Of a stretch of DNA of 47,172 bases, positions 1-47,172 are shown in pieces. Source of the DNA: Chloroflexota bacterium (GTDB taxonomy: Bacteria; Chloroflexota; Dehalococcoidia; DSGV01); the NCBI GenBank assembly GCA_021787985.1, contig JAJYLG010000017.1, positions 1 to 47,172 on the forward strand, written 5' to 3'. Numbering within the stretch: the stretch's first letter is position 1; every line of letters starts with the position of its first letter. Position numbers and translations under genes: made by a program. The notes beneath the pieces were generated by a model, which was given only the letters and a program-made list of their open reading frames with translations, was not told the DNA's origin and did not search any database.

Positions 1-207
1 ATCCTGGACAGGATGCCATACCGGATGCCGATCAAGAGGTTGTACATGTGTGTCGGGAACTGGCCGCTGTCACTGTCGTTGATGGCCGCGGGACACAACT
101 GCGCCGGACTGGTCGCGGAGGATCTGGGCATCAGGGACCAGTCGTGGTGGTCGCACCGGCCGGTCCAGTGGTTGGCGGCGAACTTACCCAAGCTTGTGCG
201 CGCGTAG
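1..207 (+). CDS. Phytoene dehydrogenase-like FAD-dependent oxidoreductase, C-terminal end (partial)
   Basis: The frame is open from the first base and ends at a TAG at 205-207, so this is the 3' end of a gene that starts outside the window. The residues YRMPIKRLYMCVGN followed by AAGHNCAGLVAEDLG match the conserved C-terminal FAD-contacting segment of phytoene desaturase/NAD(P)H-FAD amine-oxidase-like proteins, usually written YRTPIxGLYLCGxxxxPGGGVxxxxGHNAA. The glycine-rich part of that motif is altered here (PLSLSLMAAGHN), so the substrate cannot be guessed. A broken copy of the N-terminus of the same superfamily follows 33 bases downstream, suggesting that the locus once held two such oxidoreductases in tandem. 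The family call is good; the function (carotenoid or other substrate) is unknown. Confidence 0.7.
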   Translation: MLDRMPYRMPIKRLYMCVGNWPLSLSLMAAGHNCAGLVAEDLGIRDQSWWSHRPVQWLAANLPKLVRA

Positions 208-240
208 GGTCTGCGCTGGTCGCTGGGGAGGAGATGTGAC

Positions 241-336
241 ATGGCACCCGAGTACGACGCGATCGTGATCGGCGGTGGTCCCAACGGCCTGACCTGCGCG
301 GCCTATCTGGCGCGGGCGATGCTGACGCGCCGCTGA
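241..336 (+). pseudogene. Truncated N-terminus of a second FAD-dependent (phytoene dehydrogenase-like) oxidoreductase
   Basis: Only 31 codons are read. They contain a complete N-terminal dinucleotide-binding start, DAIVIGGGPNGLTCAAYLAR, with the GxGxxG fingerprint in the form GGGPNG. The next residues should give the second beta strand and the acidic residue that binds the FAD ribose, but the frame runs into ALTRR-like sequence and a TGA. A good ribosome binding site (GGAGGAG, seven bases before the ATG) is still present. The break falls directly after the first helix, so an internal deletion that removed the rest of the gene is the simplest explanation. It is too short to be a functional oxidoreductase. 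Confidence 0.7.
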
Positions 337-384
337 GCACGGCCGGCGCTTGCGTCTCCCCGGGGGTGAGGGGGCCTCGAACGC

Positions 385-711
385 ATGTGGCTCTGGTCCA
401 AGGGACTGGGACGGCTCGTGCTGCCGATGGACTTCAGCAGGTCCGAAGTCGTGGTCGAGGAGGATCGGCTGGTTTTCAAGGGCTGGGTGGTCGCCCTCAA
501 GGTCTACTGGGACTACCGGCTCTCTCTGGAGGAGAAGGATGTGCTGGACGCCATGGCCCTCATGGCAGATCGCCAGGTCATGGAGCATCTGGCGCGCACC
601 GAAGGGCTTCGGTTCGTGGCGCTGTTGGTTCGCCGCTCTCTCGCGTTTGGCTTCGCCTATCTGCGAGCCGAGCTTGGCGGGCACTTCGGCTCCCGTGAGA
701 GGGAGCCATGA
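385..711 (+). CDS. Small hypothetical protein, first of a tandem paralogous pair
   Basis: A 108-residue protein of unknown family. It starts MWLWSKGLGRLVL, carries a short predicted beta-rich segment (SEVVVEEDRLVFKGWVVALKV, split here as two strands) and ends in a basic, hydrophobic helix (FVALLVRRSLAFGFAYLRAEL). The next gene has the same plan: xxxWSKGL at the N-terminus, an internal I/YWDYRLSLEEKD or VWRYISVLTAEDFD segment, and an LLxxxSLxFGFxYLR or LLLGFSVKYIR end. Its stop codon overlaps the start of that gene as ATGA, so the two are translationally coupled and probably work together. The GTGAGGGGG upstream is a plausible ribosome binding site. No signal peptide or clear membrane span is visible. 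Function unknown. Confidence 0.55.
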   Translation: MWLWSKGLGRLVLPMDFSRSEVVVEEDRLVFKGWVVALKVYWDYRLSLEEKDVLDAMALMADRQVMEHLARTEGLRFVALLVRRSLAFGFAYLRAELGGHFGSREREP

Positions 712-1121
712 GGTACTGGTCGAAAGGGCTGGCCGATCGCTCCGTCCTCAACATCGACTGGTCAGAGAAGGCGAGGAGGATCAGCGTGGAGGACGGCCGG
801 GCCCTCCTCGCCTCCGTGATCCCAAGCCGCTCCATTCGTGGTGACCTCCCACCGGAGGGCGCCCACGTAGTGGTCGCGGGCGACACACAGCCGCCTATCG
901 TCTGGCGCTACATCAGCGTCCTGACGGCGGAGGACTTCGATCACATCGTGAAGCTCGCGACGGGTGCGGGCATGGTGAGGTTCCTCGCCGGGCAGCCGAG
1001 AGGCAGGAGGCTCTTCCTGCGCCTCGCCCGGCTCCTGCTGGGCTTCTCGGTGAAGTACATCCGCACCTGGGAGCGGGTGAAGCTCTGCCCGTCCGGCTCC
1101 CGCCGCGATAGGTCCCGCTGA
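708..1121 (+). CDS. Small hypothetical protein, second of a tandem paralogous pair
   Basis: A 137-residue protein beginning MRYWSKGLADRSVLNIDWSE. Its ATG overlaps the TGA of the preceding gene (ATGA at 708-711). It shares the WSKGL start, a central aromatic strand followed by an acidic helix start (VWRYISVLTAEDFDHIV), and a C-terminal LLLGFSVKYIRTWE segment with its neighbour, so the pair probably arose by duplication. It differs by an extra loop of about 20 residues and a basic tail. The overlap points to equal expression and perhaps a hetero-oligomer. I do not recognise the family. Its position next to remnants of FAD oxidoreductases may be meaningful or accidental. Confidence 0.55.
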   Translation: MRYWSKGLADRSVLNIDWSEKARRISVEDGRALLASVIPSRSIRGDLPPEGAHVVVAGDTQPPIVWRYISVLTAEDFDHIVKLATGAGMVRFLAGQPRGRRLFLRLARLLLGFSVKYIRTWERVKLCPSGSRRDRSR

Positions 1122-1214
1122 ACCCCCAGCGGAGCGTTGCCAGGTCCCAGGGCGACTCGGTCCTCGATCGCAATCGTTCGGTCCGGGAACGCGGTTGGCA
1201 CGCGGTGGACGCCG

Positions 1215-2432
1215 CTACGAGTCGACCAGCTCGACTACCGCGGCGATGCCCTGCCCGCCACCGATGCACATCGTCTCGAGCCCCAGGCGCGCGCCGCGAC
1301 GACGCATCTCGTACAGCATCGTCGCCATGATGCGCACGCCGGTCGCGCCCACCGGGTGGCCGATGGAGATGCCCGAGCCGTTGACGTTCATCCGGTCGAA
1401 GTCGCGCTCGCCGAAGCCCCACTCACGGGTGACGGCCAGCACCTGGGCGGCGAAGGCCTCGTTCAGCTCGATCAGGTCGATGTCGCTCAGCTTGAGGCCG
1501 AGGCGGTCCAGCACCTTCTTCGTCGCCGGGACGGGCCCGATGCCCATGTAGGCCGGATGCACGCCGGCGGCCGCCCAGCCGAGCAGCCTGCCCAGCGGTT
1601 TCAGGCCGAGCTCGGCGGCCTTCTCCGGGTACGTGACGATGCAGCAGGCGGCAGCGTCGTTCTCGCCGCTGGCGTTGCCGGCCGTGACCGTCGCCTCGGG
1701 GTCGACCTTGGCGCGAACCGGCCGCAGGGTTGCCAGCTTGTCGAGGGTCGAGTCGGCGCGTGGGTGCTCGTCGCGCGCGAAGAGCGTGCCCTCACCCTTC
1801 TTCGACGGCACGGGCACCGGGACGATCTCGTCGTCGAATCTGCCCGTCTCCCAAGCGGACACGGCCCGCTGGTGGGAGCGCAGGGCATACTCGTCCTGCT
1901 CCTGGCGTGGGATGCGGTACTGGCGGCGCAGGTTCTCGGCGGTCTCGAGCATTCCGCCGTCGACCGGGTAGCGGGAGGTACCGGCGGTCACCCGGCCGCG
2001 GTCGAGCCGGTCGTAGAGGGTGATGGCGCCGCGGTTCGGTCCCCAGCGGGCATTGAGCGTGTAGAACTCGGCGTTGCTCATGCTCTCGACGCCGCCGGCG
2101 ATGACCACGTCCGCGGCGCCGGTCTGCACCTCCATCGCCGCCAGACAGATCGCCTGCAGGCCGGAGCCGCAGCGGCGGTCGAGCTGGAAGCCTGGAATCT
2201 CGACCGGCAGGCCGGCCTGGAGCACGGCCAGACGCCCCATCGCCGGATGTTCGCCGTTCGGGTAGCACTGGCCGAAGATGCTGTCGTCGATCGCGGTCGG
2301 GTCCAGCCTCGTCCGCTCCATCAGGGTGGAGACGACCGTGCCGGCCAGGGTGACCGCGTCGACGTCGCGCAGCGCCCCGCCAAATCGGCCGACGGGCGTC
2401 CGTATGGGGCTGCAGATGACCGCGTTACGCAT
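1215..2432 (-). CDS. Thiolase (acetyl-CoA C-acyltransferase)
   Basis: A 405-residue, full-length thiolase of the degradative/biosynthetic type. It cleaves 3-ketoacyl-CoA with free CoA, or condenses two acyl-CoAs, in the cytoplasm. The nucleophilic cysteine is C88 in LDRRCGSGLQAI, the catalytic histidine is H359 in GISIGHPVGATG, and the second cysteine is C389 in MCIGGGQG. All three signature blocks are intact. It lies 14 bases downstream of a 3-hydroxyacyl-CoA dehydrogenase on the same strand, giving the last two steps of a beta-oxidation spiral in one operon. GGGGAG precedes the ATG. Chain-length preference cannot be read from the sequence, so fadA, atoB or paaJ cannot be assigned safely. 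Confidence 0.93.
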   Translation of the reverse strand: MRNAVICSPIRTPVGRFGGALRDVDAVTLAGTVVSTLMERTRLDPTAIDDSIFGQCYPNGEHPAMGRLAVLQAGLPVEIPGFQLDRRCGSGLQAICLAAMEVQTGAADVVIAGGVESMSNAEFYTLNARWGPNRGAITLYDRLDRGRVTAGTSRYPVDGGMLETAENLRRQYRIPRQEQDEYALRSHQRAVSAWETGRFDDEIVPVPVPSKKGEGTLFARDEHPRADSTLDKLATLRPVRAKVDPEATVTAGNASGENDAAACCIVTYPEKAAELGLKPLGRLLGWAAAGVHPAYMGIGPVPATKKVLDRLGLKLSDIDLIELNEAFAAQVLAVTREWGFGERDFDRMNVNGSGISIGHPVGATGVRIMATMLYEMRRRGARLGLETMCIGGGQGIAAVVELVDS

Positions 2433-2446
2433 GGAGAACTCCCCTC

Positions 2447-3340
2447 TCAGATCGCCTCGCCCAGCTTCTTGCCGGAGGCGTCATAGTGGTAGAAGCCCCG
2501 GCCGGTCTTGCGGCCGAGGTGGCCCTCGGCAACCAGCCGCTCGAGGATGGCCGGCGGCTGGAACTGGGCCTCGCCGAGCGTGCCGTCGAGGTATCGCGCG
2601 TTGTTGAGGCGGGCGTCCAGCCCCACCAGGTCGGCGAGCTCCAGCGGCCCCATCGGGTGGTTGTAGCCCAAGCGCATCGCCTTGTCGATGTCGGTGGCGG
2701 AGGCGACGCCCTGCTCGAGCATGCGCATCGCCTCGTTGCCGAGGGCCACGCCCAGGCGGCTGCTGGCGAACCCCGGTGAGTCCTTGACGACGATTGGGTC
2801 CTTGCCGAGGCGGCGCGCCAGCTCGACCGCACGGTCGACGGCCTCCTGCGCCGAGCGCTCGCCGCGGATCACCTCCACGAGCTTGAGCCGCGGCACCGGG
2901 TTGAAGAAGTGCATCCCGACGACGCGCTCGGGGCGCCCCGTGGCGCCAGCGAGCTTCGTGATACTCATCGTCGAGGTGTTGGAGGCGAGCAGCGCGCCGG
3001 CCGCCGCCGCGGCGTCGAGCCGGCGGAAGACGTCGAGCTTCAGGTCGAGCAGCTCGGGCACGGCCTCGATGGCGGCGTCGCCGGCGCGGGCCGCCTCGTC
3101 GAAGTCCGTCGTCGTGCGGATGCGCGCGCGCGCGGCGGCCGCCGCGTCGGCGGACAGGCGCGGCGGATCGGCGGCCACGGCGCGGTCGAAGTTCGCGGCG
3201 ATGGCCGCCACGGCGCGCTCGAGCTGGCCGGGGTCGACGTCGTAGAGGACGGTCTGGAAGCCGGCGACGGCCGAGACTTCGGCGATGCCGCGCCCCATGG
3301 TGCCGGCGCCGATGACGGTAACGGTGCGGATCTCGGGCAT
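2447..3340 (-). CDS. 3-hydroxyacyl-CoA dehydrogenase (Hbd/PaaH type)
   Basis: A 297-residue NAD-dependent dehydrogenase that oxidises 3-hydroxyacyl-CoA to 3-ketoacyl-CoA, of the short, single-function Hbd class. The NAD fingerprint GAGTMG is at residues 11-16, the Ser/Thr-rich loop is ASNTSTMSI near 119-127, and the catalytic histidine is H144 in MHFFNPVPRLKLVE. The C-terminal helical domain (YNHPMGPLELADLVGLD) is complete. I chose the ATG at 3340 because GGAGT/GAGGAG lies six bases upstream and the protein then begins MPEIRTVTVIGAG as usual; a start 42 bases earlier is possible but would add a non-conserved tail. It is the first gene of an operon with the thiolase. Confidence 0.93.
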   Translation of the reverse strand: MPEIRTVTVIGAGTMGRGIAEVSAVAGFQTVLYDVDPGQLERAVAAIAANFDRAVAADPPRLSADAAAAARARIRTTTDFDEAARAGDAAIEAVPELLDLKLDVFRRLDAAAAAGALLASNTSTMSITKLAGATGRPERVVGMHFFNPVPRLKLVEVIRGERSAQEAVDRAVELARRLGKDPIVVKDSPGFASSRLGVALGNEAMRMLEQGVASATDIDKAMRLGYNHPMGPLELADLVGLDARLNNARYLDGTLGEAQFQPPAILERLVAEGHLGRKTGRGFYHYDASGKKLGEAI

Positions 3341-3715
3341 GCAGTACTCCTCACTTCCGGGCGGTGGGCTCGGGCGGGCCACTCACGGGCGGCGTGCGCG
3401 AAGCGCGTCTCCGTCGGCTGCACAGCAAGCGTATGCAGCGGATCGCTAACGGGCGAGCCGCCACGGGCCGCCGGCCTGCCGGACGCTTGTCCCCGCACGC
3501 GGCGTCCGCACGTCGCTCACTGCCCGCAGATGCCTGCCTGGGACGGGCGGGTGCAGGCGGATCAGGGATTGATAGGTAGTGACCCGGGACGAGAGGCAAG
3601 GACTACGCGCATAATCAGTGCGGCGCGGTCCCATCTGCCGGTAGTACGCCTTCCGGGAGGTCGAGCGGGCCGCCTTGGCCGTGGAGCGCTTCGTGGGGAG
3701 AAGGGAGTCGGTTCG

Positions 3716-4219
3716 ATGACGCCAGGGACAAGGAGCCACATGTCGTTCGTCCTGGCCTTGCTGTCACTGGGCATCCTCAGCGTCGCGATGGTGGCCGTGG
3801 TGGCCTGCGGCAAGAGTGGCGGCGAGGCATCGCCCAGCCCCACGGCCAGCGCGTCTGCCGTGGCGGGCGCGTCGGGAACTATTACAGTGAGCACCAGCAC
3901 CATCGTGGGTCAGAGCGGCAGGGTGCTGCTGATCTTCGCGGCCAGTGAGGGTGGCGGGCCCGTGGCCCGAGCCTGTATCCCCATTGCGTCCGATCGTTTC
4001 GCAGCCCCACCTACCGTGATGACCAACATGCCGGCGGCACAGAACCCCTGTGGCGACCCGACACCGCAAACTACGTTCCGCGAAGGGTCCTACACCGTAA
4101 CCGCCGGCATCTATGTGCCTGGTTCGCAGGCGGCTCAAGTGCAGACAAGCCAGACCGCGAAAGTGAGCGCCAGCGCCCCGGCGGAAGTGAAGCTCGACGG
4201 CGCCGCCCTCTCTCGGTAG
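3716..4219 (+). CDS. Small secreted lipoprotein of unknown function
   Basis: A 167-residue predicted lipoprotein. After a short basic start comes a hydrophobic stretch (FVLALLSLGILSVAMVAVVA) and a lipobox VVAC with the cysteine at residue 31. A Ser/Ala/Thr-rich linker (SPSPTASASAVAGASG) follows, as in many Gram-positive-like and Chloroflexota lipoproteins. The mature part (about residues 55-160) looks beta-rich, with VTVSTSTIVGQSGRVLLI and YTVTAGIYVPG segments and two cysteines (ACIPI, NPCGD) that could form a disulfide. I chose the ATG at 3716, eight to ten bases after a GGGAG. It has no operon partner; the next gene is 280 bases away. Function unknown. Confidence 0.7.
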   Translation: MTPGTRSHMSFVLALLSLGILSVAMVAVVACGKSGGEASPSPTASASAVAGASGTITVSTSTIVGQSGRVLLIFAASEGGGPVARACIPIASDRFAAPPTVMTNMPAAQNPCGDPTPQTTFREGSYTVTAGIYVPGSQAAQVQTSQTAKVSASAPAEVKLDGAALSR

Positions 4220-4276
4220 CCGGCAGCGCTCGCTTGCGGCGAGACGACCGGCCGTCACTCCGGCCTGCCTGCTGCA

Positions 4277-4302
4277 CCTGTCTACCGCCAGGTAGAGGCA
4301 GG
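4277..4302 (+). terminator. Stem-loop after the lipoprotein gene, possible terminator
   Basis: CCTGTCTACC and GGTAGAGGCAGG form a ten-pair stem around a GCCA loop, with a two-base bulge. No T-run follows, so factor-independent termination is uncertain; it could also be part of the repeat-rich spacer. Confidence 0.35.
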
Positions 4303-4329
4303 CTGAGCGAGCGGATGGGAGTGCGAGCC

Positions 4330-4370
4330 GGAATCCAGCGCCGGCAGCAGGCCGCTCGAGGCTGGATTCC
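4330..4370. repeat. Perfect 10-bp inverted repeat in a hairpin-rich spacer
   Basis: GGAATCCAGC at 4330-4339 is matched exactly by GCTGGATTCC at 4361-4370, with a 21-base loop. It sits directly before a second hairpin (4374-4391) and a GGCAATGACGGAG tail. The order resembles REP-like intergenic elements, whose copies often carry a GGATTCCCG...GGGAATGACG pattern. Confidence 0.55.
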
Positions 4371-4373
4371 CGT

Positions 4374-4394
4374 CCCCCGCCTGCGCGGGGGCAA
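4374..4394. repeat. 21-bp REP-like hairpin unit, copy 1
   Basis: The unit reads CCCCCGC, loop CTGC, GCGGGGG, then CAA. An identical 21-base copy occurs at 40391-40411, 36 kb away and inside a gene. Two copies in one window are unlikely by chance even at this GC content, so a dispersed short repeat is likely. Confidence 0.6.
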
Positions 4395-4502
4395 CGGGGC
4401 GGCAATGACGGAGGGGCGTATCATCGGCCGAGGACGGCGGCCGCACGCCTGCCACCGGCAGGCGGCGAGCGGCGGCGGAGCGGATGGAGGAGGGAAGCGC
4501 TG

Positions 4503-5432
4503 ATGCGCATCGGGATCGCGCTGACGCCGCCGACGGGCGGCGAGAACGTGCTGGGCGGGTTCCTCGAGCGGTTCCGGGCGGCGGAAGACGCGGGCTTCAA
4601 GGCGGCCTGGATCTCCGGCGCGCTCGGCTACGAGGTGCTGACGCTCCTGGCCGTCGCCGGACGGGTCACGCGCAGCATCGAGCTCGGCTCGTTCGTCGTG
4701 CCGACCTATCCGCGCCATCCGGCGATGCTCGCACAGCAGGCGCTCACCGTGCAGGCGGCGACCGGCAATCGCCTGACGCTCGGCATCGGGCTGAGCCATC
4801 GGGTGGTGATCGAGGACCGGCTGGGGCTCGACTACTCCAAGCCGATCCGGCACATGCGCGAGTACCTGGCCGTGCTCGACGGGCTGTTCAGCGGCCAGCC
4901 GGTGAGCTTCCGCGGCCGGGAGTATCGGGTATCGATGCAGCTCTCGCTGCCGGAGGCGACGCGGCCCCCGGTGCTGGTGGCGGCGCTCGGGCCGCAAATG
5001 CTGCGGCTCGCCGGTGCGATGGCCGATGGCACCGCCGTGTGGATGGGCGGAGCGCGCTACCTCGAGCAGCGCGCCGTGCCGCTGATCACGCAGGCGGCGC
5101 GTGAGGCCGGCCGGGCCGCGCCGCGGATCGTGGCCGGGCTGCCCGTGAGCGTGACGAAGGCGGTCGAGTCCGCCCGCGCGTCAGCGGCGCGCAGCTTCGC
5201 GATGTACGGGCAGCTCCCCTCCTACCGGGCCGCCATGGACGTCGAGGGGGCTGCCGGCCCGGAGGACGTGGCGATCATCGGCGACGAGGCCGCGGTCGCA
5301 CGCCAGCTCGAGCACCTGGCCGAGGTCGGCGTGACCGACTTCGACGCGTCGCCCTTCTCCGTCGCGGATGACCGCGAGGCCCGCGACCGGACGCAGCGCT
5401 TCCTGGCGGAGCTGGCGCGCTCGGGCGGGTGA
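4503..5432 (+). CDS. LLM class flavin-dependent oxidoreductase (luciferase-like, probably F420-dependent)
   Basis: A 309-residue TIM-barrel protein of the bacterial luciferase-like superfamily. It begins MRIGIALTPP, followed by the family blocks AAEDAGFKAAWIS, IELGSFVVPTYPRHPAMLAQQALT, and NRLTLGIGLSHR, which line the flavin/F420 pocket. The C-terminal part has the usual regulatory-like EDVAIIGDEAAVARQLEHLAEVGVTDF segment that closes the barrel. Members oxidise or reduce varied small substrates with F420 or FMN; the substrate is not predictable. GGAGGAGGG lies upstream of the ATG. The gene is monocistronic and converges on the URO-D-like gene, leaving only 13 bases between the two stop codons. 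It is one of three LLM paralogues in the window. Confidence 0.88.
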   Translation: MRIGIALTPPTGGENVLGGFLERFRAAEDAGFKAAWISGALGYEVLTLLAVAGRVTRSIELGSFVVPTYPRHPAMLAQQALTVQAATGNRLTLGIGLSHRVVIEDRLGLDYSKPIRHMREYLAVLDGLFSGQPVSFRGREYRVSMQLSLPEATRPPVLVAALGPQMLRLAGAMADGTAVWMGGARYLEQRAVPLITQAAREAGRAAPRIVAGLPVSVTKAVESARASAARSFAMYGQLPSYRAAMDVEGAAGPEDVAIIGDEAAVARQLEHLAEVGVTDFDASPFSVADDREARDRTQRFLAELARSGG

Positions 5433-5445
5433 CGACGCCCGACGC

Positions 5446-6432
5446 TCAGCCGCGAGCCGCCTCGACGAGCGCGCGGCGGTTCTCGGCGGGGGTCTCCGGG
5501 CGGATGGCGCATCCGCCGGTGAGGAAGAGGCGGTCCGCTCCGACGGCGAGCGCCTCGCGCGCCTGCTGCAGCGCCTCGCGCGGGTTCATCAGATGGAGCC
5601 GCGCCTGGTCGACGCCGCCCATCACCGCCTTCTTGGTCCGCTCCTTCGCCTCGGCGAGCGAGAGGTTTCCTGGGCCGTGGTCGGCCCAGTTGAAGGCCGC
5701 CACGGGATAGTCGAGCAGCATGGGCAGCATGTTGTGGTTGCGGCAGACGTGCAGGATGTTGAATTCGGCGGCGCGCGCGTGGTGCAGCACCTGGAGGTCG
5801 TAGGGACGGCCGAGCTCGCGGTAGAACTCCGTGCTGCAGGTGTCGTGGCTCGCCCAGGTCAGCGGCGCGAAGAAGACGCCGGCCGCTCCCGCGCCCAGCG
5901 CCGCGCTCGCCAGGTCAGCGAGCGAGCGCGTGATGACGGCCAGGCCGGCGTGGACGGCGGCACGGTCTTCGAGCGCGGCGTCCAGGAAGCGCGGCACGCC
6001 GCCCGCCAGCTCAGCCGCGACGCCGAGCGGCGAGAAGATCGTGAAGACGACGTCCGCATCGTCGCGCACCGCCCGCAATACCAGGCGCAGCGCCTCGAGG
6101 TGTTGGGCGAACACGCCGTCGCCCGGGTCGACCGGCCGCAGCTCGGCGAACTGCGCGGCGCTGGAGACGGCGGCAGCGATGAGTCGCGGCTGGTGCTGCT
6201 CGCGCGGGCGCTCGTAGGCGTTGCCCCAGGCCTCCGCGAAATAGGTGGCGCGCGGATTCAGCTTGATGAAGTCCCAGTCGTACGCCCGGTAGGCCTCGAG
6301 CGTGGCTTCGGCCAGCTCGGCCGGGCTCCATTCGCGCAGGAAGTCGTGCCCCCACAGCGACACGGGGACGTGGTCCACCGGTCGGCCGGCCAGCGCCGCG
6401 CGCACGCGCTGCTTCTTCGTCATGTCCGCCAT
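5446..6432 (-). CDS. Uroporphyrinogen decarboxylase (URO-D) family protein
   Basis: A 328-residue protein of the URO-D superfamily. The N-terminus has the family pattern TKKQRVRAALAGRPVDHVPV, and the end has FLTGGCAIRPETPAENRRAL. True HemE carries RQAGRxxPEY at the N-terminus, which is absent here, so this is not the haem-pathway enzyme. It is more likely one of the methyltransferase-like or unassigned members used in corrinoid C1 transfer or demethylation. The ATG at 6432 is preceded by GGGAGG eight bases upstream; a second in-frame ATG nine bases later lacks one. It lies 120 bases downstream of the crotonase gene on the same strand and may share its transcript. No corrinoid protein is adjacent. 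Confidence 0.8.
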   Translation of the reverse strand: MADMTKKQRVRAALAGRPVDHVPVSLWGHDFLREWSPAELAEATLEAYRAYDWDFIKLNPRATYFAEAWGNAYERPREQHQPRLIAAAVSSAAQFAELRPVDPGDGVFAQHLEALRLVLRAVRDDADVVFTIFSPLGVAAELAGGVPRFLDAALEDRAAVHAGLAVITRSLADLASAALGAGAAGVFFAPLTWASHDTCSTEFYRELGRPYDLQVLHHARAAEFNILHVCRNHNMLPMLLDYPVAAFNWADHGPGNLSLAEAKERTKKAVMGGVDQARLHLMNPREALQQAREALAVGADRLFLTGGCAIRPETPAENRRALVEAARG

Positions 6433-6552
6433 CACAGGTCCCTCCCGCAGAGCATGCCGCGACAAGCGTAGCGCCCTGCGCTGCGCGACGGGCAAACTGC
6501 GCGCACGGGGTGACGCGCGGGCAAGGGCGACGGCTGGCGGGCGACCGTGGGG

Positions 6553-7386
6553 TCAGGCGCCGACGCCCTGGTAGTGCGGTGGACGTTTCTCCGCGAAGGC
6601 GGCCAGGCCTTCCTTGAAGTCCGGAGCGTGGAAGCTGGCCGCCATCTGCTCGTCGCCGATCTGCGCCGCCCGCGTCAGGGTGGAGCTGAGCGCCTCGTAG
6701 ACCTGGCGCTTCATGATCGCCATCGACCGCGGCGACGAGCGGCCGGCGAGGCTCTCCGCGTGTTCCCGGGCGCTCGCCAGGAGCTGGTCGTGGGGGATGA
6801 CCCGGTTCACCAGCCCCACGTTTAGTGCCTCCCGGGCGTCGATGACGCGAGCGGAGAAGAGCAGGTCGAGCGCGTTGCTGATGCCGACGATGCGCGGCAG
6901 CAGCCACGAGATGCCGTGCTCGGCGACGAGCCCGAGCGAGGCGAAGGCCGTGCCGAAGCGCGCCTGGTCGGACGCGAAGCGGATGTCGCAGTAGAGGGTG
7001 TGGATGAAGCCAAGGCCGACGGCCGGCCCGTTGACCGCCGCGATCAAGGGCTTGCGCAGCGCCAGAGGAAACGAGTGGTTCTGACGGAAGTCGTCCGGGA
7101 GGTCGGCCGGAGGCCAGTCGACCGTGCGGCGCTCGCGGCGAATCTCGCCGGCGTCGGCGATGCGGTTGAGGTTGCCCATGTCCGCGCCAGCGCAGAACCC
7201 TCGGCCGGCGCCGGTCAGGATGACCGCGCGGACGCCGCGGTCGCGGTCGGCGCGGGCCAGCGCATCGCGATACTCGGCCTCCATCGTGGGGGTCCAGGCG
7301 TTGAGACGGGCCGGTCGGTTCAGCGTGACGACGGCGGTGGTGCCTTCGATCTCGTAGACGATCTCGGTGTACTCCGGGGTGCTCAT
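6553..7386 (-). CDS. Enoyl-CoA hydratase/isomerase family protein (crotonase fold)
   Basis: A 277-residue crotonase. Both oxyanion-hole segments are clear: GRGFCAGADM (residues 61-70) and AAVNGPAVGLG (117-125). The first glutamate of classical enoyl-CoA hydratases (in GGGCE) is replaced by Gly-Phe in GLGFI, and the second (in FGQPE) by FGTAF. A glutamate (E156) is present in LGLVAEHGISWLLPRIVG, where enoyl-CoA isomerases and several other crotonases place their acid. An isomerase or other crotonase reaction is therefore more likely than plain hydration. GGGAGGAG precedes the ATG by about nine bases. It is divergent from the LGFP-repeat gene and may be cotranscribed with the URO-D-like gene. 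Confidence 0.9.
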   Translation of the reverse strand: MSTPEYTEIVYEIEGTTAVVTLNRPARLNAWTPTMEAEYRDALARADRDRGVRAVILTGAGRGFCAGADMGNLNRIADAGEIRRERRTVDWPPADLPDDFRQNHSFPLALRKPLIAAVNGPAVGLGFIHTLYCDIRFASDQARFGTAFASLGLVAEHGISWLLPRIVGISNALDLLFSARVIDAREALNVGLVNRVIPHDQLLASAREHAESLAGRSSPRSMAIMKRQVYEALSSTLTRAAQIGDEQMAASFHAPDFKEGLAAFAEKRPPHYQGVGA

Positions 7387-7556
7387 GGCGCGCTCGCTCC
7401 TCCCGCGCGTCGGCCCGCTGGCACGGGTCGCGCCCTTCAGGTTCAGATCGAGAGCGGTGCGGACGTCAAGCCGCGGCCGCTTGACGCCGGCCTGGGGGGG
7501 CGGGGGGCAAGATCAGCATCAAGGGCGGGCGCGGAGTAACGACTGGGAGGCCGACC

Positions 7557-8300
7557 ATGAAGCGCTCCCAATTCCAGCGCGCCCTGGGTCCGGTGGCCCT
7601 GGGAGCGGTCCTCGTGCTGCTGGTCGCCGCGTCCGGTGCAGACGGCAGCCGCGGCGTGCAGCCGGCGGCGAGCGGCACGCCGGCGGCCATCGGGACGTCG
7701 GTCGTCACTCCCCGCCCCGGCCGCGTCGGTCACCCCGACGTCCGCGGCGACGCCCAGAACTTCATCGGGTCGGACGCCTACTGGGACCAGGGCGCGCTGA
7801 TGCACTCCGACTCCGAGACCGCCACCTTGTACCGCCTGCACGGCGCCATCTGGCGCGTCTACATCGGCGACACGGTGAACGGGGTGCGCTGTCCGCGGGT
7901 CGTCGGCGACCTGGGCTACCCGACGAGCGACGAGTTCTGGAACGGGAGTCACGTGCAGCAGAACTTCCAGGTCGGGGAGATCCACTGGTACGGCAGCAAC
8001 GGGTCGGCCTGCTTCGTGCACAAGGCGCCGTACTGCCACGGCGGCTGGCGCGGCCCCGGTCTCCGCAGCCGACGATCGCTGGGCGGCGGGCCTGGCGGTG
8101 GCACGGTGAGTCCGAGTCGCCTGGCGTCCTTGCGCGGAACGACGGCCGGCCGCGTCGGTCAGCGCGCCCGAGCCGGTGAGCGAAGTCGCGGGAGTGCGCG
8201 GACCAGCGATGGCGTCGTGTCGACGGCGGGCTGCTACCCTCGTCGTGATGGAGAACACGCTGCGTCGCCTCGCCCGATTGGTCGCCCGGCCGGACGATGA
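7557..8300 (+). CDS. Secreted LGFP-repeat-like protein with an anomalous C-terminal tail
   Basis: The 247-residue frame begins with an N-terminal signal peptide (MKRSQFQRALGPVALGAVLVLLVAASG). The segment at about residues 110-145, VVGDLGYPTSDEF followed by VQQNFQVGEIHWY, fits an LGFP repeat. Such repeats in other high-GC bacteria sit in cell-wall-associated or secreted proteins. The recognisable protein ends near residue 165 (HKAPYCHGGW). The last 80 residues are Arg/Gly/Ser-rich low-complexity sequence and run 53 bases into the following gene. This suggests that the authentic C-terminus was lost by a frameshift or that the tail is not under selection. GGGAGG lies six bases upstream of the ATG. 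Confidence 0.65.
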   Translation: MKRSQFQRALGPVALGAVLVLLVAASGADGSRGVQPAASGTPAAIGTSVVTPRPGRVGHPDVRGDAQNFIGSDAYWDQGALMHSDSETATLYRLHGAIWRVYIGDTVNGVRCPRVVGDLGYPTSDEFWNGSHVQQNFQVGEIHWYGSNGSACFVHKAPYCHGGWRGPGLRSRRSLGGGPGGGTVSPSRLASLRGTTAGRVGQRARAGERSRGSARTSDGVVSTAGCYPRRDGEHAASPRPIGRPAGR

Positions 8301-9069
8301 GATCGACCTCGCGCAGGGGGCGTTGCTCATCGCGGGAGTGGAGTATCCCGACCTGGACGATGCGCGCTACCTGGATCTGTTGGACCGGCTGGCGATCGAG
8401 GCCGGCGGCCGCGTCCGGGAAGAGGACGGCCCGTTCGGAGCGGTGAACGCGCTCTCCGAATTCCTGTTCGACGACCAGCGCTTCCGTGGCAACGAGGGCG
8501 GTTACTACGACCCGCGGAACAGCTACCTGAACGAGGTGCTCGACCGTCGCCTCGGGATACCGATCACGCTGTCCGTCGTCTATCTGGAGGTGGGCTGGCG
8601 GTTGGGGATGCCGGTCAGCGGGGTGGGCATGCCGGGCCATTTTCTGGTTCGCTATCGCGCGCCGGGCGAGGAGATCATCATCGACCCGTTCCACCGCGGC
8701 ATCATCCTGGCGATGGACGACTGCCGCGAGCTGTTCGGGCGTGCGACCGGCCACCCCACGGCATTCCGTGTGGACCACCTGGCGCGGGTCGGCACCCGCG
8801 AGATCCTGGCCCGCATGCTGAACAACCTGAAGTCGATCTACCTGCGCCAGCACGACCTCGGCCGCGCGCGGACGGTGGTCGACCAGCTACTCGTGCTCCG
8901 CCCGGGCGATCCGGAGCAGTTGCGCGAGCGCGGCGTCCTGCGCTACCGGCTCGGAGACACGGCCGGCGCGCTGGCGGACCTGGAAGCGTACCTTGCCGCC
9001 TCCCCCGGTGCCGCCGACGCCGACGCCGTGCGGCAGCAGGTGGACGAGCTGCGTGACCGACTGGGCTGA
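8248..9069 (+). CDS. SirB1 family protein (transglutaminase-like plus TPR)
   Basis: A 273-residue protein. The N-terminal two thirds carry the SirB1/transglutaminase-like signature YYDPRNSYLNEVLDRRLG, IPITLSVVYLEVGWRLGM and GVGMPGHFLVRY. The C-terminal third has TPR-like helices (ARTVVDQLLVLRPGDPEQLRERGVLRYRLGDTAGALADL). The biochemical role of this family is not established. I chose the ATG at 8248, where MENTLRRLARLV begins, because upstream residues are not conserved in character. No ribosome binding site precedes it, but TACCCT ends eight bases before the ATG. That spacing suits a leaderless transcript. The gene overlaps the tail of the LGFP-like gene and converges on the DinB-like gene. 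Confidence 0.85.
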   Translation: MENTLRRLARLVARPDDEIDLAQGALLIAGVEYPDLDDARYLDLLDRLAIEAGGRVREEDGPFGAVNALSEFLFDDQRFRGNEGGYYDPRNSYLNEVLDRRLGIPITLSVVYLEVGWRLGMPVSGVGMPGHFLVRYRAPGEEIIIDPFHRGIILAMDDCRELFGRATGHPTAFRVDHLARVGTREILARMLNNLKSIYLRQHDLGRARTVVDQLLVLRPGDPEQLRERGVLRYRLGDTAGALADLEAYLAASPGAADADAVRQQVDELRDRLG

Positions 9070-9132
9070 CCTGCCCACGGACCGGGGACGGAATCGGCAG
9101 AGGGCGCGGATGTGGGGCGGTGCAGAGCCGCG

Positions 9133-9660
9133 TCAGGCGCGGCCGTATCTGGCGCGCTGCTCCGGCTGCTTCGCCTCCACCTGCTCCCACGCGCGGTCGT
9201 AGATCTGCGGCGGGTCCCAGCCGTTGAGCCCGGCGTAGGTGTCGAGCTGACTGCGGTGGTGGATGTCGTGCTCGGCCATGAGCAGCAGGATGCGCCACCC
9301 GGAGATGCTGCCGTCCGAATCGATCAACGGGATCTTGCGCTCCAGCCATGCGTCCGGCGTGCCGGCGAGCGCGCCGCGGAGCCGCTCGTAGCTGTCCTGG
9401 AGCGCCGGCAGCCAGCGGTCGCGCGACGACACGTCCGGCGCGGCGGGGGAGATCCAGCCCTCGCCGCGGTAGGCGCTGACGAAGTAGAGCCGGGCCCCGG
9501 CGATATGTCCGACGATGGTGTTGACCGGCCACGCCTTCTCGCCCGCGCCCGCGGGAGGGCGCCAGCCGTCGGCCTCGGGCGGCAGCGCGCCGATGTCGCG
9601 CAGGGCGCGCCGCTGGACACCGTCGAAGTAGCTGAGAAACGCGTCGATCGAGCGGAACAT
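9133..9660 (-). CDS. DinB family protein
   Basis: A 175-residue four-helix-bundle protein of the DinB/YfiT superfamily. The metal-binding histidines are visible: H52 in NTIVGHIAGARLYF, and H131, H134 and H135 in LLMAEHDIHHRSQLDTYAG. The HxxxH arrangement in the third helix is the usual metal site. Family members include thiol-dependent S-transferases (bacillithiol or mycothiol) and many uncharacterised proteins. The C-terminal APPQIYDRAWEQVEAKQ-like helix is complete. It is monocistronic, convergent with the SirB1-like gene and divergent from the response regulator, with which it shares a 155-base spacer. The ATG has a GAGGG about seven bases upstream. Confidence 0.85.
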   Translation of the reverse strand: MFRSIDAFLSYFDGVQRRALRDIGALPPEADGWRPPAGAGEKAWPVNTIVGHIAGARLYFVSAYRGEGWISPAAPDVSSRDRWLPALQDSYERLRGALAGTPDAWLERKIPLIDSDGSISGWRILLLMAEHDIHHRSQLDTYAGLNGWDPPQIYDRAWEQVEAKQPEQRARYGRA

Positions 9661-9815
9661 GTCGTGCCTCCCTCGCCTGCCTGCCCAGAGCCTAGCCGAA
9701 GCGCGGCCGATGTGTCCGGCCCACGGTGAAACGTCATGCGGCGCGCTTCATCTGAGCTTAATCGTCTCGCGCTATGCTCATTCTTGAGAAGATCCACACG
9801 AGCCGCGGCGGGACG

Positions 9816-10496
9816 ATGCGCATTCTCCTGGTGGAGGACGAGAAGCGAATCGCGGATTTCATCCGCAAGGGGCTGTCCGAGAACGGCTACGCGGTGGACG
9901 TGGCCTGCGACGGCGAGGAGGCCCTGGACTGGGCCGCGGTGGCCGAGCTCGACATCATCGTGCTCGATGTGCTGCTGCCGGGGCGTGACGGCCTCGATGT
10001 CTGCCGCGAGCTGCGCCGCCGGGGATCGCACGTCCCGGTCCTGATGCTCACCGCCCGCGACGCCATTGAGGACCGCGTGCGCGGGTTGGACAGCGGCGCC
10101 GACGACTATCTCGTCAAGCCGTTCGCCTTCGCCGAGCTGCTCGCCCGCCTGCGCGCGCTCGCCCGCAGGGAGCGTTCGGTGCTGGGGACGCATCTGCGGG
10201 TGGGCGACCTGGTGCTGGACACCGCGAGCAGGCAGGTGTCGCGCCAGGGCCAGTCGATCGCGCTGACGAGCAAGGAGTTCTCCCTGCTCGAGTACCTGCT
10301 GCGGCATCCGAACCAGGTGCTGACGCGGACGATGATCGCCGAGCATGTCTGGAACTACGATTTCGACAGCTCCAGCAATGTCATCGACGTGCACGTGCGC
10401 AACCTGCGTCGCAAGATCGACGATCCCTTCGCGGCCAGGCTGATCCACACCGTCCGGGGCGCCGGGTACCTGCTCTCAGACCGGCAGCCGGAGTAG
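9816..10496 (+). CDS. OmpR/PhoB family response regulator
   Basis: A 226-residue two-domain regulator. In the receiver domain the acidic pocket is E7-D8, the phosphoacceptor is D51 in DIIVLDVLLPGRDG, the switch threonine lies in MLTARD, and K101 is in DYLVKPF. The C-terminal winged-helix DNA-binding domain (about residues 125-222) includes LTSKEFSLLEYLLRHPNQVL and NVIDVHVRNLRRKID. The kinase gene follows after three bases, so the two form one operon. I chose the ATG at 9816 because residues before it are non-conserved, and GGCGGGACG precedes it. The target genes are unknown; the small secreted protein gene downstream is one candidate. Confidence 0.93.
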   Translation: MRILLVEDEKRIADFIRKGLSENGYAVDVACDGEEALDWAAVAELDIIVLDVLLPGRDGLDVCRELRRRGSHVPVLMLTARDAIEDRVRGLDSGADDYLVKPFAFAELLARLRALARRERSVLGTHLRVGDLVLDTASRQVSRQGQSIALTSKEFSLLEYLLRHPNQVLTRTMIAEHVWNYDFDSSSNVIDVHVRNLRRKIDDPFAARLIHTVRGAGYLLSDRQPE

Positions 10497-10499
10497 GCC

Positions 10500-11888
10500 G
10501 TGCCGGGCTTCCGCTCCGTCCGCCTGCGGCTCACCCTCTGGTACGTGCTCCTGCTGGCCGCGATCCTGGCTGCCTTCAGCGGCGGCATCTACCTGGCGCT
10601 ACGCCAGCAGCTCTATGTCAGCCTCGACACCTCGCTGCGCAGTCGCGCAACCACCGTGCTCGAGGTCATCGAGTACGAGAACGGTCGGCCCACGCTTTCC
10701 GGCACGATCTCGGCCTTTGACCCCAACGTCGGCGAGCATTTCGTGCGCCTGTTCGACACGACGGGCGCCGTCACGTTCGACGACAGCACGGCGATGGGCG
10801 ACATCCCGATCGACCCGCGCGCGGTGCAGGCAGCCCTGGCCGGCCGGCCGACCACCCGCTCGGTGAGCGCGGGCGGCGAGACGCTGCGCACACGGACGGT
10901 TCCCATCCAGCGCAACAGCCGGGTCTTCGGGGTGCTGGAGGTCGGCTTGCGGGATGAGGTGCCGGGGACGCTGCGCTCGCTGCTTGTGATCTTCGCCGTC
11001 GCCGGTCCGGTGACATTGCTGCTGGCAAGCCTGGGCGGCATATTCCTGGCGGAACGTGCGCTGGCGCCGATTGACAAGGTGACGCGGGTGGCGCGGCGAA
11101 TCTCGGCCGAGGACCTGAGCCAGCGGCTCGACCTGCGGCTGCCGGACGACGAGGTGGGACGGCTCGCCCGCACCTTCGACGAGATGATCGCCCGCCTGGA
11201 CGACGCGTTTCGACGGCAGCGCCAGTTCACCGCCGACGCCTCGCACGAGCTGAGGACGCCGCTGACCGCCATCAAGGGCCAGGTGGAGGTCGCGCTCGCC
11301 AGGCCGCGGCGCCTGGACGCGTACCGCGAAGTGCTGCGGAATGTGAACGAAGAGGTGGATCGCCTCATCCGGCTGGTCGGGAGCCTTCTCACGCTGGCCC
11401 GCGCCGACGCCGGGCAGATCCCCATCGCGTCCGAGCCCGTTAACCTGGCGGGGCTGGTGGCCGCCGGCGTCGAGCAGGTGCGGCCGGCCGGCGAGGGGCG
11501 GCGGGTCGAGCTGATCGTCGCTCCCGGTCCGCCGGTGACGCTGCGGGCCGACGAGGACCTGCTCCTCCACCTCCTGCTCAACCTGCTGGACAACGCTCTC
11601 AAGCACACCGAGGCTGGCGGTCGCGTGGTCGCAGGCTGGGGACTGGACGACGGGTGCGCCGAGCTGTGGGTGCGCGACACCGGAGCGGGCATCGCGGCGG
11701 AGCACCTGGGGCGCATCTTCGACCGGTTCTATCGGGCGGACAAGGCGCGCAGCCGGGCCGAGGGCGGGGCGGGGCTCGGGCTCAGCATTTGCCGCTGGAT
11801 CGCCGAGGCGCACGGTGGCTCCATCGCGGTGGCGAGCGCGCCGGGGCGGGGCAGCACCTTCACCGTCCGCCTGCCGCTCCCGCACTGA
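10500..11888 (+). CDS. Sensor histidine kinase (HisKA/HATPase_c)
   Basis: A 462-residue membrane kinase starting with GTG. Transmembrane helix 1 is at about residues 12-33 and helix 2 at about 160-183. Between them is an extracytoplasmic sensor region of about 125 residues. A HAMP domain follows (ERALAPIDKVTRVARRISAEDL). The phosphoacceptor is H249 in ADASHELRTPLTAIKG. The ATP-binding domain has the N box (LLNLLDNALKH), G1 (VRDTGAGI), F (FDRFYRADKARS) and G2 (GGAGLGLSIC) boxes. It sits three bases after its response regulator, so expression is coupled. The sensor domain gives no hint of the ligand. This layout is like the CutS/TctE/QseC class of kinases. Confidence 0.93.
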   Translation: MPGFRSVRLRLTLWYVLLLAAILAAFSGGIYLALRQQLYVSLDTSLRSRATTVLEVIEYENGRPTLSGTISAFDPNVGEHFVRLFDTTGAVTFDDSTAMGDIPIDPRAVQAALAGRPTTRSVSAGGETLRTRTVPIQRNSRVFGVLEVGLRDEVPGTLRSLLVIFAVAGPVTLLLASLGGIFLAERALAPIDKVTRVARRISAEDLSQRLDLRLPDDEVGRLARTFDEMIARLDDAFRRQRQFTADASHELRTPLTAIKGQVEVALARPRRLDAYREVLRNVNEEVDRLIRLVGSLLTLARADAGQIPIASEPVNLAGLVAAGVEQVRPAGEGRRVELIVAPGPPVTLRADEDLLLHLLLNLLDNALKHTEAGGRVVAGWGLDDGCAELWVRDTGAGIAAEHLGRIFDRFYRADKARSRAEGGAGLGLSICRWIAEAHGGSIAVASAPGRGSTFTVRLPLPH

Positions 11889-12014
11889 GCGAGCGTGCCT
11901 ACCGACCTGGCGATACTTCGAGCTGGCTTCATCGCCGCTTCATCCGCCGGCCCTACGGTGGGAGAGAGGGACGCCGCGATGTCCCGGCAGACTGACGGAA
12001 AGGAGGACAGGAGC

Positions 12015-12293
12015 ATGCTGACTACGCTGAAGGCGAAGCTGCTGGCCGGCGGCGCGAGCCTGGCCCTGCTAGCCGCTGCGGTGGGCGGTGGCGTCGCGGT
12101 CCACGCCCAAACCAGCCAGCCGACCCAGCCGCCGGCGGCCACGCAGACCGCCCAGCCTCCGGCTGTCCCGCAGCAGGCCGAGCCCGAAAACGGCGAGGTC
12201 AAGGGCATCGGGAAGGTGGAGACTGACGGCCCGGGCGGCCATGCCGACCAGGACGGCGTCGACGTGCAGCACGACTTCCAGGGCGTCGAGTAG
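12015..12293 (+). CDS. Small secreted acidic protein
   Basis: A 92-residue protein with a typical signal peptide (LLAGGASLALLAAAVGGGVAVHAQ) that should be cleaved after AHAQ or nearby. A Pro/Gln/Thr-rich linker follows, then an acidic, glycine-rich end that includes GKVETDGPGGHADQDGVD. It starts with ATG after AGGAGGACAGGAGC. It lies 126 bases downstream of a two-component operon and ends in a strong terminator. Small acidic exported proteins of this kind are found next to two-component systems in other bacteria, but I cannot name a family. It might be a target or an accessory of the neighbouring kinase; that is inference only. Confidence 0.6.
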   Translation: MLTTLKAKLLAGGASLALLAAAVGGGVAVHAQTSQPTQPPAATQTAQPPAVPQQAEPENGEVKGIGKVETDGPGGHADQDGVDVQHDFQGVE

Positions 12294-12312
12294 CCCCGAG
12301 CCGGCTGCACCA

Positions 12313-12346
12313 GGGGGCAGGGGAACCTGCCCCCGTCTATTCTTTC
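12313..12346 (+). terminator. Intrinsic terminator after the small secreted protein gene
   Basis: A perfect nine-pair GC-rich stem, GGGGGCAGG / CCTGCCCCC, closes a GGAA loop and is followed by the pyrimidine-rich GTCTATTCTTTC. It should end the two-component or small-protein transcript. Confidence 0.8.
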
Positions 12347-12394
12347 GTGCACCTTGGTTCGTTTCACTGCGCATGCCTTCCGGCTATGGCGGCC

Positions 12395-12403
12395 TGGTAG
12401 AAT
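12395..12403 (+). promoter_or_regulatory. Extended -10 promoter candidate for the SQR-like gene
   Basis: TGGTAGAAT fits the extended -10 pattern TGnTAnnnT. No convincing -35 lies at the right distance, as is common with extended -10 promoters. It sits about 85 bases before the predicted start. Confidence 0.45.
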
Positions 12404-12487
12404 ACGTGCGCCCAATCGACGTGTGTGGCGGCGACGGGTGAGCCGCCGCGCCCCGGTTGACGCCTCGGTGCCATGAGGGAAGGCGAG

Positions 12488-13642
12488 ATGGTCGGTCACA
12501 AGCTCCCCACGGTCGTCGCTCTCGGTGGAGGAATCGGCGGACAGGTCGTCTCGACCCGCCTCAAGCAGAAGCTCGGCGGCACGGCGCACGTGGCGCTCAT
12601 CGAGCGGTCGCCGCGTTTCACCTTCGCGCCGTCGCTCCTCTGGCTGATGGTTGGGCAGCGCAAGGTGGGGACGATCTCGCGGGACTACGCGGCGTTGCGG
12701 CGCCGGGGGGTGGAGGTCATCCAAGCGGGCGTCACCGGGGTCGACGCGGAGCAGAGCAAGGTGCGCACGGACCGCGGGGAGATCGGCTACGACTACCTGG
12801 TGATCGCCCTCGGCGCCGAGCTGGCGCCCGAGCGCATGGCGGGCCTGGCCGAGTACGCTCACCATCCCTACGACCTGGGCTCGGCCGAGCGGCTGCGCGA
12901 CGCGCTGGCGCGGTTCTCGGGCGGCCGTGTGGTGGTGGCGATCTCGGCACTGCCGTACAAGTGCCCGGCCGCGCCGTACGAGACGGCGATGCTGGTCGAC
13001 GGGTTCCTGCGCCGGCGCGGCCTGGGCGGCGCCTCACAGGTGGAGGTTTACACTCCGGAGCCGCTGCCGCTGCCCGTCGCGGGCGCGTACCCCGGCTACA
13101 GCGTCGCGGCCGAGCTGGCGGCCCGGTCGATTGGCTTTCACCCGCGGACACAGCTCGAACGGGTGGAGGAGAAGGCGCTGGTCATCGACGGGGAGTCGGT
13201 GCCGTACGACCTGGCGATCGTCATCCCGCCGCATCGGCCGCCGGAGGCTCTGTCCTCCACGACGCTGGCCGGCCCGGGCGGCTGGATCCGCGTGGATCGG
13301 GGGACGCTGCGGACCGGAGCGGAGAACGTCTACGCCCTCGGCGACGCGACCGCCATACCGCTGGAGAACGGCATGATGCTCCCCAAGGCCGGTGTCTTCG
13401 CCCACGGCGAGGCTGAGGTCGTCGCGGAGAACATCGCCCGGCGCATCCGCGGTGGCGTGGGCGAGGCGGAGTTTGACGGCCACGGGACGTGCTTCCTCGA
13501 GACCGGCGGAGGGAAGTCGGGACTCGCTCGGGGCGACTTCTTCGCCTCGCCCGCACCACGGGTGGCCATGTACCGCCCCAGTCGCGCGTGGCATGCGGGG
13601 AAGATCGCCTTCGAGCAGTACTGGCTCCGCCGCTGGCTGTAG
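12488..13642 (+). CDS. Sulfide:quinone oxidoreductase-like FAD-dependent pyridine nucleotide-disulfide oxidoreductase
   Basis: A 384-residue flavoprotein of the SQR/FCSD/NDH-2 superfamily. The FAD-binding start is VVALGGGIGGQVVSTRL, the conserved YDYLVIALGA is near residues 101-110, and the C-terminal FAD motif is VYALGDATAIPL (282-292). Two cysteines are placed as in sulfide-oxidising members: C159 in LPYKCPAAPYE, like the CPPGPYE of flavocytochrome c sulfide dehydrogenase, and C335 in GHGTCFLETGGG. They could form the redox-active disulfide that takes up sulfide sulfur. Electrons would pass to the quinone pool at the membrane surface. I chose the ATG at 12488 because AGGGAAGG precedes it; the ATG 15 bases upstream has no such site. 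Some homologues act on other substrates. Confidence 0.8.
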   Translation: MVGHKLPTVVALGGGIGGQVVSTRLKQKLGGTAHVALIERSPRFTFAPSLLWLMVGQRKVGTISRDYAALRRRGVEVIQAGVTGVDAEQSKVRTDRGEIGYDYLVIALGAELAPERMAGLAEYAHHPYDLGSAERLRDALARFSGGRVVVAISALPYKCPAAPYETAMLVDGFLRRRGLGGASQVEVYTPEPLPLPVAGAYPGYSVAAELAARSIGFHPRTQLERVEEKALVIDGESVPYDLAIVIPPHRPPEALSSTTLAGPGGWIRVDRGTLRTGAENVYALGDATAIPLENGMMLPKAGVFAHGEAEVVAENIARRIRGGVGEAEFDGHGTCFLETGGGKSGLARGDFFASPAPRVAMYRPSRAWHAGKIAFEQYWLRRWL

Positions 13643-13759
13643 CGCGGCCCCTCTCGGCGCGTCGGCGCGGCGCGGGCCAGGGAGCCGGTGTGGCACGGTT
13701 GGCTGGTGCCTGGGCGTCGAGGCCCTCTCCGGCTCCGACGCTTGGAACTGCGCTTCTGG

Positions 13760-15304
13760 TCAGGCCTCGGTGGGGGTGTGCTGAGCCAGCCACTCGCGCA
13801 CCTGGAAGCGGAGGACCTTCCCGCTGGCGTTGCGCGGGATCTCCTCGATGAAGAACACTTGCCGTGGCCGTTTGAAGTCGGGCAGGAGGCGGCTCTGCAG
13901 ACAGTGCCGGTCGACCTCCGCCTCGTCCAGCGACGCGTCGGCGCGCGCGACGCAGGCGACTACCACCTGCCCCCATCGCTCGTGGGGCAGACCCACGACC
14001 GCCGCGTCGCGGACCTTGGGGTGTGCGAGCAGCACGTCCTCCACCTCCGCCGGGTGGATGTTCTCCCCGCCGCTGATGATCATGTCGTCGACGCGGCCCG
14101 TGATGAACAGGTCCCCCTCGGCGTCCTGGTAGGCGACGTCGCCGGTAAAGTACCAACCGTCCCGCACCGCGCGCGCGGTCTCCTGCGGTTTGTGCCAGTA
14201 CCCGGCGAAGGCCTCGTCCGCGCGGATGTCGGCGATGAGCTCACCCTCCCGCCCCGGCTCCACCAGGTCCTCGGGTCCGCCTCCGAGGCGCACGATCCGT
14301 GTGCGGCTCTGGACCCCCATGCGGAGCGCACCGGGTTTGCGGCCGGCGTTACGGAAGTAGAAGCCGACGTACGCCTCGGTGTTGCCGTAGATATGTGTCA
14401 GGTTGGCGGTCATTTGCGCCACAACTCTTTGCAGCAGCTCGCGCGCCATGGGCGCGCCCGCATACACCAGGTCGCGCACGCTGCGGACGTCGCGCGCGGT
14501 GAAGTCCGGTTGCGACAGCAGCATGTGGAAGTGGGTTGGCGAGGCGAACAGGAACGTGAGGTGTTCCCGCTCGATGAGGTCCAGCACGGACGACGGCACG
14601 AAGTCGCGCACGGCGTAGTACGTGGCGTTCAGGTACAGGCTGGGCAGCAGGACGCCGTGCAGTCCGATGGTGTGGTAGAGCGGCATGGCGCCCACGAACC
14701 GATCTCCTTCGCCGTGGCGCAGGCCATGGGCCAGCATCACGGTGAACATCCGGGCCAGGCCCGTGCGGTGGGTGATGGGCACGCCCTTCGGCTGCCCGGT
14801 GGTACCGGACGTGTAGAGGATGACGGAGAGCGCGGAGTCGTCCACCGTCACCCCCGGGTCGGTGTCAGGGCTATCCTCGACGAGCTGCGCAAGGCTGACG
14901 ACGCCGGCGGGCGGCCGGCCGCCGTCGAACAGCCGCAGGGGGACAGGCGCGCCACGTGTGGCGGCCAGCACCGTCTCGCACGTCAGCGGCTCGAAGACGA
15001 CTGCGCACGGCTCGGCGTCCTGGATATGGTAGGCGACGCCACCTTCTTTCAGCCGTGGGTTGAACGGAACCGCCACGGCGCCGAGCTTCTGCAGCGCCAG
15101 GAACAGCGTGGCATGCGGTTCGCCGGTCCGCAGGCCGATGAGCACGCGGTCCCCCGGCCGCACGCCCCGCGCACGCAGCCCGTTGGCCAGCCGGTCCACC
15201 CGGCGGCGCCACTCCGCGTACGTGAGCCGCTGGTCGCCGTCCACGATGGCGAGTCGGTCCGGCGTGCGCTCCACCACGAAATCGAACATGGTCCCAAGGT
15301 CCAT
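13760..15304 (-). CDS. AMP-dependent acyl-CoA synthetase (FadD-like)
   Basis: A 514-residue adenylate-forming ligase that would convert a carboxylic acid, ATP and CoA to acyl-CoA, AMP and PPi. The P-loop-like motif YTSGTTGQPKGV is at residues 164-175, the YGNTEAY segment matches the A5 motif, WYFTGDVAYQDAEG the A7 motif, and GRVDDMIISGGENIHPAEVE the hinge motif. The catalytic lysine is K496 in RNASGKVLRF. All motifs are intact. GGAGGAG lies six bases upstream of the ATG. It is downstream of the PaaK-like gene and its small partner on the same strand. The substrate is unknown; medium-chain or aromatic acids are typical for this subgroup. Confidence 0.92.
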   Translation of the reverse strand: MDLGTMFDFVVERTPDRLAIVDGDQRLTYAEWRRRVDRLANGLRARGVRPGDRVLIGLRTGEPHATLFLALQKLGAVAVPFNPRLKEGGVAYHIQDAEPCAVVFEPLTCETVLAATRGAPVPLRLFDGGRPPAGVVSLAQLVEDSPDTDPGVTVDDSALSVILYTSGTTGQPKGVPITHRTGLARMFTVMLAHGLRHGEGDRFVGAMPLYHTIGLHGVLLPSLYLNATYYAVRDFVPSSVLDLIEREHLTFLFASPTHFHMLLSQPDFTARDVRSVRDLVYAGAPMARELLQRVVAQMTANLTHIYGNTEAYVGFYFRNAGRKPGALRMGVQSRTRIVRLGGGPEDLVEPGREGELIADIRADEAFAGYWHKPQETARAVRDGWYFTGDVAYQDAEGDLFITGRVDDMIISGGENIHPAEVEDVLLAHPKVRDAAVVGLPHERWGQVVVACVARADASLDEAEVDRHCLQSRLLPDFKRPRQVFFIEEIPRNASGKVLRFQVREWLAQHTPTEA

Positions 15305-15485
15305 GGTCAGCTCCTCCGCTCTCCGCCAGCCCCAGCCGCTGCAGGTCTGCCACGCCTGCGATGGGCCTCGTGTTCGAGCCGCCCCTGTGCGACGTCTCTT
15401 GGGCCGGAAATCTGCAGCGACCTCCCGGAGATCATGGGGCGACGATCGCCGGTGAGGTCAGCGGGTGCGGCCGCATGCCGTATCG

Positions 15486-15704
15486 TTAGCCTTCCCCGGC
15501 ATGTGATCGCGCCGATCCCGAGAGCCCGTATTCGCTCGGCCACAGGGGCGCTTCTTCCGGGCTGACGGAGCCCTCGACCACCAGCGCCGCCTCTGCCATC
15601 AGCCTGAGGTAGCTGGCGATCGCAGGCGTCAGCGCCTCACGGTAGAGCTCGTCGATGCGTTGCCGCAGCAGAGCGATCTCGGACCTGAACTCCGGTTGAT
15701 TCAT
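15486..15704 (-). CDS. Small protein translationally coupled to the PaaK-like gene
   Basis: A 72-residue protein, mostly alpha-helical by eye (FRSEIALLRQRIDELYREAL, then IASYLRLMAEAALVVEG), ending in a short Pro/Ser/Gly-rich tail. Its ATG overlaps the TGA of the PaaK-like gene as ATGA (15701-15704), so it is translated by coupling and is unlikely to be chance. The first helix has a heptad-like Leu/Ile pattern and could pack against a partner. It may be an accessory of the ligase. I do not recognise a family. Confidence 0.6.
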   Translation of the reverse strand: MNQPEFRSEIALLRQRIDELYREALTPAIASYLRLMAEAALVVEGSVSPEEAPLWPSEYGLSGSARSHAGEG

Positions 15705-17113
15705 CCCTCAGCCTCCCCTCGGTGGTCGAACACGCGGCGCGACTTGAGCTCGTAGCGAGGCAGCGCGCCGGGAGGCAGCACCTCAACGCCGAACGACACA
15801 CCGACGCGGTAGCGCAGCTCGTGCGCGAGCCGTTGGCGCAGCGGCCCGTGCTCGGTGTGCGGAACGTCGGGTTGTGCCTCTACGCGGATGCTGATGGCGT
15901 CGAGTCCGCTGTCGCGGGTGATGTGCAGCTCGTAGTACGGTGACGCGCCCGCTTGTCCGCCGAGGATGCTCTGGACAGCGGTGGTGTAGACGTTGACGCC
16001 GCGGATGGTGACCATCTGGTCGGTGCGACCGAGGACGCCGCCATCGAAGAAGGCGAGGGTCCAGCCACAGCCGTGGTCAGGGTTTCGCTGGAGACGGACG
16101 AGGTCGTGGGTCCGGTACTTGATCAGCGGCTGAGCGAGGCGGAACGAGGTCACGATGTGCTCTCCGACCTGCGCTTCATCCGCGACGGGCGCCAGCGACC
16201 CGGGGTCGACAACGTAGGAATGGGCGTACCGCTCGAGGACGTGCGTGCCGTTCGCCTTTCCCTGGTCGACCGCCGCGCACTCACAGGCGGCGAAGAGTGG
16301 CTCGCTGATCCCGTACATGTCGCAGATGCGCGGGCGACCCCAACCCGCGCGGAGCGCCTCGCGCACCGCCGGAACGCTCGGGCCGACCTCCCCCGCCATG
16401 GTCAGAAAGCGGACGCCGGCCGCGGCGAGGTCCAGTCGCTCGGCGCGGGCTACTTCCGCCATGTGCAAGAGGTAGGTCGGGGTGGCGATCACCGCGTCGG
16501 GGCGCAGCTCCAAGATCTGCCTGACACGCGCCTTGGTGTCGAGACCACCAGCGGGAATGATCATCAGCCCCATGCGTTCCGCCGCGAACAGCGCGGTCCA
16601 GAAGCCGACGTAGGTGCCGAAGTTGAAGGCAAAGTAGATCGAGTCGCCGGGCCGCATGCCTGCGTCCCACCATCCGTATGCCCATACCTGCTGGGCAATG
16701 GCCAGGCTGTCGTAGCTGCTGAAGACCTCGTTCAGCGGGACGCCGGTGGTACCGGACGTGCGGTAGCACAGCGAGCGCATCGCACGCGAGATCGACTCGA
16801 AGCCGAACTGTAATCCTTCCGCCGGTTGGTCGGCCATCACGTCGGGCTTGTCGGTGAACGGCACGCGGTGGTAGAAGTCGTCCCAGGTCTTGACGTCCTC
16901 GGGCTTTACTCCTGCACGGTCGTAGAGGCGGCGGTAGAACGGAACTCGCGCGTAGGCGTACTCCATGATCTGACGGATGCGGCGCAGGTGCAGCGCATCG
17001 AGACGCGCTCGGTCCATGCGCTGCCAGTGCGCGTCCCAATACCTGGCGGCCCGCCAGCTCTGGGCGGTGGCGGTGGCGGTGGCAACGGCGACAGGCTCGG
17101 CCTCGTCGTTCAT
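15701..17113 (-). CDS. Phenylacetate-CoA ligase family (PaaK-like) adenylate-forming enzyme
   Basis: A 470-residue ligase of the PaaK family. The N-terminus has the hallmark RRIRQIMEYAYARVPFYRRLYD, followed by the phosphate-binding loop YRTSGTTGVPLNEVFSS, the ICDMYGISEPLFAAC segment, the IKYRTHDLVRL motif, and the GRTDQMVTIRGVNVYTTAVQ motif. The C-terminal lysine lies in RYELKSRRVFDHRGE, which differs from the usual PRTxGKxxRVxD by lacking the glycine before it. Members activate phenylacetate or other aryl/alkyl acids as CoA thioesters, so the exact acid is uncertain. I chose the ATG at 17113, after GGGAGGAG. It is first in a minus-strand unit with the small coupled protein and the FadD-like gene, and divergent from the BcrB-like unit. 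Confidence 0.88.
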   Translation of the reverse strand: MNDEAEPVAVATATATAQSWRAARYWDAHWQRMDRARLDALHLRRIRQIMEYAYARVPFYRRLYDRAGVKPEDVKTWDDFYHRVPFTDKPDVMADQPAEGLQFGFESISRAMRSLCYRTSGTTGVPLNEVFSSYDSLAIAQQVWAYGWWDAGMRPGDSIYFAFNFGTYVGFWTALFAAERMGLMIIPAGGLDTKARVRQILELRPDAVIATPTYLLHMAEVARAERLDLAAAGVRFLTMAGEVGPSVPAVREALRAGWGRPRICDMYGISEPLFAACECAAVDQGKANGTHVLERYAHSYVVDPGSLAPVADEAQVGEHIVTSFRLAQPLIKYRTHDLVRLQRNPDHGCGWTLAFFDGGVLGRTDQMVTIRGVNVYTTAVQSILGGQAGASPYYELHITRDSGLDAISIRVEAQPDVPHTEHGPLRQRLAHELRYRVGVSFGVEVLPPGALPRYELKSRRVFDHRGEAEG

Positions 17114-17192
17114 GCGTGGTCGTCTCTCCTCCCACGTGCCCCTGGTCTCCCACACGTACCCGGCAGGGTAGAGGACTGCGGAGGCGACAAGG

Positions 17193-17210
17193 ATGATGCA
17201 GCTTCATCAT
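17193..17210. promoter_or_regulatory. 18-bp near-perfect palindrome, operator candidate
   Basis: ATGATGCAGCTTCATCAT reads the same on both strands except at one symmetric pair (C/T). It lies between the divergent PaaK-like and BcrB-like genes and touches the -35 of a plus-strand promoter candidate. No regulator gene is adjacent. Confidence 0.5.
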
Positions 17211-17237
17211 TGCCACGGAGGAGGACTGGGCTAGGTT
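17210..17237 (+). promoter_or_regulatory. Sigma-70-like promoter candidate for the BcrB-like operon
   Basis: TTGCCA (17210-17215) and TAGGTT (17232-17237) are separated by 16 bases. The start codon is about 140 bases downstream. The overlap with the palindrome at 17193-17210 would allow a bound regulator to block the -35. Confidence 0.4.
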
Positions 17238-17374
17238 GGACGAGCGGCGTACGGTTAGCGAACGGCCGCGACCCAGGCGTACTCCGGTTCGCCACGGCCG
17301 AGCCGGTGCCGGTGGTCGCGGGCGTTCGCCAGGGAGATTCTGTCCGTCGAGCGGGCCGAGAAGGGGAGGGGGAG

Positions 17375-18670
17375 ATGCAGGTTCAAGCGCAGCCGGCCGA
17401 TCTCGTCGGCCGGGGCGTCAGGGAAAGCGGGGTCCTGATCCGGCAGTGGTTCGAGCGGCTGACCCAGGCGCAGGAGCGGGGCGAGCCCACCGCGTACGTG
17501 TTCGTGGGGGGCAACCTGATCGAAGTGCTGCGAGCGTTCGACATGCCGGTGGCGTTTCCGGAGGTGTACTCGCTGCAGACGGCGGTGCGGCGCGTGGCGC
17601 ACGAGTACATCGACGTGGCGGAGGACTGGGGCTGCTCGCCCGACATCTGTGGCTACGTGAAGGCGGATGTGGGGATTCAGCTTCGGGATGGTCAGCATCC
17701 CATGGGGCGGATTCCACGCCCCAGCCTTGGGGTGGCGTCGAACTTCTGCAATACGTTCATCAAGTGGGCCGAGATCTGGGAACGCCTGTACCATACTCCG
17801 GTCTTCGTTCTGGATATACCGGGAGCCCGGGGCGACCCAGCGGCCGCGGGCTCGCGCGATACCGAGGCCGACCGCCGCTACCTGGAGCAGCAGATTCGCG
17901 AGCTCATCGCGCTGTGCGAGGAGGTCACGGGCAGGAAGTTCGACATCGACAAGCTGCGGGAAGCGATGCACCACAGCAACCTGATGGCGAGCTCCTATCG
18001 GCGGATCCTGGAGCTGAACCGCCATGTGCCCGCCCCGTTCGGGGCGCTGGTGGAGGGGACTGCTTATCTGGGCGTGGCCAACGTGCTGCGAGGCACGCCC
18101 GAGGGCAGCGCCTACTTCCAAAGGGCGGTCGAGGAGCTGGAGTACAAGGTTGCCAACGGCATCGGCACGCTGCCCGAGGAGAAGTACCGACTGATCTTCA
18201 TAGGCGTGCCCTGTTACCCGATCTACCGGCGGTTCTTCGGGCTCTTCGCCCAACACGGTGGGGTGTTCGTCACATCCGCTTACATGCGGTTGGCCTCGGG
18301 CGGTTGGTGCTTCGACTTCCGCTACGACCTCGATCGGCCGATCGAGAGCCTGGCCGACGGCCTGCTGCGAACGAACGCTGCGGCCATGGGCGAGATATTC
18401 TTCCTCGACGAGCCGGCGGTGGAGCAAGCGCGGGAGTACCAGGTGGACGGGATCGTCTTCCACCCCATCAAGAGCTGCCGCACCTTCTCCGCCGGCATGG
18501 CCGACGCGCGCCAGACCGTCATGCAGCGGGCCGACCTTATGACCCTGTACATCGAGTCGGACCACATGGACCGGCGGGTGGTCTCGGAGGCGCAGCTCAG
18601 GAACCGCGTCGACGCGTTCTTCGAGGGACTGGCCACCCGCAAGCTGCAGGCAGAGGGGACCGCGAAGTGA
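17375..18670 (+). CDS. Benzoyl-CoA reductase/2-hydroxyglutaryl-CoA dehydratase subunit family protein (BcrB/HgdB-like)
   Basis: A 431-residue protein of the 2-hydroxyacyl-CoA dehydratase/benzoyl-CoA reductase superfamily, whose members hold a [4Fe-4S] cluster that accepts electrons from an ATP-driven activator. Family traits are the cysteines C87 and C92 in EDWGCSPDICGYVK, C125 in VASNFCNTF, C280 in FIGVPCYPIYRRF, and C368 in the near-invariant end HPIKSCRTFS. Known enzymes need two such subunits plus a BadF/HgdC activator. Only one subunit is encoded here and no activator is seen in the window. It may be a homo-oligomer, use an LLM partner, or pair with genes elsewhere. The ATG follows AAGGGGAGGGGGAG. 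It begins a unit with an LLM oxidoreductase and a crotonase. Confidence 0.8.
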   Translation: MQVQAQPADLVGRGVRESGVLIRQWFERLTQAQERGEPTAYVFVGGNLIEVLRAFDMPVAFPEVYSLQTAVRRVAHEYIDVAEDWGCSPDICGYVKADVGIQLRDGQHPMGRIPRPSLGVASNFCNTFIKWAEIWERLYHTPVFVLDIPGARGDPAAAGSRDTEADRRYLEQQIRELIALCEEVTGRKFDIDKLREAMHHSNLMASSYRRILELNRHVPAPFGALVEGTAYLGVANVLRGTPEGSAYFQRAVEELEYKVANGIGTLPEEKYRLIFIGVPCYPIYRRFFGLFAQHGGVFVTSAYMRLASGGWCFDFRYDLDRPIESLADGLLRTNAAAMGEIFFLDEPAVEQAREYQVDGIVFHPIKSCRTFSAGMADARQTVMQRADLMTLYIESDHMDRRVVSEAQLRNRVDAFFEGLATRKLQAEGTAK

Positions 18671-18744
18671 GGCCGATAACCTGTGGGGCGGGTGCGGGCG
18701 GCACATCGCGGTAGTGGCTGCCGGTGGGGCGGCGGAGACGATCG

Positions 18745-19764
18745 ATGAGTGCGAAGATCGGCATTCTGTCAGGCCCTCCCTCTCTGGAGGATGTTCGATG
18801 GCTCGCCGTTCGCGCCGAGGCTGCTGGCTTCGACTCGGTATGGGCGGGCGAGTACTTCAGCCGCAACGTGTTCACGAACCTCGCCGCGATGGCCCTCTCC
18901 ACCCGTCGCATAATGATTGGCTCCGCCATCTGCTACGCCTTCATCCGCTCGCCCACCCAACTCGCCATGGCGAGCGCGGACGTGGACGAGATCAGCGGCG
19001 GGCGACTTCTGCTCGGTCTGGGGCCCGGTACGCGCGCGCAGAACGAGGACTGGTATGGCGTCCCCTTCGAACACCCGGGCCCCAAGCTGAAGGAGGTGGT
19101 CGCCATCGCCCGGGGGCTGTGGGGCCACACGGGAGGACCCTTCCGCTTCGAAGGCCGATTTCACAAGCTGTCGATTCCGAACTTCGTGCGTCACAACCAA
19201 GCCCGACCCCAGGTCCCCGTGTACGTCGGGGCCACCAATCCGTACATGCTGGGCGTGGTTGGCCAAATCGGCGACGGGCTCCTGGGCCATCCCAGCTACA
19301 CGCGGGGCTACTACCGTGAGGTGGTGCTGCCAGCCCTGCAAGAAGGCATCAGGAAAGCGGGCAGGCAGCCGGGGGATGTACAGCGGGCGCTCCTCGTCGT
19401 CACCGTAGTGGACCGCGACGAGGAACGGGCGCGGCGGGAAGCCGCCCGTTGGCTCTCCTTCTACTTGGTGGCGCGGCCTTTCCACTCCATCTTGGACCAC
19501 CACGGCTGGCAGGAGGAGAAGGCCGCGATCGTCGACGCGTTCCGCCCGCCGGATCAGGCGAAGCTGACGGCCGCCATCAGCGAGCGCATGTGGCGCGAGG
19601 TGCTGGCCCTGGTCGGGACCCCTGACCAGGTCCGTCGGCAGTGGCAGGAGCTCTCACCGTTGGCCGACCACGTGATCCTGCTTGCCCCGGCCCCGTACGG
19701 CGGGCTCGATTTCCCGGACTACCGGAAGAACTACGAGCTTATTCTCGAGACGTTTGGCAGATGA
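18745..19764 (+). CDS. LLM class flavin-dependent oxidoreductase (probably F420-dependent)
   Basis: A 339-residue TIM-barrel protein. Family blocks are AVRAEAAGFDSVWAGEYF, the RRIMIGSAICYAFIRSPTQL strand-helix, and the coenzyme-binding GGRLLLGLGPGTRAQNEDWYG. PQVPVYVGATNPYMLGVVGQIGDGLL is the usual late-barrel segment, as in methylene-H4MPT reductase-like and F420-dependent enzymes. It acts in the cytoplasm; the substrate is unknown. I chose the ATG at 18745 (MSAKIGILSGPP), preceded by GGCGGAGA; a GTG 21 bases earlier would add an unlikely Arg-rich tail. It lies 74 bases after the BcrB-like gene and 36 bases before a crotonase, so the three are probably one transcript. It could move electrons to or from the CoA intermediate. 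Confidence 0.87.
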   Translation: MSAKIGILSGPPSLEDVRWLAVRAEAAGFDSVWAGEYFSRNVFTNLAAMALSTRRIMIGSAICYAFIRSPTQLAMASADVDEISGGRLLLGLGPGTRAQNEDWYGVPFEHPGPKLKEVVAIARGLWGHTGGPFRFEGRFHKLSIPNFVRHNQARPQVPVYVGATNPYMLGVVGQIGDGLLGHPSYTRGYYREVVLPALQEGIRKAGRQPGDVQRALLVVTVVDRDEERARREAARWLSFYLVARPFHSILDHHGWQEEKAAIVDAFRPPDQAKLTAAISERMWREVLALVGTPDQVRRQWQELSPLADHVILLAPAPYGGLDFPDYRKNYELILETFGR

Positions 19765-19800
19765 CGCCGACCCGGCGTCGGAGAGGGGCGTGACCCGCGG

Positions 19801-20592
19801 GTGCCCAGCTTGTTCGAACACATTACGTATGCCACCGGCGACGGCGTAGCCACCATCACCCTCGATCGCCCCCGACACTTCAACGCGATGTCCATGGCGG
19901 GCATGCGCGAGATCATCGACGCCCTCGACCAGGCGGGGAATGACCGCCAGGTGAGGGTTACGGTCCTGACCGCGACGGGTGACGTCTTCTGCGCGGGAGC
20001 AGACATCAAGGAACTCCCTGACCCGGTGACGCCCCTGGTCGGTTACGAGATGGTGGGCCTCTACCTGAAGGCGGTTGAGACGATGCGCGCCCTGAGCCAG
20101 CCGGTGGTGGCCAGAGTCAACGGCCCCGCGCACGGCGGTGGCTGCTGTTTGGCCCTTGGTGCTGACCTTCGTGTGGCCTCCGACAACGCGAGCTTCTCTT
20201 TGCCGTTCGTCAACCTGGGGCTCAGCGGCGCTGACATGGCCGCCACCTACCTGCTCCCGCGCTTGATCGGCTACGGGCGCGCCTGCGAGCTGCTCATGCT
20301 CGGGGAGTCCATCGATGCCCAGGAAGCACAACGGATCGGCCTGGTGAATCGCGTCGTCCCCCGTGAGGCCCTGGACGCCGCCACCCAGTCCATCGTTGCG
20401 CGGTTGCGCACACGGCCGCCCGTGGGTCTCGGGTTCACCAAGCGGGCTCTGCAAGGGAGCCTCGACCGGGACTGGCGCGGCCAGTTGGAGCATGAGCAGC
20501 TTGCACAGACTCTCTGCCTGCTGACAGAGGACTTCGCCGAGGGAAGGCAGGCCTTCGTGGAGAAGCGAACAGCGAACTTCAAGGGGCGCTGA
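19801..20592 (+). CDS. Crotonase-fold protein lacking the hydratase glutamates
   Basis: A 263-residue crotonase with a GTG start. Oxyanion-hole segments are intact: DVFCAGADIKEL (residues 61-72) and VNGPAHGGGCCLALGADLRVA (split around 107-126). The two catalytic glutamates of enoyl-CoA hydratase are missing: the GGGCE position is C116 and the FGQPE position is F136 (FSLPF). An aspartate, D145 in LGLSGADMAATYLLPRLIG, lies where dienoyl-CoA isomerase has its catalytic Asp. It may isomerise, or process a dienoyl or ring-derived CoA ester, rather than hydrate. A GAGAGGGG is found about a dozen bases before the start. It is the third gene of the BcrB-like unit. Confidence 0.88.
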   Translation: MPSLFEHITYATGDGVATITLDRPRHFNAMSMAGMREIIDALDQAGNDRQVRVTVLTATGDVFCAGADIKELPDPVTPLVGYEMVGLYLKAVETMRALSQPVVARVNGPAHGGGCCLALGADLRVASDNASFSLPFVNLGLSGADMAATYLLPRLIGYGRACELLMLGESIDAQEAQRIGLVNRVVPREALDAATQSIVARLRTRPPVGLGFTKRALQGSLDRDWRGQLEHEQLAQTLCLLTEDFAEGRQAFVEKRTANFKGR

Positions 20593-20679
20593 GCCCCGCG
20601 GCCGTGCTGGAGCAGGCTTGTCGTGCCACCACGGCCGCCTGCGCGGCGGCGCCAAGTCAATGGCGGCGATTTGAATCGC

Positions 20680-20691
20680 GGGGGGGGGGGG
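20680..20691 (+). repeat. Homopolymer of 12 G
   Basis: The tract follows TTGAATCGC and precedes CCGAGG, between genes. It is long enough to slip in replication or in sequencing, so its exact length is uncertain. Confidence 0.8.
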
Positions 20692-20938
20692 CCGAGGCTC
20701 CCCGGCTTGGCTTTCGGCGACGATCGGAGAGCGGCGCTGCGGTGCATGGCATGCTGGCGAGCCCGGGGCCTGCGACCCGCTGTTTGGATCGCCAAGAGCG
20801 AACGTCCCCGGCGGTCGTCTCCCCGCGCGTCTTCGGCCGCCACGTGCGGTAGATCCTGCGTCACGACCTGCGCGCACTGCGAGGCAAGTAGAGGGAACAT
20901 AATAGACTACTCAGGCCAAGGGCACTGTGAACCGGGCA

Positions 20939-20950
20939 GGGAAATTTCCC
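20939..20950. promoter_or_regulatory. Perfect palindrome GGGAAATTTCCC upstream of the -35 element
   Basis: The 12-bp palindrome ends seven bases before the TTGACA -35 of the molybdoenzyme promoter. That is where an activator would bind. The protein is unknown. Confidence 0.45.
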
Positions 20951-20957
20951 ATGCCAC

Positions 20958-20985
20958 TTGACACAGGGGCGATTGTGGCTTAAAT
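20958..20985 (+). promoter_or_regulatory. Sigma-70-type promoter of the molybdoenzyme operon
   Basis: A consensus TTGACA (20958-20963) is followed, after 16 bases, by TTAAAT (20980-20985). Transcription should begin near 20992, giving a leader of about 100 bases before the GTG start at 21093. Confidence 0.65.
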
Positions 20986-20990
20986 CACAA
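20973..20990. promoter_or_regulatory. CRP/FNR-family operator candidate over the -10 element
   Basis: TTGTG-N8-CACAA is a perfect five-base inverted repeat with a central TTAA. It also fits the CRP-like pattern TGTGn-N6-TCACA (here TGTGG, six bases, TCACA). It covers the -10, so a bound regulator would probably repress. No CRP/FNR gene is in the window. Confidence 0.6.
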
Positions 20991-21062
20991 GCGGGAGGAG
21001 GGCCCTGCCGGGGCCTTCCGCAAAGGTGGCGGACAGCCCCGAGGAGGGCCGTCCGCCATTTT
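20991..21062 (+). promoter_or_regulatory. Structured leader with terminator-like hairpin, candidate attenuator
   Basis: Hairpin 1 pairs GCGGGAGG (20991-20998) with CCTTCCGC (21014-21021; one G-U pair). Hairpin 2 pairs TGGCGGAC (21027-21034) with GTCCGCCA (21051-21058), has an inner GCCC/GGGC stem, and ends in ATTTTG, like a weak intrinsic terminator. A third pairing, GGGGC (21010-21014) with GCCCC (21036-21040) plus CCGC with GCGG, would exclude both. That is the layout of an attenuator or riboswitch. I cannot match it to a known class by eye. Confidence 0.45.
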
Positions 21063-21092
21063 GCGTGTGGGGCACGAGAAGGAGGACACGAT

Positions 21093-23291
21093 GTGAAGGC
21101 GATACGCGAAGGACGGCTCACACGCCGCAGGTTCATCGGCGCCGCGAGCACCGCGATCGCCGTCGCTGGAGTCGGCGGAGCGCTCGGCGAGGTCGAGCGA
21201 ACCGCGTCCCTCGTTGGGACGGCATCCCCAGCCGCGGCGGCAAGCCCGAAGGAGACGCTCGTTCCATCCCTGTGCCAGATGTGCGCGATACGCTGCGGGA
21301 TCCTTGCCCACGTGGTCGATGGCAAGGTGACCCGCATCACCGGCAACCCCGATGACCCGCTCAGCCAAGGGCGGCTGTGCGCTCGCGGGCAGGCGGGCAT
21401 GGGCATGCTCTACGACCCGGACCGGGTGCGGCAGCCGATGCGGCGCGATGCCTCGGGCAAGTTCGTCCCGGTCTCGTGGGAGCAGGCGTTCCAGGAGATC
21501 GGTAAGAAGCTGAACGAGATCAAGGAGAAACACGGGCCGGAGTCGCTGGTCTGGCTGACACATCCGGAGCAGCTCGCCGGATGGGAGCAGCGCTTCATGG
21601 ACGCGTTCGGCTCGCCCAACTGGACGGGCCATGCTCCCACCTGTTACTCGTCGCGGGTGGTCGGTTTCGCGACGACGTACGGTCTGGTTCCGGCGGCGGA
21701 CTACGCCAACACGCGCTACTACGTCTCGTTCGGTCGCAGCATCATCGACGGGATCAGCAACCCGCAGGTACAGGCGCTGATGGCGGCGCGCATGGCGGGG
21801 GCTCGCATCGTGGTGATCGACCCGCGGCTCAGCGACTTCGCCAGCATCGCGGACGAGTGGCTGGCCATCCGCCCAGGCACCGATCTGGCGCTGGCGCTGG
21901 CGATGATCCACGTGATCCTGCGCGACAAGCTCTACGACGCGTCGGCGTTGGCCGAGCAGACCGTGGGGCTGGACCAGTTGGAGCAGGGGGTCGCGCAGTA
22001 TACCCCGCAGTGGGCGCAGGGGATCACCGGAGTCGACGCGAAGACGATCGAGCGGCTGGCGAAAGGACTGGCGGCCGCCGCCCCTGCCGCCGTGATCGAG
22101 CCGGGGTGGCACGGTCCCCAGGGCGGCATGTACTGGAACAGCGTGGGCCTTTCCCGGGCGACCGCCTGCCTGAACGCGCTGCTGGGGAACCTGGGGAAGA
22201 AGGGCGGACTGACCGTGCCGCCCGCGTCTCCGTTGTCCCCGGCCAAGATCTTCAAACCGGCGCCAGCGGCCAGCAAGCTTTCCCGCTGGGACGGTGCGGG
22301 CGGTTCGGAGTGGCCGCTGGCCAAGGGCCTGGGCCGCTGCCAAGAGATCCCGAAGGTCATCGCCTCGGGCGAGCCGTACCCGATCCACGCGGTGATCGCC
22401 TGCCACACCAATCCGGTGCGCGCGTACCCGGACGGAGACCGGCTTGTCGCCGCGTTCAAGAAGCTCGACCTGGTGGTCGTGATCGACCATCAGATGAGCG
22501 ACACGGCGTGGAACACCGCGCACTACGTGCTGCCCGAGTCGACCTACCTCGAACGATTCGGCACCGTGGAAAGCCGGGGTAACAAGCTGGCCCTGGCGCA
22601 GCCGGCAGTGCCGCCGCTGTACGACACCCTGGGCGAGGACGAGATCATCCGGCGGCTCGCCGCCGCATGCGGCTTCCCCCAGTACTTCAGCTTCACGATC
22701 GAGGACTACAACAATGCCCTGCTGGAGCCGCTCGGACTGACGCAGGCGGACCTGCGCGCAGGGGAGCGGGAGTTCAAGCCAAGTCCACCCAAGCCCGCGT
22801 TCCCGTTGCCGACGGCGTCGAAGAAGGTTGAGCTCGCCTCCTCCGCGCTGGCGAAGGCCGGTGGGCCGGCCGTTCCCGTCTGGGAGCCGCCGCTGGTGGC
22901 ACCGGGCCCAGGGCAGTTCCGGCTGATCCAGGGGCATGTGTCGGTGCATACCCACACCACGACTCAGAACAATTCCTATCTCCATGCGCTGATGCCGGAG
23001 AACCGCCTCTGGATTCATCCGGACCGGGCGAAAGCGCTGGGCGTCCGCGATGGCGACCTTGTCGAGGTCAAGTCGGAGGTCGCGAGTCAGCGCGTGAAAG
23101 CTCGTGTCACGCAGGAGATCGTTCCGGAAGCGGTCTTCCTCGCGCACGGATTCGGCTGCGTCTCGCCGACACAGCGACTGAACTATGGGAAGGGGGCGTC
23201 CGACGCGGCGCTCGTGCCGATTCGCTCGGCGCCGTTCTCGGGCGCGGCAGCGCAATGCGAAACCATCGTCACGGTGCAGAAGGCGAGGTGA
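21093..23291 (+). CDS. Molybdopterin oxidoreductase catalytic subunit (PsrA/PhsA/TtrA-like), Tat-exported
   Basis: A 732-residue molybdenum/tungsten bis-MGD enzyme. The N-terminus has a twin-arginine signal (RLTRRRFIGAAS) followed by a hydrophobic stretch. The [4Fe-4S] site is C61, C64, C68 and C96 (CQMCAIRC ... LCARG). C184 in GHAPTCYSSR is where Psr/Phs-type enzymes have their Mo-ligating cysteine. The C-terminal molybdopterin-guanine-binding domain ends with VFLAHGFGCVSP and LNYGKGASDAAL. Likely substrates are polysulfide, thiosulfate, tetrathionate or another oxyanion, at the outer face of the membrane; direction and substrate are unproven. It starts with GTG, seven bases after AAGGAGG; an ATG two bases earlier runs straight into TGA. 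It heads an operon with PsrB- and PsrC-like genes. Confidence 0.9.
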   Translation: MKAIREGRLTRRRFIGAASTAIAVAGVGGALGEVERTASLVGTASPAAAASPKETLVPSLCQMCAIRCGILAHVVDGKVTRITGNPDDPLSQGRLCARGQAGMGMLYDPDRVRQPMRRDASGKFVPVSWEQAFQEIGKKLNEIKEKHGPESLVWLTHPEQLAGWEQRFMDAFGSPNWTGHAPTCYSSRVVGFATTYGLVPAADYANTRYYVSFGRSIIDGISNPQVQALMAARMAGARIVVIDPRLSDFASIADEWLAIRPGTDLALALAMIHVILRDKLYDASALAEQTVGLDQLEQGVAQYTPQWAQGITGVDAKTIERLAKGLAAAAPAAVIEPGWHGPQGGMYWNSVGLSRATACLNALLGNLGKKGGLTVPPASPLSPAKIFKPAPAASKLSRWDGAGGSEWPLAKGLGRCQEIPKVIASGEPYPIHAVIACHTNPVRAYPDGDRLVAAFKKLDLVVVIDHQMSDTAWNTAHYVLPESTYLERFGTVESRGNKLALAQPAVPPLYDTLGEDEIIRRLAAACGFPQYFSFTIEDYNNALLEPLGLTQADLRAGEREFKPSPPKPAFPLPTASKKVELASSALAKAGGPAVPVWEPPLVAPGPGQFRLIQGHVSVHTHTTTQNNSYLHALMPENRLWIHPDRAKALGVRDGDLVEVKSEVASQRVKARVTQEIVPEAVFLAHGFGCVSPTQRLNYGKGASDAALVPIRSAPFSGAAAQCETIVTVQKAR

Positions 23292-23295
23292 TGTG

Positions 23296-23838
23296 ATGGC
23301 CCGCTACGGAATGGTCATCGATCTCAGGGTATGTGCGCAGTGCCGAGGATGCACCGTCGCCTGTCAAGCCGTGAATCAGCTTCCGCCGGACGAGCGCTGG
23401 GTCGAGCTGCGCAGCACCAGCGTGGGCAGCTTCCCCTCCGTGCGGCGCATCACGGCGCCGGTGCAATGCATGCAGTGCGGGAATCCTCCCTGCGCTGCCG
23501 TGTGCCCCACCGGCGCCACGCACAAGGATTCCAAGACCGGCGTCGTGCTGGTGGACGCGGGACGCTGCGTCGGCTGTCGCTACTGCCAGGTGGCCTGCCC
23601 CTATCAGGCACGGGTGTTCGAAGAGAAGACCGGCGTCGTGGCGAAGTGCATCTTCTGCCTTCCCCTGGTGAAGCAGGGGCAGCAGCCCGCCTGCGTCAGT
23701 CAGTGCATCGGTCACGCGCGAACCTTCGGTGACCTCGACGATCCGAACAGCGAGGTCAACCGCGCGCGCAGAGACCTCAAGGCGATGGCGGTCCGGGCCG
23801 ACCTGGGCACGGACCCAAGTATCTTCTACGCGAGCTAG
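23296..23838 (+). CDS. 4Fe-4S ferredoxin electron-transfer subunit (PsrB/NrfC/TtrB-like)
   Basis: A 180-residue iron-sulfur protein with 16 cysteines arranged for four [4Fe-4S] clusters: C13-C16-C19-C23 (CAQCRGCTVAC), CMQCGNPPCAAVCP, CVGCRYCQVACP, and CIFC ... CVSQC. This is the beta subunit of complex-iron-sulfur molybdoenzymes, passing electrons between the membrane anchor and the catalytic subunit. It lacks its own signal peptide, as expected, because it is co-exported by the Tat signal of the catalytic partner. The ATG is four bases after the stop of the alpha-subunit gene, and AGGTGAT precedes it. A 9-base gap separates it from the NrfD-like gene. Confidence 0.93.
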   Translation: MARYGMVIDLRVCAQCRGCTVACQAVNQLPPDERWVELRSTSVGSFPSVRRITAPVQCMQCGNPPCAAVCPTGATHKDSKTGVVLVDAGRCVGCRYCQVACPYQARVFEEKTGVVAKCIFCLPLVKQGQQPACVSQCIGHARTFGDLDDPNSEVNRARRDLKAMAVRADLGTDPSIFYAS

Positions 23839-23847
23839 GAGGAGGAA

Positions 23848-24708
23848 ATGGCTCAAACTGTCTGGGGACTTCCGGTGATCCTCTACCTGTTCCTCGGAGG
23901 AATGGGAGCGGGCGCATATCTTACCGCCCGCTGGGCCGAGCGGTATCCGGACTCCTCCGCGGTGGTACGCGTGGGCCGCTGGCTGAGCGGCCCGCTGGTC
24001 GCGGTCGGCACCGTTCTGCTCGTCTTTGACCTGGGAGCGGGCAAGACCCATCCCTGGCGCATTCTCTGGCTCTACACTGACCTGCACTCAGTGATGACCT
24101 GGGGTACCTGGCTGCTCACCATGTTCGTCCCGGTTGCGTTGGTGCATGCTTTCGCCCCGGCGCAATGGACCGAGCGCCAGCGCTGGCTGCACGTCGTGGG
24201 AGTGACGCTGGCCATCGGTGTGGCGCTCTACACCGGGGTGCTGCTGGCAGTGCTCAAGGCCATCCCCCTGTGGAACAATGGGCTGCTTCCGGTGCTGTTC
24301 GTCATCTCTGCGGTGTCGACCGGGGTCGCCGCCACCGTACTGCCGGCGGTGCTGATCGACCCACGGGTGTTGCGGACGGCGGAAGGGTTCCGCAGCATCC
24401 ACCTTGCGGTCGTCGTGAGCGAGCTGCTCGTCCTGACGCTGTTCCTGTTCTTCACGGCGGAGGGATCTGCGGCGGGCCGGCTCTCGTACGACATGCTCAC
24501 CACCGGGTCGCTCGCGGCCGCGTTCTGGATCGGGATCGTGCTGGTCGGGCTGGTCTTGCCATTGCTGCTGATGGCGCTGGGCGCGGGCTTCCGCTCGTTC
24601 ACGCTGCAGCGGAACGCGGTGGTGATCGAAGCGCTGGCGGTGCTGGTCGGCGGTTTCTTCCTGCGCTACGTGATCGTGCACGCGGGGATCCCGCAGGTGC
24701 TGTTCTGA
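23848..24708 (+). CDS. NrfD/PsrC-like membrane anchor, quinone-interacting subunit
   Basis: A 286-residue integral membrane protein with about eight hydrophobic helices and an N-terminal VWGLPVILYLFLGGMGAGAYL segment typical of NrfD/PsrC proteins. This family anchors molybdoenzymes and binds menaquinone without haem. Loop residues HPWRILWLYTDLHSVMTWGTW and LKAIPLWNN between helices are also characteristic. GGAGGAGG lies two bases before the ATG. It completes a three-subunit complex with the two upstream genes. A hairpin follows at 24746-24777. Because the quinone site is on the outer face in PsrC, it could reduce or oxidise quinone depending on the substrate. Confidence 0.92.
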   Translation: MAQTVWGLPVILYLFLGGMGAGAYLTARWAERYPDSSAVVRVGRWLSGPLVAVGTVLLVFDLGAGKTHPWRILWLYTDLHSVMTWGTWLLTMFVPVALVHAFAPAQWTERQRWLHVVGVTLAIGVALYTGVLLAVLKAIPLWNNGLLPVLFVISAVSTGVAATVLPAVLIDPRVLRTAEGFRSIHLAVVVSELLVLTLFLFFTAEGSAAGRLSYDMLTTGSLAAAFWIGIVLVGLVLPLLLMALGAGFRSFTLQRNAVVIEALAVLVGGFFLRYVIVHAGIPQVLF

Positions 24709-24745
24709 TGCGCGCTCGTGGAGCGTGACTCGCGTGACATGGAGG

Positions 24746-24777
24746 CCGGGCGGGATCAGCCTTGTGGTCCCGCCCGG
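24746..24777. terminator. Perfect 10-bp stem between convergent genes
   Basis: CCGGGCGGGA and TCCCGCCCGG pair perfectly around a 12-base loop, between the NrfD-like gene and the convergent dehydrogenase gene. It has no T-run on the plus side and may act in both directions or with Rho. Confidence 0.6.
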
Positions 24778-24800
24778 TCGGCCGCGTGCACGGCCGCGAC

Positions 24801-25934
24801 TCAGAGGACGTCGCTCAGGGAGCCGTCGTCGCGATAGCGTTCGGCGGGGTCGTGTTCGTAACGGCGGGCGAGGGCATCGCCGAGAGGCGCGCGGCCGAGC
24901 CGGCGGCCGATCGCCAACGGCCCCTCCGGCCAGCCGATGCAGTCGCGCGCGATCGTCTCGACGACCTCAGCAGTGGCCACGCCCTCGCGTGCCAGGCGCG
25001 CGCCTTCGAGCACCACCGGCGCGACCAGGTCGGCCACCTCCCCCGCCACCTCCGAGTCGCGATCCCTCGGCTGGCGCTCCCAGCGATGTTGCGCATAGAC
25101 GTAGAAGCCGCGGCCCGCTGCGGCTCCACGCTCCGCGCGACGCAGGCGCTCGTCCAGGTAGGCCAGGGTGCGCCACGATCCCTCCCACCGCCCCCAGCGG
25201 CCGGTCTCGTCGAAGAGCCGGTGGGTGAGCTCGAGCCCGATGTAGTCCATCGACTCGCAAGGCCCGAACGGGAAGCCCAGCCGCAGGCGATAGGCCGCGT
25301 CGACGGCCTCCGGGGTGCCGCCATCCGCCACGGCGAGGACCGCCTCCTCGTACTGACGCAAGAGCAGCCGGTTGCCGACGAAGCCGGGGAAGTCGCGGCG
25401 CAAGACCGCGGGCACCCGCCCGAGGCCGCGGACGAGCGTTTCGGCGGCGGCCATCGTCTCGCTCGCGCTACGCTCGCCGGGGATGATCTCGACTGCCGCG
25501 CGCCGCCAGGGTGGATTGTAGAAGTGCAAGCCCACGAAGCGCTCCGGGCGGGTCAGCGGCCGCGCGATGATGGAGATAGGGATCCACGACGCGGTGGTCG
25601 CCAGGAACGCGGATGGCGGCGTGGCGTCCTGGACGGCGCGCAGGACGGCGTACTTGACGTCCAGCGTCTCCACCACCGACTCGACGGCCCAGTCTACTCC
25701 CCTGACCGCCTCGGCCACGTCGGCGCAGAGGCGAAGGCGCGCGAGGATCTCTCCCGGCTCGCCGGCCGCGGCGCGGTTCTTCGAGAGGATGCGCCCGATC
25801 TCCTGATACGCGCTCAGGCGTGTTGAGTCGCGGCGCGACCAGAGGCCGACCTCGGCCTCGTTCAGCAGGGCGAGGGCGGCCACGCCCAGGCCGATCGGCC
25901 CCGCTCCCAGCACGCCGACCCGCATCGCCGGCAT
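24801..25934 (-). CDS. 3-hydroxyacyl-CoA dehydrogenase family protein, divergent
   Basis: A 377-residue NAD-dependent dehydrogenase, longer than the Hbd type. The NAD fingerprint is VGVLGAGPIGLGVAAL (GxGxxG at 10-15). The catalytic histidine H137 is in GLHFYNPPWRRAAVEII, the expected place. The usual SNTSS loop is replaced by ATTASWIPI. The middle has LRLGFPFGPCESMDYIGLE, matching the substrate-binding helical domain. The longer C-terminal region (after about 290) suggests a second helical domain repeat, as in the Hbd-like half of the larger enzymes. It begins one base after the acyl-CoA dehydrogenase stop codon, so the two are coupled. The substrate is unknown. Confidence 0.85.
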   Translation of the reverse strand: MPAMRVGVLGAGPIGLGVAALALLNEAEVGLWSRRDSTRLSAYQEIGRILSKNRAAAGEPGEILARLRLCADVAEAVRGVDWAVESVVETLDVKYAVLRAVQDATPPSAFLATTASWIPISIIARPLTRPERFVGLHFYNPPWRRAAVEIIPGERSASETMAAAETLVRGLGRVPAVLRRDFPGFVGNRLLLRQYEEAVLAVADGGTPEAVDAAYRLRLGFPFGPCESMDYIGLELTHRLFDETGRWGRWEGSWRTLAYLDERLRRAERGAAAGRGFYVYAQHRWERQPRDRDSEVAGEVADLVAPVVLEGARLAREGVATAEVVETIARDCIGWPEGPLAIGRRLGRAPLGDALARRYEHDPAERYRDDGSLSDVL

Positions 25935-25935
25935 G

Positions 25936-27096
25936 CTATTGGCGGCCGTGCGCCAGCACGTCGCGCGCGATCACCTGCCGCTGGATGGTCGGCGAGCCTT
26001 CCTCGAACCAGAGGGCGCGCGAGTCGCGGTAGTAGCGCTCGATGGCCGTCTCCTTGAGATAGCCGATGCCGCCGTGGATCTCGAGCGCCCAGTCGGCGAC
26101 CCGGCCGACCATCTGCAGGCCGAAGAGCTTGACCTGGGAGGCCTCGCGGCGGACCTGCTCGCCGGCGTCGACCCGCGCGACCACGGCCATCGCCAGCGCG
26201 CGGGCGGCCGCGATCTCGGTGGCCATGTTGGCGATCATCCCCTGGATCGCCTGCCGCTGGGCGAGCGGCTTGCCGAAGGTGACTCGCTTCCACGTGTGGG
26301 CCACCGACCGGTCCAGCAGCTCCTGGGCGAGCCCGACGCATGAGAGGCCGATGAACACCCGGCTGGTGTCGAGGATGTCCAGCGCGACCTGCAATCCCTG
26401 ACCCTCCTCGCCGAGCAGGTTGCCCGCCGGCACGGGAGCGTCCTCGAAGCGAAACGCGCCGTGGAAGCTGCCGCGCATCCCCATGCCGTCCGGCTGCGCG
26501 CTCATGACGACGCCCGGCCCGCTCTTCTCCACGACGAACATGGTGATGCCGTTCTCGCCTTTCGCGCGGTCGGTGTAGGCGATGACCTGGATGGCGCGCG
26601 CGTGGTCGGCGCAGGAGACGAGATGCTTGTTTCCCGTGAGGTAATACACGTCGCCGTCGCGGCGGGCGGAGGTCCGGATGTCGGTTCCGGTGCCCGCGTC
26701 GGGCTCGGTGAGGGCGAAGGCGAAGGTGCTCTCACCGCGGACCATCGCCGGCAGGTAGGCACGGCGCTGCTCGTCCGTCCCGTAGCGCATCAGCGCGCCG
26801 CTGCCGATCCAGTTCCATATGTGGACGAAGAGCCGGATCGTCCCATGGGAGTGCGCGATCTCCTCCAGCAGGGGCCCGTACTGGCCCGCCGTCAAGCCGA
26901 TGCCGCCGTACTGGCGCGGAAGCGTCAGGCGGAACAGCCCTGCCTCGCGGAACCGGTCCCAGAGCCTCGGGGGGAGCGCATTCGTCTCCTCGATTTCCTG
27001 TGCAAGGGGGTCACACTCCTCCTTCACGAAGCGACGCAGCGCCTGTCGGTACTCGTCGAGCTGCTCGGGCAGGCGATAGTCCTGAATGCTCAGCAC
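25936..27096 (-). CDS. Acyl-CoA dehydrogenase
   Basis: A 386-residue FAD-dependent dehydrogenase of the short/branched-chain type, giving trans-2-enoyl-CoA. Typical blocks are FAFALTEPDAGTGTDIRTSA (FAD and substrate contacts), YYLTGNKHLVSCAD, GVVMSAQPDGMGMRGS, and the C-terminal EIHGGIGYLKETAIERYYRD. The likely catalytic base is the glutamate just before the glycine in FEEGSPTIQ (about residue 366). Electrons go to an electron-transfer flavoprotein not seen in this window. It is the first gene of an operon with the divergent hydroxyacyl-CoA dehydrogenase and sits divergent from the TetR gene, with 209 bases between. It may be regulated by that TetR. Confidence 0.93.
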   Translation of the reverse strand: MLSIQDYRLPEQLDEYRQALRRFVKEECDPLAQEIEETNALPPRLWDRFREAGLFRLTLPRQYGGIGLTAGQYGPLLEEIAHSHGTIRLFVHIWNWIGSGALMRYGTDEQRRAYLPAMVRGESTFAFALTEPDAGTGTDIRTSARRDGDVYYLTGNKHLVSCADHARAIQVIAYTDRAKGENGITMFVVEKSGPGVVMSAQPDGMGMRGSFHGAFRFEDAPVPAGNLLGEEGQGLQVALDILDTSRVFIGLSCVGLAQELLDRSVAHTWKRVTFGKPLAQRQAIQGMIANMATEIAAARALAMAVVARVDAGEQVRREASQVKLFGLQMVGRVADWALEIHGGIGYLKETAIERYYRDSRALWFEEGSPTIQRQVIARDVLAHGRQ

Positions 27097-27221
27097 GGCT
27101 TGTTCCCCTTCCGTCGATCTGCTGGGTTGTGTGCGGGACCGCCACCGGTAGTGTGGGGGCTGGCGAGCGCCACGTCCCGCGCGTGCCGCCCGGCGGTGCC
27201 GGCGAGCAGCGGTCGCGGGCG

Positions 27222-27230
27222 TGATATGAT
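27222..27230 (+). promoter_or_regulatory. Extended -10 promoter of the TetR gene
   Basis: TGATATGAT (TG at 27222-27223, TATGAT at 27225-27230) is close to the extended -10 consensus. It is followed within seven bases by the candidate operator core. Confidence 0.6.
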
Positions 27231-27231
27231 G

Positions 27232-27247
27232 CGCATGCGTTCATACT
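27232..27247. promoter_or_regulatory. TetR operator candidate, copy 1
   Basis: CGCATGCGTTCATACT contains the core GCGTTCATAC, which also occurs at 33153-33162 in the B12-mutase promoter. The surrounding symmetry is GnATG-N4-CATnC. It covers the predicted start site of the TetR gene and lies in the spacer shared with the acyl-CoA dehydrogenase operon. Confidence 0.6.
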
Positions 27248-27305
27248 GATGAGTCTAGCCCTGGTTCCGCGGAGGTCAAGCCGCGGAGGCGTTCGGGAGG
27301 TCGAG

Positions 27306-27938
27306 ATGCAGGAGCGACCGATGGGCATACGCGGCTTTCGCGTGCGACAGCCGGAAGAGGCAGAGGCGCGACGCCGGTCGATCCTGCTGGCCGCGGGCAA
27401 GGTGTTCGCCCAGAAAGGGTACTGGAGCGCGACGCTCGATGACGTGGCCGAAGAGATGGGGGTTACCAAGACCGTCATCTACTATTACTTCCGCAGTAAA
27501 GAGGAGGTATATGCCGAGATCCGGGTCACCGCCACGATCGACAACATCAAACGGTTGCGGGCCGTGCTCGAGCGGGGCGGCTCGCCCGAGCAGATGCTGC
27601 GCGGGGCGACCAGCGACCTGCTGCGTCACGTGCTCGAGGGACTCGAGCAATACTCGGTCCTGATCCAGGATCGTCATGTGCTGACTCCGGAGAACCGGGC
27701 GCGGCTGCGCGAGGTCGAGCGGGAGTACGAGGAGCTCGTACGCGGGATCGTGGAGCAGGGTGTACGGGCGGGGGTGTTCGCGGCCCGAGACCCCAAGGTT
27801 ACGGCGTTCACCATCATTCGCGCGGTCCTCGGCGTCGCCAACTGGTATTCTCCGGACGGCCCGCTGCCCCCCCCGTACATCATCCAGCACGTAACCGAGC
27901 AGCTCATCAGCGGCGTGCTGCGCACTCCTGCGGAGTAG
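27306..27938 (+). CDS. TetR/AcrR family transcriptional regulator
   Basis: A 210-residue regulator. The helix-turn-helix domain (about residues 20-65) contains RRRSILLAAGKVFAQKGYW, ATLDDVAEEMGVTKTVIYYY and FRSKEEVYAEI, the classic TetR pattern. The C-terminal ligand domain is not similar to a family I can name. I chose the ATG at 27306, five bases after GGGAGG. It is divergent from an acyl-CoA dehydrogenase operon and convergent with a CoA-transferase, and its operator candidate recurs at the B12-mutase promoter. The ligand is probably an acyl-CoA or acid of that pathway, as for other TetR regulators of fatty-acid genes; that is inference. Confidence 0.9.
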   Translation: MQERPMGIRGFRVRQPEEAEARRRSILLAAGKVFAQKGYWSATLDDVAEEMGVTKTVIYYYFRSKEEVYAEIRVTATIDNIKRLRAVLERGGSPEQMLRGATSDLLRHVLEGLEQYSVLIQDRHVLTPENRARLREVEREYEELVRGIVEQGVRAGVFAARDPKVTAFTIIRAVLGVANWYSPDGPLPPPYIIQHVTEQLISGVLRTPAE

Positions 27939-28045
27939 CCGGCCCGTGCACCGGGACACCTCGTGGGTCCGATGCGCCTCAGCGGCCGGTCGCGGTGCGC
28001 CAGTCGACCGTGGCGGCTCGAGGCGGGGGACTTCACTCGTATCGC

Positions 28046-29377
28046 TCAGACCCTGATGCCGTGCAATCGCCCCGCCTCGTGGCGCAGCTCGGCGCGGAAG
28101 TCCGGATGAGCGACGCTGATCAGCTCGGCGATCCGTTGCCGGAGCGTCTTTCCGCGCAGCCGGGCGATGCCGTGCTCCGTCACCACGTAGTCGACGTAGG
28201 CTCGGTGCACGGTGATCGTCGAGCCTGGCTCCAGGGTCGCTCGGATGCGCGACACGCGCGTGCCGCCGACGAGCTGAGAGGAAGGTAGGACAATCACCGA
28301 GCCGCCGCTCGTGAGCGACGCGGCGGTGGCGAACACGTACTGTCCTCCCGGCCCCGTGAAAATGGCCGCTCCCATGGTCTCGGAGCATACGTTGCCGGTG
28401 ATGTCGACCGCGAGCGCGTTGTTGACCGCGACCAGGTTCTCCACTCGGAGGAGGTTGCCCAGGTCGTCGACGTAGCCGAAGTCGTAGAGTTCGAACATCG
28501 GGTGGCCGTCGATGTACTCCAGCTCCTCTCGTGGCATCTGCACGAACGCGGTGCCGACGACCTTCCCGGGGTGGAACGTCTTGTGCTTACCGGTGACCAC
28601 GCCCTCGCGCACGAGGTCGGCTACGCCGCCGGGGATGATCTCCGTGTGCACCCCGAGGTCGTGCTTGTCGTGCAGATAGACAGCCAGCGCCGCCGAGACG
28701 TCGCCGACCCCCATCTGCAGGGTGCAGCCGTCGCGCACGATCTCGCTGGCGACCAGCGTGCAGATCACCTCGGCCGCGTAGACCGTCTCCTCACCGCGGG
28801 GCTGGACCGGCGGTGGTGGGGCAGGCTCGGCCTCGCAGAGCAAGGCGAAGCGCGAGGCCTCGATGAAGTTGTTCCCGCCCGTGCGGATGAACTCGGGGTG
28901 CACCTCGCCCACCAGGACCTTCGACCGCCCGACCACGGCCGGGCCGACCCACACGGATGGCCCGAAGCTGCAGAAGCCATGCGCGTCCGGCGGGGAGACG
29001 GGAATGAGCGCGACGTCGTAGTCCTGGTCCAGCCCCGGTGGCATCTCGTGTGCCCTGACCTGGGCAAATGGGATGTAATCGAATCGTCCCTGCTGCACCG
29101 CCTTGCGGTCGGGTGCTCCGACGTGCGCCGTCTGAACCCGAAAGCTCGGGCTCACCGCGGCTGCGTCCCAGTCGAACACGGTGAGACTCGTGTAGACGTT
29201 GACGTTGTTGAGCTCGCCTGCCCGCGCCGCCAACGCGCGACAGAGCGTCAGCGGCATGGAGGTCCACATGCCGGCCCAGACCTTGTCGCCCGGCTTCACG
29301 ACGCCCACCGCTTCTTCCGGTGTCACCAGACTGCCCGCGAGCCGCTCCCGCCACGCAAGCTGACCTGTCACGCCCAC
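28046..29377 (-). CDS. Acetyl-CoA hydrolase/transferase family protein (4-hydroxybutyrate CoA-transferase-like)
   Basis: A 443-residue family I CoA-transferase that would exchange CoA between acetyl-CoA (or similar) and a free carboxylate. It shows the two-domain build: VGVVKPGDKVWAGMWTSMP and YDVALIPVSPPDAHGFCSFG in the first half, then LQMGVGDVSAALAVYLHD, LGVHTEIIPGGVADLV, ELYDFGYVDDLGN and AVDITGNVCSETMG. The C-terminal VSRIRATLEPGS and YVVTEHGIARLRGKTLRQR are typical of this family. The glutamate that carries the CoA ester is likely in the HTEI segment. It starts with GTG at 29377, close after GAGAGGAT; a GTG two codons later is equally possible. It has no close partner but sits near other acyl-CoA genes. 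Confidence 0.87.
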   Translation of the reverse strand: MGVTGQLAWRERLAGSLVTPEEAVGVVKPGDKVWAGMWTSMPLTLCRALAARAGELNNVNVYTSLTVFDWDAAAVSPSFRVQTAHVGAPDRKAVQQGRFDYIPFAQVRAHEMPPGLDQDYDVALIPVSPPDAHGFCSFGPSVWVGPAVVGRSKVLVGEVHPEFIRTGGNNFIEASRFALLCEAEPAPPPPVQPRGEETVYAAEVICTLVASEIVRDGCTLQMGVGDVSAALAVYLHDKHDLGVHTEIIPGGVADLVREGVVTGKHKTFHPGKVVGTAFVQMPREELEYIDGHPMFELYDFGYVDDLGNLLRVENLVAVNNALAVDITGNVCSETMGAAIFTGPGGQYVFATAASLTSGGSVIVLPSSQLVGGTRVSRIRATLEPGSTITVHRAYVDYVVTEHGIARLRGKTLRQRIAELISVAHPDFRAELRHEAGRLHGIRV

Positions 29378-29434
29378 ATCCTCTCTTCACTTCGGGCGGG
29401 CCACGCAGCGGGCAGCGCGCGGCCCGCCCTGGTG

Positions 29435-30715
29435 CTATCCGGTCGAGTACCCTGCCTCGCAGGTCAGTGAGCCAAACTTCGCGAACTGCCCCTGCTGCAC
29501 CTTCATGAGCTGCGCGCAGTGAAACGGGTTGTGGTCCGTCGCGCCAACACTGGCCGGGGCAAGCGCGACGGTCTGGTAGTTCCTGATCGACTCAGCCGCC
29601 TTCACGACCCCCGCCCGCGTGAGGTTGGGGCCACCCAGCTCCAGCGCCCGAACCGTGAGCTGCGCGGCCGCGATGCCGAAGAGGTTGAGATCCTGGAACT
29701 GCTGGCCCGGCGCGTACTTGGTCATGATCTCCTTGGCGAACGCGACCTGCGCATTCGACAGATCAGTCGCGGACGGCAGATACGCGTCGGTGATGACGCC
29801 TTCGACGGCGGCGGCCCCGGCGTCCTTGATCACGCTGGTCGTGGCGGAGACGTAAGACATAAGGATGGTCGGCTTCCAGCCGGAGTCGTGGATGAACTTC
29901 AGGGCGAGCGTGGCGAACTTGGGGATGGCGAACAGCACCACCACATCGGCGCCGGCGTTCTTGAGGGCCGTCATCTGCGTGCTGACATCGGTGGACGAGA
30001 CCTCGTACGACTGCTGGCCGACCACCTTGAGGCCGGTCCCCAGCGCCGGGACGAAGTTCTTGAGCTCGTCCTTGCCGAAGTCGTCGTTCTGGTAGAGGAT
30101 TCCCACTTTGTGCCCGGTCAGATTCTGCTTGACATACGCGGCCAGCACCCGGCCTTCCGCGGTGTACGGGAAGATCCCAGGGAAGGTCCACGGATACTTC
30201 TGCGGGTCGTTCAAGAACGAGGTGGCCGCAAGCGTGAACAGGTTCGGTATGTGCTCGTCGTTGATGTAGCCGACCGTCGCGGCGTTCTGCATCGTGCCCA
30301 GCACGCCGGCGAACGCGAACACCTTGTCGTCCGTCGCCAGCGTCTTGATCCCCGCCAGCGCCACCGACGGGTTCGTCTGGTCGTCCTTCGTGATGAAGAC
30401 GATCTTGCGGCCGTTGACTCCGCCATGGTCGTTGACGTAGTCGAAGTAGACTTTCATTCCCAAGGTGTCGGCGTAGTACGCCGAGTACGCGCCCGACAGA
30501 GGTGTCGTCGCGCCGAGCTTGATCTCCGCTGGCGTCACGCCGACATCGCTGGCCGTGAGAGCTGCCTGGGTCGCCGTGCCCGCTGCCTGCGTGCCTCCCG
30601 CCGCTTGCGGCGTCGAAGTCGCCGCCTTGCTTCCGCTTCGGCACGAGGCGAGCAACGCGAGAGCGGCCGCCAGGGCAACGAGCGCCAGTCCGCGCCTGAG
30701 TTGGTTAGGTGTCAT
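29435..30715 (-). CDS. ABC transporter substrate-binding lipoprotein (branched-chain amino acid / LivK-like type)
   Basis: A 426-residue periplasmic-binding-protein type I lipoprotein. A hydrophobic signal with lipobox LLASC puts the lipidated cysteine at residue 25, followed by an Ala/Thr/Gln-rich linker. The mature protein has the family features: IKLGATTPLSGAYSAYYADTL, the VNGRKIVFITKDDQTNPS segment, and KVGILYQNDDFGKDELKNF. The ligand pocket should bind an amino acid, amide or carboxylate. No permease or ATPase genes are adjacent, so the transporter may be elsewhere, or the protein may sense. I chose the ATG at 30715, with GGGAGGAAG eight bases upstream. It sits between the CoA-transferase and mutase genes. 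Confidence 0.87.
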   Translation of the reverse strand: MTPNQLRRGLALVALAAALALLASCRSGSKAATSTPQAAGGTQAAGTATQAALTASDVGVTPAEIKLGATTPLSGAYSAYYADTLGMKVYFDYVNDHGGVNGRKIVFITKDDQTNPSVALAGIKTLATDDKVFAFAGVLGTMQNAATVGYINDEHIPNLFTLAATSFLNDPQKYPWTFPGIFPYTAEGRVLAAYVKQNLTGHKVGILYQNDDFGKDELKNFVPALGTGLKVVGQQSYEVSSTDVSTQMTALKNAGADVVVLFAIPKFATLALKFIHDSGWKPTILMSYVSATTSVIKDAGAAAVEGVITDAYLPSATDLSNAQVAFAKEIMTKYAPGQQFQDLNLFGIAAAQLTVRALELGGPNLTRAGVVKAAESIRNYQTVALAPASVGATDHNPFHCAQLMKVQQGQFAKFGSLTCEAGYSTG

Positions 30716-30928
30716 CGCGCTTCCTCCCGTGGGGCATGTGCCCCGCCTGCTCAACGCCCCTCCTGTTGGACCGTTCGGCGCACCCCTGCTCCGGGTCCGC
30801 CTTCCTACGCCTCGGTCACACGCGCGTCCTCCCTTCCTCCTCCGCTGACAACCGGCCGTCGGTGTAGGCTGGGCTGCGTGCGTCACCTCCGCCGCGGGCC
30901 ACGGCCTCGTCCGGGATGCCACCCGAGC

Positions 30929-31333
30929 CTAGCGCGGGGTCACCGAGCGGCGAATGAATTCGACGACCCCCGCGACCCGGCTTCCGGCCGGGAAGACCTC
31001 GTGCACGCCGGCCTCCTTCAGGAGCGCGATGTCTTCCGCTGGGATCACGCCTCCCACGACCAGCACGACGTCACGCAGGTCGTGCGCCTTCATCAGCGCG
31101 GCGACCCTCGGCACCAGCGCCAGGTGCTCTCCCGAGAGACAGCTCACGCCGACCACGTCCACGTCCTCCTGGATCGCGGCCTCGACGATGTGCTCGGGCG
31201 TTTGAAACACGCCGAGGTAGACAACCTCCATGCCGGCATCACGCAGCATCGTCGCCAGGACCTTCGCGCCACGGTCGTGCCCGTCCAGGCCGATCTTCGT
31301 TACCAGCACTCTGATGGGAACGGAGGCCGCCAA
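30929..31333 (-). CDS. Cobalamin-binding small subunit of a B12-dependent acyl-CoA mutase
   Basis: A 134-residue protein homologous to the C-terminal B12-binding domain of methylmalonyl-CoA mutase and to the separate small subunits of split mutases. The cobalamin motif DxHxxG is present (D17, H19 and G22 in GLDGHDRGAKV), followed by SCLSGEH and the nucleotide-tail glycines VVGGVIP. The axial ligand is the histidine of DxHxxG. It probably starts with TTG at 31333: GGGAG lies seven bases upstream and the TTG-initiated sequence aligns with the usual beginning; no in-frame ATG is better. It follows the large subunit by 11 bases. Together they form a heterodimeric mutase. Confidence 0.85.
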   Translation of the reverse strand: MAASVPIRVLVTKIGLDGHDRGAKVLATMLRDAGMEVVYLGVFQTPEHIVEAAIQEDVDVVGVSCLSGEHLALVPRVAALMKAHDLRDVVLVVGGVIPAEDIALLKEAGVHEVFPAGSRVAGVVEFIRRSVTPR

Positions 31334-31344
31334 TGCCCAACTCC

Positions 31345-32988
31345 CTAGAACTGGGATTCCAACACACCCAACGGGTCGTAACCATAGCCGTACACTTGCC
31401 GGATGGTGCCCAGGATCTCGCCATGGGTCGCCAGCGCCTTCGTCGCCTGGATGACTGCCGGCATCAGGTTGTGATGCGGTCCGCGACCCGCTTCGGCACG
31501 CAGGTGCTGGATCGCCCGCTGCACGGCCGCCTTGTCGCGCTCGCGGCGCAGGCGCGCGACGCTGTCGATGTACGCTTGGACGGCCTCCGCGGAGATGCGG
31601 AGCAGCCCGCCGGGAGTGCTGGCCTCGAGCTCTTCGGACTGGAAGGCGTTGACTCCTACGACGAGGCGCTCGCCAGACTCGATGCGCTTCTGTTCCTCTA
31701 GCGCTGCCTGCTCGATCTCGCGGTCCACCCAGCCGTTGCGTACGGCTTCCGCCATCCCGCCCATCTCCTCGATCTTGCGGAGGATGCTGACGGCTTCCTC
31801 CTCCAGACGGTCGGTCAGCCACTCGACGTAGTAGCTGCCACCCAGCGGGTCGGCGACGCCGGCGACGCCGGTCTCGTACGCGAGGATCTGCTGGGTGCGG
31901 ATCGCCAGCGTCTGGGCCTGGCGGCTGGGGAGCGCGATCGGCTCGTCGTAGGAGCAGCAGTGCAAGCTCTGCACGCCACCAAGCACCGCGGCCAGCGCCT
32001 CGTAGGCGACGCGCATGACGTTGTTCAGCGGCTGCTGGGGGAAGAGCGAGGAGCCGGCGGTGTGGACGGCGAAGCGAAAGCGCCACGAGCGGGGGTCCTG
32101 CGCGCCGTAGCGCTCCCGCATGGTTCGCGCCCACAGGCGCCGGGCCGCCCGCAGCTTGGCGATCTCCTCGAAGAAGTCGATGTGCGCTGAGCAGTAGAAG
32201 GCCAGCCGCGGAGCGAAGTCGTCGATGGAAAGGCCGCGCTGGCGGAGCTCCTCCACGTAGAGGAACGCGGTGGAGAAGCCGAAGGCGACCTCCTGCGCGG
32301 CCGAGAGGCCCTGCTCGCGCAGGTCGTAGAGGTTGACGGTGGTCGGGTTCCAGCTCGGCAGGTTGCGGACGCAGTACTCGATCACGTCCGCGCCCATCTT
32401 GACCGCCAGGTCCAATGGCACCGCTGGGCCCGCGCCGCAGAAGCGCATGTGGACCGGGTCGTTCTGGATGCTGCCGCGCAGGAGGGACGGATCCAGCCCT
32501 CGCCCCTCGGCCAGGGCGATGTACTGGGCGAGGAACGTGCCAGCGGTCAGCGACGAGGCGATGAGCGACATGCTCACCTGCTCTATCGGGATGCCCTCCA
32601 TGAGGGTCTGCATGTCGCGTAGGGAACAGGAGTGGACGCCGTTCACACCGACGTCGGCCGCGGCCAGCGGGTGGTCGGCGTCCACGCAGAGGATGGCCGG
32701 CACGTCGACGATGACGTCGAGGCCGCTGACGCCCTCGGCGATCTGAAAGTGGAGCCAGCGGTTCGTGTCCGCCGGGGTGCTCAGCCCGCACACTTCGCGG
32801 CGAGTCCAGAGCTTGCCTCGGTACATATCGCGGTGGATGCCGCGCGTGAAGGGGTACTCGCCCGGGTCGCTGAGGGCGCGGTCGTAGTGCTGGTCGCGCT
32901 CCTTTGGGCCGTAGAACGGGTCCAGGCCGATGCCCGACCAGGTTCTTGGGTCGCGAACCTTCTCCCGGTACGCCTCTGATAGGTCCAT
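31345..32988 (-). CDS. B12-dependent acyl-CoA mutase large subunit, divergent (methylmalonyl-CoA mutase family)
   Basis: A 547-residue catalytic subunit of the methylmalonyl-CoA mutase family, split from its B12 domain as in 2-hydroxyisobutyryl-CoA mutase. The fold is clear: PFTRGIHRDMYRGKLWTRRE, GLDVIVDVPAILCVDADHPL, GSIQNDPVHMRF, AFYCSAHIDFFEEIAKLRAA and YETGVAGVADPLGGSYYVE. Aligned by eye, residues that define methylmalonyl-CoA mutase are replaced: the Tyr89 site is H52 or I51 (GIHRDMY), the Arg207 site is C184/G185 (MRFCGAG), and the His244 site is D222 (LYDLREQG). The substrate is therefore probably not methylmalonyl-CoA. The start ATG at 32988 follows AGGGGG. A strong promoter and operator candidate lie upstream. 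Confidence 0.85.
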   Translation of the reverse strand: MDLSEAYREKVRDPRTWSGIGLDPFYGPKERDQHYDRALSDPGEYPFTRGIHRDMYRGKLWTRREVCGLSTPADTNRWLHFQIAEGVSGLDVIVDVPAILCVDADHPLAAADVGVNGVHSCSLRDMQTLMEGIPIEQVSMSLIASSLTAGTFLAQYIALAEGRGLDPSLLRGSIQNDPVHMRFCGAGPAVPLDLAVKMGADVIEYCVRNLPSWNPTTVNLYDLREQGLSAAQEVAFGFSTAFLYVEELRQRGLSIDDFAPRLAFYCSAHIDFFEEIAKLRAARRLWARTMRERYGAQDPRSWRFRFAVHTAGSSLFPQQPLNNVMRVAYEALAAVLGGVQSLHCCSYDEPIALPSRQAQTLAIRTQQILAYETGVAGVADPLGGSYYVEWLTDRLEEEAVSILRKIEEMGGMAEAVRNGWVDREIEQAALEEQKRIESGERLVVGVNAFQSEELEASTPGGLLRISAEAVQAYIDSVARLRRERDKAAVQRAIQHLRAEAGRGPHHNLMPAVIQATKALATHGEILGTIRQVYGYGYDPLGVLESQF

Positions 32989-33147
32989 GTCGAGCCCCCT
33001 TGTCTGCTCCCGTCCAGGCCGCGGCCTTGCCGCGCTGCGCTGGCTGCGCACGCTCGCTGGCCGCACACCGGGGAAGCGCCGCAGCGGCGCGGAGATCGTC
33101 CCGCATGCGGCGGCGGGTACCGCAGCGCTCCTACGCGTGCGACCATA

Positions 33148-33163
33148 CGTAAGCGTTCATACG
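33148..33163. promoter_or_regulatory. TetR operator candidate, copy 2
   Basis: CGTAAGCGTTCATACG has the symmetric form CGTAnG-N4-CnTACG and the core GCGTTCATAC, identical to copy 1 near the TetR gene. It begins five bases after the minus-strand -10 and covers the expected start of the mutase transcript, a position suited to repression. Confidence 0.65.
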
Positions 33164-33167
33164 GAGT

Positions 33168-33195
33168 AGTATACGAGACGAGGGCCGGGCGTCAA
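33168..33195 (-). promoter_or_regulatory. Sigma-70-type promoter of the B12-mutase genes
   Basis: On the minus strand TTGACG (33195-33190) and TATACT (33173-33168) are separated by 16 bases. The predicted start is near 33161, leaving a leader of about 170 bases. Confidence 0.7.
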
Positions 33196-33236
33196 GCACG
33201 TCCCGCGCGGCCGTCAGGCCGCAGTCAGGAGGGACG

Positions 33237-34100
33237 ATGCGATTCGGACTCCACCTGCCGCACCTGGGGGCGCCGGCATCGAGCGCCGTCATCCGCGACT
33301 GGGCTCAGGAAGCGGAGGCCCTGGGGTTCGACTCCGTCTGGGTGAGCGACCATGTCGCCAGCCCGGAACGGGTCGCGTCGCGCTATCCCTACAGCGACGA
33401 CGGGGCGTGGATGCTGGGACCGGACGCACCCTGGTTCGACGCGCTGGGCACGCTGGCGTTCGTGGCGGGCGCGACGCGTCGCGTGCGCTTGGGGGTGTCG
33501 GTGCTAATCGTGCCCTACCGCCCGGCCCTGGTCACGGCGAAGTGCTGCGCCACCGTCGATGTGCTCAGTCACGGGCGGCTGGTGCTGGGCGGGGGTGCGG
33601 GATGGATGGCCGAGGAGTTCGCCGCGCTGGGAGCCCCGTTCGAGGAGCGTGGCCCGCGGACGGACGACTACCTGCGCGCTTTTCGCGCGGCGTGGGCGGG
33701 AGCGCATTCATACCGCGGGCCGTTCGTCGAGTTCGAGGGCATCGGCTGCCGCCCGCTGCCGGAGGGGCCGATCCCGCTGTGGGTTGGCGGCACGTCGGCG
33801 GCCGCCTTGCGCCGGGCCGGCCGGCTGGGCGACGGCTGGCACGCCCTCGCCGTGTCGCCGGAGCGGATGCGCGCGTCCTGGCAGCGAGTCCGGGAGCACG
33901 CCCGCGCCGCTGGCCGCGACCCGGACCGGCTGGTGCTGAGTGTCAGGATGGCGGAGCGCCTGCCGGCGAACCCGGGAGCGGCGGCGGCGTTCCTACGATC
34001 GTACGCCGATGCGGGCGCGGAGCTGGCCGTGCTCCACCTCGGGCTCACCGGCCTCACGCCCCGGCAGTTCGTCGAGGAGGTCGTGCCGCTGCTCCGCTGA
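33237..34100 (+). CDS. LLM class flavin-dependent oxidoreductase (probably F420-dependent)
   Basis: A 287-residue luciferase-like TIM-barrel protein. Family blocks are MRFGLHLPHLGAPASS, EAEALGFDSVWVSDHV, the RVRLGVSVLIVPYRPALVTA strand-helix, HGRLVLGGGAGWMAEEFAALG, and the late-barrel segment GPIPLWVGGTSAAALRRAGRLGDGW. These match the subfamily that uses F420 as cofactor. It starts with ATG, five bases after AGGAGGG. It is transcribed away from the B12-mutase promoter, so the two may share control by the operator between them; the distance from that operator to its ATG is about 75 bases. The substrate is unknown. It is the third LLM gene of the window. Confidence 0.88.
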   Translation: MRFGLHLPHLGAPASSAVIRDWAQEAEALGFDSVWVSDHVASPERVASRYPYSDDGAWMLGPDAPWFDALGTLAFVAGATRRVRLGVSVLIVPYRPALVTAKCCATVDVLSHGRLVLGGGAGWMAEEFAALGAPFEERGPRTDDYLRAFRAAWAGAHSYRGPFVEFEGIGCRPLPEGPIPLWVGGTSAAALRRAGRLGDGWHALAVSPERMRASWQRVREHARAAGRDPDRLVLSVRMAERLPANPGAAAAFLRSYADAGAELAVLHLGLTGLTPRQFVEEVVPLLR

Positions 34101-34176
34101 GGCAGGTGGACTCCGCGTGGAGCGCGGTCTGCCTGCGCGCGGACGCACGGGCAGGCGGCGTGCCGCCGCTGTCGAA

Positions 34177-34196
34177 TGCGGGAGCAAGCTTCCGCA
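34177..34196. repeat. Imperfect inverted repeat between convergent genes
   Basis: TGCGGGAGC and GCTTCCGCA pair over nine bases (one G-U) around AA. It lies in the spacer of the LLM gene and a convergent membrane protein gene and could terminate either transcript. Confidence 0.4.
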
Positions 34197-34330
34197 CTCC
34201 GAAGCTGCCGCACCGCGGGAGATCGGCGACTCGCGGTTCCGCAGTGTGCTGGGCGGGGGGGCGACGCCCCGGAGATGGTGCTGCGCTCTGGACGGGCGAC
34301 GCGCCGTCGCTGACGCGCCGGCCGGCGGAG

Positions 34331-35341
34331 CTACGCGCCGGCGTCGCCCTTGGTCATCGTTCGATCACGACCGCGCTCGTGGCGCCGAGCTCCCTCCGTG
34401 CTTGCCCGGCCGCGGCTGCGCGGGGAAGCGGCCCAGAGCACCAGCGCCACCAGGATCAGGAGCGGACCGGAGTTGGGATCGGTGCCGCTGCCGGTCCAGA
34501 TGCCGCCGAAGCCCTGGCCGAGCACCCAGAACGCCAGCGCCAGGGTCATCCCCAGGGCCAGGAACGGCTCGCGGCGCCACGGGCCAAGAACGGCGACCCC
34601 GATCAGCCCTTCGAGCGCGGCCAGGCCGAGGGCGAAGGCGGGATCGCGGCCGGAGACCCAGCGGGCCAGCTCGCGGTCGATGGAGGCCAGCTTGCCAGGC
34701 TCGGCGCCGGCGATGTCCTTGAGCAGGTCGCCCAGATGGAGCTGGCTGTGCTGCAGGCTCAGACCGCAGAAGAGGAGCCACAGGCCGGTCCACGCGAGGC
34801 GCGCTCCCCGCTGGCCGAGGAGACCCGCGCCCGCTGCGGAACGACTCTCTGGCCCTTTCGCCGGCCACACCAGCAAACCGACGAGGCCATACAGGACCAC
34901 CGAGCCGGGCGCGCCCGTGAGGGCGGAGGCGCCGCCGGTGAGCAGCCCTCCGAAGCCTTCGCCGAACCACCACACCAGCAGCGACCAGGCGAAGGACGCC
35001 AGCAGGGCCGGTTTGACCGTGGGCCGGAAAAGGAGGCCGACGCCGATCAACACCTGCACCGTCGCGAACAGGGCGTTCCACAGGGCCACATGCGGCTCGA
35101 TGAAGTGCGCCATGGCCAGCACCGAGCGCCCGATCGGGCCGGGCTGGCCCTGAGCGGCCGGCGCCAGGATGTCGGTGACGAAGCCCCGGCCGAACATGGA
35201 GGGCTGGAGCTGGAGCGCGCCGTCCGCGATCCAGAGCAGGCCGAGGGCGGTCCGCAGCCCCCGCCTCGTGAGCTTGAAGGACGCCCTCCAGCGGCGGAGA
35301 CGGGACCGCAACGCGGTCACGGGGTTGGCCGTCGTGCTCAT
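34331..35341 (-). CDS. Multi-spanning membrane protein made of two homologous halves
   Basis: A 336-residue membrane protein with about eight hydrophobic helices. It is internally duplicated: LQLQPSMF ... LIGVGLLF ... EGFGGLLTG (43-136) recurs as LSLQHSQL ... LIGVAVLG ... QGFGGIWTG (194-284), with an offset of 148-151 residues. Each half has about four helices and a [EQ]GFGG[LI]xTG motif near the end. The half-size and four-helix plan are like DoxX-type proteins, but I cannot confirm a relationship. I chose the ATG at 35341, which has GGAGG and GGAGC nearby; a longer start would add a basic tail. It is divergent from the PhnD-like gene. Function unknown. Confidence 0.6.
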   Translation of the reverse strand: MSTTANPVTALRSRLRRWRASFKLTRRGLRTALGLLWIADGALQLQPSMFGRGFVTDILAPAAQGQPGPIGRSVLAMAHFIEPHVALWNALFATVQVLIGVGLLFRPTVKPALLASFAWSLLVWWFGEGFGGLLTGGASALTGAPGSVVLYGLVGLLVWPAKGPESRSAAGAGLLGQRGARLAWTGLWLLFCGLSLQHSQLHLGDLLKDIAGAEPGKLASIDRELARWVSGRDPAFALGLAALEGLIGVAVLGPWRREPFLALGMTLALAFWVLGQGFGGIWTGSGTDPNSGPLLILVALVLWAASPRSRGRASTEGARRHERGRDRTMTKGDAGA

Positions 35342-35663
35342 TGCTCCAGACCTCCACGAGTGCCGCGTGGCGCGGATCGCCCGCGGCAAAGGCTGCCTCA
35401 CCCATCATCGTGTCGAGGGTGGACGGGCCGGGACAACCGGCCAGGCGACGGGATTTCAAGCGGAAAACGTCCCTCTGGGCGGTGCGACCACCGGAGGGGA
35501 CGTGGTGCGTCGCCCGACAGCCCAGATCGCGCCCGAGACCCCGGCGCTCATCCGCGGTCCACCAGGTGAGGGCGAGTGTTCCCCCCGGTTGTCGCGACTC
35601 AGGGTGTGCGGCTTTGCCCGACAGACCGGTCCGGTCGGGTATGCACAGAATTGAGATGGTTCG
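35342..35663. other. Gene-less divergent spacer, 322 bases
   Basis: The spacer lies between the duplicated membrane protein and the PhnD-like lipoprotein. It holds an inverted repeat CCCGAC (35617-35622) / GTCGGG (35634-35639) around AGACCGGTCCG, just before the PhnD-like gene, which might be an operator. I find no convincing -35/-10 pair and no gene. Confidence 0.5.
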
Positions 35664-36599
35664 ATGGTTCCGCATCGCTTGCAGGGGCTGGTCCTGGTGG
35701 CCGTGATGGCGCTGGCAGTGGCAGGCTGCGGCGGAGGTACGGTCCAGGTGGACTTCTCCCGCAGCGAGTCCACGGTGCAGCCCGCCACCGCCTCGGCGCC
35801 GCGCGCCGACGTGGTGCGCATGGCGATCGGGTCGATGCTCTCGTCTCAGCCGACGCTGGCACAGTATGAGCAGTTGGCCGACTACCTCGGCGGGAAGCTC
35901 GGCCGGCCCGTGCAGCTCGTCGAGGGAAAGACGTACGGCGAGGTCAACAACCTCGTCGAATCGGGCGACGTGACGCTGGCGTACGTGTGCACGAATCCTT
36001 ATCTCCAGGGCCGCCAGGACTTCGGAATGGAGATGCTGGCGGCGCCCGAGGTGCACGGCGAGACCAGCTACTATTCGCTCCTGATCGTGGGCCGCGACGT
36101 CAATGCCCGCTCGCTCGCTGACTTGCGCGGTGGCACTTTCGCCTTCTCGGATCCGCTATCGAACTCCGGCCGGCTGGTGCCGCTTTACTATCTGGCCCGA
36201 CTCGGCCAGACGCCGGACTCGTTCTTCAGCCGCACGATCTTCACCTACTCCCACGACAAATCGATCCGTGCCGTCGCGGATGGCATTGTCCAGGCGGCCG
36301 CCGTCGACAGCATGGTCTTCGACTACATGCGCGTCGCCGAGCCGGGGGTCACCGACAAGGTGAAGGTGATCGAGCGATGGGGCCCGTTCGGCGTCAGCCC
36401 GTTCGTGGTCAATCCGCGCCTCGACCCGACACTGAAAGCGAAGCTCCAGCAGATCCTCCTGGACATGGACGAGGACCCGCAAGGCAAGGCCGTCTTGCAG
36501 CGCCTGATGGTCGACCGCTACGTGGTGCCCGATGATCACACCTACGATTCCGTCCGGGTCATGCGCGCCTACTTGCGCGAGCATGGGCTGGTGCCCTAG
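35664..36599 (+). CDS. PhnD-like periplasmic substrate-binding lipoprotein
   Basis: A 311-residue lipoprotein of the phosphonate-binding-like family. The signal has lipobox AVAGC with C22. The mature part shows the family pattern: RMAIGSMLSSQPTLAQYEQLADYLGGKLGRPVQLV, TYGEVNNLVESGDVTLAYVCTNPYLQG, LRGGTFAFSDPLSNSGRLVP and VDSMVFDYMR. In TtrS-type tetrathionate sensors this domain is fused to the kinase and binds an oxyanion. Here it is separate but lies ten bases before a NarL-type kinase gene and its regulator, so the three are likely a sensory unit. No transport permease or ATPase follows. The start ATG has no strong ribosome binding site. Confidence 0.85.
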   Translation: MVPHRLQGLVLVAVMALAVAGCGGGTVQVDFSRSESTVQPATASAPRADVVRMAIGSMLSSQPTLAQYEQLADYLGGKLGRPVQLVEGKTYGEVNNLVESGDVTLAYVCTNPYLQGRQDFGMEMLAAPEVHGETSYYSLLIVGRDVNARSLADLRGGTFAFSDPLSNSGRLVPLYYLARLGQTPDSFFSRTIFTYSHDKSIRAVADGIVQAAAVDSMVFDYMRVAEPGVTDKVKVIERWGPFGVSPFVVNPRLDPTLKAKLQQILLDMDEDPQGKAVLQRLMVDRYVVPDDHTYDSVRVMRAYLREHGLVP

Positions 36600-36609
36600 C
36601 TGAGTGCCG

Positions 36610-38004
36610 ATGAGCCTGCGATGGAAGATCGTCCTGGCGATCGCGGGGCTGATCCTGCTGCTCGGACTGGGCGGCACGCTCGACGCGCGCTACACCGCCT
36701 CCGACCTGCTGGAGAACGAGCTGCAGCGCCGGGCACTGGTGATCGCCGAGGACCTGGCGAACCCGGCCGGCAGCCTGCTGCTCACCAATGACGCCTACGG
36801 TCTGTATGAGCAGGTCAGCGCGGCCGCGCAGAGCAGCGCCGACGTCCAGTACATCGTGGTGTTCGACAGCGCCGGCAACGTGAGAGCGAGCACCTTCGCC
36901 GGCGGGCTTCCGGCCGGCCTACGGCCCGCCAACCGCGTCGCTCCGCCAGAGAGCTACTCGGCGGTGACCCTGCAGACCAGCAGGGGCCAGATGCTCGACG
37001 TCGCCTACCCGATCCAGTCCGGCCAGCTCGGAACGGTCCGTGTGGGCCTCTCGAAAGAGCGCGTGCTCGGCCGCGTCGACCGGCTCACGCTCACGTTGCT
37101 CGCGCTGACCGCCGGCATCCTCGTGGCAGGGCTGGCCGTCGGCTATCTGCTGGCCACGGCGCTGACCCGTCCCCTTTCGCGGTTGGCCGCCGCGGCGAGC
37201 GCCGTGGGGAGAGGCGAGCTCTCCCATCGCGTGGCGCAGGGCGGCCGCGACGAGGTGAGCCAGCTCTCGGCGACCTTCAACGCCATGGCGGACCGGCTCA
37301 AGGAGCGCGACCACGAGCGCAATGAGCTGCTCGCCAAGGTGATCGCCGCTCAGGAAGAGGAGCGCAAGCGGATCGCGCGCGAGCTGCACGACGGCGCCGG
37401 CCAGATCCTTACCTCGCTGCTGCTGGGGCTGAAGCGCTTGGAGGATGGGGCGACGGGTGGCGCGGTCCGGGGCGAGGTGGCGCAGCTCCGCTCGCTCACC
37501 GCGGAGACGCTGGACCTGGTCCGCGATGCGGCGCTCGAGCTGCGCCCGAGCGTCCTGGACGATCTGGGCCTGGTCGCGGCCCTCGAGCACTATGTCGCCG
37601 ACTGCGGCCGGAAGAACGACCTCGAGGCTGATTTCCAGTCCACGGGGCTGACGGGCGTTCGGCTGAAGCCCCAGACCGAGACCGCGCTTTATCGTATCGC
37701 GCAGGAGGCGGTCACCAATGTGGTGCGCCACGCGCACGCGAACAGCGTCAGTGTGCTGCTGGACAAGCGCGGCGACCGGGTCGTCCTGGTAGTGGAGGAC
37801 GACGGCGAGGGCTTCGACATCGAGCGCGTGTACCGCCGAGGCGCGCCGGCGTACAAGCTGGGGCTCCTGGGCATGGAGGAGCGCGCGGCACTCGTGGGCG
37901 GCTCGCTTACCATCGAGTCCTACCCGGGCAGCAGGACCGCAGTTTTCGTAGAAGTGCCATTGGAGGCAGGGACGGATGGTCACAACGCGGATCCTGGTCG
38001 CTGA
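36610..38004 (+). CDS. NarL-type sensor histidine kinase (HisKA_3)
   Basis: A 464-residue membrane kinase. Helix 1 is at about residues 7-25 and helix 2 at about 160-183, with an extracytoplasmic region of about 130 residues between them. A HAMP segment follows (TRPLSRLAAAASAVGRGELSHRV), then a short coiled coil. The HisKA_3 phosphoacceptor is in RKRIARELHDGAGQILTSL, and the ATPase has ALYRIAQEAVTNVVRHA and the GLLGMEERAALVGG box. It differs from the OmpR-type kinase earlier in the window. It follows the PhnD-like gene and overlaps its regulator gene by 29 bases. A GTG six bases upstream of the chosen ATG could be the true start, since neither has a clear ribosome binding site. Confidence 0.9.
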   Translation: MSLRWKIVLAIAGLILLLGLGGTLDARYTASDLLENELQRRALVIAEDLANPAGSLLLTNDAYGLYEQVSAAAQSSADVQYIVVFDSAGNVRASTFAGGLPAGLRPANRVAPPESYSAVTLQTSRGQMLDVAYPIQSGQLGTVRVGLSKERVLGRVDRLTLTLLALTAGILVAGLAVGYLLATALTRPLSRLAAAASAVGRGELSHRVAQGGRDEVSQLSATFNAMADRLKERDHERNELLAKVIAAQEEERKRIARELHDGAGQILTSLLLGLKRLEDGATGGAVRGEVAQLRSLTAETLDLVRDAALELRPSVLDDLGLVAALEHYVADCGRKNDLEADFQSTGLTGVRLKPQTETALYRIAQEAVTNVVRHAHANSVSVLLDKRGDRVVLVVEDDGEGFDIERVYRRGAPAYKLGLLGMEERAALVGGSLTIESYPGSRTAVFVEVPLEAGTDGHNADPGR

Positions 38005-38632
38005 CGACCACGCCGTGGTCCGGGCGGGGCTGCGCTACCTGCTCGACGCGCAGCCGGACCTCACGGTGGCGGACGAGGCTGGGACGGGGGAGGAGGCGGT
38101 CGCGAAGGCGATCAGCCTGCGGCCGGACATCCTCCTGCTGGACATCGCCCTGCCCGACCTCAACGGTCTCGAAGTGGCGCGCCGGGTCCGCCAGCAGGCG
38201 CCGTCGGTGCGCATCATCGTGCTCAGCATGTACAACGACGAGGCGTACCTGCGGCAGTTCCTCGAGCTGGGGGCGGTGGGCTACGTGCCCAAGGAGGCGG
38301 CGCACACCGAGCTGCTCGACGCCGTCCGCGCCGTCGCGCGGGGCGACGCATTCATCCACCCGTCGCTGCTCAAGCTGCTGATCGATTCGTACCAGCGGCA
38401 ACCGGGCACCTTCCAGGGCCAGCAACCGGTGAGCGATCTCTCGGCGCGCGAGACCGAGGTGCTGCGCCTGGTGGCGCTGGGCCACACCAGCCAGGAGATC
38501 GCCGAGCAGCTCTGCATCAGCACCAGCACGGTCGAGACACATCGGGCGCGGATCATGGAGAAGCTGGACCTGCGCAGCCGGGCGCAACTGGTCCGCTACG
38601 CGCTATCGAGGGGCCTGCTCGAGGAGCACTGA
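37976..38632 (+). CDS. NarL/LuxR family response regulator
   Basis: A 218-residue regulator. The receiver has the acidic pocket D10-D11, phosphoacceptor D56 in DILLLDIALPDLNG, a switch serine in VLSMYND, and the lysine in YVPKEA. The C-terminal LuxR-type helix-turn-helix (about residues 155-215) contains LSARETEVLRLVALGHTSQE and ISTSTVETHRARIMEKL. The ATG lies inside the kinase gene and is preceded by GGAGGCAGGG, so the two proteins are translated in a coupled manner. This is the output partner of the NarL-type kinase; TtrR of the tetrathionate system also belongs to the LuxR-type regulators. The target promoters are not known. Confidence 0.93.
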   Translation: MVTTRILVADDHAVVRAGLRYLLDAQPDLTVADEAGTGEEAVAKAISLRPDILLLDIALPDLNGLEVARRVRQQAPSVRIIVLSMYNDEAYLRQFLELGAVGYVPKEAAHTELLDAVRAVARGDAFIHPSLLKLLIDSYQRQPGTFQGQQPVSDLSARETEVLRLVALGHTSQEIAEQLCISTSTVETHRARIMEKLDLRSRAQLVRYALSRGLLEEH

Positions 38633-38784
38633 ACGGCGGTCGGCGCGCATCCCTGCGCAATCTCACGCTGGGCGAGCTGGTCGTGGAGCAGGCCACCGGC
38701 GGCGGCTCCGTCTACCGGGTGGCAGGCCACCGTGCCGCGTCGAGCTCGGGCGGGGTCCGCCCCCGCGACCGCGGCTGATGGCGC

Positions 38785-39768
38785 TTAGCCTCCTGTTTCG
38801 ACGGGCGGCGGGCCGCTGCCTCCCTTCCGCGGCCGGCCGCGGGCGTACCAGTCGCGCCAGATGAGCCGGTGGACTCGCAGCCAGCGGGGCAGCCGGTTGA
38901 CGACCGGGACGAACGGCGCCAGGACCGTTAGCAGGAAGAAGAGGGACATGATGACGCCGACCTGGAGGTCGCCGCTCGACGACGAAGACATGGGTCGCAC
39001 CTGGTAGAGGAACACGTACGGCAGCAGCCACCAGGCCCCCGGATAGGCGCCGGTCTCGTGGCTCACGCCCCACTGCTCACCGAGCATGTCGAGCTTGGCC
39101 GCCACGTTGTGGTCCACGTTGTCCTGGAAGAACAGGAGGGATCGCGTGAGGTCAAGCGTGAAGGGCAGCCTGGCGTTGCTCTCGAGCGCGCCCTCCAGCA
39201 GCCCGGAGCGTCCGAGCGCCAGCATCCCGCTCATCAGGGCGGAGACCGGGCCGTAGTCAGCGGCCGGCAGCACGACCTGGTCGTTCACGACGGTGGCCTT
39301 GCCCAGGGCGGAGCGATAGGCGGTCAGCCATGCCTGCTGCTGCAGCGGGCTGGCGGCCTCGTATCGGGCCAGCGCTCTCGCCACGTCGGCATTGAAGACG
39401 GCCACCCGCTGCAGCGGCTTGAGGATGAAGTCCCGGCGTGGGTCGATGGGGTCGCGCACGCCGAACCAGCTAGCAGGGGCGACGCCGAACAGGTTCTGCG
39501 AGCTGGCCGCGTTGTGCGTGTAGGGCGGCCCGTAGTCCTGGATGCTGCTGTCGCCGGCGAGGATCCCGGCGCTGGTCTCGAGGAAGGCGATCGGCTGGCG
39601 CGTGGCGACGTCCTGCGCCCGCACCGTGGGGTAGTCGGGCGAGCTGAAGGCCGCCGCCAGCGCGATGACCGCGACGACGACGATCAGCAGGACGACGAGC
39701 CCCTCTCTGAGAAGGTCGTAGGGCTTGGTGGGAATGCCGCGGAAGTAGGCGTCAGTTCGCTTGCTCAT
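38785..39768 (-). CDS. PetD/cytochrome b C-terminal-like membrane protein with a large inserted domain
   Basis: A 327-residue membrane protein. The N-terminus, YFRGIPTKPYDLLREGLVVL, resembles the start of cytochrome b C-terminal/PetD proteins and is followed by one membrane helix (about residues 22-42). About 190 residues outside the membrane follow (roughly 43-235). Two C-terminal hydrophobic segments come next (AWWLLPYVFLYQVR and VGVIMSLFFLLTVLAPFVPVV), ending in a basic region LPRWLRVHRLIWRDWYARGR. No CxxCH haem motif is present in the inserted domain. It overlaps the cytochrome b6-like gene by 17 bases, with GGAGGG inside that gene as its ribosome binding site. It is likely the second half of a split cytochrome b. 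Identity of the inserted domain unknown. Confidence 0.65.
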   Translation of the reverse strand: MSKRTDAYFRGIPTKPYDLLREGLVVLLIVVVAVIALAAAFSSPDYPTVRAQDVATRQPIAFLETSAGILAGDSSIQDYGPPYTHNAASSQNLFGVAPASWFGVRDPIDPRRDFILKPLQRVAVFNADVARALARYEAASPLQQQAWLTAYRSALGKATVVNDQVVLPAADYGPVSALMSGMLALGRSGLLEGALESNARLPFTLDLTRSLLFFQDNVDHNVAAKLDMLGEQWGVSHETGAYPGAWWLLPYVFLYQVRPMSSSSSGDLQVGVIMSLFFLLTVLAPFVPVVNRLPRWLRVHRLIWRDWYARGRPRKGGSGPPPVETGG

Positions 39769-40363
39769 CGCGGCCCTCCGAATCGATCGGCACCACCGGC
39801 CCTTCGCGGCGGACCAGGAAGAGGTGGAGCCCCACCAGCAGCGAGAGCGCGAGCGGCAGGACGACGACGTGCAGGGTGAGCACCTGCCCGGTGTCCATGG
39901 TGTTGAAGAACGCTCCCACGCCGAGCGCGTTCATGGCGTCCTTGGCCTGCACGGCGATCCACTGGGCGTCCCAATTCGTTTGGGAGAGGAATCCGGTGAG
40001 CCCCGTGAAGAACGCGACTGCCATCGCGAGGGCGCCGACCATCCAGGTCTTCCAGCGTCCGTCCCGCCAGGCGGCCATCAGGTACTTGGTGACCAGGTGG
40101 AGGACGAGGGCCGCGAAGAAGACCTGCACGCTCCAGAAGTGGACGGAGTTGACGAAGTGCCCCACGCGGGAGAGGTGGTACCAGTCGGGGCCGAAGACGG
40201 CCAGGACCACGCCGCTGCCGATGAGGGCGGCCAGGGCCGACAGGGCGGCCACACCCCACAGGTAGGCGACCGAGCTGACATAGACCGGCATCCGGGTGGG
40301 CAGCGCGTCTTCCAGGGAGAGGTTGTCGGTGAGCACGCGCTGCGCCTGGCGAGTGAGATTCAT
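39752..40363 (-). CDS. Cytochrome b6-like protein (N-terminal cytochrome b domain)
   Basis: A 203-residue haem b protein with four membrane helices. Ligands are H75 and H89, 14 residues apart in HFWSVQVFFAALVLHLV, and H165 and H180, 15 residues apart in LHVVVLPLALSLLVGLHLF. A 14/15 spacing is that of cytochrome b6 rather than of mitochondrial cytochrome b (14/14). The conserved glycine-rich GLTGFLSQTNWDAQW loop is also present, as in quinol-oxidising cytochromes b. Start ATG at 40363 follows GGAGGAG and overlaps the upstream small gene as ATGA. No Rieske protein or cytochrome c gene is adjacent, so its electron partner is unknown. It probably binds two haems b and reacts with menaquinone. Confidence 0.9.
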   Translation of the reverse strand: MNLTRQAQRVLTDNLSLEDALPTRMPVYVSSVAYLWGVAALSALAALIGSGVVLAVFGPDWYHLSRVGHFVNSVHFWSVQVFFAALVLHLVTKYLMAAWRDGRWKTWMVGALAMAVAFFTGLTGFLSQTNWDAQWIAVQAKDAMNALGVGAFFNTMDTGQVLTLHVVVLPLALSLLVGLHLFLVRREGPVVPIDSEGRDEQAN

Positions 40364-40611
40364 GGCGACTCCTCCGTTCCGTCCTCCGCCCCCCCGCCTG
40401 CGCGGGGGCAAGCTCCGCGAGGGCAGGCTTCGGAGTCCGTGGCGTCCGAGCCGGAGCGGGGCTCGAAGAAGCGGGGCAGGCGGGCCCAGGCCGCCACGAA
40501 GAAACCGACGAGCAGGACTCCCCAGACCACGAGGTTGGGGATGGCGGCATCGAACAGCCAGAACTTGACGTGGGGTACGGCCGGCAGAGCCTCCGGCGGC
40601 AGCGGTTCCAT
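40360..40611 (-). CDS. Small single-span membrane protein, first gene of the cytochrome b operon
   Basis: An 83-residue protein with one membrane helix (AIPNLVVWGVLLVGFFVAAW, about residues 23-42), preceded by FWLFDA and followed by ARLPRFFEPR. The last 30 residues are acidic and Gly/Ala-rich, partly because a 21-base REP-like repeat (40391-40411) is read as part of the gene. AAGGAGG lies seven bases before the ATG. The stop overlaps the cytochrome b6-like start as ATGA, so it is translated together with it. It may be a small stabilising subunit of the complex. I do not know the family. Confidence 0.65.
   Translation of the reverse strand: MEPLPPEALPAVPHVKFWLFDAAIPNLVVWGVLLVGFFVAAWARLPRFFEPRSGSDATDSEACPRGACPRAGGGAEDGTEESP
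40391..40411. repeat. 21-bp REP-like hairpin unit, copy 2
   Basis: Identical over 21 bases to the unit at 4374-4394. Here it lies inside the last third of the small membrane protein gene, where it encodes part of the low-complexity tail. Confidence 0.6.
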
Positions 40612-40920
40612 GCTGTTGCCTCCTTCCTATGGGCTCGCTTGGCGCGTGGACGAGCTCGCGCGCACCGCGGCAGCGATCGACGTGCGCACTCAAAGGAACG
40701 GGGCTCGGCGGCGCGCTCGTTTGGCTGAAGACACGGCTGGACAGTGCACTGAGGGTGACGTCCCCAAGGATCAGTCTACCAGCGGGCAGCCCGGACGGCC
40801 GGCGATGGCGAGGCGCCGACGCCGACCCGCGAAGTCGTCACGCGGCGAACGACGCGACCTGACGCGGTCTGCGGCATACTGGTGACTCAGGTGGCGGGGC
40901 AAAGCTGCAAGGAGCGCACG
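40612..40920. other. Gene-less divergent spacer, 309 bases
   Basis: This divergent spacer between the cytochrome b operon and the DUF5131 gene should hold two promoters. A CATACT at 40873-40878 could be a -10 for the plus-strand gene, but no matching -35 is evident. Nothing else recognisable was seen. Confidence 0.5.
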
Positions 40921-41694
40921 ATGTCGGACCGATCCGCGATCGAGTGGACCGAAGCCACCTGGAACCCGGTGACGGGATGCACGAAGGTCAGCCCGGGATG
41001 CGCCCACTGCTATGCGGAGGTGTTCGCAGAACGTTTTCGGGGCGTGACCGGGCACCCGTATGAGCACGGGTTCGACCTGCAGCTCCGGCCGGAGCGCCTG
41101 AATCAGCCGCTGGAGTGGAAACGTCCGCGGCTCATCTTCGCGAACTCGATGAGCGACCTGCTGCATGAGGCGATCCCGGACGAGTACGTCCACGAGGTCT
41201 TCGACGTCATGCGCCGGGCGGATTGGCACACGTTCCAGGTATTGACCAAACGCTCGCGGCGTTTGGCGGAGATGGCTCCCCGCCTTTCGTGGCCGCCGAA
41301 CGTGTGGATGGGGGTCTCGGTGGAGAATCAGCGCTGGGCGTGCCGGATCGACGACCTGAGGTCGGTTCCGGCGGCAGTTCGGTTCCTCTCATGCGAGCCG
41401 CTGTTGGGTCCTCTCGACCTCGATCTCCACGGAATGGACTGGGTCATCGCAGGCGGCGAGAGCGGCGCCAGGGCACGGGCGATGAATCCGGAGTGGGTTC
41501 GGGGCCTACGCGACCAGTGCCAGCGTGCCGGCGTACCGTTCTTCTTCAAGCAGTGGGGAACGCACGATGGGGAGGGTAGACGGGTCGGGAAGTGCCGCTC
41601 TGGCCGGCTGCTGGAGGGCCGAACCTGGGACGGCATGCCTACAGCAGTGGCCTCATCGATGTCACCGGATAGTCGAGTGCATAGCCTCGTTTGA
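40921..41694 (+). CDS. DUF5131 / phage Gp37-Gp68 family protein (three-Cys radical-SAM-like)
   Basis: A 257-residue protein with the hallmark start IEWTEATWNPVTGCTKVSPG followed by CAHCYAE. Three cysteines, C20, C27 and C30, give a C-x6-C-x2-C site, unlike the usual C-x3-C-x2-C radical SAM site but thought to hold an iron-sulfur cluster and S-adenosylmethionine. The rest carries family segments FANSMSDLLHEAIP, TFQVLTKRSRRL, VWMGVSVENQ and WVIAGGESGARARAMNPEW. The enzyme activity is not known. Homologues occur in phages and accessory regions, often with a TcmP partner. AAGGAGCGCACG precedes the ATG. Its last 56 bases overlap the end of the convergent TcmP-like gene; the final 19 residues look like an added tail. 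Confidence 0.9.
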   Translation: MSDRSAIEWTEATWNPVTGCTKVSPGCAHCYAEVFAERFRGVTGHPYEHGFDLQLRPERLNQPLEWKRPRLIFANSMSDLLHEAIPDEYVHEVFDVMRRADWHTFQVLTKRSRRLAEMAPRLSWPPNVWMGVSVENQRWACRIDDLRSVPAAVRFLSCEPLLGPLDLDLHGMDWVIAGGESGARARAMNPEWVRGLRDQCQRAGVPFFFKQWGTHDGEGRRVGKCRSGRLLEGRTWDGMPTAVASSMSPDSRVHSLV

Positions 41695-42556
41695 ACACAT
41701 CCGACATGACGTCGTGGCCGGCGTCGTGGTCGGTGGCGAAGATCAGACGGTATAGTTCGCGTCGGCGGGAGCCGGGTTGGTCACTTCGAGGCGCCTTGAT
41801 CGGATGAGGCTCCACATGCTTGTATGCGAGGTCGCGGCGCAGGCCGCGGGCATAAAGCTTCGCGTACTCGATCACCGCTTGGTCTGGGGTGATCAGTCGC
41901 CTGCAGCGGCGGTCGTATGTACTTCGCCAACTGTCATCTGGGAAGAACCTGTCCAATCGTTCCACGTTCGCGGCATCCGGCGCTCTCCGCAGGGGCAGGA
42001 GGCGCAGATGCGATGAGGAAGGAAACAGGACAAGCATTTCAGCTTTGCGCCGTCGGTCCGGCGTTCCGGCTATCGCCACCAGCGTTTTCCATTCCAGCTC
42101 GGTACCCTCGGGGTCGAGAAGGCAGAAACAGGGTGCGCGGGATGGCACCGAGTCCCGCATGATGTTGGGAAGCTCGACGTTGGCGTCCCCTTGGCGGACG
42201 TTGGCGCGCGAACGAAACGCCCCAGCCCGGGCAGCGAGGGTGTGAGCCAGTTCGGCGTCGGATTCCACGAAGATGCACCTCTCAAACCGCGGAGACGTGT
42301 GGAGCGCCAGGAGCGGCGAGCCCCAGACGAATCGCGGTTCCTGCTGAGCCCGTCGCACGGAACAGAGCCCGGGTCCCGCGAAACCGTCCACATAGAAGCC
42401 GCCTCCGGCGCTCTTGCAGGCGGTCGTGAAGGCGCGCATATACAGCATCACGATCGCGAGCTTCTCAAGACTCCAGATGCCCACGGGGCGTGTGGGAAGC
42501 GAATCGGCGTCCGCGCGCATGCGGTCGAGTATTCCTTCGCTATTGAGGCGAGGCAC
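41639..42556 (-). CDS. tcmP: Three-Cys-motif partner protein TcmP
   Basis: A 305-residue protein recognised by SLEKLAIVMLYMRAF, then GFYVDGFAGPGL with the D-G-F-A-G-x-G motif, VWGSPLLALHTSPRFERCIFVE and ARAGAFRSRANVRQGDAN, which match the three-Cys-motif partner family. The DGFAG and VESD elements look like a Rossmann-type methyltransferase site, so SAM-dependent transfer is possible. The family is defined by co-occurrence with DUF5131 proteins. Here the two genes are convergent and overlap by 56 bases. A GTG at 42556, after GGTGGTGGATA, is the preferred start; an ATG 36 bases later is an alternative. A perfect hairpin sits upstream. The base composition looks lower in GC than the surroundings, suggesting transfer. 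Confidence 0.8.
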   Translation of the reverse strand: MPRLNSEGILDRMRADADSLPTRPVGIWSLEKLAIVMLYMRAFTTACKSAGGGFYVDGFAGPGLCSVRRAQQEPRFVWGSPLLALHTSPRFERCIFVESDAELAHTLAARAGAFRSRANVRQGDANVELPNIMRDSVPSRAPCFCLLDPEGTELEWKTLVAIAGTPDRRRKAEMLVLFPSSSHLRLLPLRRAPDAANVERLDRFFPDDSWRSTYDRRCRRLITPDQAVIEYAKLYARGLRRDLAYKHVEPHPIKAPRSDQPGSRRRELYRLIFATDHDAGHDVMSDVFKRGYALDYPVTSMRPLL

Positions 42557-42618
42557 TATCCACCACCAGCCAAATGGCTCCGCCGCACAAGTCGCTCCGT
42601 CTACCCCCAATCGGTCAC

Positions 42619-42638
42619 GTGCAATGCTACCATTGCAC
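42619..42638. promoter_or_regulatory. Perfect 8-bp inverted repeat upstream of tcmP
   Basis: GTGCAATG (42619-42626) and CATTGCAC (42631-42638) flank CTAC, about 65 bases before the preferred GTG start of tcmP. On the minus strand it contains TGGTAGCAT, an extended -10 form. It could be an operator over that promoter. Confidence 0.5.
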
Positions 42639-42758
42639 AAACAGCAGCATTGGTCTGCCGGCACGACCGAAGTACTTCAGGTGCCCGGTTCGACGCTCGC
42701 GGTTCCGCGGGGGTCGGGTCGGCGTGATCCGATACGACCAAGCCCGGCTAGCCGCTGG

Positions 42759-42998
42759 TCACGCCAGCAGCTCACGCTTGGCCTTCTCGGCTGAGAGCCC
42801 CTTGCCGTACCGGTACGCATCGAGGCCCTCGGCGATGGCATCCTGCTCATCTCCGGCAAGCGGCTCGTCGTCCTCGGGTGCGTCTCGCAGCAGCCGGTGC
42901 AACGGGTCGGCAAGCATCTCGAGGGCGCGCTCCGCCGCCTCCAGCTCGCTCTCGGCCAGTCCGTCGACCAGCCGTCGAAGCCGGTCTTTGGTAGTCAT
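42759..42998 (-). CDS. Small acidic helical protein, antitoxin-like
   Basis: A 79-residue acidic protein with a start like MTTKDRLRRLVDGLAESEL followed by the LEMLADPLHRLLRDAPEDDE segment. Such ERALEML...DAPEDDEP proteins occur widely as orphan or antitoxin-like genes next to RelE-type toxins. No RelE-like frame follows here; only about 200 bases of non-coding DNA separate it from tcmP. It may therefore be a solitary remnant or have another role. GGAGGAG lies eleven bases upstream of the ATG. I place no function on it. Confidence 0.6.
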   Translation of the reverse strand: MTTKDRLRRLVDGLAESELEAAERALEMLADPLHRLLRDAPEDDEPLAGDEQDAIAEGLDAYRYGKGLSAEKAKRELLA

Positions 42999-43311
42999 GG
43001 TTGCATCACTCCTCCGCCCGTGAGCACGAGGCGCAACTCCGTCCATCCCGGCTGCGATTCAAGGAGCGTGGCCAGACTGTGGAAGGCGTTGGCCGCGGAC
43101 GGCATGGGCAGCACCGCTGCAGCGCCAGTCTAGCCGGTCACGGACCGTGCGGCTCTGTGCCAGCCCGGCCCGCAACGGCACGATCCGTGGCGGAGGTACA
43201 TGAAGGTTCCACAGGCTGAAGCCTGTGCCACTCCAAGGGAGTCTCCGCAACGACACGGTGCGGCGGGAGGAACCAGTGGCGGCGACCGCCGACCACCTGC
43301 CGCGGGTCGCC
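42999..43311. other. Gene-less spacer, 313 bases
   Basis: This stretch lies between the carboxylase stop and the small acidic gene, all on the minus strand. It contains a short inverted repeat (43210-43227). I see no gene with clear family features. Confidence 0.5.
43210..43227. repeat. Perfect inverted repeat CACAGGCT-GA-AGCCTGTG
   Basis: Two 8-base arms flank GA, with CCACT after. The same type of CACAGGCTTCAGCCTGTG sequence is common as a dispersed repeat in many bacterial genomes. It may also help to end the carboxylase transcript. Confidence 0.55.
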
Positions 43312-46300
43312 CTACCAGGCGTCGACGCAGGGGCGTTTCTTGGCCGTGCGCGGCGGGGGTGGCGGTGCGGAGCGAAGCGCCGAGGCTACCCACAGGCGCG
43401 ACTCGGCCGGATCGATCACGTCGTCGATCTCGAAGTGTGTCGCCGTGTTGAGCGCCTTGCCGCGTTCGTAGGACTGGGCCACGAGCTGCTCGAAGAGCGC
43501 CTGGCGCTCGGCCCGATCCTCGGTCGCCAGCAGCTCTTTGCGGTAGCCGAGCTTCGCGGCGCCCTCGAGGCCCATCCCACCGAACTCGCCCGTGGGCCAG
43601 GAGATCGTGAAGATGGGCGCTTTGTGGCTGCCGCCGGCCATCGCCTGCGCGCCCAGCCCGTATGACTTGCGCAGCACAATCGTGAAGTAGGGCACGGAGA
43701 GGTTCGCGCCGACCAGGAACATGCGGCTGCAGTGGCGGACGAGCGCGGTCTTCTCGACCTCGGGACCCACCATGATCCCGGGGGTGTCGCACAGGAACAG
43801 GATCGGGAGGTCGAAGGCGTCGCAGAGCTGCATGAAGCGGGCGGCCTTGTCGGCGGCGGGGCTGTCGATGGCGCCGGAGAGGTGCAGCGGATTGTTGGCG
43901 ACGACGCCCAGCGGCCGTCCTTCGATCCGGACGAGCGCGGTCACCATCGCCAGGCCGAAGCGCCGCCGCAGCTCGAGCACGGAGCCGTGGTCGGCGATCG
44001 TCTCGATAACCTGTCGGACGTCGTAGACGCGCAGCCGGTTCTCCGGGATGATGCGCCGCAGCAGGCGCTGGTCGGCGCACTCCCAGCGCGGGACCGAGCC
44101 CTGGAAGTAGGAGAGGTACTGCTTCGCGACCCGGACGGCCTCGGCCTCGTCGGCGACGGGGATGTCCACGACGCCGTTGGGGACCTGCACCTCCATCGGC
44201 CCGACCTCCTCCGGGCGGAACACACCCAGGCCGCCGCCCTCGATCATGGCCGGGCCGCCCATGCCGATGTTCGAGCGCTCGGTCGCGATCACCACGTCGC
44301 AGCAGCCCAGCAGCGCGGCGTTGCCGGCGAAGCAGCGGCCCGAGTTGACGCCCACCAGCGGCACGAGCCCGCTGAGCTTGGCGAAGAGGTGGAAGGCCAT
44401 CGTGTCGAGGCCAGCCACGCCCGAGCGGTCCGTGTCGCCCGGTCGTCCCCCGCCGCCCTCGGTGAAGATCACCACCGGGAGGCGCAGGCGCTCGGCCAGC
44501 TCGAACATGCGGTCCTTCTTGGCGTGGTTCATCGTCCCTTGCGTGCCGGCGAGGACGGTGTAGTCGTAGGAAATCACGACGCACTCGTTTCGCCCGTCGC
44601 CGAAGAGGTCCCCGTTGACGCGGCCGGTCCCGGCAACCAGCCCGTCGGCGGGCGTGTTCTGGACGAGGTCGTCCATCGAGCGCCGCCGTCGCTGGGCGGC
44701 GATCATCAGCGGGCCATACTCGACGAACGTGCCGGGGTCGCAGAGGTCGGCGATGTTCTCGCGCGCGGTGCGCTGGCCCGTGCGGCGCCGGCGGGCCACC
44801 GCCTCCGGACGCGCGTCGTCCAGCGTGAGCCCGTGGCGGCGCTGCGCCTCGGCGAGGTCGGCCCGCGCCTCGTCGAGGTCGACGTCGGTCGAATCGCCGG
44901 CCTCCGGCTCCTCCATGTCGCGCTCTTCGATGAAGCAGAGGGGGTCGCCCTCCAGTATCGTGTCGCCGGGCGCGACCGGCAGCCGTCGCACCACCCCGCC
45001 GGACGCGGCCTGGATGACATGCTCCATCTTCATCGCGTTGATGACGAGCAGTTGCTGGCCCGCGCGCACGATGTCGCCCGCTGCCACGTCGACGCTCACG
45101 ACGGTCGCCTGCATCGGCGCTCGGAGTACGAGGGCGTCATCCGGTCCGGCAAGGTCGTACGTCTCCCGAGGGGGAGCGCCGCGCGCCTGCTCGCCCGATG
45201 CCGCCAGTCCTTCGCCCGACTTGCCGTAGGCCAGCACCGCGAGCGGATCGGCCGGGTCCACCCTCACCCCCGCCCCCTGGCGCGCCGCGGACTCCTCGAA
45301 GAAGAGCCGCGGATGTGGCGCCTGCCCCGATGCCGCGAGCTCCGCGAGATGCTCGTCCAGGAAAAGCGTGTGGAAGCGGCCGGCCGCGAAGTCGGGGTGC
45401 TGCACCAGGCTTTGCAGGAGGGGAATGTTGGTACGGACCCCCTCCACCCGGAGCTCGCACAGCGCGCGATACGCCTTCGCCGCGGCGTCGGCGAAACGTG
45501 GCGAGGTCGAGTGCGTGACGAGCTTGGCCAGCAGCGAGTCGAAGTTGGAGTTCGTCGCGTAGCCGGCGTAGCCGAAGGTGTCGACGCGAATGCCGGGGCC
45601 GGACGGGACGTCGAACGCCGTCAACGTCCCGCCGGTGGGGCGCAGGGCGCCGTCTGGGTCCATCGTCTCCATGTTGATCCGCACCTGCAGGGCGAACCCG
45701 CTTGGGGCGGGCACGTTCACCTGCTCCAGGGCGAGCTCCGCCAGCGAGCTGCCGGACGCCAGCAGGAGCTGGGCCTGCACGAGATCGAGCCCAAGGACCT
45801 CCTCGGTCACGGTGTGCTCGACCTGCAGCCGCGGGTTGGCCTCGATGAACGCGTAGCGGGCGTCGTCGCCGCTCGCGTCGGCATCGACCAGGAACTCGAA
45901 CGTGCCGAGGTTGCGGAAGCGAACGGCCTCGGCCATGCGCACGGCATCGGCCGCCAGCCTCGCGCGCAGGCCGGACGACAGCGCCGGGCAGGGCGCGACC
46001 TCGATCAGCTTCTGGTGCCGCCGCTGGATGCTGCAGTCCCGTTCCCAGAGGTGGCTCACGGTGCCGGACCCGTCGCCCACGATCTGGACCTCGACGTGCC
46101 GCGCGCGCACCATTCGCTCCTCGGCGTAGAGGGCGCCGTTCCCGAACGCCTCGAGCGCCTCGGACCGGCAGCGGGCGTAGGCCGCCTCGACCTCGTCCTG
46201 GCTGGAGACGATGCGCATGCCGCGACCGCCGCCGCCGCCGACCGCCTTGATCACCATCGAGCGGCCCTGGCCGAGCGACCGCAGGAACTCCTTCGCCTCG

Positions 46301-46716
46301 CCGAGGGTCACCGCGCCCGCTGTGCCCCGCAGCACGGGCACGCCGTGGCGCTCGGCCAGCGCTCGCGCCCGCGTCTTGTCGCCGAGGGTCTCGAGGGTCT
46401 CCACGTCCGGACCGATGAAGGTGATGCCCGCCTCGTGGCAGAGGCGCGCGAATTCCGCGTTCTCGCTGAGGAAACCGTAGCCCGGGTGGATGGCGTCGCA
46501 GCCCCGCGCCCCGGCAACCGCAAGCATCTGCGCGGCGTCCAGGTACGCGGCGGCGCCCCGGCCCTCGAGCGGATGCGCCGCATCCGCCCGGCGGACGTGA
46601 AGCGAGCGGCCGTCGTCCTCGGAGAAGACGGCGACCGTGGCGATGCCGAGCTCCGCGGCGGCGCGCATGATCCGCACCGCGATCTCGCCTCGATTGGCCA
46701 CCAGCAGCCTTCTCAC
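43312..46716 (-). CDS. Single-chain biotin-dependent acyl-CoA carboxylase (BC-BCCP-CT)
   Basis: A 1134-residue protein containing all parts of a biotin carboxylase system in one chain. The biotin carboxylase domain (about 1-450) has VANRGEIAVRIMRAA, HPGYGFLSENAEFA, the glycine-rich ATP loop VGGGGGRGMR and EANPRLQVEHTVTE. The biotinyl domain has K563 in NAMKMEH; the usual APMPG is APMQA. The carboxyltransferase domain (about 650-1120) shows NHAKKDRMFELAERL, GCCDVVIATERSNIGMGGPA and IDDVIDPAESRLWV. Single-chain carboxylases of about this size handle long-chain or several acyl-CoAs. It starts with GTG at 46716, with GGAG 13 bases upstream. It could feed the B12 mutase by making alpha-carboxylated CoA esters. 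The exact substrate is unknown. Confidence 0.92.
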   Translation of the reverse strand: MRRLLVANRGEIAVRIMRAAAELGIATVAVFSEDDGRSLHVRRADAAHPLEGRGAAAYLDAAQMLAVAGARGCDAIHPGYGFLSENAEFARLCHEAGITFIGPDVETLETLGDKTRARALAERHGVPVLRGTAGAVTLGEAKEFLRSLGQGRSMVIKAVGGGGGRGMRIVSSQDEVEAAYARCRSEALEAFGNGALYAEERMVRARHVEVQIVGDGSGTVSHLWERDCSIQRRHQKLIEVAPCPALSSGLRARLAADAVRMAEAVRFRNLGTFEFLVDADASGDDARYAFIEANPRLQVEHTVTEEVLGLDLVQAQLLLASGSSLAELALEQVNVPAPSGFALQVRINMETMDPDGALRPTGGTLTAFDVPSGPGIRVDTFGYAGYATNSNFDSLLAKLVTHSTSPRFADAAAKAYRALCELRVEGVRTNIPLLQSLVQHPDFAAGRFHTLFLDEHLAELAASGQAPHPRLFFEESAARQGAGVRVDPADPLAVLAYGKSGEGLAASGEQARGAPPRETYDLAGPDDALVLRAPMQATVVSVDVAAGDIVRAGQQLLVINAMKMEHVIQAASGGVVRRLPVAPGDTILEGDPLCFIEERDMEEPEAGDSTDVDLDEARADLAEAQRRHGLTLDDARPEAVARRRRTGQRTARENIADLCDPGTFVEYGPLMIAAQRRRRSMDDLVQNTPADGLVAGTGRVNGDLFGDGRNECVVISYDYTVLAGTQGTMNHAKKDRMFELAERLRLPVVIFTEGGGGRPGDTDRSGVAGLDTMAFHLFAKLSGLVPLVGVNSGRCFAGNAALLGCCDVVIATERSNIGMGGPAMIEGGGLGVFRPEEVGPMEVQVPNGVVDIPVADEAEAVRVAKQYLSYFQGSVPRWECADQRLLRRIIPENRLRVYDVRQVIETIADHGSVLELRRRFGLAMVTALVRIEGRPLGVVANNPLHLSGAIDSPAADKAARFMQLCDAFDLPILFLCDTPGIMVGPEVEKTALVRHCSRMFLVGANLSVPYFTIVLRKSYGLGAQAMAGGSHKAPIFTISWPTGEFGGMGLEGAAKLGYRKELLATEDRAERQALFEQLVAQSYERGKALNTATHFEIDDVIDPAESRLWVASALRSAPPPPPRTAKKRPCVDAW

Positions 46717-47172
46717 CGTCAGCGACGGAGCTCCTTTCGCGGGCCCGATTGGTCTCGCGGGCGGTCCAACGGCCCCGGCCGTCTTCGCGCCTCGCCGCGA
46801 TTATGATCGCGTACCGAGGGCGGTGCCGCCAGCGCACGCTTGCGAGGACGCAGGACCGGGCGTGGGGAGCGGCAGAAGCGCTGGGGTATGCGGAACGGGG
46901 CTGCCACCTCCTGGATAGGGTTCGACGGGCGAATGGAGATCACGTCGTACGCGAGAGCCTCCTCAAGCGGCGCGGCGCTCCAGCAGTTCACCGGCGACGT
47001 GGCGGAGAAAGCGCGACGGGGCGGGGCCAGCGGGTGCCCCTGATTGGTGCGCCGCTGGGGACGGCATGACGGTCGTGGGTGACGGCCTCGGCCTCGAGGT
47101 CCGCGCGCTCCCGGAAAGTGCATCGCCAGTCGGGTATCTCGCGGTTTGGACTTGCCAGTGGAAGAACATCGG
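46717..47172. other. Gene-less end of the window
   Basis: No frame in the last 456 bases shows family features or a convincing ribosome binding site. It includes the region upstream of the carboxylase gene, which should hold its promoter, but I could not find a clear -35/-10 pair. A gene could begin beyond the edge. Confidence 0.5.

Follow-up and report, generated by a model that had tools for sequence, protein, structure and literature searches.

What does a BcrB/HgdB-like subunit do when its gene is followed by genes for an LLM-class flavin/F420-type oxidoreductase and a crotonase and is divergent from two CoA ligases? Open reading frames and family matches confirm this arrangement as described in the first-pass annotation (Table 1), on a 47-kb contig (the window, at its full length) of a draft assembly of 3.50 Mb (189 contigs, 95.6% complete), which its nearest B relatives place in the Chloroflexota. 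The genes had been proposed to constitute a complete small pathway, in which an acid is converted to its CoA ester and subsequently reduced or dehydrated with another electron source such as F420. Analysis of the entire genome suggests a different solution, namely that the partner subunits are encoded once elsewhere and that the microbe swaps only the active-site subunit, thereby widening the range of acids attacked.

The lone active-site subunit and its neighbours

The lone subunit (hereafter B'), the LLM oxidoreductase, the crotonase and the two ligases are full-length proteins with family matches far beyond chance, and the start of B' at 17375 is backed by alignment to the copy on contig C145 of the same genome (MQVQAQPADLVGR / MNAPTEAADLVGR). 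Gaps of 74 bases between B' and the LLM gene and of 36 bases between the LLM and crotonase genes make the three compatible with an operon; promoter and terminator consensus scans at the locus found none. The ligase pair is separated from the divergent B' by 219 bases. The flanks of B' are intact and remnants of the genes for the C, A or D subunits are absent from the 47-kb window; on its own contig, B' is indeed an orphan.

The genes in the interval 15701-24708 of the window have a GC3 of 0.83-0.875 (the value of the PaaK-like ligase left out), most flanking genes one of 0.88-0.95, which is a hint of a separate history of this block. Downstream of the crotonase and on the same strand (21108-24708), a TAT-type PhsA/PsrA-like molybdopterin oxidoreductase, an NrfC/DsrO-like Fe-S protein and a polytopic, NrfD-like-looking membrane protein are encoded, which could be a respiratory module tied to the B' cluster.

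Table 1. Coordinates of the genes and loci discussed in the text
Feature	Contig or genome	Coordinates	Strand	Profile match
FadD-like second acyl-CoA synthetase, AMP-binding and AMP-forming	Window	13760..15304	-	profile matches
PaaK-like CoA ligase, AMP-forming, divergent from B'	Window	15701..17155	-	TIGR02155, below cut-off
B' (BcrB/HgdB-like, BcrB/MbdO-type active-site subunit, second copy)	Window	17375..18670	+	HGD-D, 213 bits
LLM-class flavin/F420-type oxidoreductase	Window	18745..19764	+	Bac_luciferase, 222 bits
Crotonase-fold protein	Window	19801..20592	+	ECH_1, 194 bits
Reductase subunit C	C145	19250-20413
Reductase subunit B	C145	20434-21738
Reductase subunit A	C145	21745-22557
Reductase subunit D	C145	22561-23436
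PaaK-like ligase paralogue	C145	32631-34052
L053, B alone	Chloroflexota MAG (Anaerolineales SJ338)	8959-10299
L055, C-B without A/D	Chloroflexota MAG	7773-10242

The closest solved relative of B' is MbdO (9g87_A; E 2.6e-138, about 50-51% identity), which assigns it to the BcrB/MbdO-type active-site subunits, and its predicted structure (pLDDT 85, pTM 0.88) resembles this protein with a TM of 0.93. Because neither B' (224 bits) nor the B subunit on C145 (206 bits) reaches the cut-off of the BcrB equivalog TIGR02260 (486.6 bits), the appropriate label is MBR-type class I reductase and not Thauera aromatica-type BcrB. B' also stays below the cut-off of the HadB/HgdA dehydratase model NF052455 (137.8 of 750 bits).

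In BzdNO, the B-equivalent O subunit has its benzoyl-CoA binding site at a [4Fe-4S] cluster with Cys95, Cys128, Cys380 and, as fourth ligand, water, beside Glu65; the C-equivalent N subunit houses an [8Fe-9S] double cubane, through which electrons are passed on from the ATP-driven pair (PMC11971306). C78, C111, C354 and E49 of B' (P0001 numbering; 14 is to be added for numbering from 17375) align with these residues as modelled [4Fe-4S]-OH2 ligands and catalytic glutamate, and are invariant in B', MbdO and 81 relatives, so that B' has the expected three-Cys active site. Among the four cluster ligands previously proposed, C92, C125 and C368 correspond to these three cysteines, whereas C87 (C73 in P0001 numbering) is rejected, as the position is tyrosine in 81/81 relatives. 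A B' homodimer carrying its own double cubane was set aside, since B' possesses the three-Cys site of BzdO/MbdO.

The LLM enzyme stays below the curated cut-offs of its nearest models (TIGR03617, 185 of 278 bits; Mer, 154 of 349) and is thus not assigned to a known F420-dependent LLM family. Adjacent F420 biosynthesis genes on contig C175, coding for CofD (307.5 bits, cut-off 257.5) and CofC (156.8 bits, cut-off 105), identify the organism as one with F420, and the LLM enzyme may consequently use F420 for a later, easier step. Its closest paralogue (46% identity), on contig C1, is divergent to another crotonase (G000:C1:3269-5246, L167), which represents a second LLM/crotonase neighbourhood in the genome. 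The crotonase beside B' was rightly described as modified: with Cys and Phe in place of both catalytic glutamates of enoyl-CoA hydratases it is unlikely to be a classical hydratase, or the dienoyl-CoA hydratase, and more probably acts as an isomerase, hydrolase or lyase.

A single set of partner subunits on contig C145

Exactly three genes in the genome match the HGD-D profile, B' and two on contig C145, and the BcrAD_BadFG profile finds two strong genes, both on C145, in addition to one weak partial match below the cut-off. The genome thus encodes one C, two B and one A/D pair. The C145 genes are arranged as a C-B-A-D operon, with a PaaX-like regulator before and a hemerythrin-like protein and a BadI/MenB-like crotonase after it, which by homology is a complete MBR-type (3-methylbenzoyl-CoA-reductase) class I benzoyl-CoA reductase, an ATP-driven enzyme that breaks down aromatic rings in the absence of oxygen; the best solved match of its C subunit is MbdN (E 2.3e-163). 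A C-type subunit and an A/D ATPase pair are consequently available, on C145 and not at the B' locus. Genome-wide, B' is therefore not an orphan. The proposal had depended on there being no second subunit and no BadF/HgdC activator elsewhere; both are present on C145, and a complete stand-alone system is rejected by the whole-genome counts of HGD-D and BadF-type genes.

B' is 73% identical to the C145 B subunit and shows only distant similarity to C145 C. Phylogenetic analysis of 84 B proteins makes B' and C145 B sisters with a support of 96, which becomes 100 without the two long-branch rows. The PaaK-like ligase in turn is 56% identical, and sister in its tree (support 97/96), to a ligase encoded about 9 kb downstream of the C145 reductase operon. 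Both of the likely acid-contacting parts, B' and the ligase, are thus most closely related to genes of the C145 cluster, and C, A and D were apparently not copied alongside them. These sister relationships make the activation of an acid to its CoA ester and its subsequent reduction, as proposed in the first-pass annotation, plausible, but not as a complete pathway standing by itself.

Compared with C145 B, B' carries three modelled ring- or cluster-side changes, G31 (S in C145 B), F114 (Y) and F357 (V), with the ring-side placement of position 31 being less certain as it was mapped through the HadB alignment only. Position 114, the BzdO His131 position, is F in B' and MbdO and Y in 81/81 relatives; position 357, equivalent to BzdO Leu383, is F in B' and V or T in 80/81 relatives. 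The changes are hints of a different substrate and no proof of it, as the two proteins differ at 27% of all positions and the rate of ring-side change is not clearly above this overall divergence. The pairwise dN/dS of about 0.20-0.25 indicates that B' is kept by purifying selection.

Gene order and copy number in other genomes

When each species was represented by one genome, the scan yielded 318 relatives, and neighbourhoods were compared for the best 80. Seventy-six of these 80 loci have the arrangement C-B-A-D and two more are truncated at the end of a contig; L055 has C-B but no A/D, and L053 contains B alone. A B gene adjoining LLM and crotonase genes occurs in 0 of the best 80 of the 318 related loci, nor is there a second instance of the B'-LLM-crotonase order in 343 genomes of the class; conservation was assessed at class level and among B relatives, with no genome from the same family or order. 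Conservation of the gene order, on which the proposal had also relied, is accordingly not found.

L053 and L055 are sisters and share as neighbours Xdh-type genes, an acyl-CoA dehydrogenase, a hydroxyacyl-CoA dehydrogenase, a transketolase-like gene and XdhC. The L055 locus has C between XdhC and B; in L053, B comes straight after XdhC, with no remnant of C between the two genes. The L053 genome, SJ338, encodes one C, two B and one A/D pair beside C/B; elsewhere it encodes a fused double BadF-type protein, which might serve as an activator. The L055 genome is a less clean case, as it has further A-type and HGD-D fragments. A single origin of all satellite B genes was rejected (p-AU 8e-5). The copy pattern of SJ338 is also that of the window genome, and the two reached it independently.

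MBR-type C-B-A-D operons (L042-L121) are widespread in uncultured Chloroflexota, Acidobacteriota, Gemmatimonadota, Planctomycetota, Actinomycetota and marine gammaproteobacteria. After D, about half of the best 80 loci, across phyla, encode a protein of roughly 100 residues (Y-SLG-EVLL-PL, two cysteines; for example L007 15280-15678) without Pfam match. In L080 (Tectomicrobia), a single region contains several C-like and A-like matches, which points to reductase-subunit genes that are either present in tandem copies or split. The literature, as far as it was covered, contained no report of a stand-alone BcrB-type subunit.

A proposed shared electron-delivery platform

The analysis itself shows homology, copy numbers, sister relationships, conserved ligands, a predicted fold and purifying selection. 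The reading that explains these best, to which we assign a probability of roughly 0.6, is that B' serves the single MBR-type class I reductase of the genome as an alternative active-site subunit, forming a hybrid C-B'-A-D enzyme supplied by the ligase next to B'. Beyond the observations, we infer that the subunit is exchanged in trans, that a ring is reduced, that the substrate differs and that the LLM enzyme and the crotonase take part. The CoA ligase beside B' would activate a second aromatic or cyclic acid, and the resulting CoA ester would be bound by B' at the aqua-[4Fe-4S] cluster. The electron route would be that of the standard enzyme, starting at reduced ferredoxin and running through the A/D pair, driven by ATP, and the C subunit with its double cubane, these three subunits being encoded on C145, to B'. 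The hybrid would thus draw on the one electron-delivery platform that the two B subunits share. Further processing of the reduced CoA ester would fall to the LLM enzyme and the glutamate-less crotonase. The independent parallel in SJ338 counts for this reading, while the B'-LLM-crotonase order, seen once, counts against it.

B' might instead be a plain isoenzyme, which joins the same C and A/D and acts on the same substrate from its own promoter under other conditions. Its high identity to C145 B and intact catalytic residues agree with this, as does its different locus, which implies separate regulation; however, B' sits with its own diverged ligase and is changed at positions 114 and 357, where the relatives are almost uniform, so that a mere isoenzyme seems unlikely. 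We regard as rather improbable that B' is no longer a reductase subunit and either is drifting or has taken on another function, for instance in sensing or binding CoA esters. Although it has no partner nearby and its 24 departures from strongly conserved columns exceed those of most relatives, C145 B shows 20 such departures within a full operon; moreover, ligands and catalytic glutamate of B' are intact, dN/dS is low and the predicted model is full-length and confident. Improbable to much the same extent is a second complete reductase, with its C, A and D lost or missing from the assembly. With 189 contigs and 95.6% completeness a second C/A/D could indeed be missing, but C, A and D are absent from the 47 kb around B' despite intact flanks, they are immediately adjacent to B in 76 of the best 80 relatives, and SJ338 has the same numbers of C and B.

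The adjacent LLM gene together with CofC and CofD would fit a B' that works without C and the ATP-driven activator on electrons from the F420/flavin LLM enzyme. Complete partners are present in the genome, though, and the LLM gene is not conserved beside B elsewhere. With a potential of about -340 mV, F420 falls far short of what ring reduction demands. Class I enzymes need about -622 mV and ATP coupling for it, and B-type subunits receive their electrons via the C-type [8Fe-9S] cluster (PMC11971306). An F420-driven, ATP-free reduction, which the evidence does not support, is highly improbable, and equally so is the variant in which the LLM-fed active site of B' dispenses with double-cubane C and ATP by acting on an easier substrate, for example a conjugated, partly reduced CoA ester.

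If B' does borrow C, A and D, class I benzoyl-CoA reductases would be modular, with the costly electron-delivery parts kept single and the substrate-binding subunit and ligase duplicated for new aromatic acids. Counts of C-B-A-D operons in metagenomes would then underestimate the substrate range, and swapping the active-site subunit would offer a way to engineer enzymatic Birch reductions. The two independent cases, the window genome and SJ338, make the modular idea testable.

Among known enzymes, the MBR-type class I 3-methylbenzoyl-CoA reductase MbdONPQ of Thauera chlorobenzoica (PDB 9g87, 9gai) has the same ligands and fold as B'. All its subunits are united in one permanent four-part enzyme. 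The second O/B-type subunit described here, by contrast, has no other reductase subunit encoded beside it, its gene neighbours being those of a ligase, an LLM enzyme and a crotonase. BzdNO of Aromatoleum sp. CIB (PDB 8s02), of the BZD-type class I, shares fold, three-Cys aqua-[4Fe-4S] site and catalytic glutamate with B', and its catalytic and ATP dimers are thought to associate only transiently, which is a likeness to the arrangement proposed here; nevertheless, identity is about 21%, and His131 of BzdO is Phe in B', as in MbdO, and Tyr in the rest of the family. The 2-hydroxyisocaproyl-CoA dehydratase HadBC/HadI (PDB 3o3m) belongs to the same superfamily, has the same cluster site and a separate activator, and one activator can serve several dehydratases. 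Its similarity to B' is 24%, far below the HadB model cut-off, and unlike a reductase HadBC/HadI recycles the electron and does not consume it.
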